Notes: generated by a model from the letters alone, not told the origin. Shown: positions 1 through 64,000, counted from the first letter of the stretch. The stretch: DNA of 64,000 bases from Chloroflexota bacterium (GCA_009840625.1 VXNJ01000016.1:1-64000); one strand, 5' to 3'. Numbers and translations are program-made.

Positions 1-900
1 CCCTTTTCCAGCCTCATCCAAATTGGACTTGACAAACCGTAGAGAGTCCTTCTTGGGCTTGCCGGCCTTAAGCAGGCGGTCGTAGAAGGCCCTGATCGCC
101 GGGTTGTGCTTCGAGGCGGTCAGGGCTGCCATGTACAGCGCCGCACGGACCCGGGCGCGCCCGCCCCATACGAACCTTTTGCCCGAGTACTTGCCGCTGT
201 CGCGGCTGAAGGGAGCCACCCCGACCAGTGCGCAGACCTGCTTGTTGCCCACCTGGCCCAGTTCGGGCAGATAGGCCGCGAGGACCGCCACCAGCTGCGG
301 ACCGGTGCCGGGCACCGAGGCGATCAGGCCGGCGCGGGCTGCCAGGTAGGGCGATGCGTTAATCAGCCCGGCGATCTCTTTGTCCAGGCGCTTGATGCGG
401 CGCCCCAGACCGGCAATGGCCCGGCCGATGTCGGAGCGGACAATCCGGCTACCAACCAGGCGGCGGCGGTTCTGCTCGGCGGTGCGCTGGGCGACCAGCT
501 GCAGGCGCCGGCCGGCCAGATCGGCCAGTTCCTTGATCGCCGGATCGGGCGCTTTCCAGGGCTGGTAGCGTCCGGCGGCGGCGAACCGGGCGATTACCTT
601 CGCGTCGACCGCGTCGGTCTTGGCCAGCACTCCCATGGCGCGGGCGTAGTCGCGCACCTGGCGGGGATTTACGATCGCCACCCGCAGGGACGCTTTGTAA
701 AGCGCCTCGGCCAACGGCTGTTCCCAGCCGCCCGTAGCCTCCATGAGGACGACGACGATCTCGAGCTCGCCCAGGCGGGCGACCAGCTTCCCGATCCCGG
801 CGGCGGTGTTTGCGAACCTGAGGACCGGCCCCTGCGGCCCGAAGGCGGCGTCGAGATGCTCGGACGAGACGTCGACGCCCACGTATACGGGGGTGTTCAC
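1..900 (-). CDS. IS110-family transposase (DEDD recombinase), C-terminus cut by window edge
   Basis: This gene encodes an IS110-type site-specific recombinase. Read from the GTG at 900-898 it starts VNTPVYVGVDVS and shows the family's RuvC-like acidic residues: Asp in GVDVS, Glu in LMEATGGW and two Asp in AKTDAVDAK. The C-terminal Tnp20 domain follows, with VPGTGPQLVAVLAAYLPELG and the serine-bearing segment APFSRDSGKYSGKR. Three hundred codons are open and run off the edge without a stop. Up to about position 49 the protein follows the family (GKPKK), but the last 16 codons (DSLRFVKSN...) do not resemble the usual C-terminal [11 protein letters not shown] segment seen in the second IS110 copy at 52888-53829. 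The end may therefore be disrupted or mis-joined. The family assignment is firm; the state of the 3' end cannot be judged here. Confidence 0.9.
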   Translation of the reverse strand, partial: MNTPVYVGVDVSSEHLDAAFGPQGPVLRFANTAAGIGKLVARLGELEIVVVLMEATGGWEQPLAEALYKASLRVAIVNPRQVRDYARAMGVLAKTDAVDAKVIARFAAAGRYQPWKAPDPAIKELADLAGRRLQLVAQRTAEQNRRRLVGSRIVRSDIGRAIAGLGRRIKRLDKEIAGLINASPYLAARAGLIASVPGTGPQLVAVLAAYLPELGQVGNKQVCALVGVAPFSRDSGKYSGKRFVWGGRARVRAALYMAALTASKHNPAIRAFYDRLLKAGKPKKDSLRFVKSNLDEAGKG

Positions 901-1090
901 AGATAGACTCCCTGTAACTGCCCGCCGCCTTGGATCCTTCCTCGCAGATTCGGGCTCCCGACGGGGCCCCGGGCAATTGTTCGGATTGCAGCGGCGGGTT
1001 ACCGGGTGCGGCGACCACGCTTAACTTCGGTCTCCGCGGACCGAGGAGTCAACGGTCTACCGCACCCGGGACTTCCCGTGATCAAGATAC
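901..1090 (-). ncRNA. candidate IS110 left end / bridge RNA region
   Basis: This is non-coding sequence immediately upstream of the IS110 transposase start. It holds a perfect 10-base inverted repeat, CCGGGTGCGG at 1002-1011 and CCGCACCCGG at 1060-1069, enclosing a smaller hairpin around 1026-1047. IS110-group elements are known to encode a structured bridge RNA in the end upstream of the recombinase gene, so this is where one would be expected. No element boundary, promoter or loop guide could be proven by eye, so the ncRNA call is an inference from position and pairing. Confidence 0.3.
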
Positions 1091-1100
1091 GAGGAATCCC

Positions 1101-1787
1101 GTGTACGCTGACACGCTGTGGGCCGGATGGCGGCGCAATTGGATCGCCATAGCTGCCGCCACCCTGGTGCTGTTGGCCCTGGCGTCGACCTGGGTCGCGA
1201 TAAGCGGTCAATCGTACCTGGGCCGCGCCCAGGTCCTGGTGAGCTTGAAGGTACCGGACTCGGGACAGGATCCCACCTATCAGGTGGAAATATCGCGCAC
1301 GCTGGCCATCAACTACGTCATGGACGACCTCGAGCAACTGGTCACCGGCGCAGCGTTCGCGGGCCTGGTCGCCGATCGCCTGGCCAGGGAATCCCAGCTG
1401 GTCATTGATGCCGGCGACCTGGCCGGATCGCTGCAGGCCGACCGGACCCACCGCGGCCTGGACATGTTCGTCTACTCGGACGATCGTGCAACCGCCGAAA
1501 AGGCTGCGCGGGCGGCCGCCGAGGTGATCACCCAGGAGCTGGACAGCCTGCTGCCGGCATTCGGCGAAATCGCCTACGCCAGCGTGATCGACTGGGATTC
1601 AGGTCTTGACCAACTAACCCTGTTGCGTAAGGCGATTACGGTGGCGTTGGCCGGCGCGGTTGGCCTTTTCGGATCGATGCTGGCGGTATCCATCGGCATC
1701 GCCTGGCGCGACCGCTTGCATCTCGGCGACCCCGATCTGCCGGGAGGCCTCAAGGTCCTGGCCCGACTCGACGGACAACGCAGTTGA
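1101..1787 (+). CDS. Wzz/chain-length-determinant-like membrane protein
   Basis: This 228-residue protein has the layout of polysaccharide co-polymerases of the Wzz/YveK type. It has a short cytoplasmic N-terminus, a transmembrane helix at about residues 14-34, a roughly 150-residue extracytoplasmic domain and a second transmembrane helix near 187-210, followed by a short basic tail. The external part begins SYLGRAQVLVSLKVPD, close to the family's usual beta-strand after TM1. GTG at 1101 is chosen because GAGGA lies five bases upstream. The longer open frame from 930 would add sequence belonging to the IS110 flank. It overlaps the next gene by four bases, so the two are likely co-translated, as Wzz and BY-kinase modules often are. 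No other exopolysaccharide genes lie beside it. Confidence 0.65.
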   Translation: MYADTLWAGWRRNWIAIAAATLVLLALASTWVAISGQSYLGRAQVLVSLKVPDSGQDPTYQVEISRTLAINYVMDDLEQLVTGAAFAGLVADRLARESQLVIDAGDLAGSLQADRTHRGLDMFVYSDDRATAEKAARAAAEVITQELDSLLPAFGEIAYASVIDWDSGLDQLTLLRKAITVALAGAVGLFGSMLAVSIGIAWRDRLHLGDPDLPGGLKVLARLDGQRS

Positions 1788-2356
1788 CCTTCGAATTCGA
1801 ATTGGCTGCGCTCCGCGCCCGCGTGCTGGCCCAGTTGGCCGAGAAAAGCGGCGTGATCCTGGTGACCGCCCCCGGCCCACTGGCCGACGCGGCCGCAGTC
1901 GCCAGGCACCTGGCCCAGGCCCTGGCCGATTCCGGCCACGGCGCGTTGCTGGTCGAGGCCGCGTCCGCCCCGACGGGACTTGCCGGTTACGGCGACGGCC
2001 AGCTTGGCAGCCTAGCTCACGCGCTTGAGTCTGAGCCGCCGCGGCCCGGCCCCGGCGAGCTGGAGGTCCTGGGCGGGACGCTGTCGCCGGACCAGATCGC
2101 AAGCCCCGCCCTGTCGGCCTGGCTGCGACGCGCCGGAGGCCTGGTGGTTCTGCTCACCGCTGATCTTGGACGAGCAGCCGATGCGATCGCGCTGTGCGGG
2201 TCCGCCGACGTCTTGCTGCTGGCAGTGGCCGACGGAAAGAGCCGGCGGCGGCAGCTACAGGCCGCGGTCGAGGACTTTGCTTCCGCAGGACAAAAACCCC
2301 TGGGACTGGTGGCGGCCCCGGCGCGGTCCCCGACCCGGGTTTATCGGCACCCCTAG
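1784..2356 (+). CDS. degenerate BY-kinase/CpsD-like P-loop-fold protein lacking Walker A
   Basis: This is a 190-residue protein starting at TTG inside the preceding stop. Its fold signature resembles CpsD/BY-kinases and ParA-like ATPases. A strand ending in VTAPGP is followed by a helix AAVARHLAQALADSG, then a strand ALLVEAASAPTG, and a later segment ADVLLLAVADGKSRRR like the last part of BY-kinases. The P-loop itself is gone: where GxGKST is expected (about residues 31-38) the sequence is GPLADAAA, with no lysine. There is also no tyrosine cluster at the C-terminus. ATP binding is therefore unlikely. It may act as a structural partner of the Wzz-like protein, or be decaying. The fold call rests on sequence style, so moderate confidence. 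Confidence 0.5.
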   Translation: MTFEFELAALRARVLAQLAEKSGVILVTAPGPLADAAAVARHLAQALADSGHGALLVEAASAPTGLAGYGDGQLGSLAHALESEPPRPGPGELEVLGGTLSPDQIASPALSAWLRRAGGLVVLLTADLGRAADAIALCGSADVLLLAVADGKSRRRQLQAAVEDFASAGQKPLGLVAAPARSPTRVYRHP

Positions 2357-3192
2357 CAGCGGGCCAGCTTGTACAGCTTGTTGTCGGCCTGCACTTCACA
2401 GACGTAGAGGTTGCCGCCGGCATCGAGCCAGATGCCGTGCGGAGCCCGCGGGTCGGGCAGGTTGAATCGTTCGACGATGCCCCCGTCCAGGTCCATCACT
2501 GACAGGCGCCCGCCTAATTCGCAGACATAGACCAGGTCGTCGCCTTCGGTAACGAAATCGGCCGGTCGCAGCAGATCGGTCCACGATTCCAGGAAGTTGC
2601 CTTCAGTATCGAACAACTGGACGCGGTTGTTTTCGCGGTCGGCGACCCAGACCCGGCCGCGCGTGTCGTAGTGCACGCAGTGCGGCAGATTGAATACGCC
2701 CGGACCATCACCCCGTCCGCCCCAGGTCTTTACCAGCGAATAGTCCGGCGCCAGATGGTGGATGTGGCTGTTGCCGTAACCGTCGGAGACGAAGAACCCA
2801 ACATCCCCGGCCAGCGCGATATCGGTCGGTTCGTTGAACGGCGCTCCATCGACGGACCCTTTCTGACCCTCGTTACCGATGTGGTCGAGGATGTTTCCCT
2901 TTTCATCGCAGATCCAGATCACGTGCGCCTTCTGATCGGTCAGCCAGAGCCGGTCGTCGTCATCAACCCAGACCGCGTGAGCGTGCACCATCCGCGGTTC
3001 GTCCCAGGTCTCGATGAAGGCGCCGCTCTCGGCATCGAACACGGCCATCGGAAAATCACCGCGGTTGTAAACGTAAACGCGCCCGCTGCTGGTGACTCCG
3101 ATTCCGCCGATCCAGCCCAACTGCAGGTCGTCGGGGCGCTGCGGCCAACCCTCAACGAGTTCAAAACAGTGGTCTCCGCTTCCAAATTTCAT
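2353..3192 (-). CDS. NHL-repeat beta-propeller protein
   Basis: This 279-residue protein is built of NHL-type repeats. Several blades show the pattern G-x-x-x-V/L-W-V-A-D/T-D followed by an N-x-R-V-Q-x-F strand, for example GRVWVADRENNRVQLFDTEG and VDDDDRLWLTDQKAHVIW. No signal peptide or membrane helix is seen, so it is probably cytoplasmic. NHL propellers serve as binding scaffolds or lyases (peptidyl-alpha-hydroxyglycine lyase, SMP-30-like); none of these activities can be assigned. Its ATG overlaps the stop of the upstream phosphoribosyltransferase gene in an ATGA, so the two are translated together. Its stop overlaps the convergent gene by four bases. Confidence 0.75.
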   Translation of the reverse strand: MKFGSGDHCFELVEGWPQRPDDLQLGWIGGIGVTSSGRVYVYNRGDFPMAVFDAESGAFIETWDEPRMVHAHAVWVDDDDRLWLTDQKAHVIWICDEKGNILDHIGNEGQKGSVDGAPFNEPTDIALAGDVGFFVSDGYGNSHIHHLAPDYSLVKTWGGRGDGPGVFNLPHCVHYDTRGRVWVADRENNRVQLFDTEGNFLESWTDLLRPADFVTEGDDLVYVCELGGRLSVMDLDGGIVERFNLPDPRAPHGIWLDAGGNLYVCEVQADNKLYKLARC

Positions 3193-3902
3193 AAGCCGCT
3201 ATCTCCCTGATCCGTGCCGCAGCCCGGGATCTGATCGCAGTCACCGGAAGTCGGCAGACGACCCGTTCCGGTGGAGCGCTCCAGTTCCCCCAATTGTGCT
3301 TCTGAAACGGCCTCAAATCGGACGAAGAATTGGCCTACCGCCCAAAACCGCTTCGGCGCGTGCAGGCAGACGGCGTCATCGAATTCGCCACTTGCGAGCT
3401 TCTGCAGCGTCGCTCGCGGCGCCACCGGCGCCGCCACAACCAGCCGAGCCGCCCCCAGTTCGCGCAGCAGGCGGCCGGCGGCAATCGCGGTCGCGCCGGT
3501 GGCCAGGCCGTCGTCCACCACCACCGCTATTTCCGGCAAGTGGTCGGCCTCGATTCGGCCGAACCGGGCTTGACTGGCGGCGGCCTTGCGGCGTCGCTCC
3601 AAGATCTCCTCCTCCAGATATCGAGTACTGATCTTGAGGTGCTCGATCGCGACTTGGTCAAGATAGGTCGGACCCTCGGCGGTTACCGCGCCGATGGCCA
3701 ATTCCGGTTGGGTGGGGGCGCGCAGCTTGCTCGCCGCGACCGCCCGCACCTGGACGCCGGTAATCAGCGCGGCATGGTGGGCCACCACCAGTCCGCCGCG
3801 CAGGATGCCGAACAGTCCCGACCGCCCCAATCCCTCGGCCAGCAGGCGATTTCCCAATCGCGCGCCGGCATCGGCCCGGTCCCGGAATGCGATGTCCGCC
3901 AT
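3189..3902 (-). CDS. predicted phosphoribosyltransferase (COG1926 type)
   Basis: This 237-residue protein of the PRTase fold resembles stand-alone predicted phosphoribosyltransferases. It starts MADIAFRDRADAGARLGNRLL, as is typical for the family. It then has GILRGGLVVAHHAA and the PRPP-binding loop in AVVVDDGLATGATAIAAGRLL, which matches the D-D-G-x-A-T-G-x-T consensus. The substrate base is not predictable. The ATG at 3902 is preferred over an upstream TTG at 3938 because it matches the family start. The gene is divergent from secD and translationally coupled to the NHL-repeat gene, an unusual pairing. The C-terminal 30 residues are not conserved in style and contain two cysteines. Confidence 0.8.
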   Translation of the reverse strand: MADIAFRDRADAGARLGNRLLAEGLGRSGLFGILRGGLVVAHHAALITGVQVRAVAASKLRAPTQPELAIGAVTAEGPTYLDQVAIEHLKISTRYLEEEILERRRKAAASQARFGRIEADHLPEIAVVVDDGLATGATAIAAGRLLRELGAARLVVAAPVAPRATLQKLASGEFDDAVCLHAPKRFWAVGQFFVRFEAVSEAQLGELERSTGTGRLPTSGDCDQIPGCGTDQGDSGL

Positions 3903-4015
3903 TAGGGGGATTTGCCAACCTTCCTCGCCCGGCCCCAATCCTTATCAGATAATGCCCACTGGGCCAAGAAAACGGCCGCCCGACAAATAATTCCCCATTT
4001 CCCCGTTCCGAGCCC

Positions 4016-5329
4016 TTGCGCAGACGCTTAATCGTCCTGGCGGCCAGCATTGCAGCCCTTGTCGCCTTCGCCATCTACGTGGACCTGCCCGGTACTCCGG
4101 GGTTCGGCATCACGGTGGCGGGCCGGGACCTCAGCCAGCTCGAATTCCGCCAGGGGCTTGACCTGCAGGGCGGACTGCACGTGGCGTTCCAGGCCAATCC
4201 GGTCGACGGCCAGGTCGTAGACGAGGACGCGATGGAGGCGGTTCGCCAGATTCTTGAGAACCGCGTCAACGCCCTCGGTGTGGCCGAGCCGCAGGTCCAG
4301 TTGGAGGGATCCGACCGGGTAATCGTCGAGCTGCCCGGAATCGAGGACCCCGACGAGGCTATCGCCCTTTTCAAGCAGACCGGTCGCCTGGACGTCATCG
4401 GCACCGAACTGCAGTCGCTGCCGGTGGGTTCATTCGTCGACGTTGAGGCCGGCGCCTACGAGCTGGTGATTTCCGGGCCTGACCTGTTGGACGCCGATTT
4501 GGTTTACGACGAGATCGGCAACGGTATCGTCCAGTTCGAACTCAACGATGCCGGGGCCGAGAAATTCGGCGCCTACACCGGCACCCATATCGGCCAGTTC
4601 CTTTCGATCCTGGTTGACGGCATCGTGATCAATTCGGCGGTCATCAACGACCGGATTGAGAATCGCGGGGTGATCGAGGGCTTCGACAGCCTCCAGGAAG
4701 CCCGCAACGTCGTTATCCAGCTGCGCTACGGCGCCCTGCCGGTACCCCTCGAGGTCATCCGCAACATAACGGTCGGGCCCACTCTCGGCGCCGAGTCATT
4801 GGACAAGAGCGTCCGTGCCGGACTGGTCGGGTTCGTGATGGTGGCGATTTTCATGATTGCCTACTACCGGCTGCCCGGGGTGGTGGCGGCGCTGGCCCTG
4901 GCGATCTACGCCCTGCTGGTATTTGCGATTTTCAAGCTGATCCCGGTCACGCTCACCCTGGCCGGAATCGCCGGATTCATACTCTCCATCGGCATGGCGG
5001 TCGACGCCAACATCCTGATCTTCGAGCGGACCCGCGAGGAATTGCGCAACGGGGTTTCGCTGAACCGTTCGATTCATATCGGCTTCCGCCGCGCGTGGAC
5101 CTCGATCCGCGATTCCAACATCGCCACCCTGATCACCTGCACGGTTCTCTGGTACTTCGGGACCGGATTGGTGAAGGGATTCGCCCTGACCCTGGGAATC
5201 GGGGTGCTGGTCTCGATGTTCTCGGCGATCTCGGTATCGCGGACGATCCTGCTGCTGCTGGTCCGCGCCCGCGCCTGGAATCCGGCCGACCTGTTCGGGG
5301 TCAAGACCCCCGATCGCGGAGGGGCCTGA
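4016..5329 (+). CDS. secD: protein-export membrane protein SecD
   Basis: SecD is part of the SecDF complex, which uses the proton gradient to help pull secreted proteins through SecYEG. The 437-residue protein has one N-terminal transmembrane helix followed by the hallmark GLDLQGGLHVAFQA. A large extracytoplasmic P1 head follows (residues about 45-255, with the base-subdomain motif QILENRVNALGVAEPQV), then five C-terminal helices that include GMAVDANILIFERTREE. The start is TTG at 4016 without a strong ribosome-binding site. The protein is somewhat shorter than many homologues but complete. SecF follows after seven bases, so the pair forms an operon. Confidence 0.95.
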   Translation: MRRRLIVLAASIAALVAFAIYVDLPGTPGFGITVAGRDLSQLEFRQGLDLQGGLHVAFQANPVDGQVVDEDAMEAVRQILENRVNALGVAEPQVQLEGSDRVIVELPGIEDPDEAIALFKQTGRLDVIGTELQSLPVGSFVDVEAGAYELVISGPDLLDADLVYDEIGNGIVQFELNDAGAEKFGAYTGTHIGQFLSILVDGIVINSAVINDRIENRGVIEGFDSLQEARNVVIQLRYGALPVPLEVIRNITVGPTLGAESLDKSVRAGLVGFVMVAIFMIAYYRLPGVVAALALAIYALLVFAIFKLIPVTLTLAGIAGFILSIGMAVDANILIFERTREELRNGVSLNRSIHIGFRRAWTSIRDSNIATLITCTVLWYFGTGLVKGFALTLGIGVLVSMFSAISVSRTILLLLVRARAWNPADLFGVKTPDRGGA

Positions 5330-5336
5330 AAACCAG

Positions 5337-6257
5337 ATGATCCCGCTGATCGCCCCACGCCGCCTGCTGCTGGCCATTTCGGCGGGGCTGGTGCTCGTTT
5401 CGCTGGCGCTGCTGCTGGCGGTCGGCGTAAATCTGGGGATCGACTTTACCTCCGGCAGCCTGGCCCGGGTTGAACTGGGTGTTGAAGGGGAACGCGACGC
5501 GATCGAAGATGCGTTGCTGGACGCACAGATTCCCGGCGCAGAGGTGCAGGCCTCCGACGGTTCGACCTACCTGATCCGGACCGCCGAACTCACCGACGCC
5601 GAAAAGGACCGGATGGAAGAAATCCTGTCCCGCGCCTACCCGGCATTCGAACTGATTTCGTTCGATTTCGTGGGGCCGGTGATCGGCGCCGAACTGACCC
5701 GCAACGCGGCCCTGGCGGTCGCCGGCGCCTCGATCGCGATTCTGCTGTACCTGACTTGGAGCTTCCGCAGCATCGAAAACTCATTCCGCTATGGCCTGAT
5801 CGCGGTTCTTACCCTGGTTCACGACGTCCTCATCCTCCTCGGAACCTTCGCCGTGCTGGGTCAGGTCATGGGCCTGCAGGTCGATTCGATGTTCGTGACC
5901 GCCGCCCTGACGGTGGCCGGTTTTTCGGTGCACGACACGATCGTCGTCTTTGACCGGATCCGCGAGAACCAGGCCCGGTATCGGGGAGCCGGCTTCGCGC
6001 GCATTGTCAACTTCTCCCTGAACCAGACCCTGGACCGGTCGTTGAACACTTCGATCACGGCGATATTCGTACTGGTGGCCCTGCTGCTGCTTGGCGGTCC
6101 AACCATCCGCGAGTTCATCCTCGCGCTGCTGATCGGAATAGTGGTCGGTACCTATTCGTCGATCTTTACCGCCTCGCAGCTGCTGGTCGTTTGGGATGAA
6201 AGCCTGGCCGGGCGCCTGACCCGCCTGCGGACTCGCGTGCTCAGCCGCGCCGGCTAA
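5337..6257 (+). CDS. secF: protein-export membrane protein SecF
   Basis: SecF is the partner of SecD in the SecDF membrane complex. The 306-residue protein has the N-terminal helix followed by GVNLGIDFTSGSL (SecF G-I-D-F-x-G-G motif), a small periplasmic domain, and five further helices with VAGFSVHDTIVVFDRIREN and the conserved LNQTLDRSLNTSITAIF. All are classic SecF signatures. It starts at ATG 5337 just after the secD stop. It ends facing the convergent BCCP-like gene with only 16 bases between the stops, and no clear terminator is visible there. Confidence 0.95.
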   Translation: MIPLIAPRRLLLAISAGLVLVSLALLLAVGVNLGIDFTSGSLARVELGVEGERDAIEDALLDAQIPGAEVQASDGSTYLIRTAELTDAEKDRMEEILSRAYPAFELISFDFVGPVIGAELTRNAALAVAGASIAILLYLTWSFRSIENSFRYGLIAVLTLVHDVLILLGTFAVLGQVMGLQVDSMFVTAALTVAGFSVHDTIVVFDRIRENQARYRGAGFARIVNFSLNQTLDRSLNTSITAIFVLVALLLLGGPTIREFILALLIGIVVGTYSSIFTASQLLVVWDESLAGRLTRLRTRVLSRAG

Positions 6258-6273
6258 CTCGCGAATTCAATAG

Positions 6274-6717
6274 TCAGCGCGGCAGAATCCGAGCCAGTTC
6301 CTGGCCGTATTCGACCGGAGCCCCGTCCTCGACCAGGAAGCCGAGCAATTCGCCCGCTTTCACCGCTCCGATCGGGTGGTAGTGGTCGAGCGTATCTATG
6401 AACCCGATCGTCTGACCGGCCTCGATCTGCGATCCGATTACCGCGGCCGATTCACCCTCGGCGTCCTCGCCGCGCCGAAACACCCCGACGTTGCGCGAGA
6501 GGACTACCGTCACCGCCGCCCCGTCGGCTTCGGCCGCGGCCTGAACGGACTGTCCCTGGTCGGGTACCGGGTCGGCCTGCAAGCGGACCCTGACCGAGGC
6601 GTCCGCGGACGTCAGGGTCACTTCCTCCACGTCGGTCCCGGCGACCGACTCAAGGATGGCGGGCAACGCTTCGTCGAGCAGACGGTTCCAGTCCGAGCGG
6701 CGAACGTTGGAGTTCAT
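6274..6717 (-). CDS. AccB/BCCP-like biotinyl-domain protein lacking the biotinyl lysine
   Basis: This 147-residue protein sits where accB normally sits (pepQ-efp-accB order). It has an N-terminal helix, a linker and a C-terminal biotinyl/lipoyl hammerhead domain: QIEAGQTIGFIDTL, then GELLGFLVEDGAPVEYGQEL, which matches the AccB ending almost exactly. The hairpin tip that normally reads E-A-M-K-(L/M)-M-N is replaced by DTLDHYHP (residues 108-115), so the acceptor lysine is missing. It is therefore unlikely to be biotinylated or to work as an acetyl-CoA carboxylase carrier. accC does not follow; the next gene is the convergent secF. The start ATG overlaps the efp stop in an ATGA. Its function is unknown. 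Confidence 0.75.
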   Translation of the reverse strand: MNSNVRRSDWNRLLDEALPAILESVAGTDVEEVTLTSADASVRVRLQADPVPDQGQSVQAAAEADGAAVTVVLSRNVGVFRRGEDAEGESAAVIGSQIEAGQTIGFIDTLDHYHPIGAVKAGELLGFLVEDGAPVEYGQELARILPR

Positions 6718-7277
6718 CGCCGCGCCCGTTCCAGGTACTGCCCGCTGGTGGTGGAGACGACGATGGTTTCGCCGGTGGTGATAAACAGCGGCACCTGAAC
6801 CGTAAGGCCGGTGTCGAGCAAGGCAGGTTTGGTCACTCCCGTGGCGGTGTCGCCGCGATGGCCGGGATCGGTCTGCACGACCGCGCATTCAACGGTCGGC
6901 GGAAACTGGCTGGAGAGGATGTCGCCGCCGTCGGCCATGAGTTCGATGATCAACTCCGCGACCAGGAAATCCTTGCCGCCGCCGAGCAGTTCGTCGCTGA
7001 GTACCAGCTCCTCGAAACTCTCCATGTCCAGGAAGTGGTGCCCCGAGGAATCCGAATAGAGGAACTGGGCCTTGCGGGTGCTGGTGCGGACCCGCTCGAA
7101 GCGGCGCGTGGCCGGGAATGAACGGTCGGTCGTGGCGCCGGTGGCCAGATTGCGCAGCCGCACGTTCAGCTTGGCGCCGCCGCGGCCGATTTTCTGGTGG
7201 CGCGCGTCAACGACCTGCTGGCGCTCGCCGTCCAGGCTAAGGATCATGCCCGCGCGAACGTCGTTGGAAGAAAGCAT
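6714..7277 (-). CDS. efp: translation elongation factor P with Arg at the tip position
   Basis: EF-P relieves ribosome stalling at polyproline stretches. The 187-residue protein has the normal three-domain layout: N-terminal KOW-like domain (SSNDVRAGMILSLDG), an OB domain and the C-terminal OB domain ending in TGETIVVSTTSGQYLERA, the conserved EF-P signature. The beta3-beta4 loop tip reads HQKIGRGG, which puts Arg at residue 32. This is the position occupied by Lys in EpmA-modified or 5-aminopentanolylated factors and by Arg in EarP-rhamnosylated ones. No earP or epmA is present in this window. It lies between the M24 peptidase gene and the BCCP-like gene in one operon. Confidence 0.95.
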   Translation of the reverse strand: MLSSNDVRAGMILSLDGERQQVVDARHQKIGRGGAKLNVRLRNLATGATTDRSFPATRRFERVRTSTRKAQFLYSDSSGHHFLDMESFEELVLSDELLGGGKDFLVAELIIELMADGGDILSSQFPPTVECAVVQTDPGHRGDTATGVTKPALLDTGLTVQVPLFITTGETIVVSTTSGQYLERARR

Positions 7278-7305
7278 GGGCTGATCTCTCTAGTTCGGGG
7301 ATCCC

Positions 7306-8370
7306 TCAGCGGGGGTATTGGGACAGAGTCTGCGGATGCTCGGCGTTCACCAGCACCAGGTCCTCGATGCGGATTCCGCCCCAATCGGGCAAGTATATTC
7401 CGGGTTCAATCGAGTGAACCATGCCCGATTCAAGGACCGCCTCGGACCCCGGCGCCAGGCGAGGACCCTCGTGAATCTCAAGTCCCACGCCGTGCCCCAG
7501 GCCGTGGTCGAAATATTCGGCGAAACCGGCCGATTCAATGACCGCGCGCGCGCTCGCGTCGACTGCGGCGCACGCAGTCCCGGCGGCGGCGGCCCGGATC
7601 CCGGCGCGATTGGCGGCCAGAACTATGTCGTAGACCACCATGAATCCGGGAGTCCGCCCGCCGGCGCAAAACGTGCGGGTTATGTCGGAGTGATATCCGT
7701 CGACCAGCGCCCCCATATCCACGACGACCGGGTCGCCGGGAGCGATCGCATAGTTCGAGGGCCAATGGTGCGGACGGGCCGAATTGCGGCCGCCGGCCAC
7801 GATCGTATCGAACCCGGGACCGTCGGCGCCGGCCTCCAGGAAGGCGGCATTGATCTTGGCCGCCACCGATCGCTCGGTAACGCCCGGTTTGATCGATTCC
7901 TCGGCGAGGGCCATTACCTCGTCGGCGATCTTGATCGCGCGGCGCATCAGCGCCAGTTCGTTCTCGTCTTTGGTCAGTCTTAGTTCTTCGATCAGCCCGC
8001 CGGCCGCCGTCAGTTCGACGCCTTGGATCGCCTCAAGGCGCCGGAACAGGTTTACCGAGACGTCGGCGTCGTCGAACCCGACCCTCCTGATCTCGTTGTC
8101 GCGCGCGAATTCGACCGCCCGCAGAACCGGATTGGCGCTGGCGATGTGGATTCCGAAACCTTGCGTTTGCTGTGCCGACTGGACCGTGTAGCGTCCATCG
8201 GTGAACAGCTCGCGTCGCCCACCGGTAACCAGCAGCGTTCCGGCCGAACCGGAGAATCCCGAAAGGTACCGGCGGTTGGGCGCGGTCGTGACCAGCAACC
8301 CGTCGAGGCCAAGTTCGCGAATTCTCTCCGCGATTAATTGGCAGCGCGCATCAGTGCTCGGCATCGGCAT
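7306..8370 (-). CDS. M24-family Xaa-Pro aminopeptidase/dipeptidase
   Basis: This 354-residue metallopeptidase removes N-terminal residues next to proline, or cleaves Xaa-Pro dipeptides. It has a creatinase-like N-terminal domain (PNRRYLSGFSGSAG) and the pita-bread catalytic domain. All five metal ligands are visible: Asp in VVVDMGALVDGY, Asp in HSDITRTF, His in HGLGHGVGLEIHE, Glu in SIEPGIYLP and Glu in GIRIEDLVLV. The start ATG follows the mltG stop directly (TGA-ATG), and efp follows 28 bases after its stop. The pairing with efp is common in bacteria. Whether it is PepP-like or PepQ-like cannot be decided by eye. Confidence 0.9.
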   Translation of the reverse strand: MPMPSTDARCQLIAERIRELGLDGLLVTTAPNRRYLSGFSGSAGTLLVTGGRRELFTDGRYTVQSAQQTQGFGIHIASANPVLRAVEFARDNEIRRVGFDDADVSVNLFRRLEAIQGVELTAAGGLIEELRLTKDENELALMRRAIKIADEVMALAEESIKPGVTERSVAAKINAAFLEAGADGPGFDTIVAGGRNSARPHHWPSNYAIAPGDPVVVDMGALVDGYHSDITRTFCAGGRTPGFMVVYDIVLAANRAGIRAAAAGTACAAVDASARAVIESAGFAEYFDHGLGHGVGLEIHEGPRLAPGSEAVLESGMVHSIEPGIYLPDWGGIRIEDLVLVNAEHPQTLSQYPR

Positions 8371-9408
8371 TCACCCGGACTGGAATCTGGCGACGTTTTG
8401 TTGGTGTTCCTCGTAAGTTTCGGAGAAGGCGTGCGAACCGTCGCCGCGGGCCACGAAGAACAGGTATTCGGTCTCGGCCGGCTCCAGCACCGCCCTAATC
8501 GAGGCGGCTCCGGGATTGGCGATTGGCCCCGGCGGCAATCCCGGGTGCCGGTAGGTGTTGTAGGGCGAATCGGACTGCAGGTCGGCGAGCGTCAGCGGAT
8601 CTTTCCACCATCCCAGCTCGGCACCGTCGGAGACTGCGAACTGTACCGTCGGATCAGCCTGCAGCGGCATTCCTTGTTCCAGACGGTTCAGGTACACGCT
8701 GGCGATCACCGCCCGTTCGTCCTCCAGCTGGGCCTCGCGCTCGACGATCGATGCCAGGATCACCACCTCGTGGTCGGAAAGTCCGGCCGCGGCGGCCGCC
8801 TGACGCTCCTGGGCGCCGTATACCTGGCCGAACCGGTCCAGCATCGCCCGCACGAATTCACGCGGCGTGGTTTGGGCGCCTACAAAGTAGGTGTCCGGGA
8901 ACAGGTACCCTTCGAGCGTGTTTGCGGTAGCCAGATCGGGCAGGAAATCATGCGGGAACTGGTCCGGCCCGGAGCCGATTATTTCCAGGAAGTCGGCGCC
9001 CGAAAAAGCCCCTAGAGCCTCGAGCTGTTCAGCGACCTGCTCGCCGCGCCAGCCTTCGATAACGGTCACTACCCGATCGGCCACCTGGCCACGCTGCAGT
9101 TCGTCGATGACTTGATCCATGCTCATGCTGGGACGCAGAACGTACTGACCCGGCTGGAGGCTGTGCACCGATCCGCGCCGTTCCAGCGCAAGCCGGAATA
9201 CGAGATCGGAAATGATCAGGTCTTCCTCCTGCAGACGGGCGGCGATCTCGCTGAGGGTATCGCCCGGCTGGACGGTGAAAAGGACCGACGAATCGGTGCG
9301 CGCGGCGGGAGGGCGGGTAAGCAGGCTGGCGGCCGAATAGGCAAGATATGCAACCAGGGCTGCAGCGATCAGGCTCAATGCCACGATTTGCAGCGATCGC
9401 GCACTCAT
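8371..9408 (-). CDS. mltG: endolytic murein transglycosylase MltG
   Basis: MltG is a membrane-anchored lytic transglycosylase thought to release nascent glycan strands during peptidoglycan synthesis. The 345-residue protein has an N-terminal transmembrane helix (residues about 8-32), a LysM-like region (FTVQPGDTLSEIAARLQ) and the YceG catalytic domain. That domain contains LEGYLFPDTY, the catalytic glutamate in ASIVEREAQLEDERAVIASV, NRL and SPYNTYRHPGLPPGPI. All hallmarks are intact, which implies the cell makes peptidoglycan. It overlaps the upstream ruvX by four bases and abuts the downstream peptidase gene. Confidence 0.95.
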   Translation of the reverse strand: MSARSLQIVALSLIAAALVAYLAYSAASLLTRPPAARTDSSVLFTVQPGDTLSEIAARLQEEDLIISDLVFRLALERRGSVHSLQPGQYVLRPSMSMDQVIDELQRGQVADRVVTVIEGWRGEQVAEQLEALGAFSGADFLEIIGSGPDQFPHDFLPDLATANTLEGYLFPDTYFVGAQTTPREFVRAMLDRFGQVYGAQERQAAAAAGLSDHEVVILASIVEREAQLEDERAVIASVYLNRLEQGMPLQADPTVQFAVSDGAELGWWKDPLTLADLQSDSPYNTYRHPGLPPGPIANPGAASIRAVLEPAETEYLFFVARGDGSHAFSETYEEHQQNVARFQSG

Positions 9409-9821
9409 CCCCGGTCCCCTTCGCGGGCCATCAGGTAGTGCTCCAGCATCACCGCCGCCGCGTGGGCGTCGTCGGCGTCGGAGGCGAAGCGATGATTCGC
9501 CTCGGCGGTGGTGTAGCTCTCGTCGAAGAATTCAATCCTCTCGGGACGCCCGGCAAGCAACTGCCGCGCCTGGCTGCGAACACGTTCCGACTGGACGGTC
9601 GGTCGGCCGTCGCGGCCCAGCGGCAACCCGACCAGAATCAGGTCGGCGGCCTGCTCGTCCAGGATGCGGTCCAGCCGGCGCCTGCCGCCCTGGCTGCTGC
9701 GGCGGTCGATCACTCCCTGCGGGGAAACCAGGGTACCGGTCGGATCGCACCGCGCCACACCGATCCGGCGCCCGGAAACGTCGAGCGCGACTATCACCTG
9801 CGGGTTAGCCGTCGGCGGCAA
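9405..9821 (-). CDS. ruvX: Holliday junction resolvase-like protein RuvX/YqgF
   Basis: This RNase H-fold protein of the YqgF family (138 residues) is implicated in pre-16S rRNA processing or Holliday-junction resolution. Motifs seen are ALDVSGRRIGVA, VGLPLGRDGRPT, FFDESYTTAEA and the C-terminal DDAHAAAVMLEHYL, giving the three acidic positions of the family. The start is set at TTG 9821, with GAGGT five bases upstream, inside the end of the upstream gene. A GTG at 9797 right after that gene's stop is an alternative that gives a more typical N-terminus but lacks a ribosome-binding site. It sits between the baseplate-J-like gene and mltG. Confidence 0.9.
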   Translation of the reverse strand: MPPTANPQVIVALDVSGRRIGVARCDPTGTLVSPQGVIDRRSSQGGRRRLDRILDEQAADLILVGLPLGRDGRPTVQSERVRSQARQLLAGRPERIEFFDESYTTAEANHRFASDADDAHAAAVMLEHYLMAREGDRG

Positions 9822-11472
9822 TGTCGACCTCGATCCGGGGAGTCAGCCAGGTCACCGCGTCCCCGAACGGCGACCAGATTCGCAGATCGGAGCGGGCGAC
9901 CCCGTCGATCGAATTTACGTATGCGAAGGCTTCGTCAAAACTCAACCCCGCGATTTGCTCGCGAACCGTGCGCGGGTCAATCAGGCGCTCGATCCGCGCG
10001 GCCGCCTCGTATTGGACCGCCACGGTGTTGCCCAGCGTGACCGAAAGGCGCGGTTCGTTCAGCTGCAGGGTACCCGGCAGCATCCGGTAGGGGACGGGAT
10101 CGAGCCGTGCCCCGGTCAATTCCAGTTGCGCCAGCTCTTCCAGGTCGGAGCGCCGGAACACGGTGGCCTGGAGTTCCAATTCGACCTGGTATTCGAACGA
10201 GACCCCGCCCGCGGGATCCCGGATCGTCAGATAACGTGTCGTGTAAGCCGGCCGCAGCTCGGATTCGGGCAGCACCTGGCCGTAATCCCCGGTCACCAGC
10301 TGCGCCGAGAGTTCGGCCTCGGCCTGGGCGCGCAGTCGGGCCTGCAGTTCCTGGAGGGCCGCCTCGCGTTCCGCTTCGGTTACGAAATCCTCCTGGCGGT
10401 CAACGCCGCCGGATAACGGTTCTTGCAGGGTCAGTTGCAAAAGGGCACCGTAGGGGCCGATCGCCCGCAGCGATGTACCGGCGGCCAGATTCGACCCGGC
10501 CCCGGCCCGTTCGGCCTCGATCGCCACCCGCATCGCTCCGACATCGGCGATCGCCGCAAGCTGGCCCAGGTCGTCCGGGGACTCCCGATAGGTTTCAACG
10601 ACCACGATTCCGGCCAGGGCTCTTTCCAGCGCGGTCTCGGCGACCGGTTCCTCGCCCGGACCGGTCTCTCCGTCCGGCGGTTCAGAATCCGGCGCGGGTT
10701 CCGCGCCGTCGCCCAGCGCCTGCAACTGCGCCTGGGTAGGCAGGGCGAATTCGCTGGTCAGGATGTAGCGCCGGCCGTCGTCGGATGCCAGCACGGTCCC
10801 GGCGGGTATCTGCAAGATCTGTTCGGTCAGGTTCAACACCTGCACCGCGCCGCGGGCCGGCTCCACCCCGACCGGGCGCCGACCGCTACCGAAACGGGTC
10901 GTCGAACCGCTAACGCGGGTCGTGATGATCCGCCCCGGCAGCAGGCGCTGGCGCGCATTCACGTCGCTGAAGCTCGGATTGGCAAATGCCGTCAGATCAA
11001 GCCGCCGGTCCAGCTGCTCGACTTCGATCTCGACGCGCGCGCTGGGGAACAACAGCAGCAGCCAGGCCGCCGCCAAGGCGAGAAGAATCGCGACCGCCAG
11101 CATCGGTCCGCCCAGCAGCAGTTCGGCGCGGGAGCGGTCCCAGTAGGGGCCCGAGCCGGTCAGAAGGGCGTAGCTGCGTCCGAGCGGAGCCAGCAGCCGC
11201 CAGCGGACCGGAACCCGGGGCCGCGTGGCCAGCCCCTCGCGCCGCGCCAGCTCCAGGACTTTCGCGTCGGCGCTCTCGACTAACAGATCGATTCCGGCCG
11301 AATTGGTCAGCGCGGCCAGTCGCTTTATCCCGGCCGGGTCGGCCAGTGGACTGCCCCAGGAGCCCAGAACCAGGGTCGCCGGCCGATCCGCCGCCACCCG
11401 GGCGAGCGCCGCGTCCGGGTCTGTGCCGGCCGCAATCGCAATCCGGGGCCGCCCCGCGCTATTCGCGGCCAC
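9805..11472 (-). CDS. baseplate J/gp47-like membrane protein of Chloroflexota
   Basis: This 555-residue protein has three parts. An N-terminal Rossmann-like domain of about 120 residues contains LVLGSWGSPLADPAG. A single transmembrane helix lies near residues 140-165 (PMLAVAILLALAAAWLLLLF). A large extracytoplasmic C-terminal region begins SARVEIEVEQLDRR and contains VSGSTTRFGSGRRPVG, IPAGTVLASDDGRRYILTSE and a final two-fold module resembling baseplate-J proteins. Proteins with this TM-plus-baseplate-J layout occur in Chloroflexota beside alaS and ruvX; their job is not established. An acidic Pro/Glu-rich insert lies in the middle (about residues 285-310). GTG at 11472 is chosen because it lies just after the alaS stop; the open frame upstream of it belongs to alaS sequence. 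It overlaps ruvX by 17 bases. Confidence 0.7.
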   Translation of the reverse strand: MAANSAGRPRIAIAAGTDPDAALARVAADRPATLVLGSWGSPLADPAGIKRLAALTNSAGIDLLVESADAKVLELARREGLATRPRVPVRWRLLAPLGRSYALLTGSGPYWDRSRAELLLGGPMLAVAILLALAAAWLLLLFPSARVEIEVEQLDRRLDLTAFANPSFSDVNARQRLLPGRIITTRVSGSTTRFGSGRRPVGVEPARGAVQVLNLTEQILQIPAGTVLASDDGRRYILTSEFALPTQAQLQALGDGAEPAPDSEPPDGETGPGEEPVAETALERALAGIVVVETYRESPDDLGQLAAIADVGAMRVAIEAERAGAGSNLAAGTSLRAIGPYGALLQLTLQEPLSGGVDRQEDFVTEAEREAALQELQARLRAQAEAELSAQLVTGDYGQVLPESELRPAYTTRYLTIRDPAGGVSFEYQVELELQATVFRRSDLEELAQLELTGARLDPVPYRMLPGTLQLNEPRLSVTLGNTVAVQYEAAARIERLIDPRTVREQIAGLSFDEAFAYVNSIDGVARSDLRIWSPFGDAVTWLTPRIEVDIAADG

Positions 11473-11482
11473 CGCCCCGCGC

Positions 11483-14122
11483 CTAGTTCCGATCGCGGCC
11501 CAACTGCCGGCGCAGCTCCTCGAGGCCAGCAGCGATGGCGGCTCCGGTTTTCTCGCCGTCCGGACCTCCACCGCGGGCCTGGGCCGGGTTGCCCCCGCCG
11601 CCGCCGCCGAGGCAGGCCGCGGCGACCCGGACCGCTCCCGCCGAATCGACCCCGGCTTCAAGCGCCGATCGCGAGGCGGAGGCCAGCACTTGGGCACGGC
11701 CGCCGGATTCGCCGGCCAGGACGAAGGCGAAGTCGGCTCCGAGCTGGGACTTCAGGGCCTGCGATACGTCGGCCAGCGAAGCAAGCCCGTCGGTAACCAC
11801 CTGCAGGCCCAATACCCGGATTCCCCCGGCCGCGGGCGGATTCTGCTCCAGCAGGCGGGCGGCTACCGAGTTCGCGTGCGCCTCTCGCAGGCGGGCCAGC
11901 TCGCGCTGCAAACCGGCCTGCTCCTCCAACAGGCGCCCGGTCCGGTCCACGACCTCGCCGACGCTGCTCTCGAGCAGGCGCGCGGCAGCCTCCAGCTCAT
12001 CGGCGTTGCCGCGGAGTCGTTCGGCGGCAGCCTCGCCGGTCACCGCCTCGATCCGGCGCAATCCCGATCCGATGTTCTCCTGCGCGGTTATGTGGAAAAG
12101 TCCCATCTGGGCGGTGTTCTCAAGGTGGGTGCCGCCACACAGCTCCAGCGACCGGTCGCCTATGCTCACCAGTCGAACCTGCTCGCCGTACTTTTCCCCA
12201 AAAAGCGCCATCGCCCCGCGGGCCACCGCCTCCTGAACCACGGTCTGCTCGGTGCTGACCGCGATCGCGGCCAGGGCCTGCCGGTTCACCGACCGCTCGA
12301 TGTTGATCAGTTGCTCCGGGGCCAGGGCGGCGGAATGATTGAAATCGAACCGCAGATGGTCGGGCGCGACCAGCGAGCCGGCCTGGCGGGCGTGGTCGCC
12401 CAGCTCGGACCGCAGGGCGGCGTGCAGCAGGTGGGTCGCGGTGTGGTTGCGGCGGATCGCGGCGCGCCGGTCGACGTCTACCGCGGCGGACAGTTCTTGT
12501 CCGCTGCGCAGGGTACCGGACGTGATTTTGGCGAAATGGAATATGGTCCCGTCGGCGCTTTGTTGGGTGTCGTTCACACGGGCGCGGCCGGATTCCCAGG
12601 ACAGCGCGCCGGAATCGCCCACCTGGCCGCCCGATTCGGCATAGAAGGGAGTCGCGGCCAGAACCAACAGGCAATCCTCTCCGGATCCAAGCGAGTCGAC
12701 GGATTCCCCGCCGGCGAATATCGCCTGCAGCCGCGTCGATTCCAGCGTTTCGCTCTCGTAGCCGCAGAATTTGCTCGGCCCCGGCCCCTGCGGGAGGCGC
12801 TTTTCGGCGCGCGCGGCACGCCGCGAGCGGCGGCGTTGCTCTTCCATGGCCGTCTCGAACCCGGGCTCGTCGACGCTAAGTCCGCGCGCGGCGGCAGCCA
12901 CTTTCAAGTTTTCGATCGTGAGTCCCAGGGTGTCGTGCAGCCAGAACGCCTGGCGGCCCTCGATCTGGTTGATCCCCGATTCGCCCACCACGCGGCGGTC
13001 GAGATAGCCGATCGCGTGACGCAGGGTCGCCTGGAACCGTTCCTCTTCCTCGCTCACGACCGCCAGGATTTCTGAACGGCGCCGTCCTACTTCCGGATAA
13101 GCGGCCTGCATAGCCTCGATCGCGGCTTCGCTCACGCTGGCCATCAACGGTTCGGTGACTCCGAACTGGCGAGCCGCGCCCACCGCCCGCCGCAAGAGCC
13201 GGCGCAGTACGAATCCGCGCCCGTCGTTTGACGGCAGTACCCCGTCGCCGATCAGAAAGGCCAGCGCCCGGCCATGTTCGGCGACTGTCCGCAGGGCCCG
13301 CAATTGTTCGAGATCGCCGGTGTCGGGTCGCAATATGTCGGCGGCGACGGCGACTATGTCGGCGTACAGATCGGTCTCGTAGACCGAGTTCTTGCCCTGC
13401 ATAAGTACGACCCAGCGTTCGAACCCGGCCCCGGTGTCGACCCCCGGCGCGGCGAGGTCGGCCAGGGTGCCGTCGACCTGCTGTTCAAACTGATTGAAAA
13501 CTAGGTTCCAGAGTTCCAGGAACCGGTCGTCGTCGCTGGCGGTACCGGTCTCGGCCACTCCAGGCGGAGGCGGACGCAACCGGTAGTGGATCTCGCTGTC
13601 CGGACCGCAAGGGCCGCTGTCGCCGGTCGGTCCCCAGAAGTTCTCGGCGCGGCCGTGGAATTCGATCCGCTCCTCCGGAATGCCGATCTCGTCGCGCCAG
13701 ATCAGGTACGATTCCTCGTCGCGCGGCAGATTGCCCTCTCCGGCAAAGCAGGTGACCCAGATCTGTTCGGGGTCCAGACCCAGACCCCTGGTCAGCAATT
13801 CGTAAGCCCAGATGATCGATTCGCGCTTGAAGTAGTCACCGAACGTGAAGTTGCCCAGCATTTCGAAAAGCGTCAGATGCGAGGCGTCGCCGACCGATTC
13901 GATGTCGGAAGTTCTAAAGCACTTCTGGGCGGTGGCGATCCGGGGATGCGGGGCCTTGACCGCGCCCGAGTAGTAGGGCTTGAACTGCTGCATGCCGGCC
14001 GAGGTGAAGAGAACGCTGGGGTCGTCAACCGGGACCAGCGACGAGCTGGGCAGGATCAGGTGGTCGCGATCGGCGAAGAAGTCCAGGAAAAGGGCCCGAA
14101 CCTGGTCTGCCGGGAAGGTCAT
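11483..14122 (-). CDS. alaS: alanyl-tRNA synthetase
   Basis: AlaRS charges tRNA-Ala and clears misacylated Ser/Gly-tRNA. The 879-residue length is standard. The class II core has motif 1 (LPSSSLVPVDDPSVLFTSAG), CFRTSDIESVG and MLGNFTFGDYFK. The tRNA-recognition region includes GAGFERWV. The editing domain has NHTATHLLHAALR and CGGTHLENTAQMG, which supply the zinc ligands HxxxH and CxxxH, and it is followed by a coiled-coil linker and a glycine-rich C-Ala domain (CLGGGGGGNPAQARGGG). It is the first large gene of the minus-strand run down to the BCCP-like gene. Confidence 0.98.
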   Translation of the reverse strand: MTFPADQVRALFLDFFADRDHLILPSSSLVPVDDPSVLFTSAGMQQFKPYYSGAVKAPHPRIATAQKCFRTSDIESVGDASHLTLFEMLGNFTFGDYFKRESIIWAYELLTRGLGLDPEQIWVTCFAGEGNLPRDEESYLIWRDEIGIPEERIEFHGRAENFWGPTGDSGPCGPDSEIHYRLRPPPPGVAETGTASDDDRFLELWNLVFNQFEQQVDGTLADLAAPGVDTGAGFERWVVLMQGKNSVYETDLYADIVAVAADILRPDTGDLEQLRALRTVAEHGRALAFLIGDGVLPSNDGRGFVLRRLLRRAVGAARQFGVTEPLMASVSEAAIEAMQAAYPEVGRRRSEILAVVSEEEERFQATLRHAIGYLDRRVVGESGINQIEGRQAFWLHDTLGLTIENLKVAAAARGLSVDEPGFETAMEEQRRRSRRAARAEKRLPQGPGPSKFCGYESETLESTRLQAIFAGGESVDSLGSGEDCLLVLAATPFYAESGGQVGDSGALSWESGRARVNDTQQSADGTIFHFAKITSGTLRSGQELSAAVDVDRRAAIRRNHTATHLLHAALRSELGDHARQAGSLVAPDHLRFDFNHSAALAPEQLINIERSVNRQALAAIAVSTEQTVVQEAVARGAMALFGEKYGEQVRLVSIGDRSLELCGGTHLENTAQMGLFHITAQENIGSGLRRIEAVTGEAAAERLRGNADELEAAARLLESSVGEVVDRTGRLLEEQAGLQRELARLREAHANSVAARLLEQNPPAAGGIRVLGLQVVTDGLASLADVSQALKSQLGADFAFVLAGESGGRAQVLASASRSALEAGVDSAGAVRVAAACLGGGGGGNPAQARGGGPDGEKTGAAIAAGLEELRRQLGRDRN

Positions 14123-14164
14123 TGCTCAGCTCTAACCGTAATCGGATGCGCTGCTGCTGGCGAA

Positions 14165-14182
14165 CGGCCCGCCTGCGGGCCG
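14165..14182 (-). terminator. strong GC hairpin in the alaS leader
   Basis: There is a perfect seven-base stem, CGGCCCG / CGGGCCG, with the loop CCTG. It lies 43 bases upstream of the alaS start and 15 bases after the stop of a possible small ORF. No T-tract follows on the minus strand, so it may be a terminator of the small upstream ORF, a leader structure of alaS, or a repeat. A second copy of the GCGGGCCCGCCTGCGGG-like sequence lies at about 14200-14217. Confidence 0.35.
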
Positions 14183-14196
14183 GCCGGGGCGGCTAA

Positions 14197-14307
14197 CTAG
14201 CGCGGGCCCGCCTGCGGGTGCAGAGTCGATGGCGACTGGTGGCGCAGAATCCGGTAGAGGGCGCCGACGACCAGCGCCACCGTGAGCGAAAGCAGGAATT
14301 TCCGCAT
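14197..14307 (-). CDS. possible 36-residue single-pass membrane peptide
   Basis: This small open frame starts at ATG 14307 with AAGGA a few bases upstream and ends at TAG 14199-14197. The product begins MRKFLLSLTVALVVGALY, a basic N-terminus followed by a hydrophobic helix, and ends with a polar Pro/Gly tail. The fit of ribosome-binding site, start and membrane helix supports translation; the tail overlaps a GC-rich repeat, which argues for caution. It could be a signal-peptide-like microprotein or chance. No family was recognised. Confidence 0.35.
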   Translation of the reverse strand: MRKFLLSLTVALVVGALYRILRHQSPSTLHPQAGPR

Positions 14308-14399
14308 TGTTCCTTGCAGCTTTCGGAAGTGTCCAGCCGACGGGGATGTCCGTCAAACCCAAGATTAGCCAATCGGGGCAACCCCCGCCGGGACCGCTT

Positions 14400-14705
14400 T
14401 CAGGCGATTACCAGATGCAGCAACACCAGCGCCAGCAAAGCCCCGGCAAGCGCCGCCGCAGCCTGGACGTCGCCCAGTTGCAGGAGAGTCAGGCCCAGGC
14501 TGTTGCCGATCCAGTTACCGGCGAAGAATCCGGCCAGTCCGAACGGCGGATACCAGAACGGCGATCGTTCGCGGTGCCCGATCGCGGCATAGAAGAGCAA
14601 CGATACCGCAATACCCATGACCGTTCCCAGGTATACCCAGGGCGGGATTTCAACTAACAGGTCGGTCAATCCCAGACGCTCGGATCCATCGCGGTAGGCA
14701 ACCAC
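14400..14705 (-). CDS. small three-helix membrane protein, unknown function
   Basis: This 101-residue hydrophobic protein starts at GTG 14705. Helices are at about residues 24-42 (WVYLGTVMGIAVSLLFYAA), 52-72 (a glycine/aromatic-rich segment, FGLAGFFAGNWIGNSLGL) and 82-100 (an Ala/Leu-rich C-terminus). The middle GFFAGNWIGNSLGL pattern resembles small membrane proteins of the GlsB/YeaQ type found near housekeeping genes in several phyla, but the match is too weak to name. It ends about 90 bases before the small ORF upstream of alaS. No ribosome-binding site stands out. Confidence 0.6.
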   Translation of the reverse strand: MVAYRDGSERLGLTDLLVEIPPWVYLGTVMGIAVSLLFYAAIGHRERSPFWYPPFGLAGFFAGNWIGNSLGLTLLQLGDVQAAAALAGALLALVLLHLVIA

Positions 14706-14721
14706 ATCAGGAAAAGGGACT

Positions 14722-14756
14722 TATATGCCCGAGTCGACAATGCCGACCGGCATATA
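14722..14756. repeat. hairpin at the 3' side of tnpB (possible right end)
   Basis: The eight-base arms TATATGCC (14722-14729) and GGCATATA (14749-14756) enclose a further GTCG/CGAC pairing, giving a stem-loop directly downstream of the tnpB stop. IS605-type elements end in sub-terminal hairpins read by TnpA, and the omega RNA of TnpB runs into this end. The structure fits one of these roles, but it could also be a terminator for tnpB. Confidence 0.45.
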
Positions 14757-14757
14757 T

Positions 14758-15906
14758 TCACGCCGTCTCACCGACGGCCGGGGGAATAGTCCCGCCCCCG
14801 AGAGCTTTTTTCAGGATGTTGATTGCCGCGTTGTGGTCCCGATCCAGCACAAGGCCGCAACCGCAACTGTGCATCCGCTCCTTTAAGCTCTTTTTCGCTC
14901 TCGCTCCGCAATCCGAGCAGAGCTGCGAGGTGTCCCTAGGGTCGACGAACGCTAACTTTCTGCCGGCGCTTGCGGCCTTGTAGACAAGCTGATCTCTGAT
15001 CCGTCGCCAGGATTGTTCATTGATCGATCGATTGAGCCCGGTCTTTCTCGCCCCGCCCGATTTGATCATTTGCCGCACCGATAAGTCTTCCAGGGCGATG
15101 AAGCCGTGGCGCCGCACGAGGTTGGTGGTGATCTCGTGACACCGGCCGCGATCCCTGACCCTAGATTTGGCGTGCGCGTTGGCCAGGATCCGGCGGCGCT
15201 TGCGATAACGGCGGCTGTTTTTCTTGCACGCAGTCATCCGGCGCTGCTTGCGGGCGATCTGTTCGCGGTCCGGTCTGCGCCGCTCGATCTTCTCTCCGTC
15301 GCTAGTAGTAATACGTGACATCACTCCCATGTCCAGCCCGACCCGAGAAGGGCTGTGGGGCAGTGGTTCCAAATCGACCGCGTAGACAAGACTTACACCG
15401 ACGCGGCGGCCCTTGAAGGTGATGCGGAGGGACTTGAGTTCTTCCGACGGCGGCAGTTCTCGTTTGGTCCGGAGCCTTATGACTGGCAGGCCTTTTGCCC
15501 GCACCACATAACCACGGCGGTCAGGTCCGACCATTGCCGGGGTTACCTGCTCCAACTGGATGGTGCGGAAGCGGTTGCGCGGTTTGAATCGCGGGTAACC
15601 GGGATTCTCGCCTCGCTTTGTCCTTCGATAGAACGATCCCTTGGCCCGATCGGCACGGTGCAGTACGCCGCGACCAACGTGCACGGACATGTTCCGCCAA
15701 AATTCATCGGCGTTGCGAAAAAGAGTGAAGGCCTTGAAGCGGTCGAACAGCGAATCGCTCCCGCCGGCTTGCTTGTACTGTTCGCGCCAGGTTTCCAACT
15801 CGGCGTTGTATAGCTCTGCGCATGCTCCAAGGACCTGATTGAGTCGATCGCAGCCCCGGCGTGAGACGTAGCCGCGTTGGTAGATGGTCCGCATGGCCTT
15901 AGGCAT
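14758..15906 (-). CDS. tnpB: TnpB RNA-guided nuclease (IS200/IS605-type), no TnpA partner
   Basis: This 382-residue TnpB appears intact. The helix-turn-helix N-terminal part (MRTIYQRGYVSRRGCDRLNQ) and WED/REC-like regions are followed by a RuvC nuclease domain. Catalytic Asp192 lies in GLDMGV, Glu273 in IALEDLSV and Asp357 in LDRDHNAAINIL. A four-cysteine zinc ribbon comprises C330, C333, C348 and C350 (CSDCG...CGCG). TnpB proteins are omega-RNA-guided DNA nucleases and the ancestors of Cas12; here no tnpA gene is adjacent, so it is a solitary or non-autonomous copy. The start is ATG 15906; an internal ATG at 15894 gives the more usual N-terminus. The gene points away from argF. Confidence 0.92.
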   Translation of the reverse strand: MPKAMRTIYQRGYVSRRGCDRLNQVLGACAELYNAELETWREQYKQAGGSDSLFDRFKAFTLFRNADEFWRNMSVHVGRGVLHRADRAKGSFYRRTKRGENPGYPRFKPRNRFRTIQLEQVTPAMVGPDRRGYVVRAKGLPVIRLRTKRELPPSEELKSLRITFKGRRVGVSLVYAVDLEPLPHSPSRVGLDMGVMSRITTSDGEKIERRRPDREQIARKQRRMTACKKNSRRYRKRRRILANAHAKSRVRDRGRCHEITTNLVRRHGFIALEDLSVRQMIKSGGARKTGLNRSINEQSWRRIRDQLVYKAASAGRKLAFVDPRDTSQLCSDCGARAKKSLKERMHSCGCGLVLDRDHNAAINILKKALGGGTIPPAVGETA

Positions 15907-16190
15907 TGTCGTTGTATCGGAGTTGCATCGGTGCCGTTATAAAGGCGTAAAGTATATCCCCTGTGACAGGTGGTTGGTAGACGAACTTCAAAAAGGGGTC
16001 AATTCACATGGCCGGTTCCGTTGCAGACCATCGGCGTCAGCATTTCACTCGCGATTTGGATACCGGGCGTCGATCGGAGAAGATTGGGGCGGGCAGACCA
16101 TGGGGTGTCATCAACCGTGGTATGTAACCCCCAATATGAACATAGCCAGCTTGCCGCCAAATCGGCAAAATCTCGGGGTGCTTTTGCCAA
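15907..16190. other. non-coding gap between tnpB and argF
   Basis: No gene was recognised in this 284-base gap. The half next to tnpB has lower GC (TTATAAAGGCGTAAAGTATA) and a small palindrome, CCTGTGACAGG near 15960, that may belong to the left end of the TnpB element. The half next to argF should hold its promoter, but no convincing -35/-10 pair was found. Short open frames here are not protein-like. Confidence 0.4.
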
Positions 16191-17159
16191 ATGAATGACG
16201 CCTCCAGCCTCAAAGGCGTTGACTTCATCGATATTGCCGACCTCTCGCGTCGGCAATTGGAATCGCTCCTGGCCGGGGCCGATCTGCTCAAGCGCGCGCT
16301 CGCCAGCCAGATTCCCCACCGCCTGCTGGAATCTCGTTCGTTGGCCCTGATATTCGAAAAGCCATCGCTCCGGACGCGCACCACGTTCCAGGTCGGGATG
16401 ACCCATCTCGGCGGAGTATGCATCGACCTGGGCCAGGAGCACATGCAGATGGGGGTACGCGAGTCGATCGCCGATATTGGGCACAACCTGGAACGCTGGA
16501 TCGACGCGGTCATGGCCCGGGTATTCGAGCACGATACGCTTCCGCAACTGGCCGATTCCTGCCAGGCGCCGATCATCAACGGCCTCTCCGACCGATCCCA
16601 CCCCTGCCAGGCGCTGGCCGATTTGCAGACGATACGCGAGTGTTTCGGCAGCCTGGACGGCCTGCCGGTCGCCTACGTCGGTGACGGGTTCAACGTCGCC
16701 AATTCGCTGGTCGAAACCGCGCCGCTGACCGGGATCGACCTGCGCCTGGCCTGCCCGGACGGCTACGAGCCGTTGGACGAGATTGTCGACGCGGCCCGCG
16801 GAGGCGGCGGCAGCGTGCGGATAACCCCATCGCCCCGTGAGGCGGTCGCCGGTGCGAAAGTCGTATATACCGATGCCTGGATTTCGATGGGGCTAGAAGC
16901 AGAGACAGATGCGCGTCGCCGGGTATTCGCGCCCTATCAGGTTGACCCGGATTTGATGGCCGTGGCCGACGGCGACGCCATATTCATGCACTGCCTGCCC
17001 GCACACCGCGGCGAGGAGGTTACCGACTCGGTCCTGGACGGACCCCAGTCGGTCGTGTTCCAGCAGGCTGAGAACCGCTTGCATGCCCAAAAGTCGCTGC
17101 TGGTCCATCTGGTCCGGGGCGAATCGGCCCTGGCCGGGCTGGACGTATTTACCCGATGA
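16191..17159 (+). CDS. argF: ornithine carbamoyltransferase
   Basis: This enzyme makes citrulline from ornithine and carbamoyl phosphate in arginine synthesis. The 322-residue protein has the carbamoyl-phosphate loop EKPSLRTRTTF (S-x-R-T-R), HPCQALADLQT for the second domain contact, and FMHCLPAHRGEEV, the H-C-L-P ornithine-binding signature that separates OTC from aspartate carbamoyltransferase. The length is standard. No other arginine gene is nearby; it leads the argF-cdaA-ybbR plus-strand run with 18 bases to cdaA. Confidence 0.95.
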   Translation: MNDASSLKGVDFIDIADLSRRQLESLLAGADLLKRALASQIPHRLLESRSLALIFEKPSLRTRTTFQVGMTHLGGVCIDLGQEHMQMGVRESIADIGHNLERWIDAVMARVFEHDTLPQLADSCQAPIINGLSDRSHPCQALADLQTIRECFGSLDGLPVAYVGDGFNVANSLVETAPLTGIDLRLACPDGYEPLDEIVDAARGGGGSVRITPSPREAVAGAKVVYTDAWISMGLEAETDARRRVFAPYQVDPDLMAVADGDAIFMHCLPAHRGEEVTDSVLDGPQSVVFQQAENRLHAQKSLLVHLVRGESALAGLDVFTR

Positions 17160-17177
17160 ACGAGGCGCGGCCGGTCC

Positions 17178-18017
17178 ATGATTGACCAGATAACCTACTT
17201 GGCCGGCGAATTCTCGTTTTTCGCCGCGATCCAGATTGTGATCGTGGCCGCGGTGGTTTACGTGGGACTCTCCGTCTTCCAGAACACCCTGGCCGACATC
17301 CTGCTGCGCGGGGTTCTCGTGCTGGTCGTGCTGCTGTTCGTTTTCGGGTTCATCTTCCAGTTCCCGCTCACGACCTGGCTGGCCGGCGTGGCTCCGTCCC
17401 TGATCCTCGTCCTGGCAGTGGTTTTCGCGCCCGAGATCCGCCGGGTGCTCGAGCGGCTCGGGCGCAGTAGCACGACCCTGGGGCTGGCCCTGAACATGGG
17501 GGCCTGGGAGGACGAGGAGACGATTGCCGCAATTTCGCGCGCTTCCGCCGAACTGTCGCGGCGTTCGTGGGGCGCATTGATCGTGATTGAGCGCGACGTC
17601 GGCCTGGCCGACTTTTCAGGTGCCGGTTGCATGATCAACGGCCGCGTCTCGGCGCAGATATTGCTGTCGATATTCTTCCCGAACTCCGAACTGCACGATC
17701 TGGCGGTGATCATCCACGGTCGCACGGTCGTTTCGGCGGGATCGATGTTGCCGATGTCTACTGAAACCTCCTCCACCCGGCACCTGGGTTCGCGTCACCG
17801 CGCGGCGATGGGGATCACCGAACAGACCGATGCCGTGGCGGTGGTCGTGTCCGAGGAGACCGGTGCGATTTCGCTGGCCGCCGACGGCCGGATCGCCCAG
17901 CACCTGACCGAAGAACAGCTTCGCCGGCGCCTGCGGGCCATACTGATCCCTTCCCGGACGACACGTCGTCGTCGCTGGCTGCGGCCGCGGTCCTGGTTGG
18001 TGCGTAATCAGGGATAG
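17178..18017 (+). CDS. cdaA: membrane-bound diadenylate cyclase CdaA (DLA variant)
   Basis: CdaA makes the second messenger c-di-AMP from two ATP. The 279-residue protein has three N-terminal membrane helices (residues about 13-32, 42-60 and 68-84) followed by the DAC domain. The RHR motif is intact (LGSRHRAAMG, residues 206-208), as is the VVVSEETGAISLA stretch. The catalytic D-G-A motif reads D174-L-A (ELHDLAVIIHG), a Gly-to-Leu change next to the metal-binding Asp. The Asp itself is kept. It is followed by ybbR, its usual partner gene. A basic Arg-rich C-terminal tail is present. Confidence 0.93.
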   Translation: MIDQITYLAGEFSFFAAIQIVIVAAVVYVGLSVFQNTLADILLRGVLVLVVLLFVFGFIFQFPLTTWLAGVAPSLILVLAVVFAPEIRRVLERLGRSSTTLGLALNMGAWEDEETIAAISRASAELSRRSWGALIVIERDVGLADFSGAGCMINGRVSAQILLSIFFPNSELHDLAVIIHGRTVVSAGSMLPMSTETSSTRHLGSRHRAAMGITEQTDAVAVVVSEETGAISLAADGRIAQHLTEEQLRRRLRAILIPSRTTRRRRWLRPRSWLVRNQG

Positions 18018-18078
18018 GTACCGCCGGCTTCGCCGGTCCCGGCGCCGTCGCAGACTGGGGCTGCGCCTGCGGCGCCTG

Positions 18079-19386
18079 GTGCGACCGGGCGGCAACTGGC
18101 GCATCTGGGCCGCGATCGTATTCGGCATCGCGGTCTGGATCGGGGTGACCCTCGAGCAAAACCCGCGCGTGACCAATCACGCGGTCGACAACATCCCGGT
18201 AGACCTGCAGGGGTTGGATCCCGGACTGGTCTCCACCCTGGATCCCCTACCGGTCGATGTGCTGCTGCAGGGGTTGCGCGACGATCTTGGCGAGATCAGC
18301 GTCCGCAATTTCCGCGCCACCCTCCCGCTGGCCGGCGTGGGTCCCGGCAACCACCTCATCGCCGTCGACCTGGTCCTCTCGGGGCCAGACTCGATCGAGA
18401 TCGTGGAAGTCTTGCCGGCCGCCCTGCCGGTGACGCTGGTGTCGCTGCGAAACGAGCAGCGTCAAATCGAACTCGACTTCGAGGTCACGCCCGAAATCGG
18501 CTACGAACTCGTGCTCGAGGACTTGCGCCTGGAACCGGCGACGGTGATCATTTCCGGCCCGGAACCGGCGGTTAGCAGGGTAACCCGGATCGCTGCCACG
18601 GTCGTCGCCGAGGGCCTCAACCGCACGCAGGGCCTGCAGCTGCGAGCCAGGGCTTTCGACATAAATGGAGCCGAGGTCGACGACGTTACCCTGGATCCGA
18701 GCCTGTTTGTCGTCGTGCTGCCAGTTCGCGAGATCGCGGTCCACAAGACGGTGCCGGTAAAGGTCGAAACCGCCGGCAGTCCAGCGCCCGGATTTGCCCT
18801 GTCCGAGACCAGCGTCACGCCGTTCTCGGTGGAGATCAAGGGCACCGCGGCGGCGGTTGCCGTGGTCAATGAAGTCAGGACTGAGCCGGTCGTTCTGCGC
18901 GGGCAACGCGAGGCCGGGACGTTCCCCGGACGCCTCGTCGTGCCGGCCGGGGTCGAACTCGCCCTGCCCGAGCAGGACTATGAGATCAACGTCAACGTGA
19001 CCCCGATCGATTCGGTAGTGGCGCTGGCGGACGCGATCGAGTTCGAACGGCCCGACGACTACGTGTCCACCATTTCCCCGGCGGTGGCAACCATCGTGCT
19101 GGAGGGGCCAAGCCAACGCGTGTTCGGACTGACGCCACGCGACGTGGCAACCTGGATCGAGATTGAGGGCCCGACCGTGGAGGGAGTCCACATCCTCACC
19201 CCGACGGTGCGGGCGCCGGCCGGAATCCAGGTCGTTTCGGTGGAACCGGTGGTGGTGACGCTGACCCTGACGGCGCGCCCGATCGAGCCGGAACCTGAGC
19301 CGGAGCCCGACCCGGATCCCGAGGCCGAGACTGCCGCCCCGGATCCCGAGGCCGCCGCCCCGGATCCCGAGGCCGAGGCCGCCTGA
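18079..19386 (+). CDS. YbbR-domain protein (CdaR-like CdaA regulator)
   Basis: YbbR/CdaR proteins bind CdaA and modulate c-di-AMP production. This 435-residue protein has a single N-terminal membrane helix (WRIWAAIVFGIAVWIGVTL) followed by about four YbbR repeats of roughly 80 residues each. Each repeat contains strands like LPVDVLLQGLRDDLGEI or TVPVKVETAGSPAPG. It ends in an acidic Pro/Glu/Asp/Ala tail encoded by short DNA repeats. The start is placed at GTG 18079, 62 bases after cdaA; an arginine-rich frame is open upstream but has no ATG, GTG or TTG start. Confidence 0.85.
   Translation: MRPGGNWRIWAAIVFGIAVWIGVTLEQNPRVTNHAVDNIPVDLQGLDPGLVSTLDPLPVDVLLQGLRDDLGEISVRNFRATLPLAGVGPGNHLIAVDLVLSGPDSIEIVEVLPAALPVTLVSLRNEQRQIELDFEVTPEIGYELVLEDLRLEPATVIISGPEPAVSRVTRIAATVVAEGLNRTQGLQLRARAFDINGAEVDDVTLDPSLFVVVLPVREIAVHKTVPVKVETAGSPAPGFALSETSVTPFSVEIKGTAAAVAVVNEVRTEPVVLRGQREAGTFPGRLVVPAGVELALPEQDYEINVNVTPIDSVVALADAIEFERPDDYVSTISPAVATIVLEGPSQRVFGLTPRDVATWIEIEGPTVEGVHILTPTVRAPAGIQVVSVEPVVVTLTLTARPIEPEPEPEPDPDPEAETAAPDPEAAAPDPEAEAA
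19312..19374 (+). repeat. short direct repeats in the ybbR tail
   Basis: The 15-mer CCGGATCCCGAGGCC occurs three times (19312, 19339 and 19360), encoding repeated PDPEA units in the acidic C-terminal tail. The spacing (27 then 21 bases) keeps frame. Such repeats can change copy number by slippage. Confidence 0.8.
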
Positions 19387-19431
19387 CCGGTAGGGTCTCG
19401 CGAACGTTCGGGCCCGCGGCGAAGGCGCTTG

Positions 19432-20649
19432 TCAGTTGTGGGCGGGTCGGCGGAGCGCGATAGCCCGGGCGTAGATCCTCTCCAGGCTCCGGGCGGCATT
19501 TATAGGGGCCAGATCGCCCTCGATTCGCATTCGCGAGTAATAGTCCAGGTCTCGGTCACGCGGCCGCAGCAGCAGCTCCCGCAACGCGCGGGCCATGCTG
19601 CGGGCGCTGCCGCCCGCCGGCAACAGCCGACCGTTGCGGCCCGGCATGACGTAGGTCGAGGCCTCGCCGACGTTGTGGGCAACGATCGGCAGACCGGCGG
19701 TTAGCAGGTCGACGTAGCGGACCGGACAGGCGGCGGCGTTGGCTACGGTGTCCAGCGCCGGCATGCAGGCGGCGTCGCAACTGGCCAGGATGGCCGGCAA
19801 CAGATCGGCGTCGGTCCAGCCCAATTGCAAAACGCCCTGCTCGAGGCCCTTGCGGACGAGAGCCTTGTGAAGCCGCTCGGCCTCACCGCGGTCGCCGTCC
19901 CCCAGGACCATGACCACCGCTGCCGGAACCATATCCCGGATGGCTTCCACCAGCTCGGCGTATGAATCGATGGGATATTCGGCGAACCGGGTGTAGATGA
20001 GCACAGCCGGCGACCTGTCCGGGATCCCCAGCGCCGCGCGCCCCTGATTGCGCAGCCCCGGCCGGGACCAATTCCGGTGCCGGACCGGGTCCGCGAAATT
20101 CGGGATCTGGGCCTGCAGCCGGTTTTGGCCGCCGCGGCGCAGCAGGAACCCGCTGGCGGCGGTGAAAGCGTCGTTGGTTCGCCGGTAGGTATGCTCCTGC
20201 AGGTCGGCCCACCAGCGGCGAACAATCGAAGGAAATTCCAGCGGCGACATAGCGGCGGCACCCTCGTAGGCATCCGCGTCCAGGACCACCGCCGGGCCCG
20301 GACGCAGGATCCAAAGCAGCGCGGCGGCGAAGCCGGTCGCGCCGGTCGGCCGGAATAGGTGGACGACGTCGTAGGCGCCGCGGCTCAGCCGCCAAGCCCC
20401 GACCAGGGCCAACGCCAGTCCGGTAAGCCAGCTGCCGATCAGCGGCCAGCGGCAGGGCCCGACGGTTGCGAGACCGGCGAGCTTCGGGTTCGCCTGGTCA
20501 GATTCCGTGCCCATATACGCGGGCACGTGCACATCGACGCTGTGCCCGGCGGCGGCCAGGGCCCGCGCCATCGGCAGCACTCGCGCGGCGGTCGTCCCAG
20601 TGGACGTCAGCGGCACCGGCGCCAGCATGCCGATCCGAAGCCCGCTCAA
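19432..20649 (-). CDS. GT4-type glycosyltransferase
   Basis: This 405-residue GT-B-fold glycosyltransferase begins with LRIGMLAPVPLTSTG and the GT4-style ARVLPMARALAAAGHSVDVHVP. Its donor-binding half has VLIYTRFAEYP, VVMVLGDGDRGEAERL, LQLGWTDADLLPAILASCDAACMPALD and YVDLLTAGLPIVAHNVGE, the E-x7-E-like region. The sugar and acceptor are unknown. TTG 20649 is chosen because GGAGG lies five bases upstream and it overlaps the previous stop (TTGA). Co-translation with the YfhO-like gene suggests both build a surface glycan or glycolipid. Confidence 0.85.
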   Translation of the reverse strand: MSGLRIGMLAPVPLTSTGTTAARVLPMARALAAAGHSVDVHVPAYMGTESDQANPKLAGLATVGPCRWPLIGSWLTGLALALVGAWRLSRGAYDVVHLFRPTGATGFAAALLWILRPGPAVVLDADAYEGAAAMSPLEFPSIVRRWWADLQEHTYRRTNDAFTAASGFLLRRGGQNRLQAQIPNFADPVRHRNWSRPGLRNQGRAALGIPDRSPAVLIYTRFAEYPIDSYAELVEAIRDMVPAAVVMVLGDGDRGEAERLHKALVRKGLEQGVLQLGWTDADLLPAILASCDAACMPALDTVANAAACPVRYVDLLTAGLPIVAHNVGEASTYVMPGRNGRLLPAGGSARSMARALRELLLRPRDRDLDYYSRMRIEGDLAPINAARSLERIYARAIALRRPAHN

Positions 20650-23315
20650 TCCGGCCTCCGCCGGCGCACCAAACCAAGGATCAGGAGGGCGCCAACCGCC
20701 AGCGCAGAGGCGACGCTGATCGCGGCCCCCGCATCTAAACGCGGTTCCTCGTACTCGAACACTACGCGGTGCCGGCCCGGCGGGACCTGCACGCCCAGAT
20801 ACAGCGAGTCCACCATCAGGAGCGGCGCTTCGATCCCGTCGACCAGGACCTGCCAACCGGGATAGTGACTTTGCCGCGCGACCAGCAATCCGCCGCCAGG
20901 GTCGTCAACCAACACCTCCATGCGCTCCGGCGTCGAAGCGTTCAGGACCGCCGCCCCGGAACTTACCGGTCCGGTCGGCCCCCCGCGTAATTCCACCAGA
21001 TTGGCCGGATCGCGCATTCGGTAAATCCGCACCGATCCAATCTCCTCAAGATCGAATGCCGGACCGTAGGCGAGTCCGTCGGGCTGCGCGATGATGCCGG
21101 CCAGGGGGATAGCATGGACGCGACTTCCATCGAGCAGGCTTACCGCGGTTAGCTCCAGCGCGGCATCCGCCTTGAGCCGCAGCGAGCGGATCTCTCCGGG
21201 TTCGGCCAGCGCGAAGGTCTGGACAGGGCCCACTTCGGAAGCAAAGTACCCCAGCGCGCGTTCGGAGCCATCGCTGGACGTGGCGTAGAGTGACGCTATC
21301 GGGCCGGCATGACGGCCCTCGATCGCAAGGGCGACCGCATCGGCTTTGACTGGTTCGTCCAGCGAAAGGACCAGTTGCCCGCCGACCGGCAACGCGGCGG
21401 ACGTATCGACATTGAGCCGCAATGGGGAGCGGTAGCCGAGATCGGCGCTCAAGTCCGACCAGTTGTCGGCAATCACCGTGCCGGTTCCCAGCGAACGCAG
21501 GAATCCTTCGTCGGGAAACCGTTCGCGGATCACGAACTCGTGCTGCAGGCGGGAATCCTCGGCGCCGGGCCGGGCCGGGAGTTGCAGGTCGCGAAAAGCA
21601 ACGTAGCGGCGCAGCGGCAACAGGCCCCCGCCGTAGCCGTCGGGACTCGGTACGCGCAGCGCCGAGGATTGGTTGGGCGAAAGCGAATCGCGGTATTTGA
21701 CGGTTGAAGCAAAAGCCTCCAGCACGGCCGCCCCGTAGTGCCCGTATTCCAGATGCCCTTCCTGGTAGAAGCGGCGCGCCTCAACCTGATAGAACGTGTC
21801 GGCCACCGAAAGCACGCGCGGGGCGCCGGCTCCGCTCTCCAGTCGGGCGGCGACCGGGCCGGGCTCGAGATAGGCCCGCGGCGGCGTGGCCAGTTTGTTG
21901 GCATCGAGCGCGTGCTGGGCCAGGATCAGTTCCAGGATCAGGAATCCGGGCAATACGATCGATCCGGGCAGACCGCCGTAGGCGCAGTAGCGCAGCACCA
22001 GAAACGCCACCGCTCCGCCGGCCAGCCAGGCCGCCAGTTGAAGATCGGAGGACCACCCTAGACCCCAGCTGGTGAACGCCGCGCTGGCGCCGACCGCGCC
22101 GGTCGTGGCGAGCGCCCGCCCGGCGGCGGGATACCACCGGGTCTGCGCCAGGTTGGTCGCGTAGTCGGTCCCGATGGCGGCCAGCGCGGCCAGACCGAAA
22201 CAAGTAAGTAGCAGCCAGCGGGCCGGGACCCGGAACAGGTCGAATCCGGGCTGATGATCGGATAGCAGACCAAACAGCGGAGTTGCCGTGCCCAATGCGA
22301 TCCATCCCCCGAGGATCGCCAACCCCAGCAGGACGAAGGCCTCGAACCGACGGGTCCTATCAAGCAGCGCCAGGCCCGCCAGCCAAAGCGCCAGCAAGCC
22401 GACGTAGCCCAGGAACTCCTCGCTCAGGCCGCGTTCGACGAAGGAGGGCAGCAGGGCTTGCCCGATGGCCGACTTTGGCAAGGCGAAAGCGTTCTGGTGC
22501 CAGATGGGCAGCGCTTCCTGCCGCAGCGAGAGTTCGCGCAGACCCAGCGTCGGCAGGATTTGAACAGCGCTCAGGCCGATCCCCAGCGCGGCGGCGGCCG
22601 CGAGCCCGGCAAGTGACCGCGCCAACCTCGGGATGACCTCGGCGCCGGAAACGAACGAAATCCGGAACATTCGCGCGGCCAGGTAAAGTCCGCACAGAGC
22701 CAGCGAAATGTACTGGGCCTGGAAGTGGCCACCCAGATACTGCAGCGCCAGCAGCAGCGCGAGGATCCCGGTCCCGAGGACCCGCGGCCGTTCGACCAGG
22801 CGGTCGCCGACCAGCAATACCCAGGGCAGCCACGCGATGACCGCCAGCTGGTTGGGCAGTCCGATCCGGGCCGCCATGTAACCGCCGAAGGCGAACGCCA
22901 GTCCGGCCACCAGCGACCCGACCCAGCCACAGCGCAGGCTGGAACGGGCGAATGCGACCATTCCGATCCCGGCGATCCACGAGTGGATCAGCACCGTGGC
23001 GGTCAACGCGTACACCGGTTCCAGCCAGGCGAGGGCCAGGTTTGCCGGGTAAAACACCCCCGCCTGGGGATTGGCCAGAAACGGGACGCCTACGAACCGG
23101 TAGGGGTCCCACAGCGGCAGCCGGCCCTCGCCCAACGCCTGGTAGAGGTGGGCGAGATTGGCGAAGGCGTAGTTCTGGAAGTCGTAGCTCCCGGGCACCA
23201 GGCCTTCGAACAGGAAACGCCGGTAAAACAGCACCAGGGCCAGGCTGAATCCCAGGACCGTCAACAGGGCCGGTCGGCCCGTCAAGGCGATTTGAGCTCG
23301 TCGCCAAATCGGCAT
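20646..23315 (-). CDS. YfhO-like polytopic membrane protein (GT-C-like)
   Basis: This large 889-residue membrane protein has about 12-14 hydrophobic helices in the first 480 residues and a long soluble region. A final membrane helix lies at residues about 862-882, just before a basic tail. The N-terminal loop GSYDFQNYAFANLAHLY with DPYRFVGVPFLANPQAGVFYP and the C-terminal SHYPGWQVLVDG are characteristic of the YfhO family. Members of this family are GT-C-fold proteins tied to lipid-linked sugar transfer onto teichoic acid-type polymers or lipids. It is translationally coupled to the glycosyltransferase downstream. The exact substrate cannot be read from sequence. Confidence 0.8.
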   Translation of the reverse strand: MPIWRRAQIALTGRPALLTVLGFSLALVLFYRRFLFEGLVPGSYDFQNYAFANLAHLYQALGEGRLPLWDPYRFVGVPFLANPQAGVFYPANLALAWLEPVYALTATVLIHSWIAGIGMVAFARSSLRCGWVGSLVAGLAFAFGGYMAARIGLPNQLAVIAWLPWVLLVGDRLVERPRVLGTGILALLLALQYLGGHFQAQYISLALCGLYLAARMFRISFVSGAEVIPRLARSLAGLAAAAALGIGLSAVQILPTLGLRELSLRQEALPIWHQNAFALPKSAIGQALLPSFVERGLSEEFLGYVGLLALWLAGLALLDRTRRFEAFVLLGLAILGGWIALGTATPLFGLLSDHQPGFDLFRVPARWLLLTCFGLAALAAIGTDYATNLAQTRWYPAAGRALATTGAVGASAAFTSWGLGWSSDLQLAAWLAGGAVAFLVLRYCAYGGLPGSIVLPGFLILELILAQHALDANKLATPPRAYLEPGPVAARLESGAGAPRVLSVADTFYQVEARRFYQEGHLEYGHYGAAVLEAFASTVKYRDSLSPNQSSALRVPSPDGYGGGLLPLRRYVAFRDLQLPARPGAEDSRLQHEFVIRERFPDEGFLRSLGTGTVIADNWSDLSADLGYRSPLRLNVDTSAALPVGGQLVLSLDEPVKADAVALAIEGRHAGPIASLYATSSDGSERALGYFASEVGPVQTFALAEPGEIRSLRLKADAALELTAVSLLDGSRVHAIPLAGIIAQPDGLAYGPAFDLEEIGSVRIYRMRDPANLVELRGGPTGPVSSGAAVLNASTPERMEVLVDDPGGGLLVARQSHYPGWQVLVDGIEAPLLMVDSLYLGVQVPPGRHRVVFEYEEPRLDAGAAISVASALAVGALLILGLVRRRRPD

Positions 23316-23358
23316 GGCTCTGGTGAACGCTCCGCGGACGGGTTTTGGTCCGCCGCGC

Positions 23359-23964
23359 CTACAGGTTTTCGGCCAGCAGCAGCGCCTTGGCTACCTGTTT
23401 CATCGGGATACGCCGGTCCATGCTGAGCCGCTGTATGCGCTGGAATGCGTCCTGTTCGGTGATCGAATGCTTGCTCATCAGCAACCCTTTGGCGCGCTCG
23501 ATCAGCTTGCGAGTTTCCAAGCGTTCGTTGAGGTCGTCGACTTCTTTGACCAGCAAGCGGTACTCGCGGAATCGGGATACCGCCACTCCGATCGCCGGCA
23601 TCAGATCGTTGTCGCGGATCGGCTTGAGCACGTAGGCCATTACGCCGGCGCCGATCGCCTGCTCAACCAGTTCGCGGTCGGAGAACGCGGTAACCAGCAC
23701 CACCGGGGCGACCGCCCCGCGGGTGAGCTGCTCGGCGGCGGCGATCCCGTCCAGGCAGGGCATCTTGATGTCCATCACGACCACGTCCGGCCGCATCTCG
23801 CGGGCCAGATTCACGGCCGTCTGGCCGTCGGCGACATCGGCAACGATCCGGTGCCCGAGGTTTTCGAGCCGTTCACGAAGATCCAGGCGGATGATCGTCT
23901 CATCCTCCGCCAGCAATATTCGGAGCGGGGCAAGCGAGGGGCGGCGCGAGGTTTGGACGGACAA
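23359..23964 (-). CDS. ANTAR-domain response regulator (PdtaR/NasT-like)
   Basis: This 201-residue regulator has a receiver domain (RILLAEDETIIR; phospho-acceptor Asp in VVVMDIKMP; Thr in VLVTAFSD; Lys in YVLKPI) and a C-terminal ANTAR RNA-binding domain (ETRKLIERAKGLLMSKHSITEQDAF followed by RIQRLSMDRRIPMKQVAKALL). ANTAR regulators act by binding tandem RNA hairpins to prevent transcription termination. No matching histidine kinase lies nearby. The start is TTG 23964, and the gene is divergent from dnaN. Confidence 0.92.
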   Translation of the reverse strand: MSVQTSRRPSLAPLRILLAEDETIIRLDLRERLENLGHRIVADVADGQTAVNLAREMRPDVVVMDIKMPCLDGIAAAEQLTRGAVAPVVLVTAFSDRELVEQAIGAGVMAYVLKPIRDNDLMPAIGVAVSRFREYRLLVKEVDDLNERLETRKLIERAKGLLMSKHSITEQDAFQRIQRLSMDRRIPMKQVAKALLLAENL

Positions 23965-24080
23965 TGCCAGGACTTTACTTGGGCAAGGCGAGATCGATTT
24001 TATTTGGCCGGACTAGGGGTGTAGTCACTCCCCGGCGGAGTCTTAAGGGTCGGGTAATAATTGGCTCCACCTCAGCCAAG

Positions 24081-25211
24081 ATGACGGACGGTCAATTGAA
24101 GATCAATTGCGCCCAAGACCTGCTGGCCAGGGCGCTGGGCACGGTGTCGCGCGCGGTCGCGGGTCGTCCATCGCTGCCGGTACTGGCCAACGTTCTGCTT
24201 ACCGCCGGCGACGGCCGATTGCGGCTGGTTGGCACCAACACCGAGATGGCGGTCACGGAATCGCTCGATTGCCAGGTCGATGTCGCCGGCTCGATCACGG
24301 TGCCGGCCCGCCTGCTGGTCGAATACATCAGCTCGCTGCCGCCCGGACCCATCGATCTCGAAACCGATGCCGAACGGCTTGAACTCAAGATCGTGGCGGA
24401 ACGGTCGGACTCGGCTTTCAAAGGGATCGATTCGGAGGAGTTCCCGCCCTTGCCCGAAGTTGCCGCCGATCCCATTCTGAGCGTCGACCCCGCGCTGCTC
24501 AAACGGATGATCGACGTGACGGTGAGCTGCTGCGGCGACACTTCGCGACCGGTGCTGGCGGGAGTCTGCATCTCGATTCGGCCCGACGAACTGGTTTTGG
24601 CCGCGGCCGACGGTTATCGGCTGGCGGTCAAGCGCCTGGATTGCGACACCGGCGTGACCGACAACGTGGAAGTGGTAGTCCCGCAGGGGTCCCTGCAGGA
24701 GCTTTCACGAATCCTGGGTTCCCATCCCGACGAGGTCTCGATCAAGATTGCCGATTCGCGTTCGCACATTCAGTTCGACATCGGATCGGTCACCCTGATT
24801 TCCAACCTGATCGAAGAACAGTACCCCAATTTCGAATCGCTCATCCCGCAGGAGCATACGACCCGGGTGATCGTCCCGCGCGGCAATCTGGAAATGGCCA
24901 CCCGGCTCGCGTCGATATTTGCCCGGACCGGATCGCGCGTCATCCAGCTCGAAACCGAGGAGCCAGGGGGTTTGCTGGTCTCGTCAAATTCGGCCGAGGT
25001 GGGGAATCACGAGGAGCGGATCAACGCCAGCATCGAGGGCGAAAACTCGGTGATCGCTTTCAACTCGAAATTCCTCAGCGACATGGTCGCGCTGGTTGAA
25101 TCCGATGCGATCGAAATCAGGCTTTCCGGCTCAACCAATCCCGGGCTCTTCGCCGCCGACGCCGATCCGACCTATTGCCAGGTGATCATGCCCATGCACG
25201 TGGCCCGCTGA
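24081..25211 (+). CDS. dnaN: DNA polymerase III beta subunit (sliding clamp)
   Basis: This is the processivity clamp of the replicative polymerase. The 376-residue protein has the three clamp domains: LKINCAQDLLARALGTVSRAVAGRPSLPVL at the N-terminus, the middle domain with SCCGDTSRPVLAGVCI and ADGYRLAVKRL, and the C-terminal domain ending TYCQVIMPMHVAR, the classic V-I-M-P-M ending. ATG 24081 is used; the longer open frame from 23964 is not clamp-like. dnaA, recF and gyrB are absent, so this does not mark an origin in the usual layout. Confidence 0.97.
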   Translation: MTDGQLKINCAQDLLARALGTVSRAVAGRPSLPVLANVLLTAGDGRLRLVGTNTEMAVTESLDCQVDVAGSITVPARLLVEYISSLPPGPIDLETDAERLELKIVAERSDSAFKGIDSEEFPPLPEVAADPILSVDPALLKRMIDVTVSCCGDTSRPVLAGVCISIRPDELVLAAADGYRLAVKRLDCDTGVTDNVEVVVPQGSLQELSRILGSHPDEVSIKIADSRSHIQFDIGSVTLISNLIEEQYPNFESLIPQEHTTRVIVPRGNLEMATRLASIFARTGSRVIQLETEEPGGLLVSSNSAEVGNHEERINASIEGENSVIAFNSKFLSDMVALVESDAIEIRLSGSTNPGLFAADADPTYCQVIMPMHVAR

Positions 25212-25218
25212 CACGGGC

Positions 25219-25242
25219 TCCGGACCGCCGCGGCGGTCCGGA
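25219..25242. terminator. palindromic hairpin between convergent dnaN and ABC permease
   Basis: A perfect 24-base palindrome has arms TCCGGACCGCCG and CGGCGGTCCGGA and lies between two convergent stops only 33 bases apart. It can form the same hairpin on either strand, so it is a candidate bidirectional terminator. No T-run follows on either side. Confidence 0.5.
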
Positions 25243-25244
25243 AG

Positions 25245-26120
25245 TCAAGCGGCCAGGTCGCGCCGCTCGAAGAACACGACGGTCGCCACCAGTCCTATCG
25301 CGGCCACCGCGCTGTAAATGATCAGCGGCGCCCAGGTCCACTCGAAGCCCTCGAGTATTAGGCCGACATCGTAGTAGTGGAACAGGGTGTATCGACCCAA
25401 GAATTCCCAGTCGTCGGAGATCTTGGATACAACGTCCATCACGTATTGGCCAATCACGATGACGGCCAGGGCGATCTGGGCACGCTGGGATGAGAGCCAA
25501 AGTACCGAAAAGAGCACCCCCACGCTGGCGAAGGCGCCGCCCAGCATTCCCATGATGATCCCGGTGTAGAGAAATCTCGCAATCGGCAGCTCGACTCCCT
25601 GTAACAGCCCGGCGACGATCGAAAAAAGGACGCAACTGAGACCGATCAGCAGAAGCGGCACCAGCAACCCCAAGTACTTGGAAAGGGCAAATACCCAGCG
25701 CGGCACCGGCGAAGAGAGCACTACGTCGATGGTGCCCCGTTCAACCTCGCCGGCGATCTGGGATCCCGAGGCAACCAGCGCGTATACGACCAGCGCCACG
25801 CCGAACCACGGGAAGAATTCAAACGACATGAACCCGGCGTAAGAGATTTCCGACGAACCGAGCACCGACGAGGACATCCCGAATGCGGCCAGCATCTCGG
25901 GCGGGAATTCGTTCAGGTAGCTGGTCAGATCGATCGCCGCCAGGATCACCTCGTAAAGCATGCCGATTGCGAACGCGATCAGTCCGCCGGCAATGGCGAA
26001 CCAGAACGTGCCGGTGCGACGGGTGCGCATCGACGACAACATGATTCCGCGGGCCGCGGCGAGCCCGGGGGTCCGCAGTTCCGGGGCGCCGGATTGGGCC
26101 GTGATATCTGGGCTACTCAA
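25245..26120 (-). CDS. ABC-2 type transporter permease
   Basis: This 291-residue membrane protein has six hydrophobic segments and an ABC-2 pattern. An N-terminal cytoplasmic region contains RGIMLSSMRTRRTGTFW. TM1 (FAIAGGLIAFAIGMLYEVIL) is followed by an external loop, then VASGSQIAGEVERGTIDVVLSSPVPRW, which is the conserved E-x-x-x-G-T-x-x-x-L-L-x-x-P coupling loop. The C-terminus reads AAIGLVATVVFFERRDLA. TTG 26120 is chosen because GGAGG lies six bases upstream; the start overlaps the ATPase gene by eight bases. The exported substrate is unknown. Confidence 0.88.
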   Translation of the reverse strand: MSSPDITAQSGAPELRTPGLAAARGIMLSSMRTRRTGTFWFAIAGGLIAFAIGMLYEVILAAIDLTSYLNEFPPEMLAAFGMSSSVLGSSEISYAGFMSFEFFPWFGVALVVYALVASGSQIAGEVERGTIDVVLSSPVPRWVFALSKYLGLLVPLLLIGLSCVLFSIVAGLLQGVELPIARFLYTGIIMGMLGGAFASVGVLFSVLWLSSQRAQIALAVIVIGQYVMDVVSKISDDWEFLGRYTLFHYYDVGLILEGFEWTWAPLIIYSAVAAIGLVATVVFFERRDLAA

Positions 26121-27042
26121 TTTCAGCCTCCTTCGAATTTCCGCGGCGGTCGGACTCATAGAGGTGCAGGAAAGTCTCCTCAAGCGAGGGCGGCACCGAA
26201 TCCAGGTCGATCACGGTGCGCTCGGCCAATGCCTTCACCAGCCCGTCCATGCCCGAGGTGACCGCGAACGTCAGCCGCGATCCTTCCGCGGACGTTACGC
26301 TCACACCCTCGATTTCCCCGAATTCGGCGGCGTCGACGGATTCGGCGAATTCAACTTCGACCGGTTTCACGAGGCGGTTGCGCAATTCGGAAATGCGGTC
26401 CACGGCTACGATCTTGCCTTCGCGGATGAACGCCACCCGGTCGCAGAGCTCCTCGACCTCGGAGAGCACGTGCGAGGAGAAAAACACGGTCGTCCCGCGC
26501 CCGGCCGCTTCCTGCAAGTAGCCGTGCAGCTCCTGTTGGATCAGGGGGTCAAGGCCGGTCGTGGGTTCATCCAGGACCAACAGCGGTGGATCGGACTGCA
26601 GCGCTCCGGTAAGCGCCAGCTTTTGCTTCATGCCGCGCGAGAACCGGGCGATTCGCGCCGAGGGGTCAAGGTCCAGCCGGTGCAGCAGTTCGTCGCGGCG
26701 AATTGCGGCCCGCCCGGAAAGCGATTCCAGCAGGTCCAGCATTGCGCGACCGCTCAGCTGGTCGTAGTGGCTGGCTTCGCCCGGCAGGTATCCGGTCATT
26801 CCCCGGATGCGGATTGAATCGGCTCGGGAGTCGTGGCCGAAGACCCGCACCGAACCGCCGCTCGGGCGGATCAGGTCCAGCATCACCCGTATCGCGGTCG
26901 ATTTGCCCGCCCCGTTGGGGCCGAGGAACCCGAAGATTTCGCCGCGGCCGACTTCCAAATCGATCGAGTCGAGCGCCAGCGTCGACCCGTAGTACTTGGT
27001 CAGCGATTGGATTTGGATTGCCGGAAACGGACCTGCGTCCAC
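26113..27042 (-). CDS. ABC transporter ATP-binding protein
   Basis: This 309-residue ATPase for the downstream permease has Walker A GPNGAGKST, a signature that reads FSRGMKQKL (a variant of LSGGQ common in drug/peptide exporters), Walker B LLVLDEPTTGLD and the switch His in FFSSHVLSEVEEL. A C-terminal DUF4162-like extension of about 80 residues follows the NBD, as in DrrA/CcmA-type exporters. The start is GTG 27042. The substrate cannot be inferred; the pair resembles self-resistance or lipid exporters. Confidence 0.92.
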   Translation of the reverse strand: MDAGPFPAIQIQSLTKYYGSTLALDSIDLEVGRGEIFGFLGPNGAGKSTAIRVMLDLIRPSGGSVRVFGHDSRADSIRIRGMTGYLPGEASHYDQLSGRAMLDLLESLSGRAAIRRDELLHRLDLDPSARIARFSRGMKQKLALTGALQSDPPLLVLDEPTTGLDPLIQQELHGYLQEAAGRGTTVFFSSHVLSEVEELCDRVAFIREGKIVAVDRISELRNRLVKPVEVEFAESVDAAEFGEIEGVSVTSAEGSRLTFAVTSGMDGLVKALAERTVIDLDSVPPSLEETFLHLYESDRRGNSKEAEIE

Positions 27043-27083
27043 TCCTCGTCCCTTCCCAACTAGGCGAGCCGCCCTATTTGACC

Positions 27084-27977
27084 TTAAGCGGGCGCCAGGA
27101 TCGCGTCCAACATCAGCCCGCAGAACCGGTCCGGTTCCAGGTCTTCCATCAGGCGCGCCGGATTAGACCCTCGGCGGAGTCGCATCCGGCCGGACTCGAC
27201 GTCGGCCCCGACCATGCCATCCCGCCAGCTGTAGAGTTCGGGCCAGATCAATTCGCCCAACGTGGCCCCGTCGAACATCGGGGTCCGGTCGCGGACGCGG
27301 ACCGCCAGGTACTGATCCAACATGCCGGCCAGACTTGCTCCGATCGCCAATCCCGAATCGCGCATCCGGGCGCTCTCCGCGGTCCCGATCTGGGCCCGGC
27401 GGGTGGGGCCGATCAGGCCCAGCCAGGTCTCGGCTCCGGATTCGATCACGACCCGGGCCGCGTCCGGATCGCAGTTGAAGTTGTATTCCCCGCGGGGTCC
27501 GTCGGGAAACTCGCCGCCCATGATCAGCAACCGGGCGGCGTTGGTGGCGAAATTCGGGTCCTGCCGGATCGCGTGCGCCAGGTTGGTCAGCGGACCGACC
27601 GCGCAAACGGTGATTCGGCCGGGCGCACGATTGACCATTTCCAGGAGGGCGTCGACGCCGTCGCCCGGTTCCACGCGGGCCCGCTCGGGCACGAAACCGG
27701 CGCCCGAATCCATCGAGGTACCTGCCGCCAGTCCGGAGTAGTTGGGCCTTTCCCCCGCGTAGACCGGAACGTCATCCCGGCCGCATTCCTCCAGGACCCG
27801 TCGCGCCAGGCGGGCACGCGCCCGGGTGTCGCCGTGGGCGGTGATAACCGCGCGCAGATCGATGCGCGGACTGACGGCGGCCAACGCGATCGCGAACACG
27901 TCGTCCACGTCGTCGCCGGTATCGGTGTCCAGCACCACCGGCACGGCATCGGGATCGCGTTCGGGGTATGCGGACAA
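27084..27977 (-). CDS. inosine/uridine-preferring nucleoside hydrolase
   Basis: This enzyme hydrolyses ribonucleosides to ribose and base for salvage. The 297-residue protein has the family's calcium-binding N-terminal motif DTDTGDDVDDVFAIALA, CAVGPLTNLAHAI, and MGGEFPDGPRGEYNFNCDPDAARVV, which matches the E-x-N-x-x-x-D-P-E-A signature. The start is TTG 27977 with AGGA upstream. It is divergent from the GGT-like gene and lies downstream of neither exporter operon, so it is probably a single transcription unit. Confidence 0.92.
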   Translation of the reverse strand: MSAYPERDPDAVPVVLDTDTGDDVDDVFAIALAAVSPRIDLRAVITAHGDTRARARLARRVLEECGRDDVPVYAGERPNYSGLAAGTSMDSGAGFVPERARVEPGDGVDALLEMVNRAPGRITVCAVGPLTNLAHAIRQDPNFATNAARLLIMGGEFPDGPRGEYNFNCDPDAARVVIESGAETWLGLIGPTRRAQIGTAESARMRDSGLAIGASLAGMLDQYLAVRVRDRTPMFDGATLGELIWPELYSWRDGMVGADVESGRMRLRRGSNPARLMEDLEPDRFCGLMLDAILAPA

Positions 27978-28023
27978 TGGAATTCCTAGGGTTGGTCAGG
28001 TAATCGGCAAGGACACCGGTATT

Positions 28024-29616
28024 TTGGGCACAACATTCGATCATTCGGCGCGCGGCACCGTCGCCGGCGGGCGCGGCATGGTCGCGGCCGGTCACCCGCT
28101 GGCGGCCGGAGTCGGTCTGCAGGCCCTTGCCCGGGGCGGCAACGCTTTCGACGCCGCGGTGGCAATGGCGGCCGCGATCGCGGTCGTTGAACCGGCCATG
28201 AATTCGATCGGGGGCGATGCTTTCGCCATCGTCAAATCGCCCGACTCCGCCCAACCGCAGGCCTTCAATTCCTCGGGCCCGGCCCCGGCCGCGGCGCGCG
28301 CGCGCGATTACGGGGAGCGAATCGCCCCGGAGGGACTGGCGGCCGCCACCATCCCGGCAGCGGTGCGCTTGTGGGAGCAACTGCACGGCGAGTTCGGTCG
28401 TCTCAAATGGGCGGACCTGCTAGCTCCGGCGATCGAATTCGCCGATCGCGGAGTCCCGGTTTCGCAGCTCTTGGCCGGCCACATCCAAGCCAACCGGAAT
28501 TCGCTGGCCCGTTTTCCCGACAGCGCCCGCACATATCTTCCCGGCGGCGCTCCGCTTCGGGCCGGGGAAACCCTCTGGCAACGGCCGTTGGCCCGGACCC
28601 TCGCAGAAGTCTCCGAGCGCGGGGCGGTCGGACTCGCCGAGGGATCATTCGCCGGGGCGCTCGAAGCCTACGCCCGGGACCTGGGGCTCGCGCACCGGCG
28701 CAGCGATTTCCAGCTGCTGCGCTGCGACCGGCTCGCTCCGCTCAGCACTCCCTATCTGGGCCGCACGGTCTGGGTCCAGCCCCCGGTCAGCCAGGGTTAC
28801 GTCACCCTGGCCGCGCTTGCGATAGCCGATCTGGCCGGGGCCGGCGAGCTCGAGTATTCGGATCCGGTCCGGGTGCACATTGCGATCGAAGCCAAGAAAC
28901 AGGCTTTCCAGTTGCGGCACCGTTTTCTGGGCGATCCCGACCTTGCCGGAGCCAGTTCCGCGGAAATACTCGACGGTGACTTGCTGGCCGCTTCGGCCGC
29001 GCGGATCGACCATACCCGCGCCGCCCGCCACGCGATCCCGGAGCCCCTGCCGGTGGGGAGCGACACCACCTGCCTGGCAGCGGCCGACGCCGAAGGCAAC
29101 TCGGTCGCCTACATCCAGAGCATCTTCGCCGCGTTCGGTTCGCGCGCCATGGTGCCGGGGACCGGGGTGATGATGAACAATCGCATGACCGGGTTTTCGC
29201 TGGACCCCAGACACCCGAACTTTCTGCGCGGCGGGCGACGGCCGGTCCACACCCTGATGACCTGGATGGTCACAGACGCCGAATTGCCGGTGGCTTTCGG
29301 TTCAACCGCCGGCGGCCACTACCAGGTACAGACCAACCAGCAGGTCATCGACAACCACCTGCGGTTTGGGATGGATCTGCAACGGGCGCTCGAAGCGCCC
29401 CGCTGGGGTCATGACGAGACGAGCGGGGACGTCTACGTGGAGGAGCGCTTTGGCGCGCCGATGGCAGCGACCCTGCGAACCCTCGGGCACGAGGCCGCCG
29501 GGGCGGGCCTTTGGGGGGCGGGATCGCGCGGTCTGGCGATCGGCCGCGACCCGGCGAGCGGCAATCTCTGGGGGGCCAGCGATCCGCGCTGGCACGGGGT
29601 CGCCATCGGGTTCTGA
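28024..29616 (+). CDS. gamma-glutamyltransferase-family Ntn hydrolase
   Basis: This 530-residue protein of the GGT family is normally made as a self-cleaving precursor that acts on gamma-glutamyl compounds or related amides. It begins RGMVAAGHPLAAGVGLQALARGGNAFDAAVA, continues MNSIGGDAF, and holds the processing region PLPVGSDTTCLAAADAEGNSVA with the Thr pair expected at the autocleavage/nucleophile site. MMNNRMTGFSLDP and LGH near the end follow. The residue after the Thr pair is Cys instead of the His of classical GGT, as in YwrD-like members. The start is set at TTG 28024, preceded by AAGGA; the open frame further upstream is antisense to the nucleoside hydrolase gene. No signal peptide is evident. 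Confidence 0.85.
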   Translation: MGTTFDHSARGTVAGGRGMVAAGHPLAAGVGLQALARGGNAFDAAVAMAAAIAVVEPAMNSIGGDAFAIVKSPDSAQPQAFNSSGPAPAAARARDYGERIAPEGLAAATIPAAVRLWEQLHGEFGRLKWADLLAPAIEFADRGVPVSQLLAGHIQANRNSLARFPDSARTYLPGGAPLRAGETLWQRPLARTLAEVSERGAVGLAEGSFAGALEAYARDLGLAHRRSDFQLLRCDRLAPLSTPYLGRTVWVQPPVSQGYVTLAALAIADLAGAGELEYSDPVRVHIAIEAKKQAFQLRHRFLGDPDLAGASSAEILDGDLLAASAARIDHTRAARHAIPEPLPVGSDTTCLAAADAEGNSVAYIQSIFAAFGSRAMVPGTGVMMNNRMTGFSLDPRHPNFLRGGRRPVHTLMTWMVTDAELPVAFGSTAGGHYQVQTNQQVIDNHLRFGMDLQRALEAPRWGHDETSGDVYVEERFGAPMAATLRTLGHEAAGAGLWGAGSRGLAIGRDPASGNLWGASDPRWHGVAIGF

Positions 29617-29644
29617 CTAACCCGGCGACCGGAACCGCGCCGGC

Positions 29645-31204
29645 CTACCTTCCCAGGGCGTAGTCGATGATCAGCTGGTTCACGACCTGCTCGACCGGAG
29701 CCAGATCGTCGGTGAACGCGCCTTCCGCCGATTCAACCTGATAGGTCGTGATCCCGCGCGCCGCGACCTCTCGAATCGCCGGAATATCGGCGGCCCCGGC
29801 CCGGGCCCGGGCCTCCTCGAAGGCGACCGGGCGTTTCAGCGCGTAAACGAGGCTGTTGGAAGTGGAATCGGGCAGGGTCACCAATACCGCCGGAAATACC
29901 GACCGCAAGGTGGCCGCCATTAGGTCCAACAGTTCGTTGTCACGGGCCGGCCCGCGTCCAACGTTCGAAACCAGGACCCCGTCGGGCGCCAGCTTCTCGG
30001 CCACTTCCTGGTAGAACTCGCGCGTGGTCAGGTGGAAGGGGATGTACGGGGGCCGATAGGCGTCGAGAATCACCACGTCGTACGTCTTCTGCGACTGGTT
30101 GAGGAAAACCCGCCCGTCCTCGGCGATCGCGTTCAGCCCCTCCTCGTTCATCGCGAAATATTCGACTCCGGCGTCGATTACGCCCGGATCGATCTCGACC
30201 CCGTCGATGCGAACGTGCGGACCAAAGTTCTCGGCATAGAGCTTGGGGGCGGTGCCGGCCCCCAGGCCGATCACCAGAACCTCGGTTACTTCCCCGGGAT
30301 TTTGTTCGCGGAAATACGGCGCCAGCAGGAAATAGTCCCAGGGACCGCCCGAGAGCGGCTGCGGCGACTGGTCCGGCCAATAGACCGAATGCGTGGCCAG
30401 ACGCTCCTCGTTGTTCAGGATCAGGCGGCGCGGACCACCCTGGGCCTGGACGACCTGGATGTAGTTGAACAACGACTCGTCCTCGTAGATCAGCTCGCCG
30501 GTCTCGGCCGGCTTGATCGGGTCGATGGACACGTTGCCCCAGACGGTCAGCGCGATCGCCAGCGCCAGCAGGGCCAGGACCGGAGGGCGCCGCAGGGCGC
30601 CCGCCGCAATCACCAAAAGTAAAAGGGCGAAGAAAAGGAACGTGTTGCGGGTGCCCAGGTTGGGAACCAGGACCAGGACCGGCAGAAACGCGCCGATGAT
30701 CGACCCGACCGTGCCGATCGCGTACACCCGGCCGGCCACCCGGCCGGCCGATTCGACCTGGCGCGAGGCAAGCCGAATCGCGAAGGGGGAAACGAATCCG
30801 AGCAGGGTAATCGGTACCGACAGCAGCACCAGCACGCCGAACAGCGAGCCCAGGAAAACCCCGGCCGAAAGGTTCGCCAGGCCGGTGACCGACAGCGCCA
30901 GGATCGGCCTGGCCACGAACGGAACCAGGGCGATGAACGCGGCCGCAACCGCCACGATCCAGATAAGGAGCCGGTCGTCGGGACGGCGGTCGGCCAGCCG
31001 GCCGCCCAGGAAGTAGCCGACCGAAAGAAAAAGCAGGGTCAACCCGATCACGTTGGCCCAGACGAACAGGTTGTTGCCGAAAAACGGGGCCAGCAGCCGC
31101 GAAGCGGTCAGCTCCACCCCCAGGATCGACATGCCGCCGAAAAACACCAGCAGCAGCAGAAACCGATCCGAGTAACTGCGGCGCACCTCCACCGGGGCGC
31201 TCAT
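29645..31204 (-). CDS. membrane-fused spermidine-synthase-like protein
   Basis: The first 220 of 519 residues form about six or seven membrane helices (GVELTASRLLAPFFGNNLFVWANVIG is typical of the fused family). The rest is a class I methyltransferase-fold domain like polyamine aminopropyltransferase, with VLVIGLGAGTAPKLY, the acidic DGVEIDPGVIDAG and VVILDAYRPPYIPFHLTTREFYQEV. Spermidine synthases use a Y-x-D-x-F and D-x-x-x-D/E pair; here the equivalent AYRPPYIP segment differs, so activity as an aminopropyltransferase is uncertain. These fused proteins are widespread in Chloroflexota and their substrates are mostly unknown. Confidence 0.82.
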   Translation of the reverse strand: MSAPVEVRRSYSDRFLLLLVFFGGMSILGVELTASRLLAPFFGNNLFVWANVIGLTLLFLSVGYFLGGRLADRRPDDRLLIWIVAVAAAFIALVPFVARPILALSVTGLANLSAGVFLGSLFGVLVLLSVPITLLGFVSPFAIRLASRQVESAGRVAGRVYAIGTVGSIIGAFLPVLVLVPNLGTRNTFLFFALLLLVIAAGALRRPPVLALLALAIALTVWGNVSIDPIKPAETGELIYEDESLFNYIQVVQAQGGPRRLILNNEERLATHSVYWPDQSPQPLSGGPWDYFLLAPYFREQNPGEVTEVLVIGLGAGTAPKLYAENFGPHVRIDGVEIDPGVIDAGVEYFAMNEEGLNAIAEDGRVFLNQSQKTYDVVILDAYRPPYIPFHLTTREFYQEVAEKLAPDGVLVSNVGRGPARDNELLDLMAATLRSVFPAVLVTLPDSTSNSLVYALKRPVAFEEARARAGAADIPAIREVAARGITTYQVESAEGAFTDDLAPVEQVVNQLIIDYALGR

Positions 31205-31272
31205 TTAGATCGCGCTCCCCGCCCGGGCCGGAACTGCGCCGGCCGGGGTGAACCGGAGTCCGGGGGCACCGG

Positions 31273-32361
31273 CTATTCCCAACTGAACCGCCACACCGCC
31301 ACCGCGAATCCGCCGACCACCCAGGCCAGCATCACGGCCAGGTTCAGCCACATGTCGTAGCGGCCGTCGGCCTCGATCATCAGCTGGCGCACGGCGTCGG
31401 CCATGTAGGTCAGCGGCAACAGGTTGGCGAACCACTGCAGCACCTGCGGAAACACGTCGAGCGGGAAAAACACGCCGGCCAGGACGAACATCGGCAGCGA
31501 GATCAGCTGGACTATCGGGAACATTGCCTCCTCGGTGCGGGCGAACGAAGAAGCGGTGAAGCCGATCCCGACGAACACGAGCGTGCCCAGCGCAAGCACC
31601 CCGATTACGGCCAGCGGATTGAAGAAATCCAGTCCGAATCCGACCACCAGGATCACCAACTGAATCGACGCCTGGATGGCGGCGATTATCACCCGCTGAA
31701 TTATTCCGGCGATCAGCACCATGGATCGCGTCGCCGGGGTCGCGCCGACCCGCTTGAGCACTTTCTTCTCCCGGCGCGCCACCAGATTGATGGCCGAAAA
31801 GACCCCCAGTTGCATGATCGAAAAGCTGATAATCCCGGGCCCGACGAAATCGATCGTGCTCAGGTGGCGCGTGGTATTCGGGGTCGTGACCACGTCGATT
31901 CGCGGAACGTTGCCGGCCAGCCCCCGGTCGACGGCGTCGACGATCGCGCTCAGCGCCGGGATCACGACTCGGATCGCATCCTGATCGCGGTTGTCGTAAT
32001 AGATTTCGACCTGGGCTCGATCTTGCTCGGAAAGGGCGCCGGCGAACCCCGGCGGGATGACCAGGACCGCCTTCAGGTCCCCGTCGTCCAATGCCGCGGT
32101 CTGGCTGGCCAGATCGCCCACCTCGAGGGCGAACAACGGGTTGGCCTCAATCGCCGCCGTTATCCCGCCGGCATGGGCCGAGTCCTCGCCCGCCACCAGG
32201 CCGACCGGGTGCGAAGTGGGCTGGGAAAAGGCCCCGATTATGAACCCAACCACCACCGTGAAGATCGGCGGGAACACGAAGGTGAAGAACATCGCGGTTC
32301 GATCGCGAATGAATTCGAGCGAAAACCCCCATATCAGGCCGAGGGTGCCGGAAGTTCTCAA
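31273..32361 (-). CDS. ABC-2 type transporter permease (YhgE/DrrB-like)
   Basis: This 362-residue ABC-2 permease of the longer type has a first helix (TAMFFTFVFPPIFTVVVGFIIGAF) followed by a soluble external domain of about 120 residues, then five helices. The coupling segment ARREKKVLKRVGATPATRSMVLIAGII and the final FPLDVFPQVLQWFANLLPLTYMADAVRQL are strong family signatures. The start is TTG 32361, inside the stop of the ATPase gene (TTGA). It likely exports a lipid, drug or peptide together with that ATPase. Confidence 0.9.
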   Translation of the reverse strand: MRTSGTLGLIWGFSLEFIRDRTAMFFTFVFPPIFTVVVGFIIGAFSQPTSHPVGLVAGEDSAHAGGITAAIEANPLFALEVGDLASQTAALDDGDLKAVLVIPPGFAGALSEQDRAQVEIYYDNRDQDAIRVVIPALSAIVDAVDRGLAGNVPRIDVVTTPNTTRHLSTIDFVGPGIISFSIMQLGVFSAINLVARREKKVLKRVGATPATRSMVLIAGIIQRVIIAAIQASIQLVILVVGFGLDFFNPLAVIGVLALGTLVFVGIGFTASSFARTEEAMFPIVQLISLPMFVLAGVFFPLDVFPQVLQWFANLLPLTYMADAVRQLMIEADGRYDMWLNLAVMLAWVVGGFAVAVWRFSWE

Positions 32362-33275
32362 TCGCGGATCCTTCGCCCGGTGAGTTTGAGGAAAACGTCC
32401 TCCAGGTTGGGCCGGTGCACGTGCACTTCGTCCAGGGCTGCGCCGGTCCGCGACGCCAGCGCGAACACCTCCGGGAGGGCGGTGGTGGCGTCGGCAATTG
32501 AAAGCTCGTACTCGCCGTCGGCGGAAATGACCTCTTCGACTCCGGTCAGGCGTTCCAGGTCCAATCCGGCGAGCTCGGCCGAGGCGTTGAAGGTAAGCGT
32601 CGCGCCGCCGAAATTGGAACGGATCAAGCCGCCCGGGGTATCGGCGGCAATGATCTTGCCGTTATCGACGATCACCAGGTGGTCGGCCAGGGTCTCGGCT
32701 TCGTCCATGAAGTGGGTCGTGAGAAATACGGTGGTGCCGCGCTCTTTCATCTGCGTGACCACTTCCCAGAGGCGGCGCCGTGCCTGCGGGTCCAGTCCGG
32801 TGGTCGGTTCGTCCAGAAAAACAAGCTCCGGATCCGAAAGAAGGGCCAGCGCCACTGCCAGGCGCTGCTGTTGTCCGCCCGAAAGGTTTTCGCTGTAGGC
32901 CTTCTGGCGTTCGGTCAACCCGACCATGTCGAGCAATTCATCGACGTCGTGGGCGTTCCGGTAGAAGGAACCAAACATCTGCAGGTGCTCGCGCGCGGAG
33001 AGCTTGGGGAACAACGCCGAGGATTGCAGCTGGATCCCTATGCGTTCGCTTAGCACGTCTTGCTGCCGGCCGGGATCAAGCCCCAACACCGATACGTATC
33101 CCGAATCCCGCTCGCGCAGCCCCTCCAGGATCTCTACCGTGGTGCTTTTGCCGGCCCCGTTGGGGCCGAGCATGGCAAAAATCACTCCCGGTTCAACCGA
33201 AAAGGAAATTCCGTTGACCGCGCGCACGTCGCCATAGTGCTTTTTCAGGTCTTGGACGACGACGATCGGATCCAT
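32358..33275 (-). CDS. ABC transporter ATP-binding protein (DrrA-like)
   Basis: This 305-residue ATPase partners the overlapping permease. It has Walker A GPNGAGKST, Q-loop IGIQLQSSALFPKLSAREHLQMF, signature NLSGGQQQRLAVALALLSDP, Walker B LVFLDEPTTGLDPQ and switch His in LTTHFMDEAETLADH. A C-terminal regulatory extension follows (residues about 220-300). The ATG start is at 33275. The 135-base gap up to the DtxR-family gene shows no clear promoter. Confidence 0.93.
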   Translation of the reverse strand: MDPIVVVQDLKKHYGDVRAVNGISFSVEPGVIFAMLGPNGAGKSTTVEILEGLRERDSGYVSVLGLDPGRQQDVLSERIGIQLQSSALFPKLSAREHLQMFGSFYRNAHDVDELLDMVGLTERQKAYSENLSGGQQQRLAVALALLSDPELVFLDEPTTGLDPQARRRLWEVVTQMKERGTTVFLTTHFMDEAETLADHLVIVDNGKIIAADTPGGLIRSNFGGATLTFNASAELAGLDLERLTGVEEVISADGEYELSIADATTALPEVFALASRTGAALDEVHVHRPNLEDVFLKLTGRRIRD

Positions 33276-33410
33276 GGCGCGGAATGACTCGAATTGGCTG
33301 CTTGCGAGGGGGGCTCGGAATCGGTTGCGCGAGCGGATCGATTATCGAAAAATTGTGGTCGGTCGGTCGAAAATCCGGGCCCCGCGGCGCGGTTCTTGCG
33401 GCTGCTTGGT

Positions 33411-34106
33411 TCAGGCTTTAGTCGGCATGACCCAGATGTAGCGGCCTACGTTTTCACCGACCTGGACGTAGCTGTCGGAAACCCGCACGTCCATCATTCC
33501 GCCGCGGCTGCGGTCGGCGACCCGGACCGGGTTGCCCGGAATCAGCCCCGAATCCTGGATGAACGAAAGCAGGTCGGTCTGCTCCTCGATGAGTTCCGAA
33601 ATCCGCCGCACCTCCACCACGGTTCCCACCGGTACCTGTGAGAGTTGCCAGAGCCCCTCGCGCGACCAGGTTCGCACGTTGCCGGGGATCGGATTGCCGT
33701 GCGGGCAGGTCTCGGGGTGGCCGAGGGCGGCCGAAATCCGCTCCTCGAGCCGCTGCGAGATCGCGTGCTCGAGGCGGTCGGCTTCCTCGTGCAGCGCCGA
33801 CCACTCGAGGCCCAGCTGGTCCTGCAGCCAGCGCTCGATCAGGCGGTGCCGCCGTACTATCCGGTCGGCCCGGGTGCGACCCGAGTCGGTGAGTTCGATC
33901 AGGTTGCCCGATTGGACTTCGATCCAGCCGTCGCGGACCATCCGCTTGACGGTGGCCGACACGGTCGGCGCCGAAACGCCCAGGCGCTCGGCCAAGCGCG
34001 CCGCGATCACCGGCATGTGCTCGTACTCGAAACTGGCGATCGCCAGCAGGTAGTCCTCGACCGTGGGGGTGGAGTCGGGACCTGGATCAGTGTTCGTCGG
34101 GTGCAT
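33411..34106 (-). CDS. DtxR/MntR-family metal-dependent repressor
   Basis: This 231-residue regulator has the three-domain IdeR/DtxR layout. The N-terminal winged helix is VEDYLLAIASFEYEHMPVIAARLAERLGVSAPTVSATVKRM. The dimer/metal domain contains LEHAISQRLEERISAALGHPETCPHGNPIPG, with the Cys/His metal ligand cluster. The C-terminal SH3-like (FeoA) domain ends VQVGENVGRYIWVMPTKA. It should sense iron or manganese. ATG 34106 is preferred over far-upstream alternatives. It is divergent from lysC across an 81-base gap that holds an inverted repeat. Confidence 0.92.
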   Translation of the reverse strand: MHPTNTDPGPDSTPTVEDYLLAIASFEYEHMPVIAARLAERLGVSAPTVSATVKRMVRDGWIEVQSGNLIELTDSGRTRADRIVRRHRLIERWLQDQLGLEWSALHEEADRLEHAISQRLEERISAALGHPETCPHGNPIPGNVRTWSREGLWQLSQVPVGTVVEVRRISELIEEQTDLLSFIQDSGLIPGNPVRVADRSRGGMMDVRVSDSYVQVGENVGRYIWVMPTKA

Positions 34107-34135
34107 CAGGCCAATTGTGGCACCGCGCCGGAGGT

Positions 34136-34154
34136 AGCAGGATAATCGCCTGCT
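34136..34154. promoter_or_regulatory. inverted repeat between dtxR-like gene and lysC
   Basis: AGCAGG (34136-34141) and CCTGCT (34149-34154) are separated by the AT-rich ATAATCG. The repeat sits 30 bases upstream of the regulator gene and 33 bases upstream of lysC. It is a plausible operator, for the DtxR-like protein itself or for lysC control. The call rests on symmetry and position only. Confidence 0.35.
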
Positions 34155-34187
34155 TACGTTCCCGCCCCGCATCCCGTCGAGTTCCTG

Positions 34188-35417
34188 GTGCAGATGACCC
34201 CGGTCCTGGTAATGAAATTCGGCGGCACGTCGCTGGCCGACCCCGAACGGATCCTGGCCGCCATCGGACTTATCGACCAGGCGTTGAGCGAGGGCTTCAG
34301 ACCGGTGATCGCCGCCTCGGCGATGGGCAAGACCACCGACGCCCTGATCGATCTGGCCCGGCAGCTGGACGCCGACATCGACGGTCCCGACCGCGACCTC
34401 TTGCTCTCGACCGGCGAGGTCGTCTCCTGCGCCCTGCTCTCGGCGGCCCTTAACGCCCGCGGGCGCCCCGCGGTGGCCCTGACCGGACAGGCGGCCGGGA
34501 TCGTGACCGACCAGAGCCACGGGCGGGCGCGAATCCAGTACATTTCCTCCCGCCGGCTGCGGTCCGAATTGGCGGACGGCCGCATCCCGATCGTGGCCGG
34601 ATTTCAGGGCGCCAGCCAGGGCGGGCGGGTAACGACCCTGGGCCGCGGCGCCTCCGACACCACCGCGGTGGCGCTGGCCACCGCCCTGGACGCCGACCAC
34701 TGCCGGATTTACACCGACGTCGACGGCATCTACTCGGCCGATCCGCGGCTGGTGCCGGCGGCGCGCAAGATCGAGCAGATCTCGTACGAAGAGACCCTCG
34801 AAATGGCCGCCCTGGGCGCCGGCGTAATGCACGCCCGCTCGGTCGAGGTGGCCGGCCGCAACCGGGTGCCCATCGAGGTCCGTTCAAGCTTCAACTCCAA
34901 CCCAGGGACGTGGATCATGCACGCCGACCAGATCGATATCGAAACCGGAGCCGGCGTTCGCGCCGTGGTCGACGACGCCGACGTGGCCCAGATAACCGTC
35001 GTCGGCGTTCCCGACCGGCCGGGGCTGGCGCACGCCGTGTTCGCCCCGCTGGCCAACGACGACATCAGCGTCGACGTGATCGTGCAGAACATATCGCACC
35101 AGGGCCTGACCGACATTTCGTTCACCGTCCAGCGCGCCGACTACGACAAAGCCCTGGCCGCGACCCAGCTGACGGCCCGCGAAATCGGCGCCCAGCAGGT
35201 CACCTCGGATCCGCAAGTGGCCAAGCTCAGCCTGGTCGGCACCGGGATGGTGTCAACCCCCGGAGTGGCCTCGAGCATGTTCGGCACTCTGGCCGAGGCC
35301 GGAATCAATATCCGCGGAATAACCACCAGCGAGATTCGGGTAACCTGTTTAATCGGCGAGGCGCATCTGGCAAAGGGCGCCAGGGCGCTGCACACGGCGT
35401 TTGGGTTAGATGCTTGA
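34188..35417 (+). CDS. lysC: aspartate kinase
   Basis: Aspartate kinase phosphorylates L-aspartate, the first step to lysine, threonine and methionine. The 409-residue protein has VMKFGGTSLADPERI, the kinase loop TTLGRGASDTTAVALA (usually G-G-S, here G-A-S), IYTDVDGIYSADPR and YEETLEMAALGAGVMH. Two C-terminal ACT domains, near residues 265-330 and 345-405, are expected to give feedback control (VSTPGVASSMFGTLAEAGINIRGIT). The start is GTG 34188, with an in-frame ATG six bases later as an alternative. It overlaps the next gene by eight bases. Confidence 0.95.
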   Translation: MQMTPVLVMKFGGTSLADPERILAAIGLIDQALSEGFRPVIAASAMGKTTDALIDLARQLDADIDGPDRDLLLSTGEVVSCALLSAALNARGRPAVALTGQAAGIVTDQSHGRARIQYISSRRLRSELADGRIPIVAGFQGASQGGRVTTLGRGASDTTAVALATALDADHCRIYTDVDGIYSADPRLVPAARKIEQISYEETLEMAALGAGVMHARSVEVAGRNRVPIEVRSSFNSNPGTWIMHADQIDIETGAGVRAVVDDADVAQITVVGVPDRPGLAHAVFAPLANDDISVDVIVQNISHQGLTDISFTVQRADYDKALAATQLTAREIGAQQVTSDPQVAKLSLVGTGMVSTPGVASSMFGTLAEAGINIRGITTSEIRVTCLIGEAHLAKGARALHTAFGLDA

Positions 35418-35928
35418 AGTAGAGATGGTCGTCGACAGCGTTCGCCTCAACCTGGTGAACCCGTCACGCACGATTTGGTTGCGCCAGAAAGACCGGCGCC
35501 GCTACCTGCCGATAACGATCGGCGGCCATGAAGCCGACGCCATCGCGATAAAGCTGGTGAACCTGAAAGACGACGCCCCGATGCGTCCGTTGACCCACGA
35601 CCTGCTGCTGCAGACCATCGAGGCGCTGGGCTGGCAGGTCGAGAAGGTGCTGGTCCGGGATCTGAGCGACCAGGTCTTCTACGCCGACGTCGTCCTGCAC
35701 CGCGAAGAGGAAGAAAAAGTCATCGACGCGCGTCCCTCGGACGCGATCGCCCTGGCGGTGCGCGCGGCAGTGCCGATTTACTGCGCCCAATCGGTGCTCG
35801 ACCGGGCCGGCCTGGAGCCCGAGGACGATCCGGCCGAAACCCCCGAAGAACCGGTCAGCGAGGAGAGCCTGAAACCGTTCGCCGAGTTCATCGGGCAACT
35901 GGACCTGGACGATCTCGGCGACGATTGA
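35410..35928 (+). CDS. bifunctional nuclease family protein (DUF151)
   Basis: This 172-residue protein of the DUF151/BFN family begins MLEVEMVVDSVRLNLVNPSRTIWL. It continues YLPITIGGHEADAIAIKL and RPLTHDLLLQTIEALGWQVEKVLV, then VIDARPSDAIALAVRAAVPIYC, all typical of the family. Homologues have RNase/DNase activity in plants or bind metal; the bacterial role is unclear. It has an acidic C-terminal tail. It overlaps lysC by eight bases and precedes pdxS. Confidence 0.9.
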   Translation: MLEVEMVVDSVRLNLVNPSRTIWLRQKDRRRYLPITIGGHEADAIAIKLVNLKDDAPMRPLTHDLLLQTIEALGWQVEKVLVRDLSDQVFYADVVLHREEEEKVIDARPSDAIALAVRAAVPIYCAQSVLDRAGLEPEDDPAETPEEPVSEESLKPFAEFIGQLDLDDLGDD

Positions 35929-36003
35929 AGCAATCGGTCATAAAATCGCCAAAAACTGCCGGAATAAACCCCGGATGCAGCACGAGAGTGGGCGGGTAGC
36001 CAC

Positions 36004-36975
36004 GTGAGCGCCAAGGCCAACGGACAAACCGGCACCTGGAACGCCAAGACCGGCCTGGCCCGGATGCTCAAGGGCGGCGTGATCATGGACGTGACCACGG
36101 CCGCCGAGGCCAAGATCGCCGAGGAGGCCGGGGCCGTATCGGTGATGGCCTTGGAGCGCGTGCCGGCCGACATCCGCGCCCAGGGCGGCGTGGCCCGCAT
36201 GTCGCCGGTCGACATCCTGATCCAGATCAAGGAGTCGGTCACCATTCCGGTCATGGCCAAGTGCCGTATCGGGCACTTTGTCGAGGCCCGAATCATCGAA
36301 GCGCTGGGCCTGGACTACATCGACGAATCCGAGGTGCTCACAGTCGCCGACAACGCCCACCACGTGGACAAGCACGATTTCACGATCCCGTTCGTCTGCG
36401 GCGCACTCGATCTGGGCCAGGCGCTGCGGCGCATCGGCGAGGGCGCGGCGATGATCCGCACCAAGGGCGAGGCCGGCACCGGTGACGTGGTCGAAGCGGT
36501 AAACCACATGCGAACCGTCCAGGGCCAGATCCGTTGGCTCTGCGGACTCGGCCAAGAAGAGCTGATGGCTGCGGCCAAGGACCTGCGGGCCCCCTACGAC
36601 CTGGTGGTTGAGGTTCACCGCAGCGGAGGCTTGCCGGTGGTCAATTTCGCCGCCGGCGGGATCGCCACTCCGGCCGACGCGGCCATGATGATGCACCTGG
36701 GAGCCGAGGGCATATTCGTCGGATCCGGGATCTTCAAAGCCGCCAAGGAAAAGGCGCTGCAGCAGGACCCCGCGCTCAATCTGGCCGATCCGGAAAGCGA
36801 TGCGGCCTGGGCTCCGTTCGCCCGCCGCCTGGCGCGCTCGATCGTCGAGGCCACGCTGCACTACGAACGATTCGATCTGGTCGCCGAAGCCGCCCGCGGC
36901 ATCGACGTGGCCATGTCCGGCATCGCAGCCGACTCACTGGAGGTCGCCGAGCGTCTGGCGCAACGCGGCCACTGA
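36004..36975 (+). CDS. pdxS: pyridoxal 5'-phosphate synthase subunit PdxS with C-terminal insertion
   Basis: PdxS makes PLP from ribose 5-phosphate, glyceraldehyde 3-phosphate and ammonia delivered by PdxT. The 323-residue TIM-barrel enzyme has catalytic lysines at residue 86 ([14 protein letters not shown]) and 154 ([13 protein letters not shown]), the phosphate site [13 protein letters not shown] and IFVGSGIFK. It is longer than the usual roughly 295 residues because of an extra segment of about 27 residues (about 246-277) between GSGIFK and [10 protein letters not shown]. The rest is normal. GTG 36004 is used. pdxT follows after two bases. Confidence 0.95.
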
Positions 36976-36977
36976 AT

Positions 36978-37592
36978 TTGTCATCATCCGGGCCCGACCG
37001 GCCGCTGGTTGGCGTGCTGGCCATTCAGGGAGATTTCGCCGAACACCTCGGCGTGCTGGAGCGCCTGGGCGCCCGCACCATGGCCGTCCGCCTCCCCGAC
37101 CAGCTGGATGACCTCGACGGGCTCGTCATACCCGGCGGCGAGAGCACCACATTCGGCAAACTTGCGGTCCGCTACGGGTTCATGGGACCGGTACGCGATC
37201 TGGTCGCCAGCGGCCGGCCGGTCTGGGGGACCTGCGCCGGGTTGATCTTCCTGAGCCGCGATTGCGGTCGCGACCAGCCGATCCTGGAAGTGATGGACGT
37301 GGCGGTGCGGCGCAACGCGTTCGGATCCCAGATCGACAGCTTCGAACGCGCTTTGGACATCCCGGCCCTGGGCCCGGAGGCTTTTCCGGGCGTCTTCATC
37401 CGGGCCCCGCTGGTCACCGCCGTCGGAAGGGACGTGAAGGTCCTCTCGGAAATAGACGCCGGCGTGGTGGCGGTGGAACAGGCCAACCTATTGGGCACCT
37501 GCTTCCACCCCGAATTGACCCGCGACCCGCGAATGCACCGCTACTTCCTCAATAAAATGACCTCGCAGACGCAATTTCCTCCCAAGAACTAA
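36978..37592 (+). CDS. pdxT: pyridoxal 5'-phosphate synthase glutaminase PdxT
   Basis: PdxT is the glutamine amidotransferase that supplies ammonia to PdxS. The 204-residue protein has GVLAIQGDFAEHLGVLERLG, VIPGGESTTFGKL, the nucleophile Cys in WGTCAGLIFLS and the His-Glu pair in GTCFHPELTRDPRMH. All catalytic residues are present. It starts at TTG 36978, two bases after pdxS. Coding sequence of the next gene probably begins before or just after its stop. Confidence 0.95.
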   Translation: MSSSGPDRPLVGVLAIQGDFAEHLGVLERLGARTMAVRLPDQLDDLDGLVIPGGESTTFGKLAVRYGFMGPVRDLVASGRPVWGTCAGLIFLSRDCGRDQPILEVMDVAVRRNAFGSQIDSFERALDIPALGPEAFPGVFIRAPLVTAVGRDVKVLSEIDAGVVAVEQANLLGTCFHPELTRDPRMHRYFLNKMTSQTQFPPKN

Positions 37593-37786
37593 CCCCTATC
37601 CGCACCGACGCAACATCCCAGTCGCAGCCCTCTCGGGACGCCGTCGGACTGGGATCGCAGCCGCAGCCCGGCCTGCGCTACGCCGAGACGGACGCGGAGG
37701 AACTTGACGCGCTGCTCGGCCTGCTTCCGCAATCGGTCGCCGAACCGATCCGATCGCAGGGCGAGTGCGACGCACTCATCGAGGTC

Positions 37787-39064
37787 GTGCTCGACGTTGG
37801 CCGCCGGCCGTTGGCCCGGTTCCCGGGCGGCGACATCGAACTGGGAAGCTGGCTGATCGAATCCGACACCCTGGAGGAGGCCGCCGCCAGGATCGGAAAT
37901 TTCGACGCCGACAACCGGGCCGGAGTCGTGGGCACGCTGCACCGGGTGTCGGCGATCCGCAACCGCAGCGGCCGGATCGTGGGCCTCACGCTGCGACGCG
38001 GCCGCGCGATCTACGGGCAGGTGGCCATGGTCCGCGACGTGATCGACTCGCGCCGCTCGGTCCTGCTGGTCGGTCGCCCCGGGGTCGGCAAGACGACGCT
38101 GCTACGCGAAATCGCGCGCGAACTAGCCGACGGGATGGGGCGAAGGGTACTGGTGGTGGACACCTCGAACGAAATTGCCGGCGATGGAGACATCCCGCAT
38201 CCGGGCATCGGCGGCGCGCGCCGGATGCAGGTTCCGGCGCCGGACCGTCAGCACCAAGTGATGATCGAAGCGGTTGAAAACCACATGCCCGAAGTCCTGA
38301 TCATCGACGAAATCGGGACCATTGCCGAAGCCCGGGCGGCGCGAACGATCGCCGAGCGCGGCATCCAGCTGGTGGCCACCGCGCACGGCAACAGCCTGCA
38401 AAACCTGATCACCAACCCAACCCTGAACGTGCTCGTGGGCGGGATCGAGAACGTGATCCTGGGCGACCGCGAAGCCCGGCGCCGCCGAACCCGCAAGGCC
38501 GTACTGGAAAGGCGCGGCGCGCCGACCTTTGATGTCCTGATCGAAATCGCGCGTCGCAACCAGCTGTTGGTGCACACCAACCTGGCTCATGCCACCGATG
38601 CAGTCTTGGCGGGAGAACCGCTGGCCGCGGAGATGCGGACCCTGCAAGACGAGGGGGTCCAGATAGATCGCCGCACATTGCGCCCGGCCAGCTCCGACTG
38701 GGCCAAACTGGCCGAGGCGCCCGAGCAGGTCATCGCCGAAGCCACGTTCGAGCCTCCGCCGCTGGAGCCGTACCTGCACGGAATCTCCTCCGGCAAGATC
38801 CGCAAGGCGGCCCGCGCGCTGGGGATCACGGTGCGGCCGGTCCGCGAACTGGGTCACGCCGAATTGCTGATTACCACCCGATCGAGCTACCTCCACCGTG
38901 ATTCGACGCTGGACCGGGCGATCGATATGGACATGCCGGTCTTCGTTCTGGAGGGCACTTCGGTCGAGCGCGTCCGCAAGGGTCTGGCCAAGGCGTTCGC
39001 GGCCCTGCGTCTGCAATCCGGGTCCGGCGACGGATCCGTCAGCTCCTATCTGAGCAGCGCCTGA
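37787..39064 (+). CDS. Ycf45/SpoIIIAA-like AAA ATPase with R3H-type C-terminus
   Basis: This ATPase resembles the chloroplast Ycf45/SpoIIIAA group. It has Walker A LVGRPGVGKTTLLREIARELA, Walker B VLIIDEIGTIAEARAARTIAERGIQLVATAHGN, then GGIENVILGDREARRR, and a C-terminal region (YLHRDSTLDRAIDMDMPVFVL) resembling R3H nucleic-acid-binding domains. GTG 37787 is the first ordinary start codon, but about 45 codons upstream are open and read like the family's N-terminus (EELDALLGLLPQSVAEPIRS, then ALIEV before the GTG). The true start is therefore probably an unusual codon such as CTG 37649 or ATC 37598. The role is unknown; it lies between pdxT and tmk. Confidence 0.85.
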   Translation: MLDVGRRPLARFPGGDIELGSWLIESDTLEEAAARIGNFDADNRAGVVGTLHRVSAIRNRSGRIVGLTLRRGRAIYGQVAMVRDVIDSRRSVLLVGRPGVGKTTLLREIARELADGMGRRVLVVDTSNEIAGDGDIPHPGIGGARRMQVPAPDRQHQVMIEAVENHMPEVLIIDEIGTIAEARAARTIAERGIQLVATAHGNSLQNLITNPTLNVLVGGIENVILGDREARRRRTRKAVLERRGAPTFDVLIEIARRNQLLVHTNLAHATDAVLAGEPLAAEMRTLQDEGVQIDRRTLRPASSDWAKLAEAPEQVIAEATFEPPPLEPYLHGISSGKIRKAARALGITVRPVRELGHAELLITTRSSYLHRDSTLDRAIDMDMPVFVLEGTSVERVRKGLAKAFAALRLQSGSGDGSVSSYLSSA

Positions 39065-39102
39065 GTCCGCGCCCTCAGGCCGCATCCTCTGCACGCAGTG
39101 CC

Positions 39103-39807
39103 ATGAACGAGAGTCCGGTCGCTCCCGACCGCGGCATCCTGGTTACCTTCGAGGGGATCGACGGGGCCGGTAAGACGCACATGAGCCGGCAGCTGCGCAG
39201 CCGGCTGGAGGATGAGGGCGTGGCAACCCTGCTGGTGCGCGAGCCCGGTGGAACCGAATTCGGCGAACGGTTGCGCGACGACTGGGAGCACGAAAACTTG
39301 ACTTCGCCGACCTCGCCGCGGGTCGAGGCGCTGCTGTTCAACGCCGCCCGCGCCCACCTGGTCGAGCAGCGCATCCGGCCCGCGCTGGCTTCCGGAAGGG
39401 TGGTAATCTGCGATCGATTCGCCGATTCGACCATCGCCTACCAGGGAGCCGATTCCGGTCTGGACGTAGAAGAGCTGGAGCGGCTCAATTTCTTCGCCAC
39501 CGCCCGGCTGGTTCCCGATCTGGTGGTCCTTTTGGACGTTCCCGCCGAAGTTGGCTTGGCGCGCAAGGCGGGCATGGCCCCGCAAGCCGGTGAACTGAAA
39601 GGGATGGAGGGCCGCGGTGCCCGCTACCTGGACCGCGTGCGCAACTTATATCTATCGCTGGCGGCCCATGCGCCCAACCGCTGGCAGGTTCTCAGCGGCC
39701 GCGAAGACCCCGCAAACCTGATGCCTAAAATCTGGGCGCGGGTAGCATCCCTCTTGGAGCGCAAGATGACCGCTCCCACCGGACGCCGCCAGAACCAACT
39801 CTTGTAG
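39103..39807 (+). CDS. tmk: thymidylate kinase
   Basis: Thymidylate kinase phosphorylates dTMP to dTDP. The 234-residue protein has the P-loop FEGIDGAGKTHMSRQL, REPGGTEFGERLR (the D/E-R-P-x-G loop), VVICDRFADSTIAYQG and VLLDVPAEVGLARK. The lid is short. The last 15 residues are basic. It is followed by darA, as tmk is followed by yaaQ in Bacillus subtilis. Confidence 0.95.
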   Translation: MNESPVAPDRGILVTFEGIDGAGKTHMSRQLRSRLEDEGVATLLVREPGGTEFGERLRDDWEHENLTSPTSPRVEALLFNAARAHLVEQRIRPALASGRVVICDRFADSTIAYQGADSGLDVEELERLNFFATARLVPDLVVLLDVPAEVGLARKAGMAPQAGELKGMEGRGARYLDRVRNLYLSLAAHAPNRWQVLSGREDPANLMPKIWARVASLLERKMTAPTGRRQNQLL

Positions 39808-39844
39808 TCCCCGACTTTTTTGGCCGGGTTCCCAGGGAAAAGCA

Positions 39845-40207
39845 TTGACCGCGCGCGAGCAAGGCGCAGCCGAGCAAAACAAGCTCGTAATCGCCATCGT
39901 CCAAGACGAAGACGCCAACTCTCTGGCCGACGACCTAGTCGCCAATAACTTCGGGCTTACGCGCATCAACACCGCCGGCGGGTTCCTCCGGCAGGGCAAC
40001 GTATCGTTCCTGATAGGGACTCCCAGCGACCGTCTGGGCGAGCTGCTGACCATAGTCCGCGCCAATTGCCAAACGCGTACCCAGTACGTCAACCCGATCC
40101 CGCCGATCATGGAGCCCGGCGAGTTCTACATCCCCTACCCGGTCGAAGTTCAGGTTGGCGGGGCTACCGTTTTCGTCATCGATCTGGAGCGCTACGAACG
40201 GCTCTAG
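39845..40207 (+). CDS. darA: c-di-AMP-binding PII-like protein DarA/PstA
   Basis: DarA is a small trimeric PII-fold receptor for c-di-AMP. The 120-residue protein begins KLVIAIVQDEDANSLADDLV and carries the family's TRINTAGGFLRQGNVSFLIG, in which the G-G-F-L-R-x-G-N loop binds the dinucleotide. It ends with ATVFVIDLERYERL. The start is TTG 39845 with AGGGAAA upstream. Together with cdaA (17178-18017), which makes the ligand, it shows that this genome both makes and senses c-di-AMP. Its downstream partner is unknown. Confidence 0.93.
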   Translation: MTAREQGAAEQNKLVIAIVQDEDANSLADDLVANNFGLTRINTAGGFLRQGNVSFLIGTPSDRLGELLTIVRANCQTRTQYVNPIPPIMEPGEFYIPYPVEVQVGGATVFVIDLERYERL

Positions 40208-40260
40208 CCCGGTCCGATTTGGGCGCTAAGCGCCCGTGCACATCGGAACCGCGAACCGGG
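40208..40260 (+). other. nested three-helix RNA element after darA
   Basis: Directly after the darA stop three nested perfect pairings can be drawn: CCCGGT 40208-40213 with ACCGGG 40255-40260, CCGAT 40214-40218 with ATCGG 40242-40246, and GGGCGC 40221-40226 with GCGCCC 40230-40235 (loop TAA). This is much more pairing than chance. There is no T-run, so it is either an unusual terminator or a structured RNA. The remaining 230 bases to lexA hold nothing recognisable. Confidence 0.5.
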
Positions 40261-40490
40261 CGCAAGTGAAGGCGTCCCCTCGCTAGCGCCGACGGTAAAT
40301 CCTGCGAATCACCCTAGCGCAATGGCTCCCGCAGGTACGTCCGGAGTTTTCCCGGCGGCGCCCATTCACCGGCCCGCACCTGCGCCGGGGAGCTGGCAAT
40401 CGAGCAGAAGCCGGCGATGACACGCGGGTGATCGACCTGCCGTAGGCCTCGCGGGAACGGCGCGGAATCAGCCCGGCGCCCGGCACCCTG
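40261..40490. other. non-coding gap before lexA
   Basis: This is GC-rich sequence between the darA hairpin and the lexA stop. A short open frame on the minus strand is rich in Arg and Ser and looks like a chance reading. No tRNA, repeat or promoter was recognised. Confidence 0.4.
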
Positions 40491-41114
40491 TCACTTCAAG
40501 TGATCGCGGTATACGCCGACCACCACTCCACGGATTTCAAGCCGGTTCGTATCAATCGGGTCGTGTTCGGAATTTGCGGGTTTGAGCAAATACCGAAAGC
40601 GCCCGTTGCGGTAAAAGCGCTTTAGCGTGGCTTCCTCGTCTCCCAGAATCGCAACCACCACGTCGCCGTCGTCGGCGGTGTTCTGGCGCCGCACAAGCAC
40701 GCGGTCCCCGTCCAGGATGTGGTCGTCGACCATGGAGTCGCCGCGAACTTCAAGCGCGTAATAGTCGCGCGGATCGTCGGGCGAGACCGTCTCCGGCAGC
40801 GGCACGTAACCCTGGTGGTCGGTGATGGCCTCGATCGGCGAACCGGCAGCGATCGCGCCTATGATCTGGGCCGCCCGGACCTGCAGGCACTCGTCGGATT
40901 CGGGATCGTAATTGGCGGTAATCCCGTGGGCCTCGCCGGTGCGCCTGATGTAGTTCTTGCGATCAAGCGCCACCAGGTGTGCCTGCACCGACGCGGCCGA
41001 AAGCCCCAATTGCTCACCGATCTGGCGAACGCTCGGGCTGTAGCCGTTCTCCACCTGGAATGCCCTGATTACGTCTAGCACCCGCCGCTGTTTTGCAGTC
41101 AACGACCTTGCCAT
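40491..41114 (-). CDS. lexA: LexA repressor
   Basis: LexA is the SOS repressor with self-cleavage activity. The 207-residue protein has the N-terminal helix-turn-helix (LTAKQRRVLDVIRAFQVENGYSPSVRQIGEQLGLSAASVQAHL). The Ala-Gly cleavage site is in GAIAAGSPIEAI, the catalytic Ser in VRGDSMVDDHILDGD, and the Lys in VVVAILGDEEATLKRFY. All are intact. ATG 41114 is preferred because AGGA sits nine bases upstream; GTG 41120 is possible. It is divergent from the tandem-AAA gene, and an inverted repeat in the gap may be its operator. Confidence 0.95.
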   Translation of the reverse strand: MARSLTAKQRRVLDVIRAFQVENGYSPSVRQIGEQLGLSAASVQAHLVALDRKNYIRRTGEAHGITANYDPESDECLQVRAAQIIGAIAAGSPIEAITDHQGYVPLPETVSPDDPRDYYALEVRGDSMVDDHILDGDRVLVRRQNTADDGDVVVAILGDEEATLKRFYRNGRFRYLLKPANSEHDPIDTNRLEIRGVVVGVYRDHLK

Positions 41115-41148
41115 CGACACCCATCCTGATCATCGTTCGAGTTTCATC

Positions 41149-41176
41149 AAGCTGTAATCATTCAAATGATCAGCTT
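41149..41176. promoter_or_regulatory. inverted repeat upstream of lexA (candidate SOS box)
   Basis: The AT-rich gap has AAGCTG (41149-41154) and AATCATT (41156-41162) mirrored by AATGAT (41165-41170) and CAGCTT (41171-41176), 35 bases upstream of the lexA start. It is unlike the GAAC-type box of Gram-positives and unlike CTGT-N8-ACAG, but LexA boxes differ between phyla. Its position fits autoregulation of lexA and possibly control of the divergent operon. Confidence 0.4.
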
Positions 41177-41329
41177 AACAAATATTGTACACGTCCGATC
41201 GAGCGCCTTTCGAAGGCATGGAACAGCTATCGAACTGCCCCCGAACCCCGCGAATCGGGGCCGACGCGAACCGCCTATCTCAAATAACCTAAACAGACGA
41301 CGCAAGCCCATTTCCGGTGCCAGTCCCAA

Positions 41330-43642
41330 TTGCTTGACCTGATTCGACGACTGATCCCCGAGATCGGCGGTCCGGCCCACGAAGATGGGCGGGCCGAAGA
41401 AGAGGCGACCGGCCAGAAGATTGCTCCCGGCGAGGTCTTGCAGCTGGGACCCGAGGTCGAGATCGGTCACGACTGGTTCGAGGTGAAGGGCCGGCGTTTT
41501 CCGCGCCTTAAGGAGCGCGTCCGCCAGGCCCTGCCCGAAGACGCCTCCCATTTCCGGCCCGCGGAAGCCGACGACTTCTCCCAGTCGGTTCCCCGGCGTC
41601 ACGAGATTTTTGCCCACCTGACCGCCGACATGGCCGACTTGCTGGAACGAATTGCCGAGATCGATTCCAATCCGCGGCTGGGTTCAATGATGCTGATTTC
41701 CGGGCCCACCGGTTGCGGCAAGACAACCCTCGCCAAGACCTACTGCTTCGCCGCCAACCTGCCGATCACCGAGCTGAATTTCTCGGGCGACTCCACCCTG
41801 ACCGATTTCTTCCACCGCACCGAGGTCATCACCGACGCGGCCGGGACCCAGACCACCCAGGTAATGCTCGGGCCGGCCGCGGAAGCGATGCTCTACGGCA
41901 AAAAACTGCTCATCAACGAACTGAACATGCTTCCGGCCGACCTGATGAGCGCCATAACTTCGGCGGTCGACACCGGACGCCTGCTGCTCTCATCGACCCG
42001 GATGGGCAACGTCGAAATCGCGCTGCACGAGGACTTCGGGATCATCGCGACCGCGAACCCCGACTACATCGGTACCTCGGAAATGGGCAAACCGCTGCGG
42101 CGACGCTTCGGGGTCGGCCTGGGTGACATCACCATGGGATTCCTTCCGCCCGAGCAGGAAACCGAATCGCTCCTGGCCGAATTCGGGCGCATCAGGCTGC
42201 TGGAGGCGGCCGGTATCGAAGCCGATCCCGGTATCGCCGAGCGGCTGGTGGCGGTCGCCGACCGGCTCCGCAATCACCAGGATTTCGGCGCCCGGATGCG
42301 CGACCGCATTTCAACCCGGGCCCTTCTCCACTGGCTGGCAACCGGTTACCTCACCGGCCTGCCGATGGCTGAGATCGGCGCCCGCGCGGTCCTGACCATC
42401 GCTCCCGGCGACATCTTTGACGAGGTGGCCCGCACCGCCGCCAAGATGTTGGGTGGCCTGCGCGCCGCCGACGGTCCCCCGCGGCGTCTCGCCGGCGCCC
42501 TGCTCTCGCGCAAGGGGCCCGAACCGGGGCAGGCCGTGCCCGTGCCCGAACTCGATCACCCGCTCGAAGAGGAACCGGACGCGGTCAGCGAATCGGTCGA
42601 CGGAGCGGCGATCGAACTCAGTGACGGGGTCAGGGTCGCGGTGGCTCCACGCGAGGCGGGGGCCCCGCGACTTGCCGCCTTCGACCGCCGCGGGCAGCCG
42701 ATTTCCGACCGCAGCGAGCTGGCCACGGTTCGATCGCAACTGCGCCGCCAGCTCAACATCAATCTGCCCCAACCGCTGGGCAATCCGCCCGAGCGGGACC
42801 GGATCCTGCCGTGCCTTACGGGCACCACCCACGGCGCCCTGCAACTGGCCCAGAGCGCGGTCCTGCTGGGCTGGCCGGTGCTGCTGCGCGGCCCCTCGGG
42901 GTGTGGCAAATCGGCCCTGGCCCGAACCCTGGCCGCGCAATGGCATTTGCCGGTGGTCGAGTTCTCCTTCACCGGCGAGACCGACAAGAGCGATCTGACC
43001 GCGGTGCGCCAGATGCGTGCCGGCCGCACCCGCTGGAACGTGCAGGCGTTCATGGAGGCGGTCCAGGCCGGCTATTTCGTAATCATCAATGAGTACAACC
43101 TCGCCTACCCGGACGTGCACTCGATCATCAACGGCCTATTCGACAAGGCCGGACTCGTGACCCTGCCGGACGGATCCCAGTTCCGGGCCCACCCCCACTT
43201 CCGCCTGGTGGCGACCGCCGCGCCCGACGGCCCCGGGGTCAAACCCCTCAATGAGGGCGTGGAGAACCGGTTCGGGGCCGTAATCGCGATGGACTACCCC
43301 CCTCCGGAAGAAGAGCGGGCCATCCTGGCCGCAATCGCCGCCCCCGACGCCGATCCGCAGGTGCTCGACTCGCTCTGCCAATTGGCCAATACCTCGCGTC
43401 GGCTGCTAGCCGGCGACCTGGACGAGCAGGCCGGCGAAGGCTTCGGCAACATTCCGCCCGACCTGGCCTCGGGCGTCGCCGAGCGCACCGCCCTCACCAC
43501 GGCCGAACTGGTGATGCTGGCCCGCGGCTCCAGGGACCGCGCCGAACTGGTCGCCTGGTATCGGCGGGGAGTCATCGAGGGCGCCAGCGAGGAGATAGAG
43601 CGGGTGCTGGAACCGGTCCTGGCCAACTATGGACTCGCCTGA
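41330..43642 (+). CDS. tandem midasin/MoxR-like AAA+ ATPase
   Basis: This 770-residue protein has two AAA_5-type (MoxR/CobS/midasin-like) ATPase modules. Module 1 has Walker A GPTGCGKT at residues 125-132 and LLINELN at 193-199, then a sensor region (FGIIATANPD) and RRRF arginine fingers. A linker follows at about 375-480. Module 2 has Walker A GPSGCGKS at 521-528 and FVIINEYNLA at about 583-592, LVATAAPDG and ENRF. In both modules Walker B reads Asn-Glu where Asp-Glu is usual. Such ATPases work with VWA proteins to remodel or insert metal cofactors into targets, and the overlapping downstream gene is a VWA protein. The start is TTG 41330. The client protein is unknown. Confidence 0.85.
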   Translation: MLDLIRRLIPEIGGPAHEDGRAEEEATGQKIAPGEVLQLGPEVEIGHDWFEVKGRRFPRLKERVRQALPEDASHFRPAEADDFSQSVPRRHEIFAHLTADMADLLERIAEIDSNPRLGSMMLISGPTGCGKTTLAKTYCFAANLPITELNFSGDSTLTDFFHRTEVITDAAGTQTTQVMLGPAAEAMLYGKKLLINELNMLPADLMSAITSAVDTGRLLLSSTRMGNVEIALHEDFGIIATANPDYIGTSEMGKPLRRRFGVGLGDITMGFLPPEQETESLLAEFGRIRLLEAAGIEADPGIAERLVAVADRLRNHQDFGARMRDRISTRALLHWLATGYLTGLPMAEIGARAVLTIAPGDIFDEVARTAAKMLGGLRAADGPPRRLAGALLSRKGPEPGQAVPVPELDHPLEEEPDAVSESVDGAAIELSDGVRVAVAPREAGAPRLAAFDRRGQPISDRSELATVRSQLRRQLNINLPQPLGNPPERDRILPCLTGTTHGALQLAQSAVLLGWPVLLRGPSGCGKSALARTLAAQWHLPVVEFSFTGETDKSDLTAVRQMRAGRTRWNVQAFMEAVQAGYFVIINEYNLAYPDVHSIINGLFDKAGLVTLPDGSQFRAHPHFRLVATAAPDGPGVKPLNEGVENRFGAVIAMDYPPPEEERAILAAIAAPDADPQVLDSLCQLANTSRRLLAGDLDEQAGEGFGNIPPDLASGVAERTALTTAELVMLARGSRDRAELVAWYRRGVIEGASEEIERVLEPVLANYGLA

Positions 43643-45569
43643 GCACCTAGCGGCCGTCACCGGCGGCAGCACCGTCAAAAGCGGCGGGATCCTGCCCGGT
43701 GAACTCGAACTGGCCACCCGTTTGATCCTGGGCGATCGCGAACTGGCAGTGCTTCCCGGTCCCTGGTGGGCCTATCTGCCCGAAGAACGCCTGATCACCT
43801 ATCCCGAAGCCCTGACTCGCACCTGGTCGGATGAGCGCCTCGTCGGCGGTATGTGCCACCAGGTGGCCGAGGCGTTTTACACCGGACGAAGGGGTCGTAA
43901 CCGCATCGAATACTGGCTGCGCCAGCAGCGCCGGCACGGGTATCCGGCCGATTCGATGCGGCTGCTGGCTCTGACGGTCAACGACCTGCGGGTGAACCGG
44001 CTATATCTGCAGCGCCGGCCCGGGGCGGGTCCGTACTTCAGCGAGCTGTATCGAGTCTTGCCCGACCTGGAGCCGCGGTCCGACGTGGGCGCGCCGCCGG
44101 ACAGCTCCGGATTCTTGCGTCCGCCGCACCACCTGTTCCTCGACGCCCTCACCACCAGGGCGGTCAACCGGCGTTGGCCGGGAAATTGCGAGACGCCGTT
44201 CACGCCGGAGATGATCCAGGACGCGCTGGATCAGACCGACCGCGACGTGGAGCGCGCCATCGAATCAGACGACGTCGAATCGATGCTGCGGCGCCTCACC
44301 GGCAAGACCGCCCGGACCTACGCCGGATTGATCGGCGAATGGCAGGCGATGTCGCAGCAAACCGATCGGCCGGCCGGCGAGGAGGGCGGACAGCCGAACG
44401 CCCCCGCCGGCGAACAGGATGCGACTGCGGCGCGCGCCAATGCCGAAACGGCCGAAGGCGAGATCGGCGAGGAAGCCCTGCAGCTGCGCAGCGGGTCGGG
44501 AAGCTCGGAAGCGGTCCAGCGCGCGCGGCAGCGATTGCAGCAGCGCAAGATCGCCTCGCTGCGGGTGCGCGGCGCCCGCCGGCTGTTGGACCGCGAGCGC
44601 AATTCCCACCAGAGTCCGCGCTGGGCGGCCGAACTGGTCGAGGCGATTCGGCGCGGCGAAGCTGACGAGCGGGTCGACTACGAGAACTTCGACTACCTGG
44701 CCGCGGTCAACCGCCTGGAGAAGGGGATCAAGGCCACGGTCGAGGGAGACGGGCGCCATCCGGGCCTTGCCCAGATCATGGACCGTCGCCGGCAAGGCGA
44801 GTCCGAGGCGCACCGCCGCCCGCGAAAACGGCGATCGGGCGAGACCGGCAACATCGACCTGCAACGGCCCGAACGGGTGCTGACCGACCCGCTCAATGCA
44901 TTCCTCAAAGGATTGCGCGTGCCGCGCCAGGACCGCCAGCGCGACTTTGCCAGCTCGATCCTGCTGGACATCTCGGGGTCGATGGTCCAGAAGGGTTATC
45001 CGACCCGCAAGTTCGACCGGCTGGCCGACTCAGCGATCCTGTTCATCGAGATCCACGAGCGGCTGCGGATCCCCTTCGAGGTGATCGCTTTCTCCTCGCA
45101 GGTGACTCCGCTGTGGACGTTCGAGGAGTGCGTCTGGCCACGCCAGCTATCGGGTCGCGCCGCACCCTACGAGCCGCGCGACCACGCCGAAATCTTCAAG
45201 CGCCTCTATGACCTGGACCACAAGGACACCGACGACGCCGGGGCGCTGGCGGTGGCGCTGGAGCGGAGCCGCGAGCAGAAAGGCTTGAAAAGCGTATTCG
45301 TGGTAACCGACGGGATCTCCTCCGACCCGGCGCTGCTGCGCCGGGCCCTGATCGATATGCACCGCCGCAACCAAGCCGCCCTGCCGGACCAGCGCTACAA
45401 GGTGCTCGCGTTCGGCGTTGGCGTGGTCAAGTCGGAATTCCAACTGGCCTATCAGCCCACCCACGACGGCAAACCGCTGGCGTCCTGCGCGGGCGCGGTG
45501 GTCGAGAACGTGGCCGCGCTGCCGGAAATAATCCGCAGCGCCGTCGACGAGCGCATCCGCTATCTGTAG
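43629..45569 (+). CDS. VWA-domain protein, partner of the tandem AAA+ ATPase
   Basis: This 646-residue protein has a C-terminal von Willebrand A domain, with the MIDAS motif in SILLDISGSMVQKG (residues about 443-456), a Thr in DHKDTDDAGALAVAL and Asp in FVVTDGISSDP. It resembles the VWA half of CobT/CbbO/NorD-type partners. The N-terminal 230 residues (PGPWWAYLPEERLITYPE) form a conserved-looking domain without a name. Residues about 245-290 are an acidic, low-complexity linker, and 300-410 are rich in Arg. It overlaps the ATPase gene by 14 bases, so the two are made together. No signal peptide is present, so it acts in the cytoplasm. Confidence 0.85.
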   Translation: MDSPEHLAAVTGGSTVKSGGILPGELELATRLILGDRELAVLPGPWWAYLPEERLITYPEALTRTWSDERLVGGMCHQVAEAFYTGRRGRNRIEYWLRQQRRHGYPADSMRLLALTVNDLRVNRLYLQRRPGAGPYFSELYRVLPDLEPRSDVGAPPDSSGFLRPPHHLFLDALTTRAVNRRWPGNCETPFTPEMIQDALDQTDRDVERAIESDDVESMLRRLTGKTARTYAGLIGEWQAMSQQTDRPAGEEGGQPNAPAGEQDATAARANAETAEGEIGEEALQLRSGSGSSEAVQRARQRLQQRKIASLRVRGARRLLDRERNSHQSPRWAAELVEAIRRGEADERVDYENFDYLAAVNRLEKGIKATVEGDGRHPGLAQIMDRRRQGESEAHRRPRKRRSGETGNIDLQRPERVLTDPLNAFLKGLRVPRQDRQRDFASSILLDISGSMVQKGYPTRKFDRLADSAILFIEIHERLRIPFEVIAFSSQVTPLWTFEECVWPRQLSGRAAPYEPRDHAEIFKRLYDLDHKDTDDAGALAVALERSREQKGLKSVFVVTDGISSDPALLRRALIDMHRRNQAALPDQRYKVLAFGVGVVKSEFQLAYQPTHDGKPLASCAGAVVENVAALPEIIRSAVDERIRYL

Positions 45570-45578
45570 CCGGGCCTT

Positions 45579-45600
45579 TCGGGGCGCTTTGCGGCCCCGA
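45579..45600 (+). terminator. hairpin after the AAA/VWA operon
   Basis: TCGGGGC (45579-45585) pairs perfectly with GCCCCGA (45594-45600), loop GCTTTGCG, starting ten bases after the VWA stop. It is likely a terminator without a clear T-tract. The TATAAT of the next gene follows nine bases later. Confidence 0.5.
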
Positions 45601-45614
45601 TGCTCTCCTATAAT
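45586..45614 (+). promoter_or_regulatory. candidate sigma70-type promoter of the S1 gene
   Basis: A perfect TATAAT stands at 45609-45614, rare in this GC-rich window. A weak -35 (GCTTTG, 17 bases upstream) lies in the loop of the terminator hairpin. The leader to the TTG start of the S1 gene would be about 95 bases. Confidence 0.5.
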
Positions 45615-45714
45615 CCGACCTTAAGAAAGCCCGCGCGCGTGCGCCGGTCCGCCATTCCCACCGGTCGGCGGCAACTTCCCAGCGGGCCCAACTCCAGGAC
45701 TGGACGAGCAGAAC

Positions 45715-46938
45715 TTGCCCACGCCAACGGCGATTAGGCGTCAGATACGCGAATTTGCGCCGGACACCGATTACGAAGAACTTGCGGGCATGGGTGATCT
45801 GCTCGACCACGGCGAGCACGAAGTACGGCTCCTGACGCGCGGTGAACTGGTCACCGGCCGGGTCATGCGGATCTCGGGCGAGGAAGTGATGGTCGACGTC
45901 GGCCTCAAGTCCGAGGGCGTCGTGGTCGGCCGCGAGCTCTTCGACCCACACTACATGGAAGACCGCCTCGACCTGGAGATCGGCGACGAGATAGACGTAT
46001 TCGTCCTCCAGCCCGAGGGTGACGCCGCCGCGATGCTTTCGATCCGCCGGGCATTCCAGGAGAAGCTCTGGCAGGAGACCGAGCGCATATACCAGGAAGG
46101 CACGGTCGTCGAGACCCGCATCACCGAATTCAACAAGGGCGGGGTGCTGGTCGACGTCGGTCCCCGCGGATTCGTGCCGATGTCGCAGCTGACTTCGCTC
46201 GGGCCGTCGATCCCGCGCGACCAGCGCGAAGAGCTGGCCGAGATGCTCTCGGCCCTGGTGGGCAAGACCATCCGGGTCAAGATCATCGAAATGGACAAGC
46301 GTCGCAACCGCCTGATCCTTTCCGAGCGGGCGGCCGAGCGCGAGGCCCGCGCCAAACGGCGCGACGCGCTCCTGGGCCGCTTCAAGGTCGGCCAGGTGGT
46401 GCGCGGCCGGGTTTCCAACCTGGCCACCTTCGGCGCCTTCATCGACCTGGGCGGAGCCGACGGGTTGGCTCACATCTCCGAGCTTGCCTGGAGTCGGGTC
46501 AGCGACCCGGCCGAGGTCATCAAGGCCGGCGATGAGATCGACGTTTACATCCTGGCTCTGGACCGGGTGGACAAGAAGATCGCCCTGAGTGTGCGGCGCA
46601 CCAAACCCGACCCCTGGCGGGACATCGAGGCGCGCTACGCGGTCGAGCAGGTCGTCGACGGCACGGTCACCAATCTGGCCACATTCGGGGTGTTTGTACG
46701 CCTGGAGGACGGGATCGAGGGCCTGGCCCACGTGGCTGACGTCGAGGACGGGGCCATGGTCGGATTTCGCGAGGGCGACGTTCGCAAGTTCAAGATCCTC
46801 AATATCGAGACCCGCCGCCGCCGGATCCGGCTCCTGCCGTCCGACGCCGCGCCGACGCGCGAACTGGCGGACCTGCAGGCTTCCGACAGCGAGGGCGGGA
46901 CGATCGTGGGTACGGCCGAGTATTCCGGCCCCGAATAA
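45715..46938 (+). CDS. rpsA: ribosomal protein S1-like RNA-binding protein (four S1 repeats)
   Basis: This 407-residue protein has four S1 (OB-fold) repeats starting near residues 44 (GELVTGRVMRISGEEVMVDVG), 127 (VVETRITEFNKGGVLVDVG), 225 (GQVVRGRVSNLATFGAFIDLG) and 310 (VVDGTVTNLATFGVFVRLE). S1 proteins help mRNA bind the 30S ribosome. The last two repeats have the typical F-G-A-F-I/V core. The start is TTG 45715, with GAGCAG upstream. It is single in its transcription unit, with a likely own promoter, and 130 bases separate it from clpC. Confidence 0.9.
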   Translation: MPTPTAIRRQIREFAPDTDYEELAGMGDLLDHGEHEVRLLTRGELVTGRVMRISGEEVMVDVGLKSEGVVVGRELFDPHYMEDRLDLEIGDEIDVFVLQPEGDAAAMLSIRRAFQEKLWQETERIYQEGTVVETRITEFNKGGVLVDVGPRGFVPMSQLTSLGPSIPRDQREELAEMLSALVGKTIRVKIIEMDKRRNRLILSERAAEREARAKRRDALLGRFKVGQVVRGRVSNLATFGAFIDLGGADGLAHISELAWSRVSDPAEVIKAGDEIDVYILALDRVDKKIALSVRRTKPDPWRDIEARYAVEQVVDGTVTNLATFGVFVRLEDGIEGLAHVADVEDGAMVGFREGDVRKFKILNIETRRRRIRLLPSDAAPTRELADLQASDSEGGTIVGTAEYSGPE

Positions 46939-47068
46939 ACCGCCCGCAAAACTCACTCGCGCAACCCCAAGAATTTCGACTGGTCGTCGCCACAGAGGCG
47001 ATCCAACCGCCCGAGTCAACCCGTTATTGGTAACAATTGAGTAGCCGGATCTAGCTGGGGGTTGGCAC

Positions 47069-49534
47069 GTGAACGAGCGACTCGACAAGTTCACTGAACG
47101 CGCCAAGAAGGTTTTGGTTTACGCGCAGGACGAGGCTACGCGGTTCAATCACACCTACATCGGCACCGAGCACCTGCTGCTGGGACTGCTGCGCGAGGGA
47201 GATGGGATAGCCGCCAAGGCGCTTGGCAACCTCGGCGTCGAACTCAACAAAGTCCGCTCGGCGGTCGAGTTCATCATCGGGCGCGGTGAAAAAGTCGTCG
47301 TCCAGGACATAAACCTGACTCCGCGCGCCAAGCGCGTGATCGAGCTGGCGGTCGAGGAAGCTCGCCGCCTGGGCCACAACTACATCGGCACCGAGCACCT
47401 GTTGCTGGGACTGGTCCGCGAGGGCGAGGGCATCGCCGCCGGCGTGCTGGAGAGCCTGGGAGTGAACCTGGAAAAGGTCCGCGCCCAAGTTGTGCGGGTC
47501 GTATCGCAGGGAACCGGCGAAACCAAGCGGCCCGGCCGCAGCCAGCGCCGCAAGTCGTCTTCGACGCCGGTACTGGATTCGCTGGGGATTGACCTGACCG
47601 CCGCCGCGCGGCGCGACGAACTCGATCCGGTGATCGGGCGGGCCGACGAGATCGACCGCGTGATCCACATACTCTCGCGACGAACCAAGAACAACCCCGC
47701 CCTGGTCGGCGATCCCGGCGTGGGCAAGACCGCGATCGTCGAGGGGCTTGCCCAGAAGATCGTGGTCGGCGACATTCCCGAGAGCCTGCGCGACCGGCGC
47801 CTGCTGACCCTGGACATCGGCCTGCTGGTTGCCGGAACCAAATACCGCGGGGAATTCGAGGAGCGCCTCAAGAAAGTCATCGAGGAAATCCGCAGCTCCA
47901 AAGACTGCGTGGTTTTCATCGACGAGCTGCACACCCTGGTCGGGGCCGGCGCCGCCGAAGGCGCGATCGATGCGGCCAACATACTCAAACCGGCGCTGGC
48001 GCGCGGCGAGCTCCAATGCATCGGCGCCACCACCGCCGACGAGTACCGCAAGTACGTGGAGCGCGACGCGGCCCTGGAACGCCGCTTCCAGCAGGTTCGG
48101 GTGCGCGAATCCACCATCGAGGAAACGACCGAAATCCTGCTTGGCGTCCGCTCCCGCTACGAGGAACACCACGGCGTCGAGATTACCGACGCGGCGGTCG
48201 TTTCGGCGGCGGAGATGGCGGGTCGCTACGTGACCGACCGATTCCTGCCCGACAAGGCAATCGACGTCATCGACGAGGCTGCCGCGCGGGTGAACATCCG
48301 GGCCGGATCGACCTCGTCGGCCCTGCGCGAGCTACAGCAGAAGATCGAGGAGCTAGTCCGGCACAAGGACGCCGCGATATCGCGATCGCAATTCGAGGAA
48401 GCCGACACCCTGCGCGAGCAGGAGCGCGAGCTCCGCGCCAAAGCCGAGGCGATGGAAACCGACTGGCTCGAGAACCGGGCCCGGGAAGCGCCCAAGGTTC
48501 AGGAAGAAGACGTCGCCCAGGTGGTCTCGGTATGGACCGGGATCCCGGTCCACCGCATCGCCGAGGAAGAGTCCAAGCGGCTCCTGCACATGGAGGATGA
48601 ACTCCACCGGACGGTGATCTCGCAGGACGAGGCCATTGCCACCCTGGCCAAGGCGGTACGCCGCGCCCGGGCCGGATTAAAAGACCCCAAGCGACCGATC
48701 GGGAGCTTCATCTTCATGGGTCCGACCGGCGTCGGCAAAACCCTGCTGGCGCGCGCGCTGGCCGAATTCCTGTTCGGAAGCCAGGACGCGCTCATCCGGA
48801 TCGACATGTCCGAGTACATGGAAAGGCACTCGGTATCGCGTCTGGTCGGGGCGCCGCCGGGTTACATCGGTTACGACGACGCCGGCCAACTGACCGAGGC
48901 GGCGCGCCGGCGACCCTATTCGGTAATTCTTCTGGACGAGATCGAAAAGGCCCACCCGGACGTCTTCAACGTGCTTCTGCAGATGATGGAGGACGGACGG
49001 CTGACTGACTCCAAGGGCCGCACCGTCGATTTCCGCAACACGGTCCTGATCATGACCTCAAATATCGGCGCCAAGCAGATCAAACGGGTCGGCGGGCTCG
49101 GATTCTCCGGTGCCGATCCCGAGCAGGACGATGAAGGTTTCTACCGCGACATGAAGTCCAAGGTCACCACCGAACTCAAAAAGGCATTCCGGCCCGAATT
49201 CCTCAACCGAATCGACGCCTCCGTCGTTTTCCGTTCGCTGGGCAGGGCCGACATCGACCAGATCGTGGACCTGGAACTGGAAAACCTGCGCGCCCGACTG
49301 CGCGAGCACGAAATCGGAATCCAGCTCTCTGCGGAGGCACTCGGCCTGTTGGCCGAACGCGGCTACGACCCCGATTTCGGGGCCCGCCCGCTGCGCCGGG
49401 TCATCCAGCAGCTGCTCGAGGACCCGCTGGCCGAGACCCTGCTTTCGGGTGAATTGCCGAACGGGGCCAAGGTGATGGTCGAGCGCGACGGCGACGAGCT
49501 GGTTACGCAGGTCCTGGAACCGCTCGAAGTCTGA
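47069..49534 (+). CDS. clpC: ClpC AAA+ unfoldase
   Basis: ClpC is a class I Clp ATPase that unfolds proteins and feeds ClpP. The 821-residue protein has two N-terminal Clp_N repeats ([16 protein letters not shown] and [18 protein letters not shown]). The first AAA domain has GDPGVGKT at about residue 213. A middle domain with a UVR-like stretch ([20 protein letters not shown]) follows, then the second AAA domain with GPTGVGKT at about 551. The C-terminal region reads [26 protein letters not shown] 47069 is preceded by GGGGGT. It begins a clpC-ispD-ispF-cysS order like that near clpC in Firmicutes. Confidence 0.97.
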
Positions 49535-49588
49535 CGCCCCGGCGGCGTCGATTGGGCCCGCGCACGCGGAAATCGCGCCACTGAAGTA

Positions 49589-50293
49589 ATGCATCGCGAA
49601 CCATCGAGTCCCGATTGCGTCGCGATCCTGCTGGCGGCCGGATCCGCGCGGCGTTTCGGGGCCGACAAGCTGCAATCGCGCCTGGGCGGTCGCCCGCTGC
49701 TGGCATGGGCGCTCGGGACCCTGCTTGCAAGCCCCGCGATCGGCGCAGTGCAATTGGTCGGCTCGGAATCCAATCTGGGCTGGTTGGCCGAATTGGCCTC
49801 CGACGGCAGCGACGCCAAGCTCTTGGATCCCTGCCCGGGCGGACGGGTTCGGTCCGAATCCACGCTCGCCGGCCTGGAAGCGGCCGGCGGCGAATGGACC
49901 TGGGCGCTGGTTCACGATGGGGCGCGCCCGTTCATCAGTTCGGCGATGATCGACGCCGGACTGGCGACCGCGCGCGACGTCGGGGCGGCGATCGCGGCCG
50001 TGCCCGCCCAGGACACCGTGCAGATCGTAAACGAGCAGGGACTGATCGATCGGACTCCGCCCCGCAGCAACGCCTATCTTGCCCAGACTCCGCAGATAGC
50101 GCGCCGCCAACTGCTGCTTGAGGCGCACCGCCGGTTTGCATCCGAACTGGAGCGGTTCACCGATGAGGCCTCGGTTCTGCGCGCGGTCGGCCAGCCGGTC
50201 GGGGTTTTTGCCGGCGACCGCAATAACCTGAAAATTACCGGGCCCGGAGATCTGGCCCTGGCGCGGGCGATCCTGGCCGAATTCGAAAACTGA
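49589..50293 (+). CDS. ispD: 2-C-methyl-D-erythritol 4-phosphate cytidylyltransferase
   Basis: IspD joins MEP with CTP in the non-mevalonate isoprenoid pathway. The 234-residue protein has the CTP-binding N-terminus AILLAAGSARRFGADKLQSRLGG, ALVHDGARPFISSAMI, AYLAQTPQIARRQLL, FTDEASVL and the final NLKITGPGDLALA. The length and motifs are standard. It is directly followed by ispF, the third-next enzyme of the same pathway. Confidence 0.95.
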   Translation: MHREPSSPDCVAILLAAGSARRFGADKLQSRLGGRPLLAWALGTLLASPAIGAVQLVGSESNLGWLAELASDGSDAKLLDPCPGGRVRSESTLAGLEAAGGEWTWALVHDGARPFISSAMIDAGLATARDVGAAIAAVPAQDTVQIVNEQGLIDRTPPRSNAYLAQTPQIARRQLLLEAHRRFASELERFTDEASVLRAVGQPVGVFAGDRNNLKITGPGDLALARAILAEFEN

Positions 50294-50314
50294 GTCCGAC
50301 GACCGGAGCAGAAG

Positions 50315-50803
50315 ATGACCCAGAAACGCATCGGCCAAGGCCACGACCTGCACCGCCTCGAGGCCGGCGGGCCGCTGCGCCTTTGCGGAATCGACGTCGA
50401 CGCGCCGTTTGAGGCGGTCGGTCACTCCGACGCGGACGTGGGAATTCACGCGTTGGTCGACGCCCTGTTGGGAGCCGCCCAGCTGGGGGACATCGGTCGG
50501 ACATTCCCGGACACCGATCCCGCCCATGCCGACGCGAACTCGGCCGACCTCCTCTGGGAGGTCCACAACCGGGTCCGATCCCTGGGCTGGCGGATCGAAA
50601 ACGTCGACCTGACCATTCATCTGGAACGCCCGCGCCTGGCGCCCTACGCATCCCAATTCGCGGCCCGGCTGGGCGGGATAACCAACGTGACGCCCTACCG
50701 CTTCAACATCAAGGCCAAGACCGCCGAGGGTCTGGGGCCGGTGGGGGATTCCGCGGCGGTGGCCGCCGACTGCGTCGTGCTGCTTACCAAGATGGGCCGC
50801 TGA
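50315..50803 (+). CDS. ispF: 2-C-methyl-D-erythritol 2,4-cyclodiphosphate synthase
   Basis: IspF forms the cyclic diphosphate in the MEP pathway. The 162-residue protein has the zinc ligands in RIGQGHDLHRLEAGG (Asp and His) and the further His in VGHSDADVGIHALVDALLGA, FPDTDPAHADA, and the nucleotide-binding IKAKTAEGLGPVGDSAAVAADCVVLL. All expected residues are present. It follows ispD after 21 bases. Confidence 0.95.
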   Translation: MTQKRIGQGHDLHRLEAGGPLRLCGIDVDAPFEAVGHSDADVGIHALVDALLGAAQLGDIGRTFPDTDPAHADANSADLLWEVHNRVRSLGWRIENVDLTIHLERPRLAPYASQFAARLGGITNVTPYRFNIKAKTAEGLGPVGDSAAVAADCVVLLTKMGR

Positions 50804-50808
50804 ACCGA

Positions 50809-50824
50809 CCGCTCGCGCGAGCGG
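50809..50824 (+). terminator. hairpin after ispF
   Basis: The perfect palindrome CCGCTCGCGCGAGCGG starts five bases after the ispF stop and is followed by AATAAAATTT about ten bases later. It is a candidate terminator or pause site between ispF and cysS. Confidence 0.45.
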
Positions 50825-50912
50825 CTACGCCAATAAAATTTGCCGGGCGATCGGGGCAAGCTGCCGACGACCGCTTGCACCCGACGCAAATCGCCAGCCA
50901 GGAACTAGGGTT

Positions 50913-52301
50913 CTGGGACTAAGAATCCGCGACACGGCCACGCGCGAGCTGATCGCCGTGGCCGAAGGCGACGGCCCGGTCACGCTTTATGCGTGCGGGA
51001 TGACTCCCAAAGACAAACCCCACATCGGGCACGCCCGAGTTTTTGTCATGGTCGACGTCCTGAGGCGCTGGCTCGAGTACTCCGGGCAGGAAGTCCAGCA
51101 CGTCCAGAACTTCACCGACGTCGACGACAAGATCATCGAGCGCGCCCAAGCCCAGGGCCGCGATCCACTGGAACTGGCGCGGGCCAACTCGGACGCCTAC
51201 TTCTCGGTGATGGACCGCCTGGAGGTACGCCGCGCGCACCTCTATCCGCGGGTGACCGACAACATGGAGGCGATCATCGCCGCGATCGGCGAGCTGATCG
51301 AGCGCGGCCACGCCTACGCCACGTCGAGCGGCGTCTATTTCCAGGTCTCGACCTGGCCGCAATACGGATATCTCTCGGGTCGGCGCGGCGAAGACCAGCT
51401 GGCCGGGGCCCGGGTGGCGGTAGATGAGGAAAAGCGCGATCCGCGCGATTTCGCGCTCTGGAAGCACCACAAGCCGGGTGAGATCTTCTGGGAGAGCCCC
51501 TGGGGACAGGGGCGGCCGGGCTGGCACATCGAATGCTCCTCGATGATCCGAGCCCACCTGGGACCCGAGATAGAGATCCACGCCGGCGGGTCGGACCTGA
51601 TTTTTCCGCACCACGAGAACGAGTGCGCCCAGGCCGAGGCCGGGTTCGGAGTCGAGCGATTCGTGCGCTGCTGGTTTCACGTCGGAATCCTGCGCATCGG
51701 GGGCGAGAAGATGGGGCACTCGCTGGGCAACTTCCTCACCCTGGAATCCCTGCTGGATGCCTACGAACCGGCCGTGTTGCGCTACTACCTGGTCTCCACC
51801 CACTACCGCTCGCTGGTCGATTTCGGGGACGATTCGCTGCCTCAGGCCGAGGCCGCGCTGGCGCGCCTGCGCGGCCCCTTGCGCATCGAACCCGCGGCCG
51901 CGGGGAGCGCCGACGCGGAACTGGCCGCAGCTGCCGGGCGGGCCAAAGCCGAGTTCGCGGAGGCCATGAACGATGACCTCAACACGACCCGGGCGGTGGC
52001 GGCGGTGTTCGGGCTGGCCCGGGAAATCAACCGCCACGCCGGGAGCGTTTCGGCGGCGGGACTGGAAAAAGTCGTTGCAACCTACCGCGAGCTGGTTGGC
52101 GTGCTGGGAGTGGACCTGGAGCCGGCCGCGCAGCAGGATGATGGAGACGCCGGCGCGCTGCTGGATCTGCTGCTGGAACTGCGAACCCGCCTGCGGGCGG
52201 AGAAGAACTACGCCGCGGCCGACCAGATCCGTACCGCGCTCGGCGATCTGGGCTACGTCATCGAGGACTCGCCGGCCGGCAGCAGCTGGCGACGCGCCTA
52301 A
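50913..52301 (+). CDS. cysS: cysteinyl-tRNA synthetase (altered KMSKS, probable CTG start)
   Basis: CysRS charges tRNA-Cys. Class I motifs are present: LYACGMTP with the zinc Cys, PHIGHAR (HIGH), [18 protein letters not shown] (zinc Cys), [10 protein letters not shown] (zinc His and Glu). The KMSKS loop reads [10 protein letters not shown]. The first ordinary start is GTG 50958 ([14 protein letters not shown]), but the codons before it read [11 protein letters not shown], matching the CysRS N-terminus. The only sensible start for that segment is CTG 50913, preceded by AGGG. The C-terminal anticodon domain is short, and total length is about 462 residues. folB follows after 11 bases. Confidence 0.9.
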
Positions 52302-52312
52302 GGGGAATTTAC

Positions 52313-52687
52313 TTGGATTCGGTCCACCTCTCCAAGATGGTCTTCCACGCCTACCACGGCGCCCATCCGGAGGAAAAGTCGCTTGGACAGAGGTTCCTGG
52401 TGGACCTGACCGTGGAAGGCGATTTCTCCGAGGCCGGCCGATCGGACAACCTGGCCGATGCAGTCGACTACGGCCCCATCTACCGGGCGGTGCGCGAGAT
52501 CATGGAAAGCGAATCGGTGAACCTGCTCGAACACCTCGGAGAACGGATCTGCCAGGCGGTGCTTGCGCTTTCGCCGCGAATTCGCAGAGTGGAGGCGGCG
52601 ATCACCAAGCCTTCGGCGCCAGTCGCCGGGGTGCTTGCCGGAGCAACCGTGACGATCCGACGCGAGGCACCGCACTCCGACAACTGA
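52313..52687 (+). CDS. folB: dihydroneopterin aldolase
   Basis: FolB cleaves dihydroneopterin in folate synthesis. The 124-residue protein has the family core KMVFHAYHGAHPEEKSLGQRF, with the active-site Glu in P-E-E, DNLADAVDYGPIYRAV, NLLEHLGERICQAVL and the Lys in AAITKPSAPVAGVL. The start is TTG 52313. With folE at 54096 it gives two enzymes of the pterin pathway, now separated by an IS110 insertion. Confidence 0.92.
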   Translation: MDSVHLSKMVFHAYHGAHPEEKSLGQRFLVDLTVEGDFSEAGRSDNLADAVDYGPIYRAVREIMESESVNLLEHLGERICQAVLALSPRIRRVEAAITKPSAPVAGVLAGATVTIRREAPHSDN

Positions 52688-52887
52688 CTTAGTAACCGTG
52701 TTGATTGTCAACCGTGTATGGAGGATTGAGCAAGGCTCCGGAAGTGAGATGCGGGCAGTATTGGCGTCTTCCAAGTGGCAGGGCTCCGCCAGGGACTTGG
52801 CCGTCCGCGGAGTCCGGCGCCAATGGTCGGTAATCTTCCCGGCCCCGGCTTGTCCCTTTTGCCTGACAGGTCTTCGGGCGACGCCGC

Positions 52888-54060
<1,173 letters not shown>

Positions 54061-54095
54061 TCGGCTCGGTCGCGACCAGTTGCAGGGAGACCTCA

Positions 54096-54671
54096 ATGCC
54101 CGATCACGAAGCCATGGTGTCCGCGGTCCGCCAGTTGCTAATTGCCATTGGCGAAGACCCCGAACGCGATGGGTTGGCCGGCACCCCGGAACGGGTCGCG
54201 CGCATGTACGCCGAGCTTTTTTCCGGAATCGACGCCGATCCCGACGAAGTGCTCGACACCACTTTCGACCAACCGTTCGACGAGATGGTGCTGGTGCGCA
54301 ACATCGGCGTTCAGTCAATGTGCGAACACCACCTCATGCCCTTCGTCGGCCACGCCAGCGTCGCCTACATTCCGGGCGAGCGCATCGTGGGACTGAGCAA
54401 GATCGCCCGCGTCGTGCGGTTGCTTTCACAGCGCCCCCAGGTCCAGGAACGGCTGACCATCCAGATCGCCGATTCGATCGAAAGGGTGCTCAAACCCCGC
54501 GGCGTGGCGGTGCGCATCGAAAGCGCTCACATGTGCATGAGCCTGCGCGGAATCAAGGACCCCGGCAGCACCATGGTCACAACCGTAACCCGCGGACTTT
54601 TCCGGACCAACCCCTCCACCCGCGCCGAATTCCTGGCCTCGGCGGCCAAGCCCGGCGAGCGCAGCGTCTAG
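54096..54671 (+). CDS. folE: GTP cyclohydrolase I
   Basis: FolE turns GTP into dihydroneopterin triphosphate, the first step to folate or tetrahydrobiopterin. The 191-residue protein has QSMCEHHLMPFVGHASVAYIPGE, LSKIARVVRLLSQRPQVQERLT and AHMCMSLRGIKDPGSTMVTT, giving the zinc ligands Cys, His and Cys. ATG 54096 is preferred, with AGGGAGA upstream; the longer open frame from 53922 extends into the IS110 flank and should not be used. It ends facing the convergent deaminase gene. Confidence 0.96.
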   Translation: MPDHEAMVSAVRQLLIAIGEDPERDGLAGTPERVARMYAELFSGIDADPDEVLDTTFDQPFDEMVLVRNIGVQSMCEHHLMPFVGHASVAYIPGERIVGLSKIARVVRLLSQRPQVQERLTIQIADSIERVLKPRGVAVRIESAHMCMSLRGIKDPGSTMVTTVTRGLFRTNPSTRAEFLASAAKPGERSV

Positions 54672-54700
54672 CTACCCGAAAGCCGGTCCTGGCATTACGA

Positions 54701-54719
54701 CCGCCGCCCGGCGCGGCGG
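54701..54719. terminator. hairpin between convergent folE and deaminase genes
   Basis: CCGCCG (54701-54706) and CGGCGG (54714-54719) form a GC-rich stem with a seven-base loop between two convergent stops. It may end transcription from either side. No T-run is present. Confidence 0.4.
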
Positions 54720-54778
54720 CCGGGGGACACGGCCAGTTCGGCGCTTGCGGCAATTGGCGCCTTACGACTGTCCCGCAT

Positions 54779-55225
54779 TCACTCCTGACCGCTATCCCGG
54801 GCCCACTGCAGCGGGTTCTGCTCCATAAATTCGCCCATCAGTTGCTTGGCCTCGTCAAGGTCCAGGTCAATGACCTCCACGCCATTACGGAGCATCAATT
54901 CATGCCCGGTGGGTACTGAGTAGCTCACCGACTCGGCTACGACGACCTTGTTGATTCCGAAAAGGACGATCGCGCCGGCGCACATGCTGCAGGGCATCAG
55001 CGTCGAATACATGGTCATGCCGCGAAAGTCCTGCACCGACTTGCCAGCGTTGTTTAAACAATTGATCTCGCCGTGCATGACGCAGTCCCTGTCCTGCAGG
55101 CGGCGATTGCGCCCGGTGGCGACCAGGCGGCCGCCGCTGTCGACCAGGGCCGCCCCGATCGGGATGCCACCTTCGGCGGCGCCGGCGCGGGCCTCATCCA
55201 GAGCGGCCTTCATAAATCCGTCCAT
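54779..55225 (-). CDS. yeast Fcy1-like cytosine deaminase
   Basis: This 148-residue zinc deaminase has zinc ligands in VMHGEINCLNNAG (His, catalytic Glu) and TLMPCSMCAGAIVLFG (two Cys). The whole layout follows yeast cytosine deaminase (Fcy1) rather than bacterial CodA or TadA. The shared points are EGGIPIGAALV, the H-G-E-I segment, the P-C-x-M-C-x-G-A-I loop, VVVAESVSY and the C-terminal QNPLQWARDSGQE, which matches the Fcy1 ending in a D-W-x-E-D-x-G-like motif. It probably deaminates cytosine to uracil. The substrate is inferred from similarity I recognise, not tested. Confidence 0.78.
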   Translation of the reverse strand: MDGFMKAALDEARAGAAEGGIPIGAALVDSGGRLVATGRNRRLQDRDCVMHGEINCLNNAGKSVQDFRGMTMYSTLMPCSMCAGAIVLFGINKVVVAESVSYSVPTGHELMLRNGVEVIDLDLDEAKQLMGEFMEQNPLQWARDSGQE

Positions 55226-55359
55226 GTCAATTCCCCCAATTCGGCAATTCGGCAGACCGTTGCCAAGGCACCGCGCTGGCCTGGACCGGCAGGTTTCCCG
55301 GTCGAGCTCCGATAGTGCAACTCATGCTTAGGGCACCCGGGCATCGAGCGGCAATTTGG

Positions 55360-55737
55360 CTAACTTTGACGCGGCCTGAATTGCACATTTTCAAATCCAC
55401 TGAAATCTGAATCCTGTGTCCAAAGCTGGGCGCCTAGTCGCCGCGCCGTCGCCAGGATTATGCTGTCGGCCAGCGGAAGCTTCTCGGTAGCCGAAATACG
55501 CGCGGCACCGATTGCCAATGTCGGATCAAGATCCACCGTGAGACCCTGCCGCAAGGCAGAGGACGCGCGCAACGCCAGGCTCTCTCCGCGTCGCAGGAGG
55601 ACATGTTTGAACACTTCAAATGAGACCAACGTCGGGACCGCCAGCTGATCCACGTTTTCGATCGCCGGAGCAAAAAACGACGCATTTGGTCCCTCGCTGA
55701 AGTACTCCAGCCAAGCGCTCGAATCAACCACGTTCAC
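55360..55737 (-). CDS. vapC: PIN-domain ribonuclease toxin (VapC-like)
   Basis: VapC toxins are PIN-domain RNases. The 125-residue protein begins MNVVDSSAWLEYFSEG with the first Asp, has Glu in TLVSFEVFKHVLLRR, Asp in LPLADSIILATARRLG and Asp in LWTQDSDFSGF, so the four acidic catalytic residues are present. It overlaps the upstream antitoxin gene by four bases. Base composition is more AT-rich than neighbours, which suggests transfer. Confidence 0.9.
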   Translation of the reverse strand: MNVVDSSAWLEYFSEGPNASFFAPAIENVDQLAVPTLVSFEVFKHVLLRRGESLALRASSALRQGLTVDLDPTLAIGAARISATEKLPLADSIILATARRLGAQLWTQDSDFSGFENVQFRPRQS

Positions 55738-55940
55738 AATCGGTCATCCTCTCGGTCGACACGCGTGTCAATCCCCGCCAGAAATCCCCTCAATTCCTCA
55801 ATTGGCTCCACCGGCACCAACTGGATGCGGCCCTCGTAGGGGAAGGCCTCGACTTTCTGCCCTGGTTTGAGTCCTAGGGATTCGCGGCAATCCTTTGGAA
55901 TCACCACCTGGAATTTAGGAGAGATAGTTACTGTAGCCAC
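55734..55940 (-). CDS. vapB: AbrB-type antitoxin (VapB-like)
   Basis: This 68-residue antitoxin has an AbrB/MazE swapped-hairpin N-terminus, VTISPKFQVVIPKDCRESLGLKPGQKVEA, and a C-terminal tail (IEELRGFLAGIDTR) that would wrap the toxin. The start is GTG 55940, with GGAGA just upstream. It precedes and overlaps the toxin gene, the usual order. The complex probably represses its own promoter. Confidence 0.9.
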   Translation of the reverse strand: MATVTISPKFQVVIPKDCRESLGLKPGQKVEAFPYEGRIQLVPVEPIEELRGFLAGIDTRVDREDDRL

Positions 55941-55948
55941 TTTTTCTC

Positions 55949-55987
55949 CATCGATACAATGAGCGTAATACGATTTTCATATCGATG
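55949..55987 (-). promoter_or_regulatory. candidate VapBC operator
   Basis: The perfect eight-base arms CATCGATA (55949-55956) and TATCGATG (55980-55987) are separated by 23 AT-rich bases, starting nine bases upstream of vapB. Antitoxin-binding inverted repeats are usual at this place, and the AT-rich spacer could hold the -10. Confidence 0.5.
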
Positions 55988-56233
55988 AGTTTATCGCAAG
56001 TGACCATTTCGCAACACCGCACGGCGGTCTATATGAGCCGCAGCCGGGCAGGGCGGAATTGAATAAGTATTTATCCGGCGGGAATTCCCCGAATGGGGCT
56101 GCGCCACGGGGAGCCATTCGCTCGACCCTCTAAGGGCGGATACGCCCGATGCCTTCAGACTCCCACCGTTAGGGGGTCTGGTCATTTGCCTTTAGCAGTC
56201 GAACCCCGCTCAAAATTCAATTGCGCCCGAAAG
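55988..56233. other. structured non-coding gap between vapB and fur
   Basis: No gene was recognised. Several hairpins are visible: CAGACTCCC (56156-56164) against GGGGGTCTG (56172-56180) with one wobble, and CCCC/GGGG around ATTC further left. The layout resembles the 3' end of a transposon or a relic with guide-RNA-like folding, but there is no transposase beside it. Confidence 0.35.
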
Positions 56234-56686
56234 CTACAAGCCGGATGATCGGCAGCTTGCGCAAAGTCCGACCAATTCGATGTTCTGACGCTCGATTGAG
56301 ATTTCGGATTCGTTGGCCAGTTCGCGGATCCGCCGTTCTGAGATCCCCGGCCGGAACTCGTGCACCTTGCCACATCCGCGACAGACCACGTGATGGTGGT
56401 CCGCGCCGGTCGCCGCTTCAAAATGCGCGTGTTCCTCGGTGAAGTAGTGCCCGACGACAAGGTCCAGGTCCTGAAGCAGCGCCAGCGTTCGGTAGACGGT
56501 GTTCAGGCTCATGCGGGGATCGCGGGCCGAGGCCTGCAGGTAGATTTCGCGGGCTTCCAGGTGGTCGGGCGCCGAATCGATGATGTCGGCCACGAGCAGG
56601 CGCTGCGGGGTGCGCCTTGCCCCCGAACGCTCCAGGCCTTCCCGCACCGTGCGCGGTTGGTCGCTGGTGGAGCCGGGCGGCGTCAT
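56234..56686 (-). CDS. Fur-family metal-responsive regulator
   Basis: This 150-residue regulator has the Fur-type winged helix (RRTPQRLLVADIIDSAPDHLEAREIYLQA, then SLNTVYRTLALLQDLDLV). It continues with ATGADHHHVVCRGCGKVHEF and a second C-x-x-C in VGLCASC for structural zinc. Whether it senses iron, zinc or peroxide cannot be told by eye. The ATG overlaps the gatB stop, so it is at the end of the gatCAB operon. Confidence 0.9.
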   Translation of the reverse strand: MTPPGSTSDQPRTVREGLERSGARRTPQRLLVADIIDSAPDHLEAREIYLQASARDPRMSLNTVYRTLALLQDLDLVVGHYFTEEHAHFEAATGADHHHVVCRGCGKVHEFRPGISERRIRELANESEISIERQNIELVGLCASCRSSGL

Positions 56687-58131
56687 TGCGAGAGTTCGGC
56701 CGCGATCTCGCGGTTGACCACGCCCGGATTGGCTTTGCCGCGGGTCGCCTTCATCACCTGACCGACCAGGAAGCCGGCCGCCTGTTTCTTGCCGGCCTTA
56801 AAGTCCGCCACCGCCTGCGGGTTGGCGGCGATCACCTCCCGCACGATCTCCCTCAGGGCGTCGGCGTCAGATATCTGCTCGCCCATCTGGCTGGCCAGTT
56901 CGGCCGCCGAACGGCCGCTGACCACCATTTCCTTCAGGATTTCCGCCGCCATCCGAACGCTGATGCGGCCGGCGTCTTCGAGCTCAAGCAACTCCACCAG
57001 TCCGCCCGCGGTCACGCGACCATCGGCCAGGCTTGATCCCTCCGCCCGCAGGTGCTGGACCAGTTCGTTCAGGACCCGGTTGGCCAGGCGCCGGGCGTCG
57101 GGGTAGGACTCGCGCGCTTCCTGGAAGAAAGCCAGCAGTTCGCGGTCCGAGACGAGTTGGTCGGCGTCGGCTCCGACAATGCCGGCGGTTGCCAGTTCGG
57201 TCCGAATCTGACGCGGCAGCGGCGGCATCTGCGACCGCAGCCGCTCGACCGTTTCCTGCGCCACGTGCAGGGGTGGCAGGTCGGGGTCGGGGAAGTAGCG
57301 ATAGTCGTGCGCGTCTTCCTTGACCCGCTGCGACAGGGTCTGGCCGCGCGCTTCCGACCAACCGCGGGTTTCCTGCACCGGCGGCGCTTGCGTTTCCTCC
57401 CAGACCTGCCGTTGCCGCTCTTCCTCGAATACCAGAGCGCGTTGCACGGCCCGGAAGGAGTTCATGTTCTTGATTTCTACCTTGGAGTTGCCCATCGGCT
57501 GACCAATCGGCCAGATCGAGATGTTGGCGTCACAGCGGAACGCGCCTTCCTGCATTTCGCCCGAGGACACCTCCAGGTGGACCAGGATGTCGCGCAGTTC
57601 GCGCAGGTAGCTGCGGGCCAGTTCGGGCGAATCGATATCCGGCTCGGAGACTATTTCCATCAGCGGGATTCCGGAGCGGTTCACGTCGACCAGAGAGCGC
57701 TCCAACCCGTCCGGATCGCGGTCGTGGATCATCCGCGCGGTGTCCTCTTCCAGGTGCACGCGGGTGATGCCGATGCGGCGCGGTTTCCCATCGGGGCCGG
57801 CCACCTCGAGGTGTCCGCCCAGGCATAGCGGGAGATCGTACTGGGAGATCTGGTACCACTTGACCAGGTCGGGGTACGAGTAATTCTTGCGGTCCCACTT
57901 GGTCGCGTCAGCGATCGAGCAGCCCAGCGCCAAACCGGTGCGCAGCGTCATCTCGACCGCGGCGCGGTTGGCCACCGGCAATACTCCCGGTAGGCCGAGG
58001 CAGACCGGGCAGACCGCGGTGTTGGGTTCCAGATCGGCCACGTCGGCGCGGCAGCTGCAGAACATCTTCGACGCCGTCAGCAACTGGGCGTGAACCTCGA
58101 GACCGATGACGGTGTAGTAATCCGCGCCCAT
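56683..58131 (-). CDS. gatB: Asp-tRNA(Asn)/Glu-tRNA(Gln) amidotransferase subunit B
   Basis: GatB is the tRNA-binding kinase subunit of GatCAB, which turns mischarged Glu-tRNA-Gln or Asp-tRNA-Asn into the amidated form. The 482-residue protein has GLEVHAQLLTASKMFCSC, NTAVCPVCLGLPGVLP, NSKVEIKNMNSFRAV and DYRYFPDPDLPPL. The C-terminal YqeY-like domain is also present (SELASQMGEQ and LVGQVMKATRGKANP). It starts three bases after the gatA stop. Confidence 0.97.
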   Translation of the reverse strand: MGADYYTVIGLEVHAQLLTASKMFCSCRADVADLEPNTAVCPVCLGLPGVLPVANRAAVEMTLRTGLALGCSIADATKWDRKNYSYPDLVKWYQISQYDLPLCLGGHLEVAGPDGKPRRIGITRVHLEEDTARMIHDRDPDGLERSLVDVNRSGIPLMEIVSEPDIDSPELARSYLRELRDILVHLEVSSGEMQEGAFRCDANISIWPIGQPMGNSKVEIKNMNSFRAVQRALVFEEERQRQVWEETQAPPVQETRGWSEARGQTLSQRVKEDAHDYRYFPDPDLPPLHVAQETVERLRSQMPPLPRQIRTELATAGIVGADADQLVSDRELLAFFQEARESYPDARRLANRVLNELVQHLRAEGSSLADGRVTAGGLVELLELEDAGRISVRMAAEILKEMVVSGRSAAELASQMGEQISDADALREIVREVIAANPQAVADFKAGKKQAAGFLVGQVMKATRGKANPGVVNREIAAELSQ

Positions 58132-58134
58132 CGC

Positions 58135-59595
58135 CTATACCGCCCGCGCCGGTGCCCGGTGCGCGACGTGGGCGGCGCGCTCGAACGCGTTGGCCGCCTG
58201 CAGCAGCGTCTTCTCCTGGAGTTCGCCGCCGATCAGCTGCAACCCCACCGGAAGCCCCTCGGCAAATCCGCAGGGGATCGACATCGCCGGCAAACCAGCG
58301 ATGTTGGCCGGAATAGTCAACACGTCGGAGAGGTACATCGACAACGGGTCGTCGGAGCGCTCGCCGAGCGCGAACGCGGTCGTCGGGCTCGTGGCAGCCA
58401 AGAGTAGATCGCATTGCTCGAATGCTTGGTCGAAGTCCGTCCGAATCAGGGTTCGCGCTTTCTGCGCCTTCAGGTAGAAAGCATCGTAATAGCCGGCCGA
58501 AAGAGCATAGGTGCCAAGCATGATGCGCCGCTTGACTTCGGCCCCGAACCCGGCCCCGCGGGTGCGCGACATCATCGCGTCTACGTCGTCGCCCTCCACC
58601 CGCAGACCGTATCGCACGCCATGGAAACGGGCCAGGTTTGAAGACGCTTCGGCCGGCGCCAGCAGGTAATAGGTGGAAAGCGCATAGCGGGTGTGCGGCA
58701 GCGACACCCTTACCGGCTCGGCGCCCAGGTCGGCAAAGAGGGCGATCGCGTCCATCACCGCCGATTCCACGCGCGGATCCAGGCCGGCCGCGAAATATTC
58801 CACCGGAACGCCAATGCGCAGGCCGGCGATGCTCCGGCCGAAACCCTCCTCGAAATCCTCCGGGGACTGGGCCAGGCTGGTCGAATCGCGCGGATCGTGG
58901 CCGGCGATCGCGCCGAGCAGGGTGGCTGCGTCGCGGACTGTCTTGGTGATCGGTCCAATCTGATCCAACGAGGAGGCGAACGCCACCAGGCCGTAGCGGG
59001 ACACCCGCCCGTAGGTGGGCTTCAGTCCGACCGTCCCGCACAAGGCGGCGGGCTGGCGGATTGACCCGCCGGTGTCGGACCCGAGGGCCGCGACTGCCAG
59101 ATCCGCCGCCACCGCGGCGGCCGATCCGCCCGACGATCCGCCGGGCACGCGTTCCAGGTCCCAGGGGTTGCGGACCGGGTAGAAGGCCGAGTTTTCGTTC
59201 GACGAACCCATTGCGAATTCGTCCATATTGGCCTTGCCGAGGAAAACCGCGCCGGCCTCGCGCAGCCTCTCGACGACGAACGCGTCGTAGGGCGGCACGA
59301 ACTCGGACAGCATCCGGCTGGCGCAGGTGGTTCTGATCCCGCGGGTGGCCAAGACGTCCTTTAGGGCAATCGGTATGCCGGTCAGCGGCCCGGCCGTCCC
59401 GGCGGCGATGCGTTCATCGGCCGCCCGCGCCTGCTCCAGCGCCAACTCGTCGGTTACCAGCAGGTAGGCGCCGAGGTCGGAGTTTAGGGCTTCGATCCGC
59501 TCAAGGTAGGCGCCGGTGAGCTCGAGCGACGAGAATTCGCCCGCCCTGAGTCCGGCACCGGTATCGGAGAGCGAGAGCGTACAGAGATCGCTCAC
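58135..59595 (-). CDS. gatA: Asp-tRNA(Asn)/Glu-tRNA(Gln) amidotransferase subunit A
   Basis: GatA is the glutaminase of GatCAB. The 486-residue amidase-signature protein has the catalytic Lys in [13 protein letters not shown], the Ser in [19 protein letters not shown] and the cis-Ser in [17 protein letters not shown]. All of the triad is intact. The start is GTG 59595, overlapping the gatC stop in GTGA. Confidence 0.97.
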
Positions 59596-59921
59596 TGATC
59601 CAACACCGCCGGCACGGCAAAGAACCCGGCCCGTGGTTCGGGCGCGTTGGCTATCACTTCCTCGCGCGGGAGCGAGGGCTTGGCCTCGTCCTCGCGCAAT
59701 GGCAGTTCGGTTCTGACGACCATCGCGGTCGGCGCGATCTGGTCGGTGGCGAGCTGTTCAAGGTCTGCAAAGTGCGCGAGGATCTGGCCCAGTTCGGCCT
59801 GCAGGCGCCTTTTTTCGTCGTCGCCCAGTTCCAGCCGCGCCAGGCGCGCCACGTGATCGATCGTGGCCGCATCCAGGCGGTTCTGGGGGTCGTTGTCAGA
59901 TGTTGCCAATTTGCCCCGCAT
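59592..59921 (-). CDS. gatC: Asp-tRNA(Asn)/Glu-tRNA(Gln) amidotransferase subunit C
   Basis: GatC is the small subunit that stabilises GatA-GatB. The 109-residue protein has the helical core [23 protein letters not shown] and the C-terminal belt [33 protein letters not shown], typical of GatC. The start is ATG 59921; TTG 59909 with a GGGG upstream is an alternative. It is the first gene of the gatCAB-fur operon. Confidence 0.93.
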
Positions 59922-60066
59922 AAGAAATCGAGCCGCCAGGTGGAACTGGAGGCCCGAAGATGTAAACCGACCCTGCCAAGTTTAGGAATTGCCCGCCCTA
60001 AAAGCGCCGCCAGCGCCCTTAGAATGACTCCGTTCGACAGCCCGGCGCCCGGGCAAATGAAGATCG

Positions 60067-60930
60067 ATGCGGCCCATGGACCTCCCTCTAATCCCTTCGT
60101 TTCACCCGGCCACCATCCGCCAGGGCCTGTCGCTGGAAGAACGGTGCCAGATTGCCGAAGCGGCCGGATTCAGCTACACGATGGTGAATCTGCAGGAAGC
60201 GGTCGCGGTCGACGGCGAGCGCGGAGCCGGCGCCTTCGCGGCCCTGCTTGCCGGCCATGGCCTGAGCGCCGGAGGCATGAGCGGCGTTCCCGCCTCGACC
60301 GCCGACCCCGAGGAGTACGCGCGCGACCTGGCGGCCCTGCCCGAGCGCTGCGAAATGGCCCGGTCGCTCGGCGGCAGCAACATCATGCACTTTGTCCCCA
60401 ACCGCTCCAGCATGCCCGAAACCGAATTCGAGGCGCTCACCGTCGCCCGCCTTGCCGACATCGGGGCGGTTCTGGCCGATTTCGATCTCAAGCTGGCGAT
60501 CGAATGGCTGGGGCCCAAGCAGCTGGAGGATCTGCCCTATCCATTCCGGTCGGGGATCAAGATGGCCCTCGATCTGGCCGACGCCAGCGGACGGTCCAAC
60601 ATTGGAATCCTGGTAGATCCAGTTCACATGTGGGGGGCACGCCAGGCGATGGCCGACATCGAGCGGCTGGCTTCCGGCAGAGTCTTCGCCGCCCACTTCG
60701 ACGACTTTCCGGAGGGCGATCCCGACGTCCTTATCGACGACGACCGAATAATGCCCGGTGACGGAATCATCGACCTGACCGCCTTCTGCCGCCATACGGT
60801 GGCGGCCGGTTACAGCGGTTCGATCGAAGTTGAACTGTTCAATCCCGCCATCCGCCTGGGCGATCCGGTGGAGGTTTCCCGCGAGGCCCGCGAGAAATCG
60901 GAGGCGGTAATCGCGGCCGCGCTCGGATAG
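60067..60930 (+). CDS. xylose-isomerase-like TIM-barrel protein
   Basis: This 287-residue protein resembles sugar phosphate isomerases/epimerases. It begins LPLIPSFHPATIRQ and has metal-binding acidic/His residues in positions typical of the fold: Glu in LAIEWLGPK, Asp-x-x-His in ILVDPVHMWGA, His/Asp in VFAAHFDDFPEGD and Glu in GYSGSIEVELFNP. The substrate is not predictable. ATG 60067 is used; ATG 60076 is an alternative. It stands alone between gatCAB and the DUF3048 group. Confidence 0.8.
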   Translation: MRPMDLPLIPSFHPATIRQGLSLEERCQIAEAAGFSYTMVNLQEAVAVDGERGAGAFAALLAGHGLSAGGMSGVPASTADPEEYARDLAALPERCEMARSLGGSNIMHFVPNRSSMPETEFEALTVARLADIGAVLADFDLKLAIEWLGPKQLEDLPYPFRSGIKMALDLADASGRSNIGILVDPVHMWGARQAMADIERLASGRVFAAHFDDFPEGDPDVLIDDDRIMPGDGIIDLTAFCRHTVAAGYSGSIEVELFNPAIRLGDPVEVSREAREKSEAVIAAALG

Positions 60931-60967
60931 CGTCGCCGCGGCGCGCTAACGGCGCGACAGCCCGGGC

Positions 60968-62203
60968 TTGAATCCGCCGCCGGTCAGCACCCGCCGCCAG
61001 CTTCTCTTCGGCGGGCTTGCCCTGGCGGGGATCCTGGGGGCCGGCGCAGGCCTGTACGCGATCCTTCGCGACGTCGAGGTGGAGGCGCCCCAGCAGCCCG
61101 CCGCCGCGACCCCGTCTCCGACCCCATCGCCCACGGTCACGGCAACCCCGGAACCGCCACGGCTAGTCACCTCCACCCCGACAGTCACGCCCACCCCCAC
61201 CGCGGAGCCCGAGCCGACCGCCACACCCGCTCCTCCGACACCGACCGCCACTCCCGAGCCTGAACCCGATCCCGGACCGCGCGGCATCCTCAGCGGGCGC
61301 CCGCTAAACCGGCACATCATCCGCCGGCGGCCGGTCGCCGTAAAGGTCGCCAACAATCCCGAAGCCCGCCCGCAGTGGGGACTGCAGGCGGCCGACATCG
61401 TTTACGTGCATCCGACCGAGGCCCAGATCACGCGCTACACCGCGATCTTCCAGTCGCTCCTGCCCAACCGCATCGGACCATCCCGTTCGGCGCGCCTGAT
61501 CGATGTCGAAATCGCCCGCGAATACCAGTGCCTGCTGGCCCACGTCGGCGGGAGCCCGGGCGTTCTCGAACGCCTGAAGGTGCTCGGACCGCTGGACGTC
61601 GAGGGGCTTTACTTTCCGCTCGGCCGGGTCTTCTACCGGACGACCGACGCCCAGCCGCCCAACAACACCTTCATCGATGCCCAGAACCTGGCGCTGGAAG
61701 GCCGCGCCCGCGGACTGCCAACCCTGGTCGACATCGATTCCTGGGAATTCGATCGCGACGGGACCGAGTATTCCGGCGGGCTGCAGACGGTGTTGCTGCC
61801 CTCGCAGGCCAATTACCCCGAACTCTATCGCAGCTTCTACAGTTACGACCCGGGCCAGTCCAACTACCTGCGGTTTCTGGCCGCCCGGCCCCACCGCGAC
61901 ATGGCCAGCGGCGATCAGATCAGGATCGACAACGTGGTCGTCCAATGGACCAATATCCACGATTCGCAGATCGTCGAAGACCACCTGGGCGCCCTGAGCA
62001 AAGAAATTCCCCTGACCGGCAGCGGACGGGCGATGATATTTACGGGAGGGCGACTGACCGAGGGCCGCTGGTCGCGGCCCGGCCCTGCCGAACGTACCCA
62101 GTTCCAGGACCAGGACGGCCAGCCGATCAAGTTCAAGCCCGGAAACACCTGGATCCACACCCTGGACCAGCAGAGCACGGTGGAGGTCGAGCACCCGCAG
62201 TGA
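60968..62203 (+). CDS. exported DUF3048/YerB-like protein with Pro-Thr linker
   Basis: This 411-residue exported protein has an N-terminus with twin arginines and a hydrophobic stretch (STRRQLLFGGLALAGILGAG), compatible with Tat export or a membrane anchor. A linker of about 55 residues rich in Pro, Thr and Glu (residues about 44-100) follows. The rest is a DUF3048 domain: RRPVAVKVANNPEARPQWGLQAADIVY, RIGPSRSARLIDVEIARE, then NTWIHTL near the end. Homologues include YerB; the function is not established. The start is TTG 60968. It overlaps the next small gene by four bases. Confidence 0.88.
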   Translation: MNPPPVSTRRQLLFGGLALAGILGAGAGLYAILRDVEVEAPQQPAAATPSPTPSPTVTATPEPPRLVTSTPTVTPTPTAEPEPTATPAPPTPTATPEPEPDPGPRGILSGRPLNRHIIRRRPVAVKVANNPEARPQWGLQAADIVYVHPTEAQITRYTAIFQSLLPNRIGPSRSARLIDVEIAREYQCLLAHVGGSPGVLERLKVLGPLDVEGLYFPLGRVFYRTTDAQPPNNTFIDAQNLALEGRARGLPTLVDIDSWEFDRDGTEYSGGLQTVLLPSQANYPELYRSFYSYDPGQSNYLRFLAARPHRDMASGDQIRIDNVVVQWTNIHDSQIVEDHLGALSKEIPLTGSGRAMIFTGGRLTEGRWSRPGPAERTQFQDQDGQPIKFKPGNTWIHTLDQQSTVEVEHPQ

Positions 62204-62382
62204 TCACGTTTGATTTCGGTCTGGCCCACTGGCTGGCGATCGGCCTCGGGTTGGTCCTGATCGCCATTGGCGCGGGCTATCCGCTATTGCGCGGTTTGCT
62301 GCGACGCGTTCGCCCGACCGGGTCGGCGCCACCGGAGCAGGCCGCCCGCGAGGATTCCCCGTTCCGCCGGCCCGGGACCTGA
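62200..62382 (+). CDS. 60-residue single-pass membrane protein
   Basis: The GTG at 62200 overlaps the preceding TGA. The product begins MITFDFGLAHWLAIGLGLVL, with a membrane helix at about residues 8-30, followed by an Arg-rich segment and a short polar tail. It lies between the DUF3048 gene and the cyclase-like gene, three bases before the latter. The tight spacing supports a real gene in the same transcript. No family was recognised. Confidence 0.6.
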   Translation: MITFDFGLAHWLAIGLGLVLIAIGAGYPLLRGLLRRVRPTGSAPPEQAAREDSPFRRPGT

Positions 62383-62385
62383 ACA

Positions 62386-62997
62386 TTGCCCCGCAACATC
62401 ATCGACTGCACCCGCTGGTTGCGCGGCGACGGCACCTCCGATGCGGCTGAATTCCTCGACTTTGAGAGCGGCGATTCGCGGAGCGACACCGCCCGGCGCA
62501 CCGCGCTGCGGATTCCGGCCGGCAGCGGCACCTACATCGTCGGGCAGGCGTTCGCCGACATTGACGGAGCCTCGCTGTCGGAGCTGGACGTTGCCAGCTT
62601 TTTCGGCGAGGGAGTGGTGGCCAAATTCAACTTCGCCGGCGCCGGCATGGTCACCGAAGAACACCTGCAGACCGGTGTCGGACAGTTGGTCAGACCCGGC
62701 GACATCCTCTTGATGGCCAACATCGGCGACCGCGAGGGCGCTCCGCTGCTAAGTTCCGGCGCCACCCAATGGATCATCAACCAAGGCGTAAAGCTCGTCG
62801 GATTCGACGAATCCTTCGCGATCGAGCAGAGCGGATCGCAGGCCAATCACCGCCGGCTGCTGGGCGCCGGAATCGGCGTGATCCACAACCTGATCAACCT
62901 GGATCGCACTTCCGGCCGGCGGGTCGCGGTGATGGCCCTGCCGCTGGCATTGCTCGGCACCGCCAGCGCGCCCTGCCGGGTCGTGGTCATCGACTGA
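62386..62997 (+). CDS. cyclase/kynurenine-formamidase-fold protein lacking the metal motif
   Basis: This 203-residue protein has the overall pattern of the cyclase (KynB-like) family: VRPGDILLMANIGD, TQWIINQGVKLVGFD, HRRLLGAGIGVIHNLINLD and ALPLALLGTASAPCRVVVID at the C-terminus. The metal-binding segment H-x-G-T-H-x-D-x-P is replaced by PAGSGTYIVGQ (residues about 44-54), so hydrolase activity of the usual type is unlikely. The start is TTG 62386. It may have turned into a binding protein or use other residues. Confidence 0.72.
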   Translation: MPRNIIDCTRWLRGDGTSDAAEFLDFESGDSRSDTARRTALRIPAGSGTYIVGQAFADIDGASLSELDVASFFGEGVVAKFNFAGAGMVTEEHLQTGVGQLVRPGDILLMANIGDREGAPLLSSGATQWIINQGVKLVGFDESFAIEQSGSQANHRRLLGAGIGVIHNLINLDRTSGRRVAVMALPLALLGTASAPCRVVVID

Positions 62998-63093
62998 CAG
63001 CTCCCCGTTCGGCGGGGCGGCGCCTGCGGCCACAGGCGCCTTTCGATGCTTGGAGCAAAAGCGCTGATCGATCGAGCGTGGCCCATGCGATCG

Positions 63094-63489
63094 TTACGCT
63101 TGGGCCTTCTCCTGCATGATCTGGATCAGATTGCCGCACGTATCGTCGAAGACCGCGGTGACAACCGTCCCGAGGTCGGTTGGCGGCTGCAAGAATCGCA
63201 CGCCTTCGGCTTCCAGACGCTCGTGCTCGGCTGCGACGTCGTCGACCGTAAAGGCCGTGAACGGGATCCCGTCCTCCACGAGCGCCTTCCGGTAAGGACC
63301 GACCGCGGGGTGCCCGGCGGGTTCCAGAACCAACTCCGTACCATCCGGATCTTCCGCGGATACGACGGTGATCCAGGCGTATTCGCCCATCGGAATGTTG
63401 TGCTTCAAGCGGAAACCAAGAGTCTCCGTGTAGAAACGCAGTGCCTCCTGCTGGTCGTCTACGACGACGCTGGTATGGTTAATCCTCAT
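63094..63489 (-). CDS. VOC-family (glyoxalase/dioxygenase fold) protein
   Basis: This 131-residue protein of the vicinal-oxygen-chelate superfamily has HTSVVVDDQQEALRFYTETLGF, GTELVLEP, FTAFTVDDVAAEHERLEAEGV and AVFDDTCGNLIQIMQ. Metal ligands in the usual places are His, Glu and a Gln or Glu near the end. The substrate is unknown; such proteins often act in resistance or glyoxal detoxification. ATG 63489 is used. It overlaps the arsR-like stop by four bases, so the two are co-translated. Confidence 0.88.
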   Translation of the reverse strand: MRINHTSVVVDDQQEALRFYTETLGFRLKHNIPMGEYAWITVVSAEDPDGTELVLEPAGHPAVGPYRKALVEDGIPFTAFTVDDVAAEHERLEAEGVRFLQPPTDLGTVVTAVFDDTCGNLIQIMQEKAQA

Positions 63490-63845
63490 TCCTCGGTGCC
63501 CTCCGTTGGCGGGTTGGAATTGTGCGATTGTGTTGAGACCGGCCACCGCTCCCCGATTGCCTTGAGTGGGTCGCCCACGAACCAGTGGAGCTTCGACCTC
63601 CCTTCGCGCCGCGTGCGAACCAGCCCGGCAGCTTCCAAGACGGCCAGATGCTGCGATATCGCCTGCCGCGAGGAGTTGATGCCGTGCTTCATCACCAGAC
63701 GCGAGCAGAGTTCGAAGAGCGACTGACCAGACCGATCGACGAGCTCGTCCAAAATGGCTCGCCTGGTCGGGTCAGCGATCGCGCGGTAAACGTCCAAATC
63801 GAACTCTCGGGCAAGTGTTGGCCTCGACGGCTCAATGATACGCAA
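63486..63845 (-). CDS. ArsR-family winged-helix regulator
   Basis: This 119-residue regulator has DVYRAIADPTRRAILDELVD and the recognition helix SRQAISQHLAVLEAAGLVRTRREGRSK followed by LHWFVGDPL, all typical of ArsR-type repressors of the non-metal class. No ArsR metal-binding Cys motif is visible. It is upstream of and coupled to the VOC gene, a common pair where the regulator controls the enzyme. Confidence 0.9.
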   Translation of the reverse strand: MRIIEPSRPTLAREFDLDVYRAIADPTRRAILDELVDRSGQSLFELCSRLVMKHGINSSRQAISQHLAVLEAAGLVRTRREGRSKLHWFVGDPLKAIGERWPVSTQSHNSNPPTEGTEE

Positions 63846-64000
63846 TCACAGGCTTGCATAAAAACTGGGCGCATCCCGCAGCGCCACTCGGTTTGGGACC
63901 GGGTCGCCTGCAGTCCGGAGTCATCGCCCGCTGGCGGCCGACCGGGCGGGACTAGGCGTTCCCGGTGCCGCCGGGCAGCCGGCCTCGCGCGCCGCGCCTA
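63846..64000. other. non-coding window end
   Basis: Upstream region of the arsR-like gene. Positions 63852-63872 have a lower-GC stretch (CTTGCATAAAAACTG) that could contain the promoter. No gene was recognised in the remaining 130 bases. Confidence 0.3.

Follow-up and report, generated by a model that had tools for sequence, protein, structure and literature searches.

A conserved tandem-AAA variant of MoxR/VWA machines in Chloroflexota, with Asn in the Walker B motifs of both ATPase modules

The window analyzed here is a stretch of 64,000 nucleotides from a Chloroflexota bacterium (VXNJ01000016.1:1-64000), and all coordinates count from its first letter. At 41330 to 45569 it carries two overlapping genes, which had been described from the sequence alone (hereafter the sequence-only reading) as encoding a 770-residue protein with two AAA_5 modules and, overlapping by 14 bases, a 646-residue VWA protein. 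Open reading frames and Pfam agreed with this description, and the motifs quoted in it (GPTGCGKT, LLINELN, GPSGCGKS, FVIINEYN and DISGSM) were all found as stated. The ATPase matched AAA_5 over two stretches (3.3e-35; 121.5 bits versus a cut-off of 22), and its partner matched VWA_2 at the protein's end (1.9e-6). The TTG start of the ATPase gene is supported by the alignment of Met1 and the N-terminus in all homologues. The features of the locus are as follows.

40491..41120, minus strand: lexA, divergent neighbor, judged to lie outside the system (linkage not conserved)
41330..43642, plus strand: tandem AAA_5 ATPase of the MoxR/dynein-related clade, 770 aa, TTG start (ORF, Pfam, alignment)
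41702..41725, plus strand: module 1 Walker A GPTGCGKT (residues 125-132), invariant in all sequences covering the position
41906..41926, plus strand: module 1 Walker B LLINELN (from residue 193), Asn196-Glu197 replacing Asp-Glu; N-E in 30/30 sequences that span it
42056..42058, plus strand: module 1 sensor-1 Asn243 (ATANP), invariant, aligned with the Asn of CbbQ SYNP
42101..42109, plus strand: module 1 arginine finger region RRF (residues 258-260); RRF in 29/30, RRL in 1/30
42317..42319, plus strand: module 1 sensor-2 Arg330 (STRAL), conserved, aligned with CbbQ ISTRMLV
42890..42913, plus strand: module 2 Walker A GPSGCGKS (residues 521-528); GPxGxGKS in all sequences covering the position
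43076..43099, plus strand: module 2 Walker B FVIINEYN (from residue 583), Asn587-Glu588; 23 N-E, 8 N-D
43217..43225, plus strand: module 2 sensor-1 position without Asn, AAP in the window and G[FYQA]x in relatives (alignment)
43268..43270, plus strand: module 2 arginine finger Arg647 (ENRFG); NRF in 31/31
43502..43504, plus strand: module 2 sensor-2 position, Ala725 replacing Arg ([ST]TAEL) in 31/31, in a register set by motif likeness, not structure superposition
43629..45569, plus strand: VWA partner protein, 646 aa, 14-nt overlap with the ATPase gene (ORF, Pfam)
43686..44363, plus strand: N-terminal helical domain (about residues 20-245), confident all-helical model
44364..44669, plus strand: poorly conserved linker (about residues 246-347), pLDDT below 50, unconserved columns
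44784..44933, plus strand: basic pre-VWA segment (residues 386-435, RRPRKxRxGdxGeID...), candidate pore-inserting finger, with invariant residues in a CobT-like stretch
44946..45566, plus strand: VWA domain with complete MIDAS (D447, S449, S451, T534 and D561, all five invariant; DISGSM at 447)
45552..45560, plus strand: C-terminal R-I-R motif (residues 642-644) near the chain end, kept in four families

Around the pair lie genes for a thymidylate kinase (tmk, start at 39103), a cyclic-di-AMP receptor (39845), LexA, an S1-domain protein (45715) and a ClpC-like protein (47069); the names tmk, lexA and ClpC-like are based on a reading of the translations. As had been remarked from the sequence, no cofactor enzyme adjoins the pair here, nor was one seen in the loci whose neighbors were read, and no nor genes stand beside it in the window. 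Promoter and terminator scans yielded nothing informative. The divergent lexA had prompted the suggestion of a stress-linked role, which would make the pair a LexA-controlled stress system. In favor of this, a divergent lexA adjoins the pair both in the window and in one further genus of the same family (L030), but it was a direct neighbor nowhere else: in the order-mate family it lies a few genes away, and no linkage was seen in another genus of the window's family or in families outside the order. No SOS-box-like palindrome was found between lexA and the pair, and a search for LexA boxes matched GAACNNNNGTTC once in the window, as chance predicts and not at the pair's locus. With linkage that is not conserved and no such palindrome between the genes, the suggestion was not supported, and we regard LexA control as hardly credible.

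The window's genome encodes a single copy of the tandem AAA protein, which also turned up in 25 of 61 relatives; a phylum-wide sample of 400 genomes had 31 holders (six families, 13/224 genera). A VWA alignment search matched 30 genomes, which were the AAA-positive set minus the window's own genome, absent from the matches although its VWA gene sits in the window. Both genes occurred together in 30/30 AAA-positive genomes covered by that search, neither was found alone, and they were adjacent on the same strand wherever the contig was unbroken, the locus being split over contigs in two genomes. The 14-nt overlap is shared by the window's family and the order-mate family, and in a third it is available as well; in others the genes overlap by 4-8 nt or are separated by a short gap. 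With these frequencies and a fixed N-E, the observation goes far beyond chance. The two-gene AAA/VWA system proposed by the sequence-only reading is thus borne out by co-inherited genes and by the complete MIDAS of the partner. Pfam, NCBIfam, PADLOC, PHROGs and the literature searched held no name for the gene pair, and as far as these sources show it is not an already named system.

In a tree of the modules, module 1 and module 2 formed separate clades, each with full support, which indicates an old origin of the tandem arrangement within the family; the relation of module 1 to module 2 is left unsettled by this tree. The VWA tree and the AAA-module trees agree in their family grouping, and judging from the sequences the inheritance of the pair looks vertical. 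Within the class, one genus of the order-mate family and two further families lack the pair, which suggests losses. Outside the phylum, a single-sequence search of genome contigs brought up nothing closer than remote relatives with one module, from Myxococcota and Planctomycetota, and searches of plasmids and viral contigs gave no homologue of the VWA protein. These patterns bear on the idea of a biological-conflict or anti-phage MoxR-vWA system, which draws support from the report of MoxR-vWA ternary systems in chloroflexi (PMC7159879). Like the ternary systems with VMAP and iSTAND, the locus pairs a MoxR-clade ATPase with a VWA gene. Unlike them, it has two AAA modules per chain and a vertical-looking inheritance, and it lacks their third conserved component or an effector, the neighbors varying by family. 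PADLOC gave no match for the VWA protein, and its matches to the ATPase were short and mostly confined to the P-loop. The comparison with conflict systems that the sequence-only reading had called for revealed neither a shared third component nor defense hallmarks, and we consider a conflict function very improbable.

The Walker B Asp helps hold magnesium in P-loop NTPases. Asp-Glu is usual in, but not defining for, the MoxR/AAA_5 clade, and it is absent from this family, whose members were all N-E or N-D; one additional row that read NF at this motif was probably a fragment. The paired Asn change first seen in one sequence is conserved across the family, and homologues lack D-E. In comparison, D-E was found in 13 GvpN proteins, three CbbQ-type ATPases and one Bacillus MoxR, in three MoxR-type relatives encoded by the same genome, in all the relatives from Myxococcota and Planctomycetota, and in every viral AAA_5 relative read except one (L115, INEFT). 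A literature search for natural Asn variants of Walker B turned up nothing relevant. The sequence-only reading had treated the two modules as equals, which does not agree with the alignment with CbbQ, MoxR and GvpN or with the family counts: module 1 keeps the sensor-1 Asn, the arginine finger and the sensor-2 Arg, whereas module 2 lacks both the sensor-1 Asn and the sensor-2 Arg.

Since the Asp to Asn change affects both modules of every member, it could be argued that neither module hydrolyzes ATP usefully and that the protein, with ATP bound, acts as a scaffold or switch that presents its VWA partner. We find this improbable, because the catalytic Glu, sensor-1 Asn, arginine finger and sensor-2 Arg of module 1 are strictly conserved, and a pure scaffold would not need this set.

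We also considered the kinship of the ATPase, which had been called midasin-like. In architecture the label fits: midasin/Rea1 and the pair share more than one AAA_5 module per chain, a MIDAS-type VWA domain and a mixture of intact and degenerate sites, although the pair has two modules instead of six and its VWA domain on a separate chain. For kinship it is not supported, as single modules scored best with CbbQ (67.9 bits, versus 47.8 for the best single midasin module, a difference that speaks against closest midasin kinship while the module tree does not settle it). The midasin modules listed, moreover, were D-E or without a Walker B motif, not N-E. Homology to midasin based on the whole-chain E-value of 5e-45 was rejected, this value arising from the summed scores of several domains. 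A fold search with an AlphaFold model of the ATPase (mean pLDDT 73.8, built on an alignment of 10 rows) brought up dynein and midasin rings in general, at low TM-scores, and so singles out no family. The best NCBIfam profile was that of GvpN (70.6 bits), far under its cut-off of 266.8; a gas vesicle GvpN identity was discarded, since a search of the window genome yielded no GvpN and the Walker B of GvpN was Asp-Glu in 13/13 read. Among solved structures the nearest single AAA modules are those of NorQ-NorD and CbbQ-CbbO, which likewise come with an adjacent VWA gene. The pair differs from them in having two diverged AAA modules per chain and no nitric oxide reductase or Rubisco alongside, and from CbbQ in carrying Asn-Glu in place of Asp-Glu. 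The best PHROG match of the ATPase was the phage CobS-like family phrog_249 (1.5e-51), while CobS itself has one AAA module.

The VWA partner resembles CobT in its order of N-terminal domain, linker, conserved pre-VWA segment and VWA domain. Its N-terminal domain had no relatives in Pfam or PDB. A fold search with the VWA domain matched the MIDAS domain of Rea1/midasin and the VWA domain of NorD, and a PDB profile search with the protein gave a weak match to CobT (E 0.047) in which the pre-VWA stretch was aligned. In the NorQD complex, the VWA domain inserts a finger into the pore of the ring, and the C-terminus of NorD contacts the post-sensor-1 loop (PMC13036017). By analogy, the basic pre-VWA segment and the R-I-R motif are candidates for such finger and C-terminal contacts, and the likeness to NorQ-NorD and CbbQ-CbbO may extend to these; one family's VWA protein ends a few residues later, without R-I-R.

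MoxR/VWA machines activate or assemble enzymes, and to our knowledge those described have one AAA module per chain. That the pair belongs to these machines is well supported, as the AAA_5 cut-off is passed and the adjacent, co-occurring VWA gene encodes a complete MIDAS. It represents a genuine tandem form of them, conserved and so far without a name. As to what it does, we favor a dedicated ATP-driven protein-remodeling chaperone of the MoxR/VWA type, with two diverged AAA modules per ATPase chain, at a probability of roughly 0.55. Co-occurrence and adjacency, matching trees, the conservation and asymmetry of the motifs, a VWA fold near those of the Rea1 MIDAS domain and NorD, the CobT-like region ahead of that fold, and the membrane protein genes that follow the pair in two families are consistent with this view, all of them at the level of sequence and predicted structure.

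A reasoned account of how such a chaperone might work is a mixed ring. Three tandem chains would form one ring of six modules, the alternative arrangement being two stacked rings of six. Module 1 sites would hydrolyze ATP and module 2 sites would mainly hold it, the two alternating round the ring and each site being completed by the arginine finger of the neighboring module. The VWA protein would enter the ring as NorD enters NorQ, through the conserved basic segment ahead of the VWA fold and through its C-terminus, and its MIDAS would grip the client, which movements of the ring would then twist. Both modules have arginine fingers, which is what a mixed ring would call for. There is also a precedent for unequal modules in Rea1, where intact and degenerate modules are mixed and AAA1 and AAA6 are without Walker B (PMC6286127). 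In its full form, however, the proposal of a bacterial two-module AAA+ protein that forms a single mixed ring, with hydrolyzing and ATP-holding modules alternating around a separate MIDAS protein and running on Asn-Glu Walker B motifs, is tentative, and we would put its chances well below even. If true, this architecture would be intermediate between the homohexameric rings of MoxR proteins and the rings that midasin and dynein build from one chain. The tandem form, with its unequal modules and fixed Walker B Asn, offers a small natural model for how a ring of unequal subunits works, which has otherwise been investigated in midasin and dynein, both very large proteins.

Alternatively, the pair might serve in metal or cofactor insertion, in the manner of CobST, CbbQO, NorQD or CoxDE, for an enzyme encoded elsewhere in the genome. 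The closest single-module relatives of the ATPase (CbbQ, NorQ and CobS, with phrog_249), the CobT-like region ahead of the VWA fold and the occurrence of MoCoBD-type molybdenum hydroxylases in all class members point in this direction. The candidate clients themselves do not. The window genome lacks CobN, which was found in only 1 of 24 holders of the pair in the class, and the Rubisco large subunit is absent from all of these holders, which argues against cobaltochelatase and Rubisco activase clients. Molybdenum hydroxylases were equally present in non-holders (41/41), and haem-copper oxidase was as common in non-holders and was not found in two holders, so that neither enzyme told holders and non-holders apart. 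Together with the lack of an adjoining cofactor enzyme, these distributions make an insertion system unlikely.

For the favored chaperone, gene neighborhoods give a limited indication of the client. Neighbor genes differ between families, and no third gene is common to them. In two families a gene for a multi-pass membrane protein directly follows the VWA gene (9/10 loci of the order-mate family and 5/5 in another family). The two membrane proteins are not recognizably related, the window's own family lacks them, and they may therefore be unconnected with the pair. For these two families, our best guess is a membrane-associated client or anchor.

In the order-mate family, which belongs to the same order as that of the window, the VWA gene is followed immediately on its 3' side by a gene for a multi-pass membrane protein of 284-328 aa (L038, 10405-11271, with relatives in L035-L042 and L044), which matched no Pfam family. 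In another family, an unlike multi-pass membrane protein gene was found after the VWA gene (L045, 6256-7200, with relatives in L046-L049); it either overlaps the VWA gene or lies at most 14 nt away, and its product gave a weak Rce1-like match. At locus L037 of genome G019, the genes that follow the VWA gene, together with a short C-terminal fragment of VWA, appear twice in tandem from position 10590 on; this region was either duplicated or misassembled. In L049 (7543-10641), the reading frame for the tandem AAA protein extends about 200 residues further N-terminally than those of its relatives, and its start may be misplaced.

An AAA_5 protein with one module is encoded on viral contig L115 (4911-5883); its Walker B motif is likewise Asn-Glu (LTLVINEFT), and the protein was placed on a very long branch. 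On an Agrobacterium plasmid (L181, 1-5717), genes for a CbbQ-like ATPase and a VWA protein are adjoined by one for a tubulin-like protein. Elsewhere in the window, a single gene (37787-39064), adjoining those for thymidylate kinase and a cyclic-di-AMP receptor, encodes an ATPase resembling stage III sporulation protein AA, fused to a C-terminal domain assigned by Pfam to phosphotyrosine protein phosphatase.
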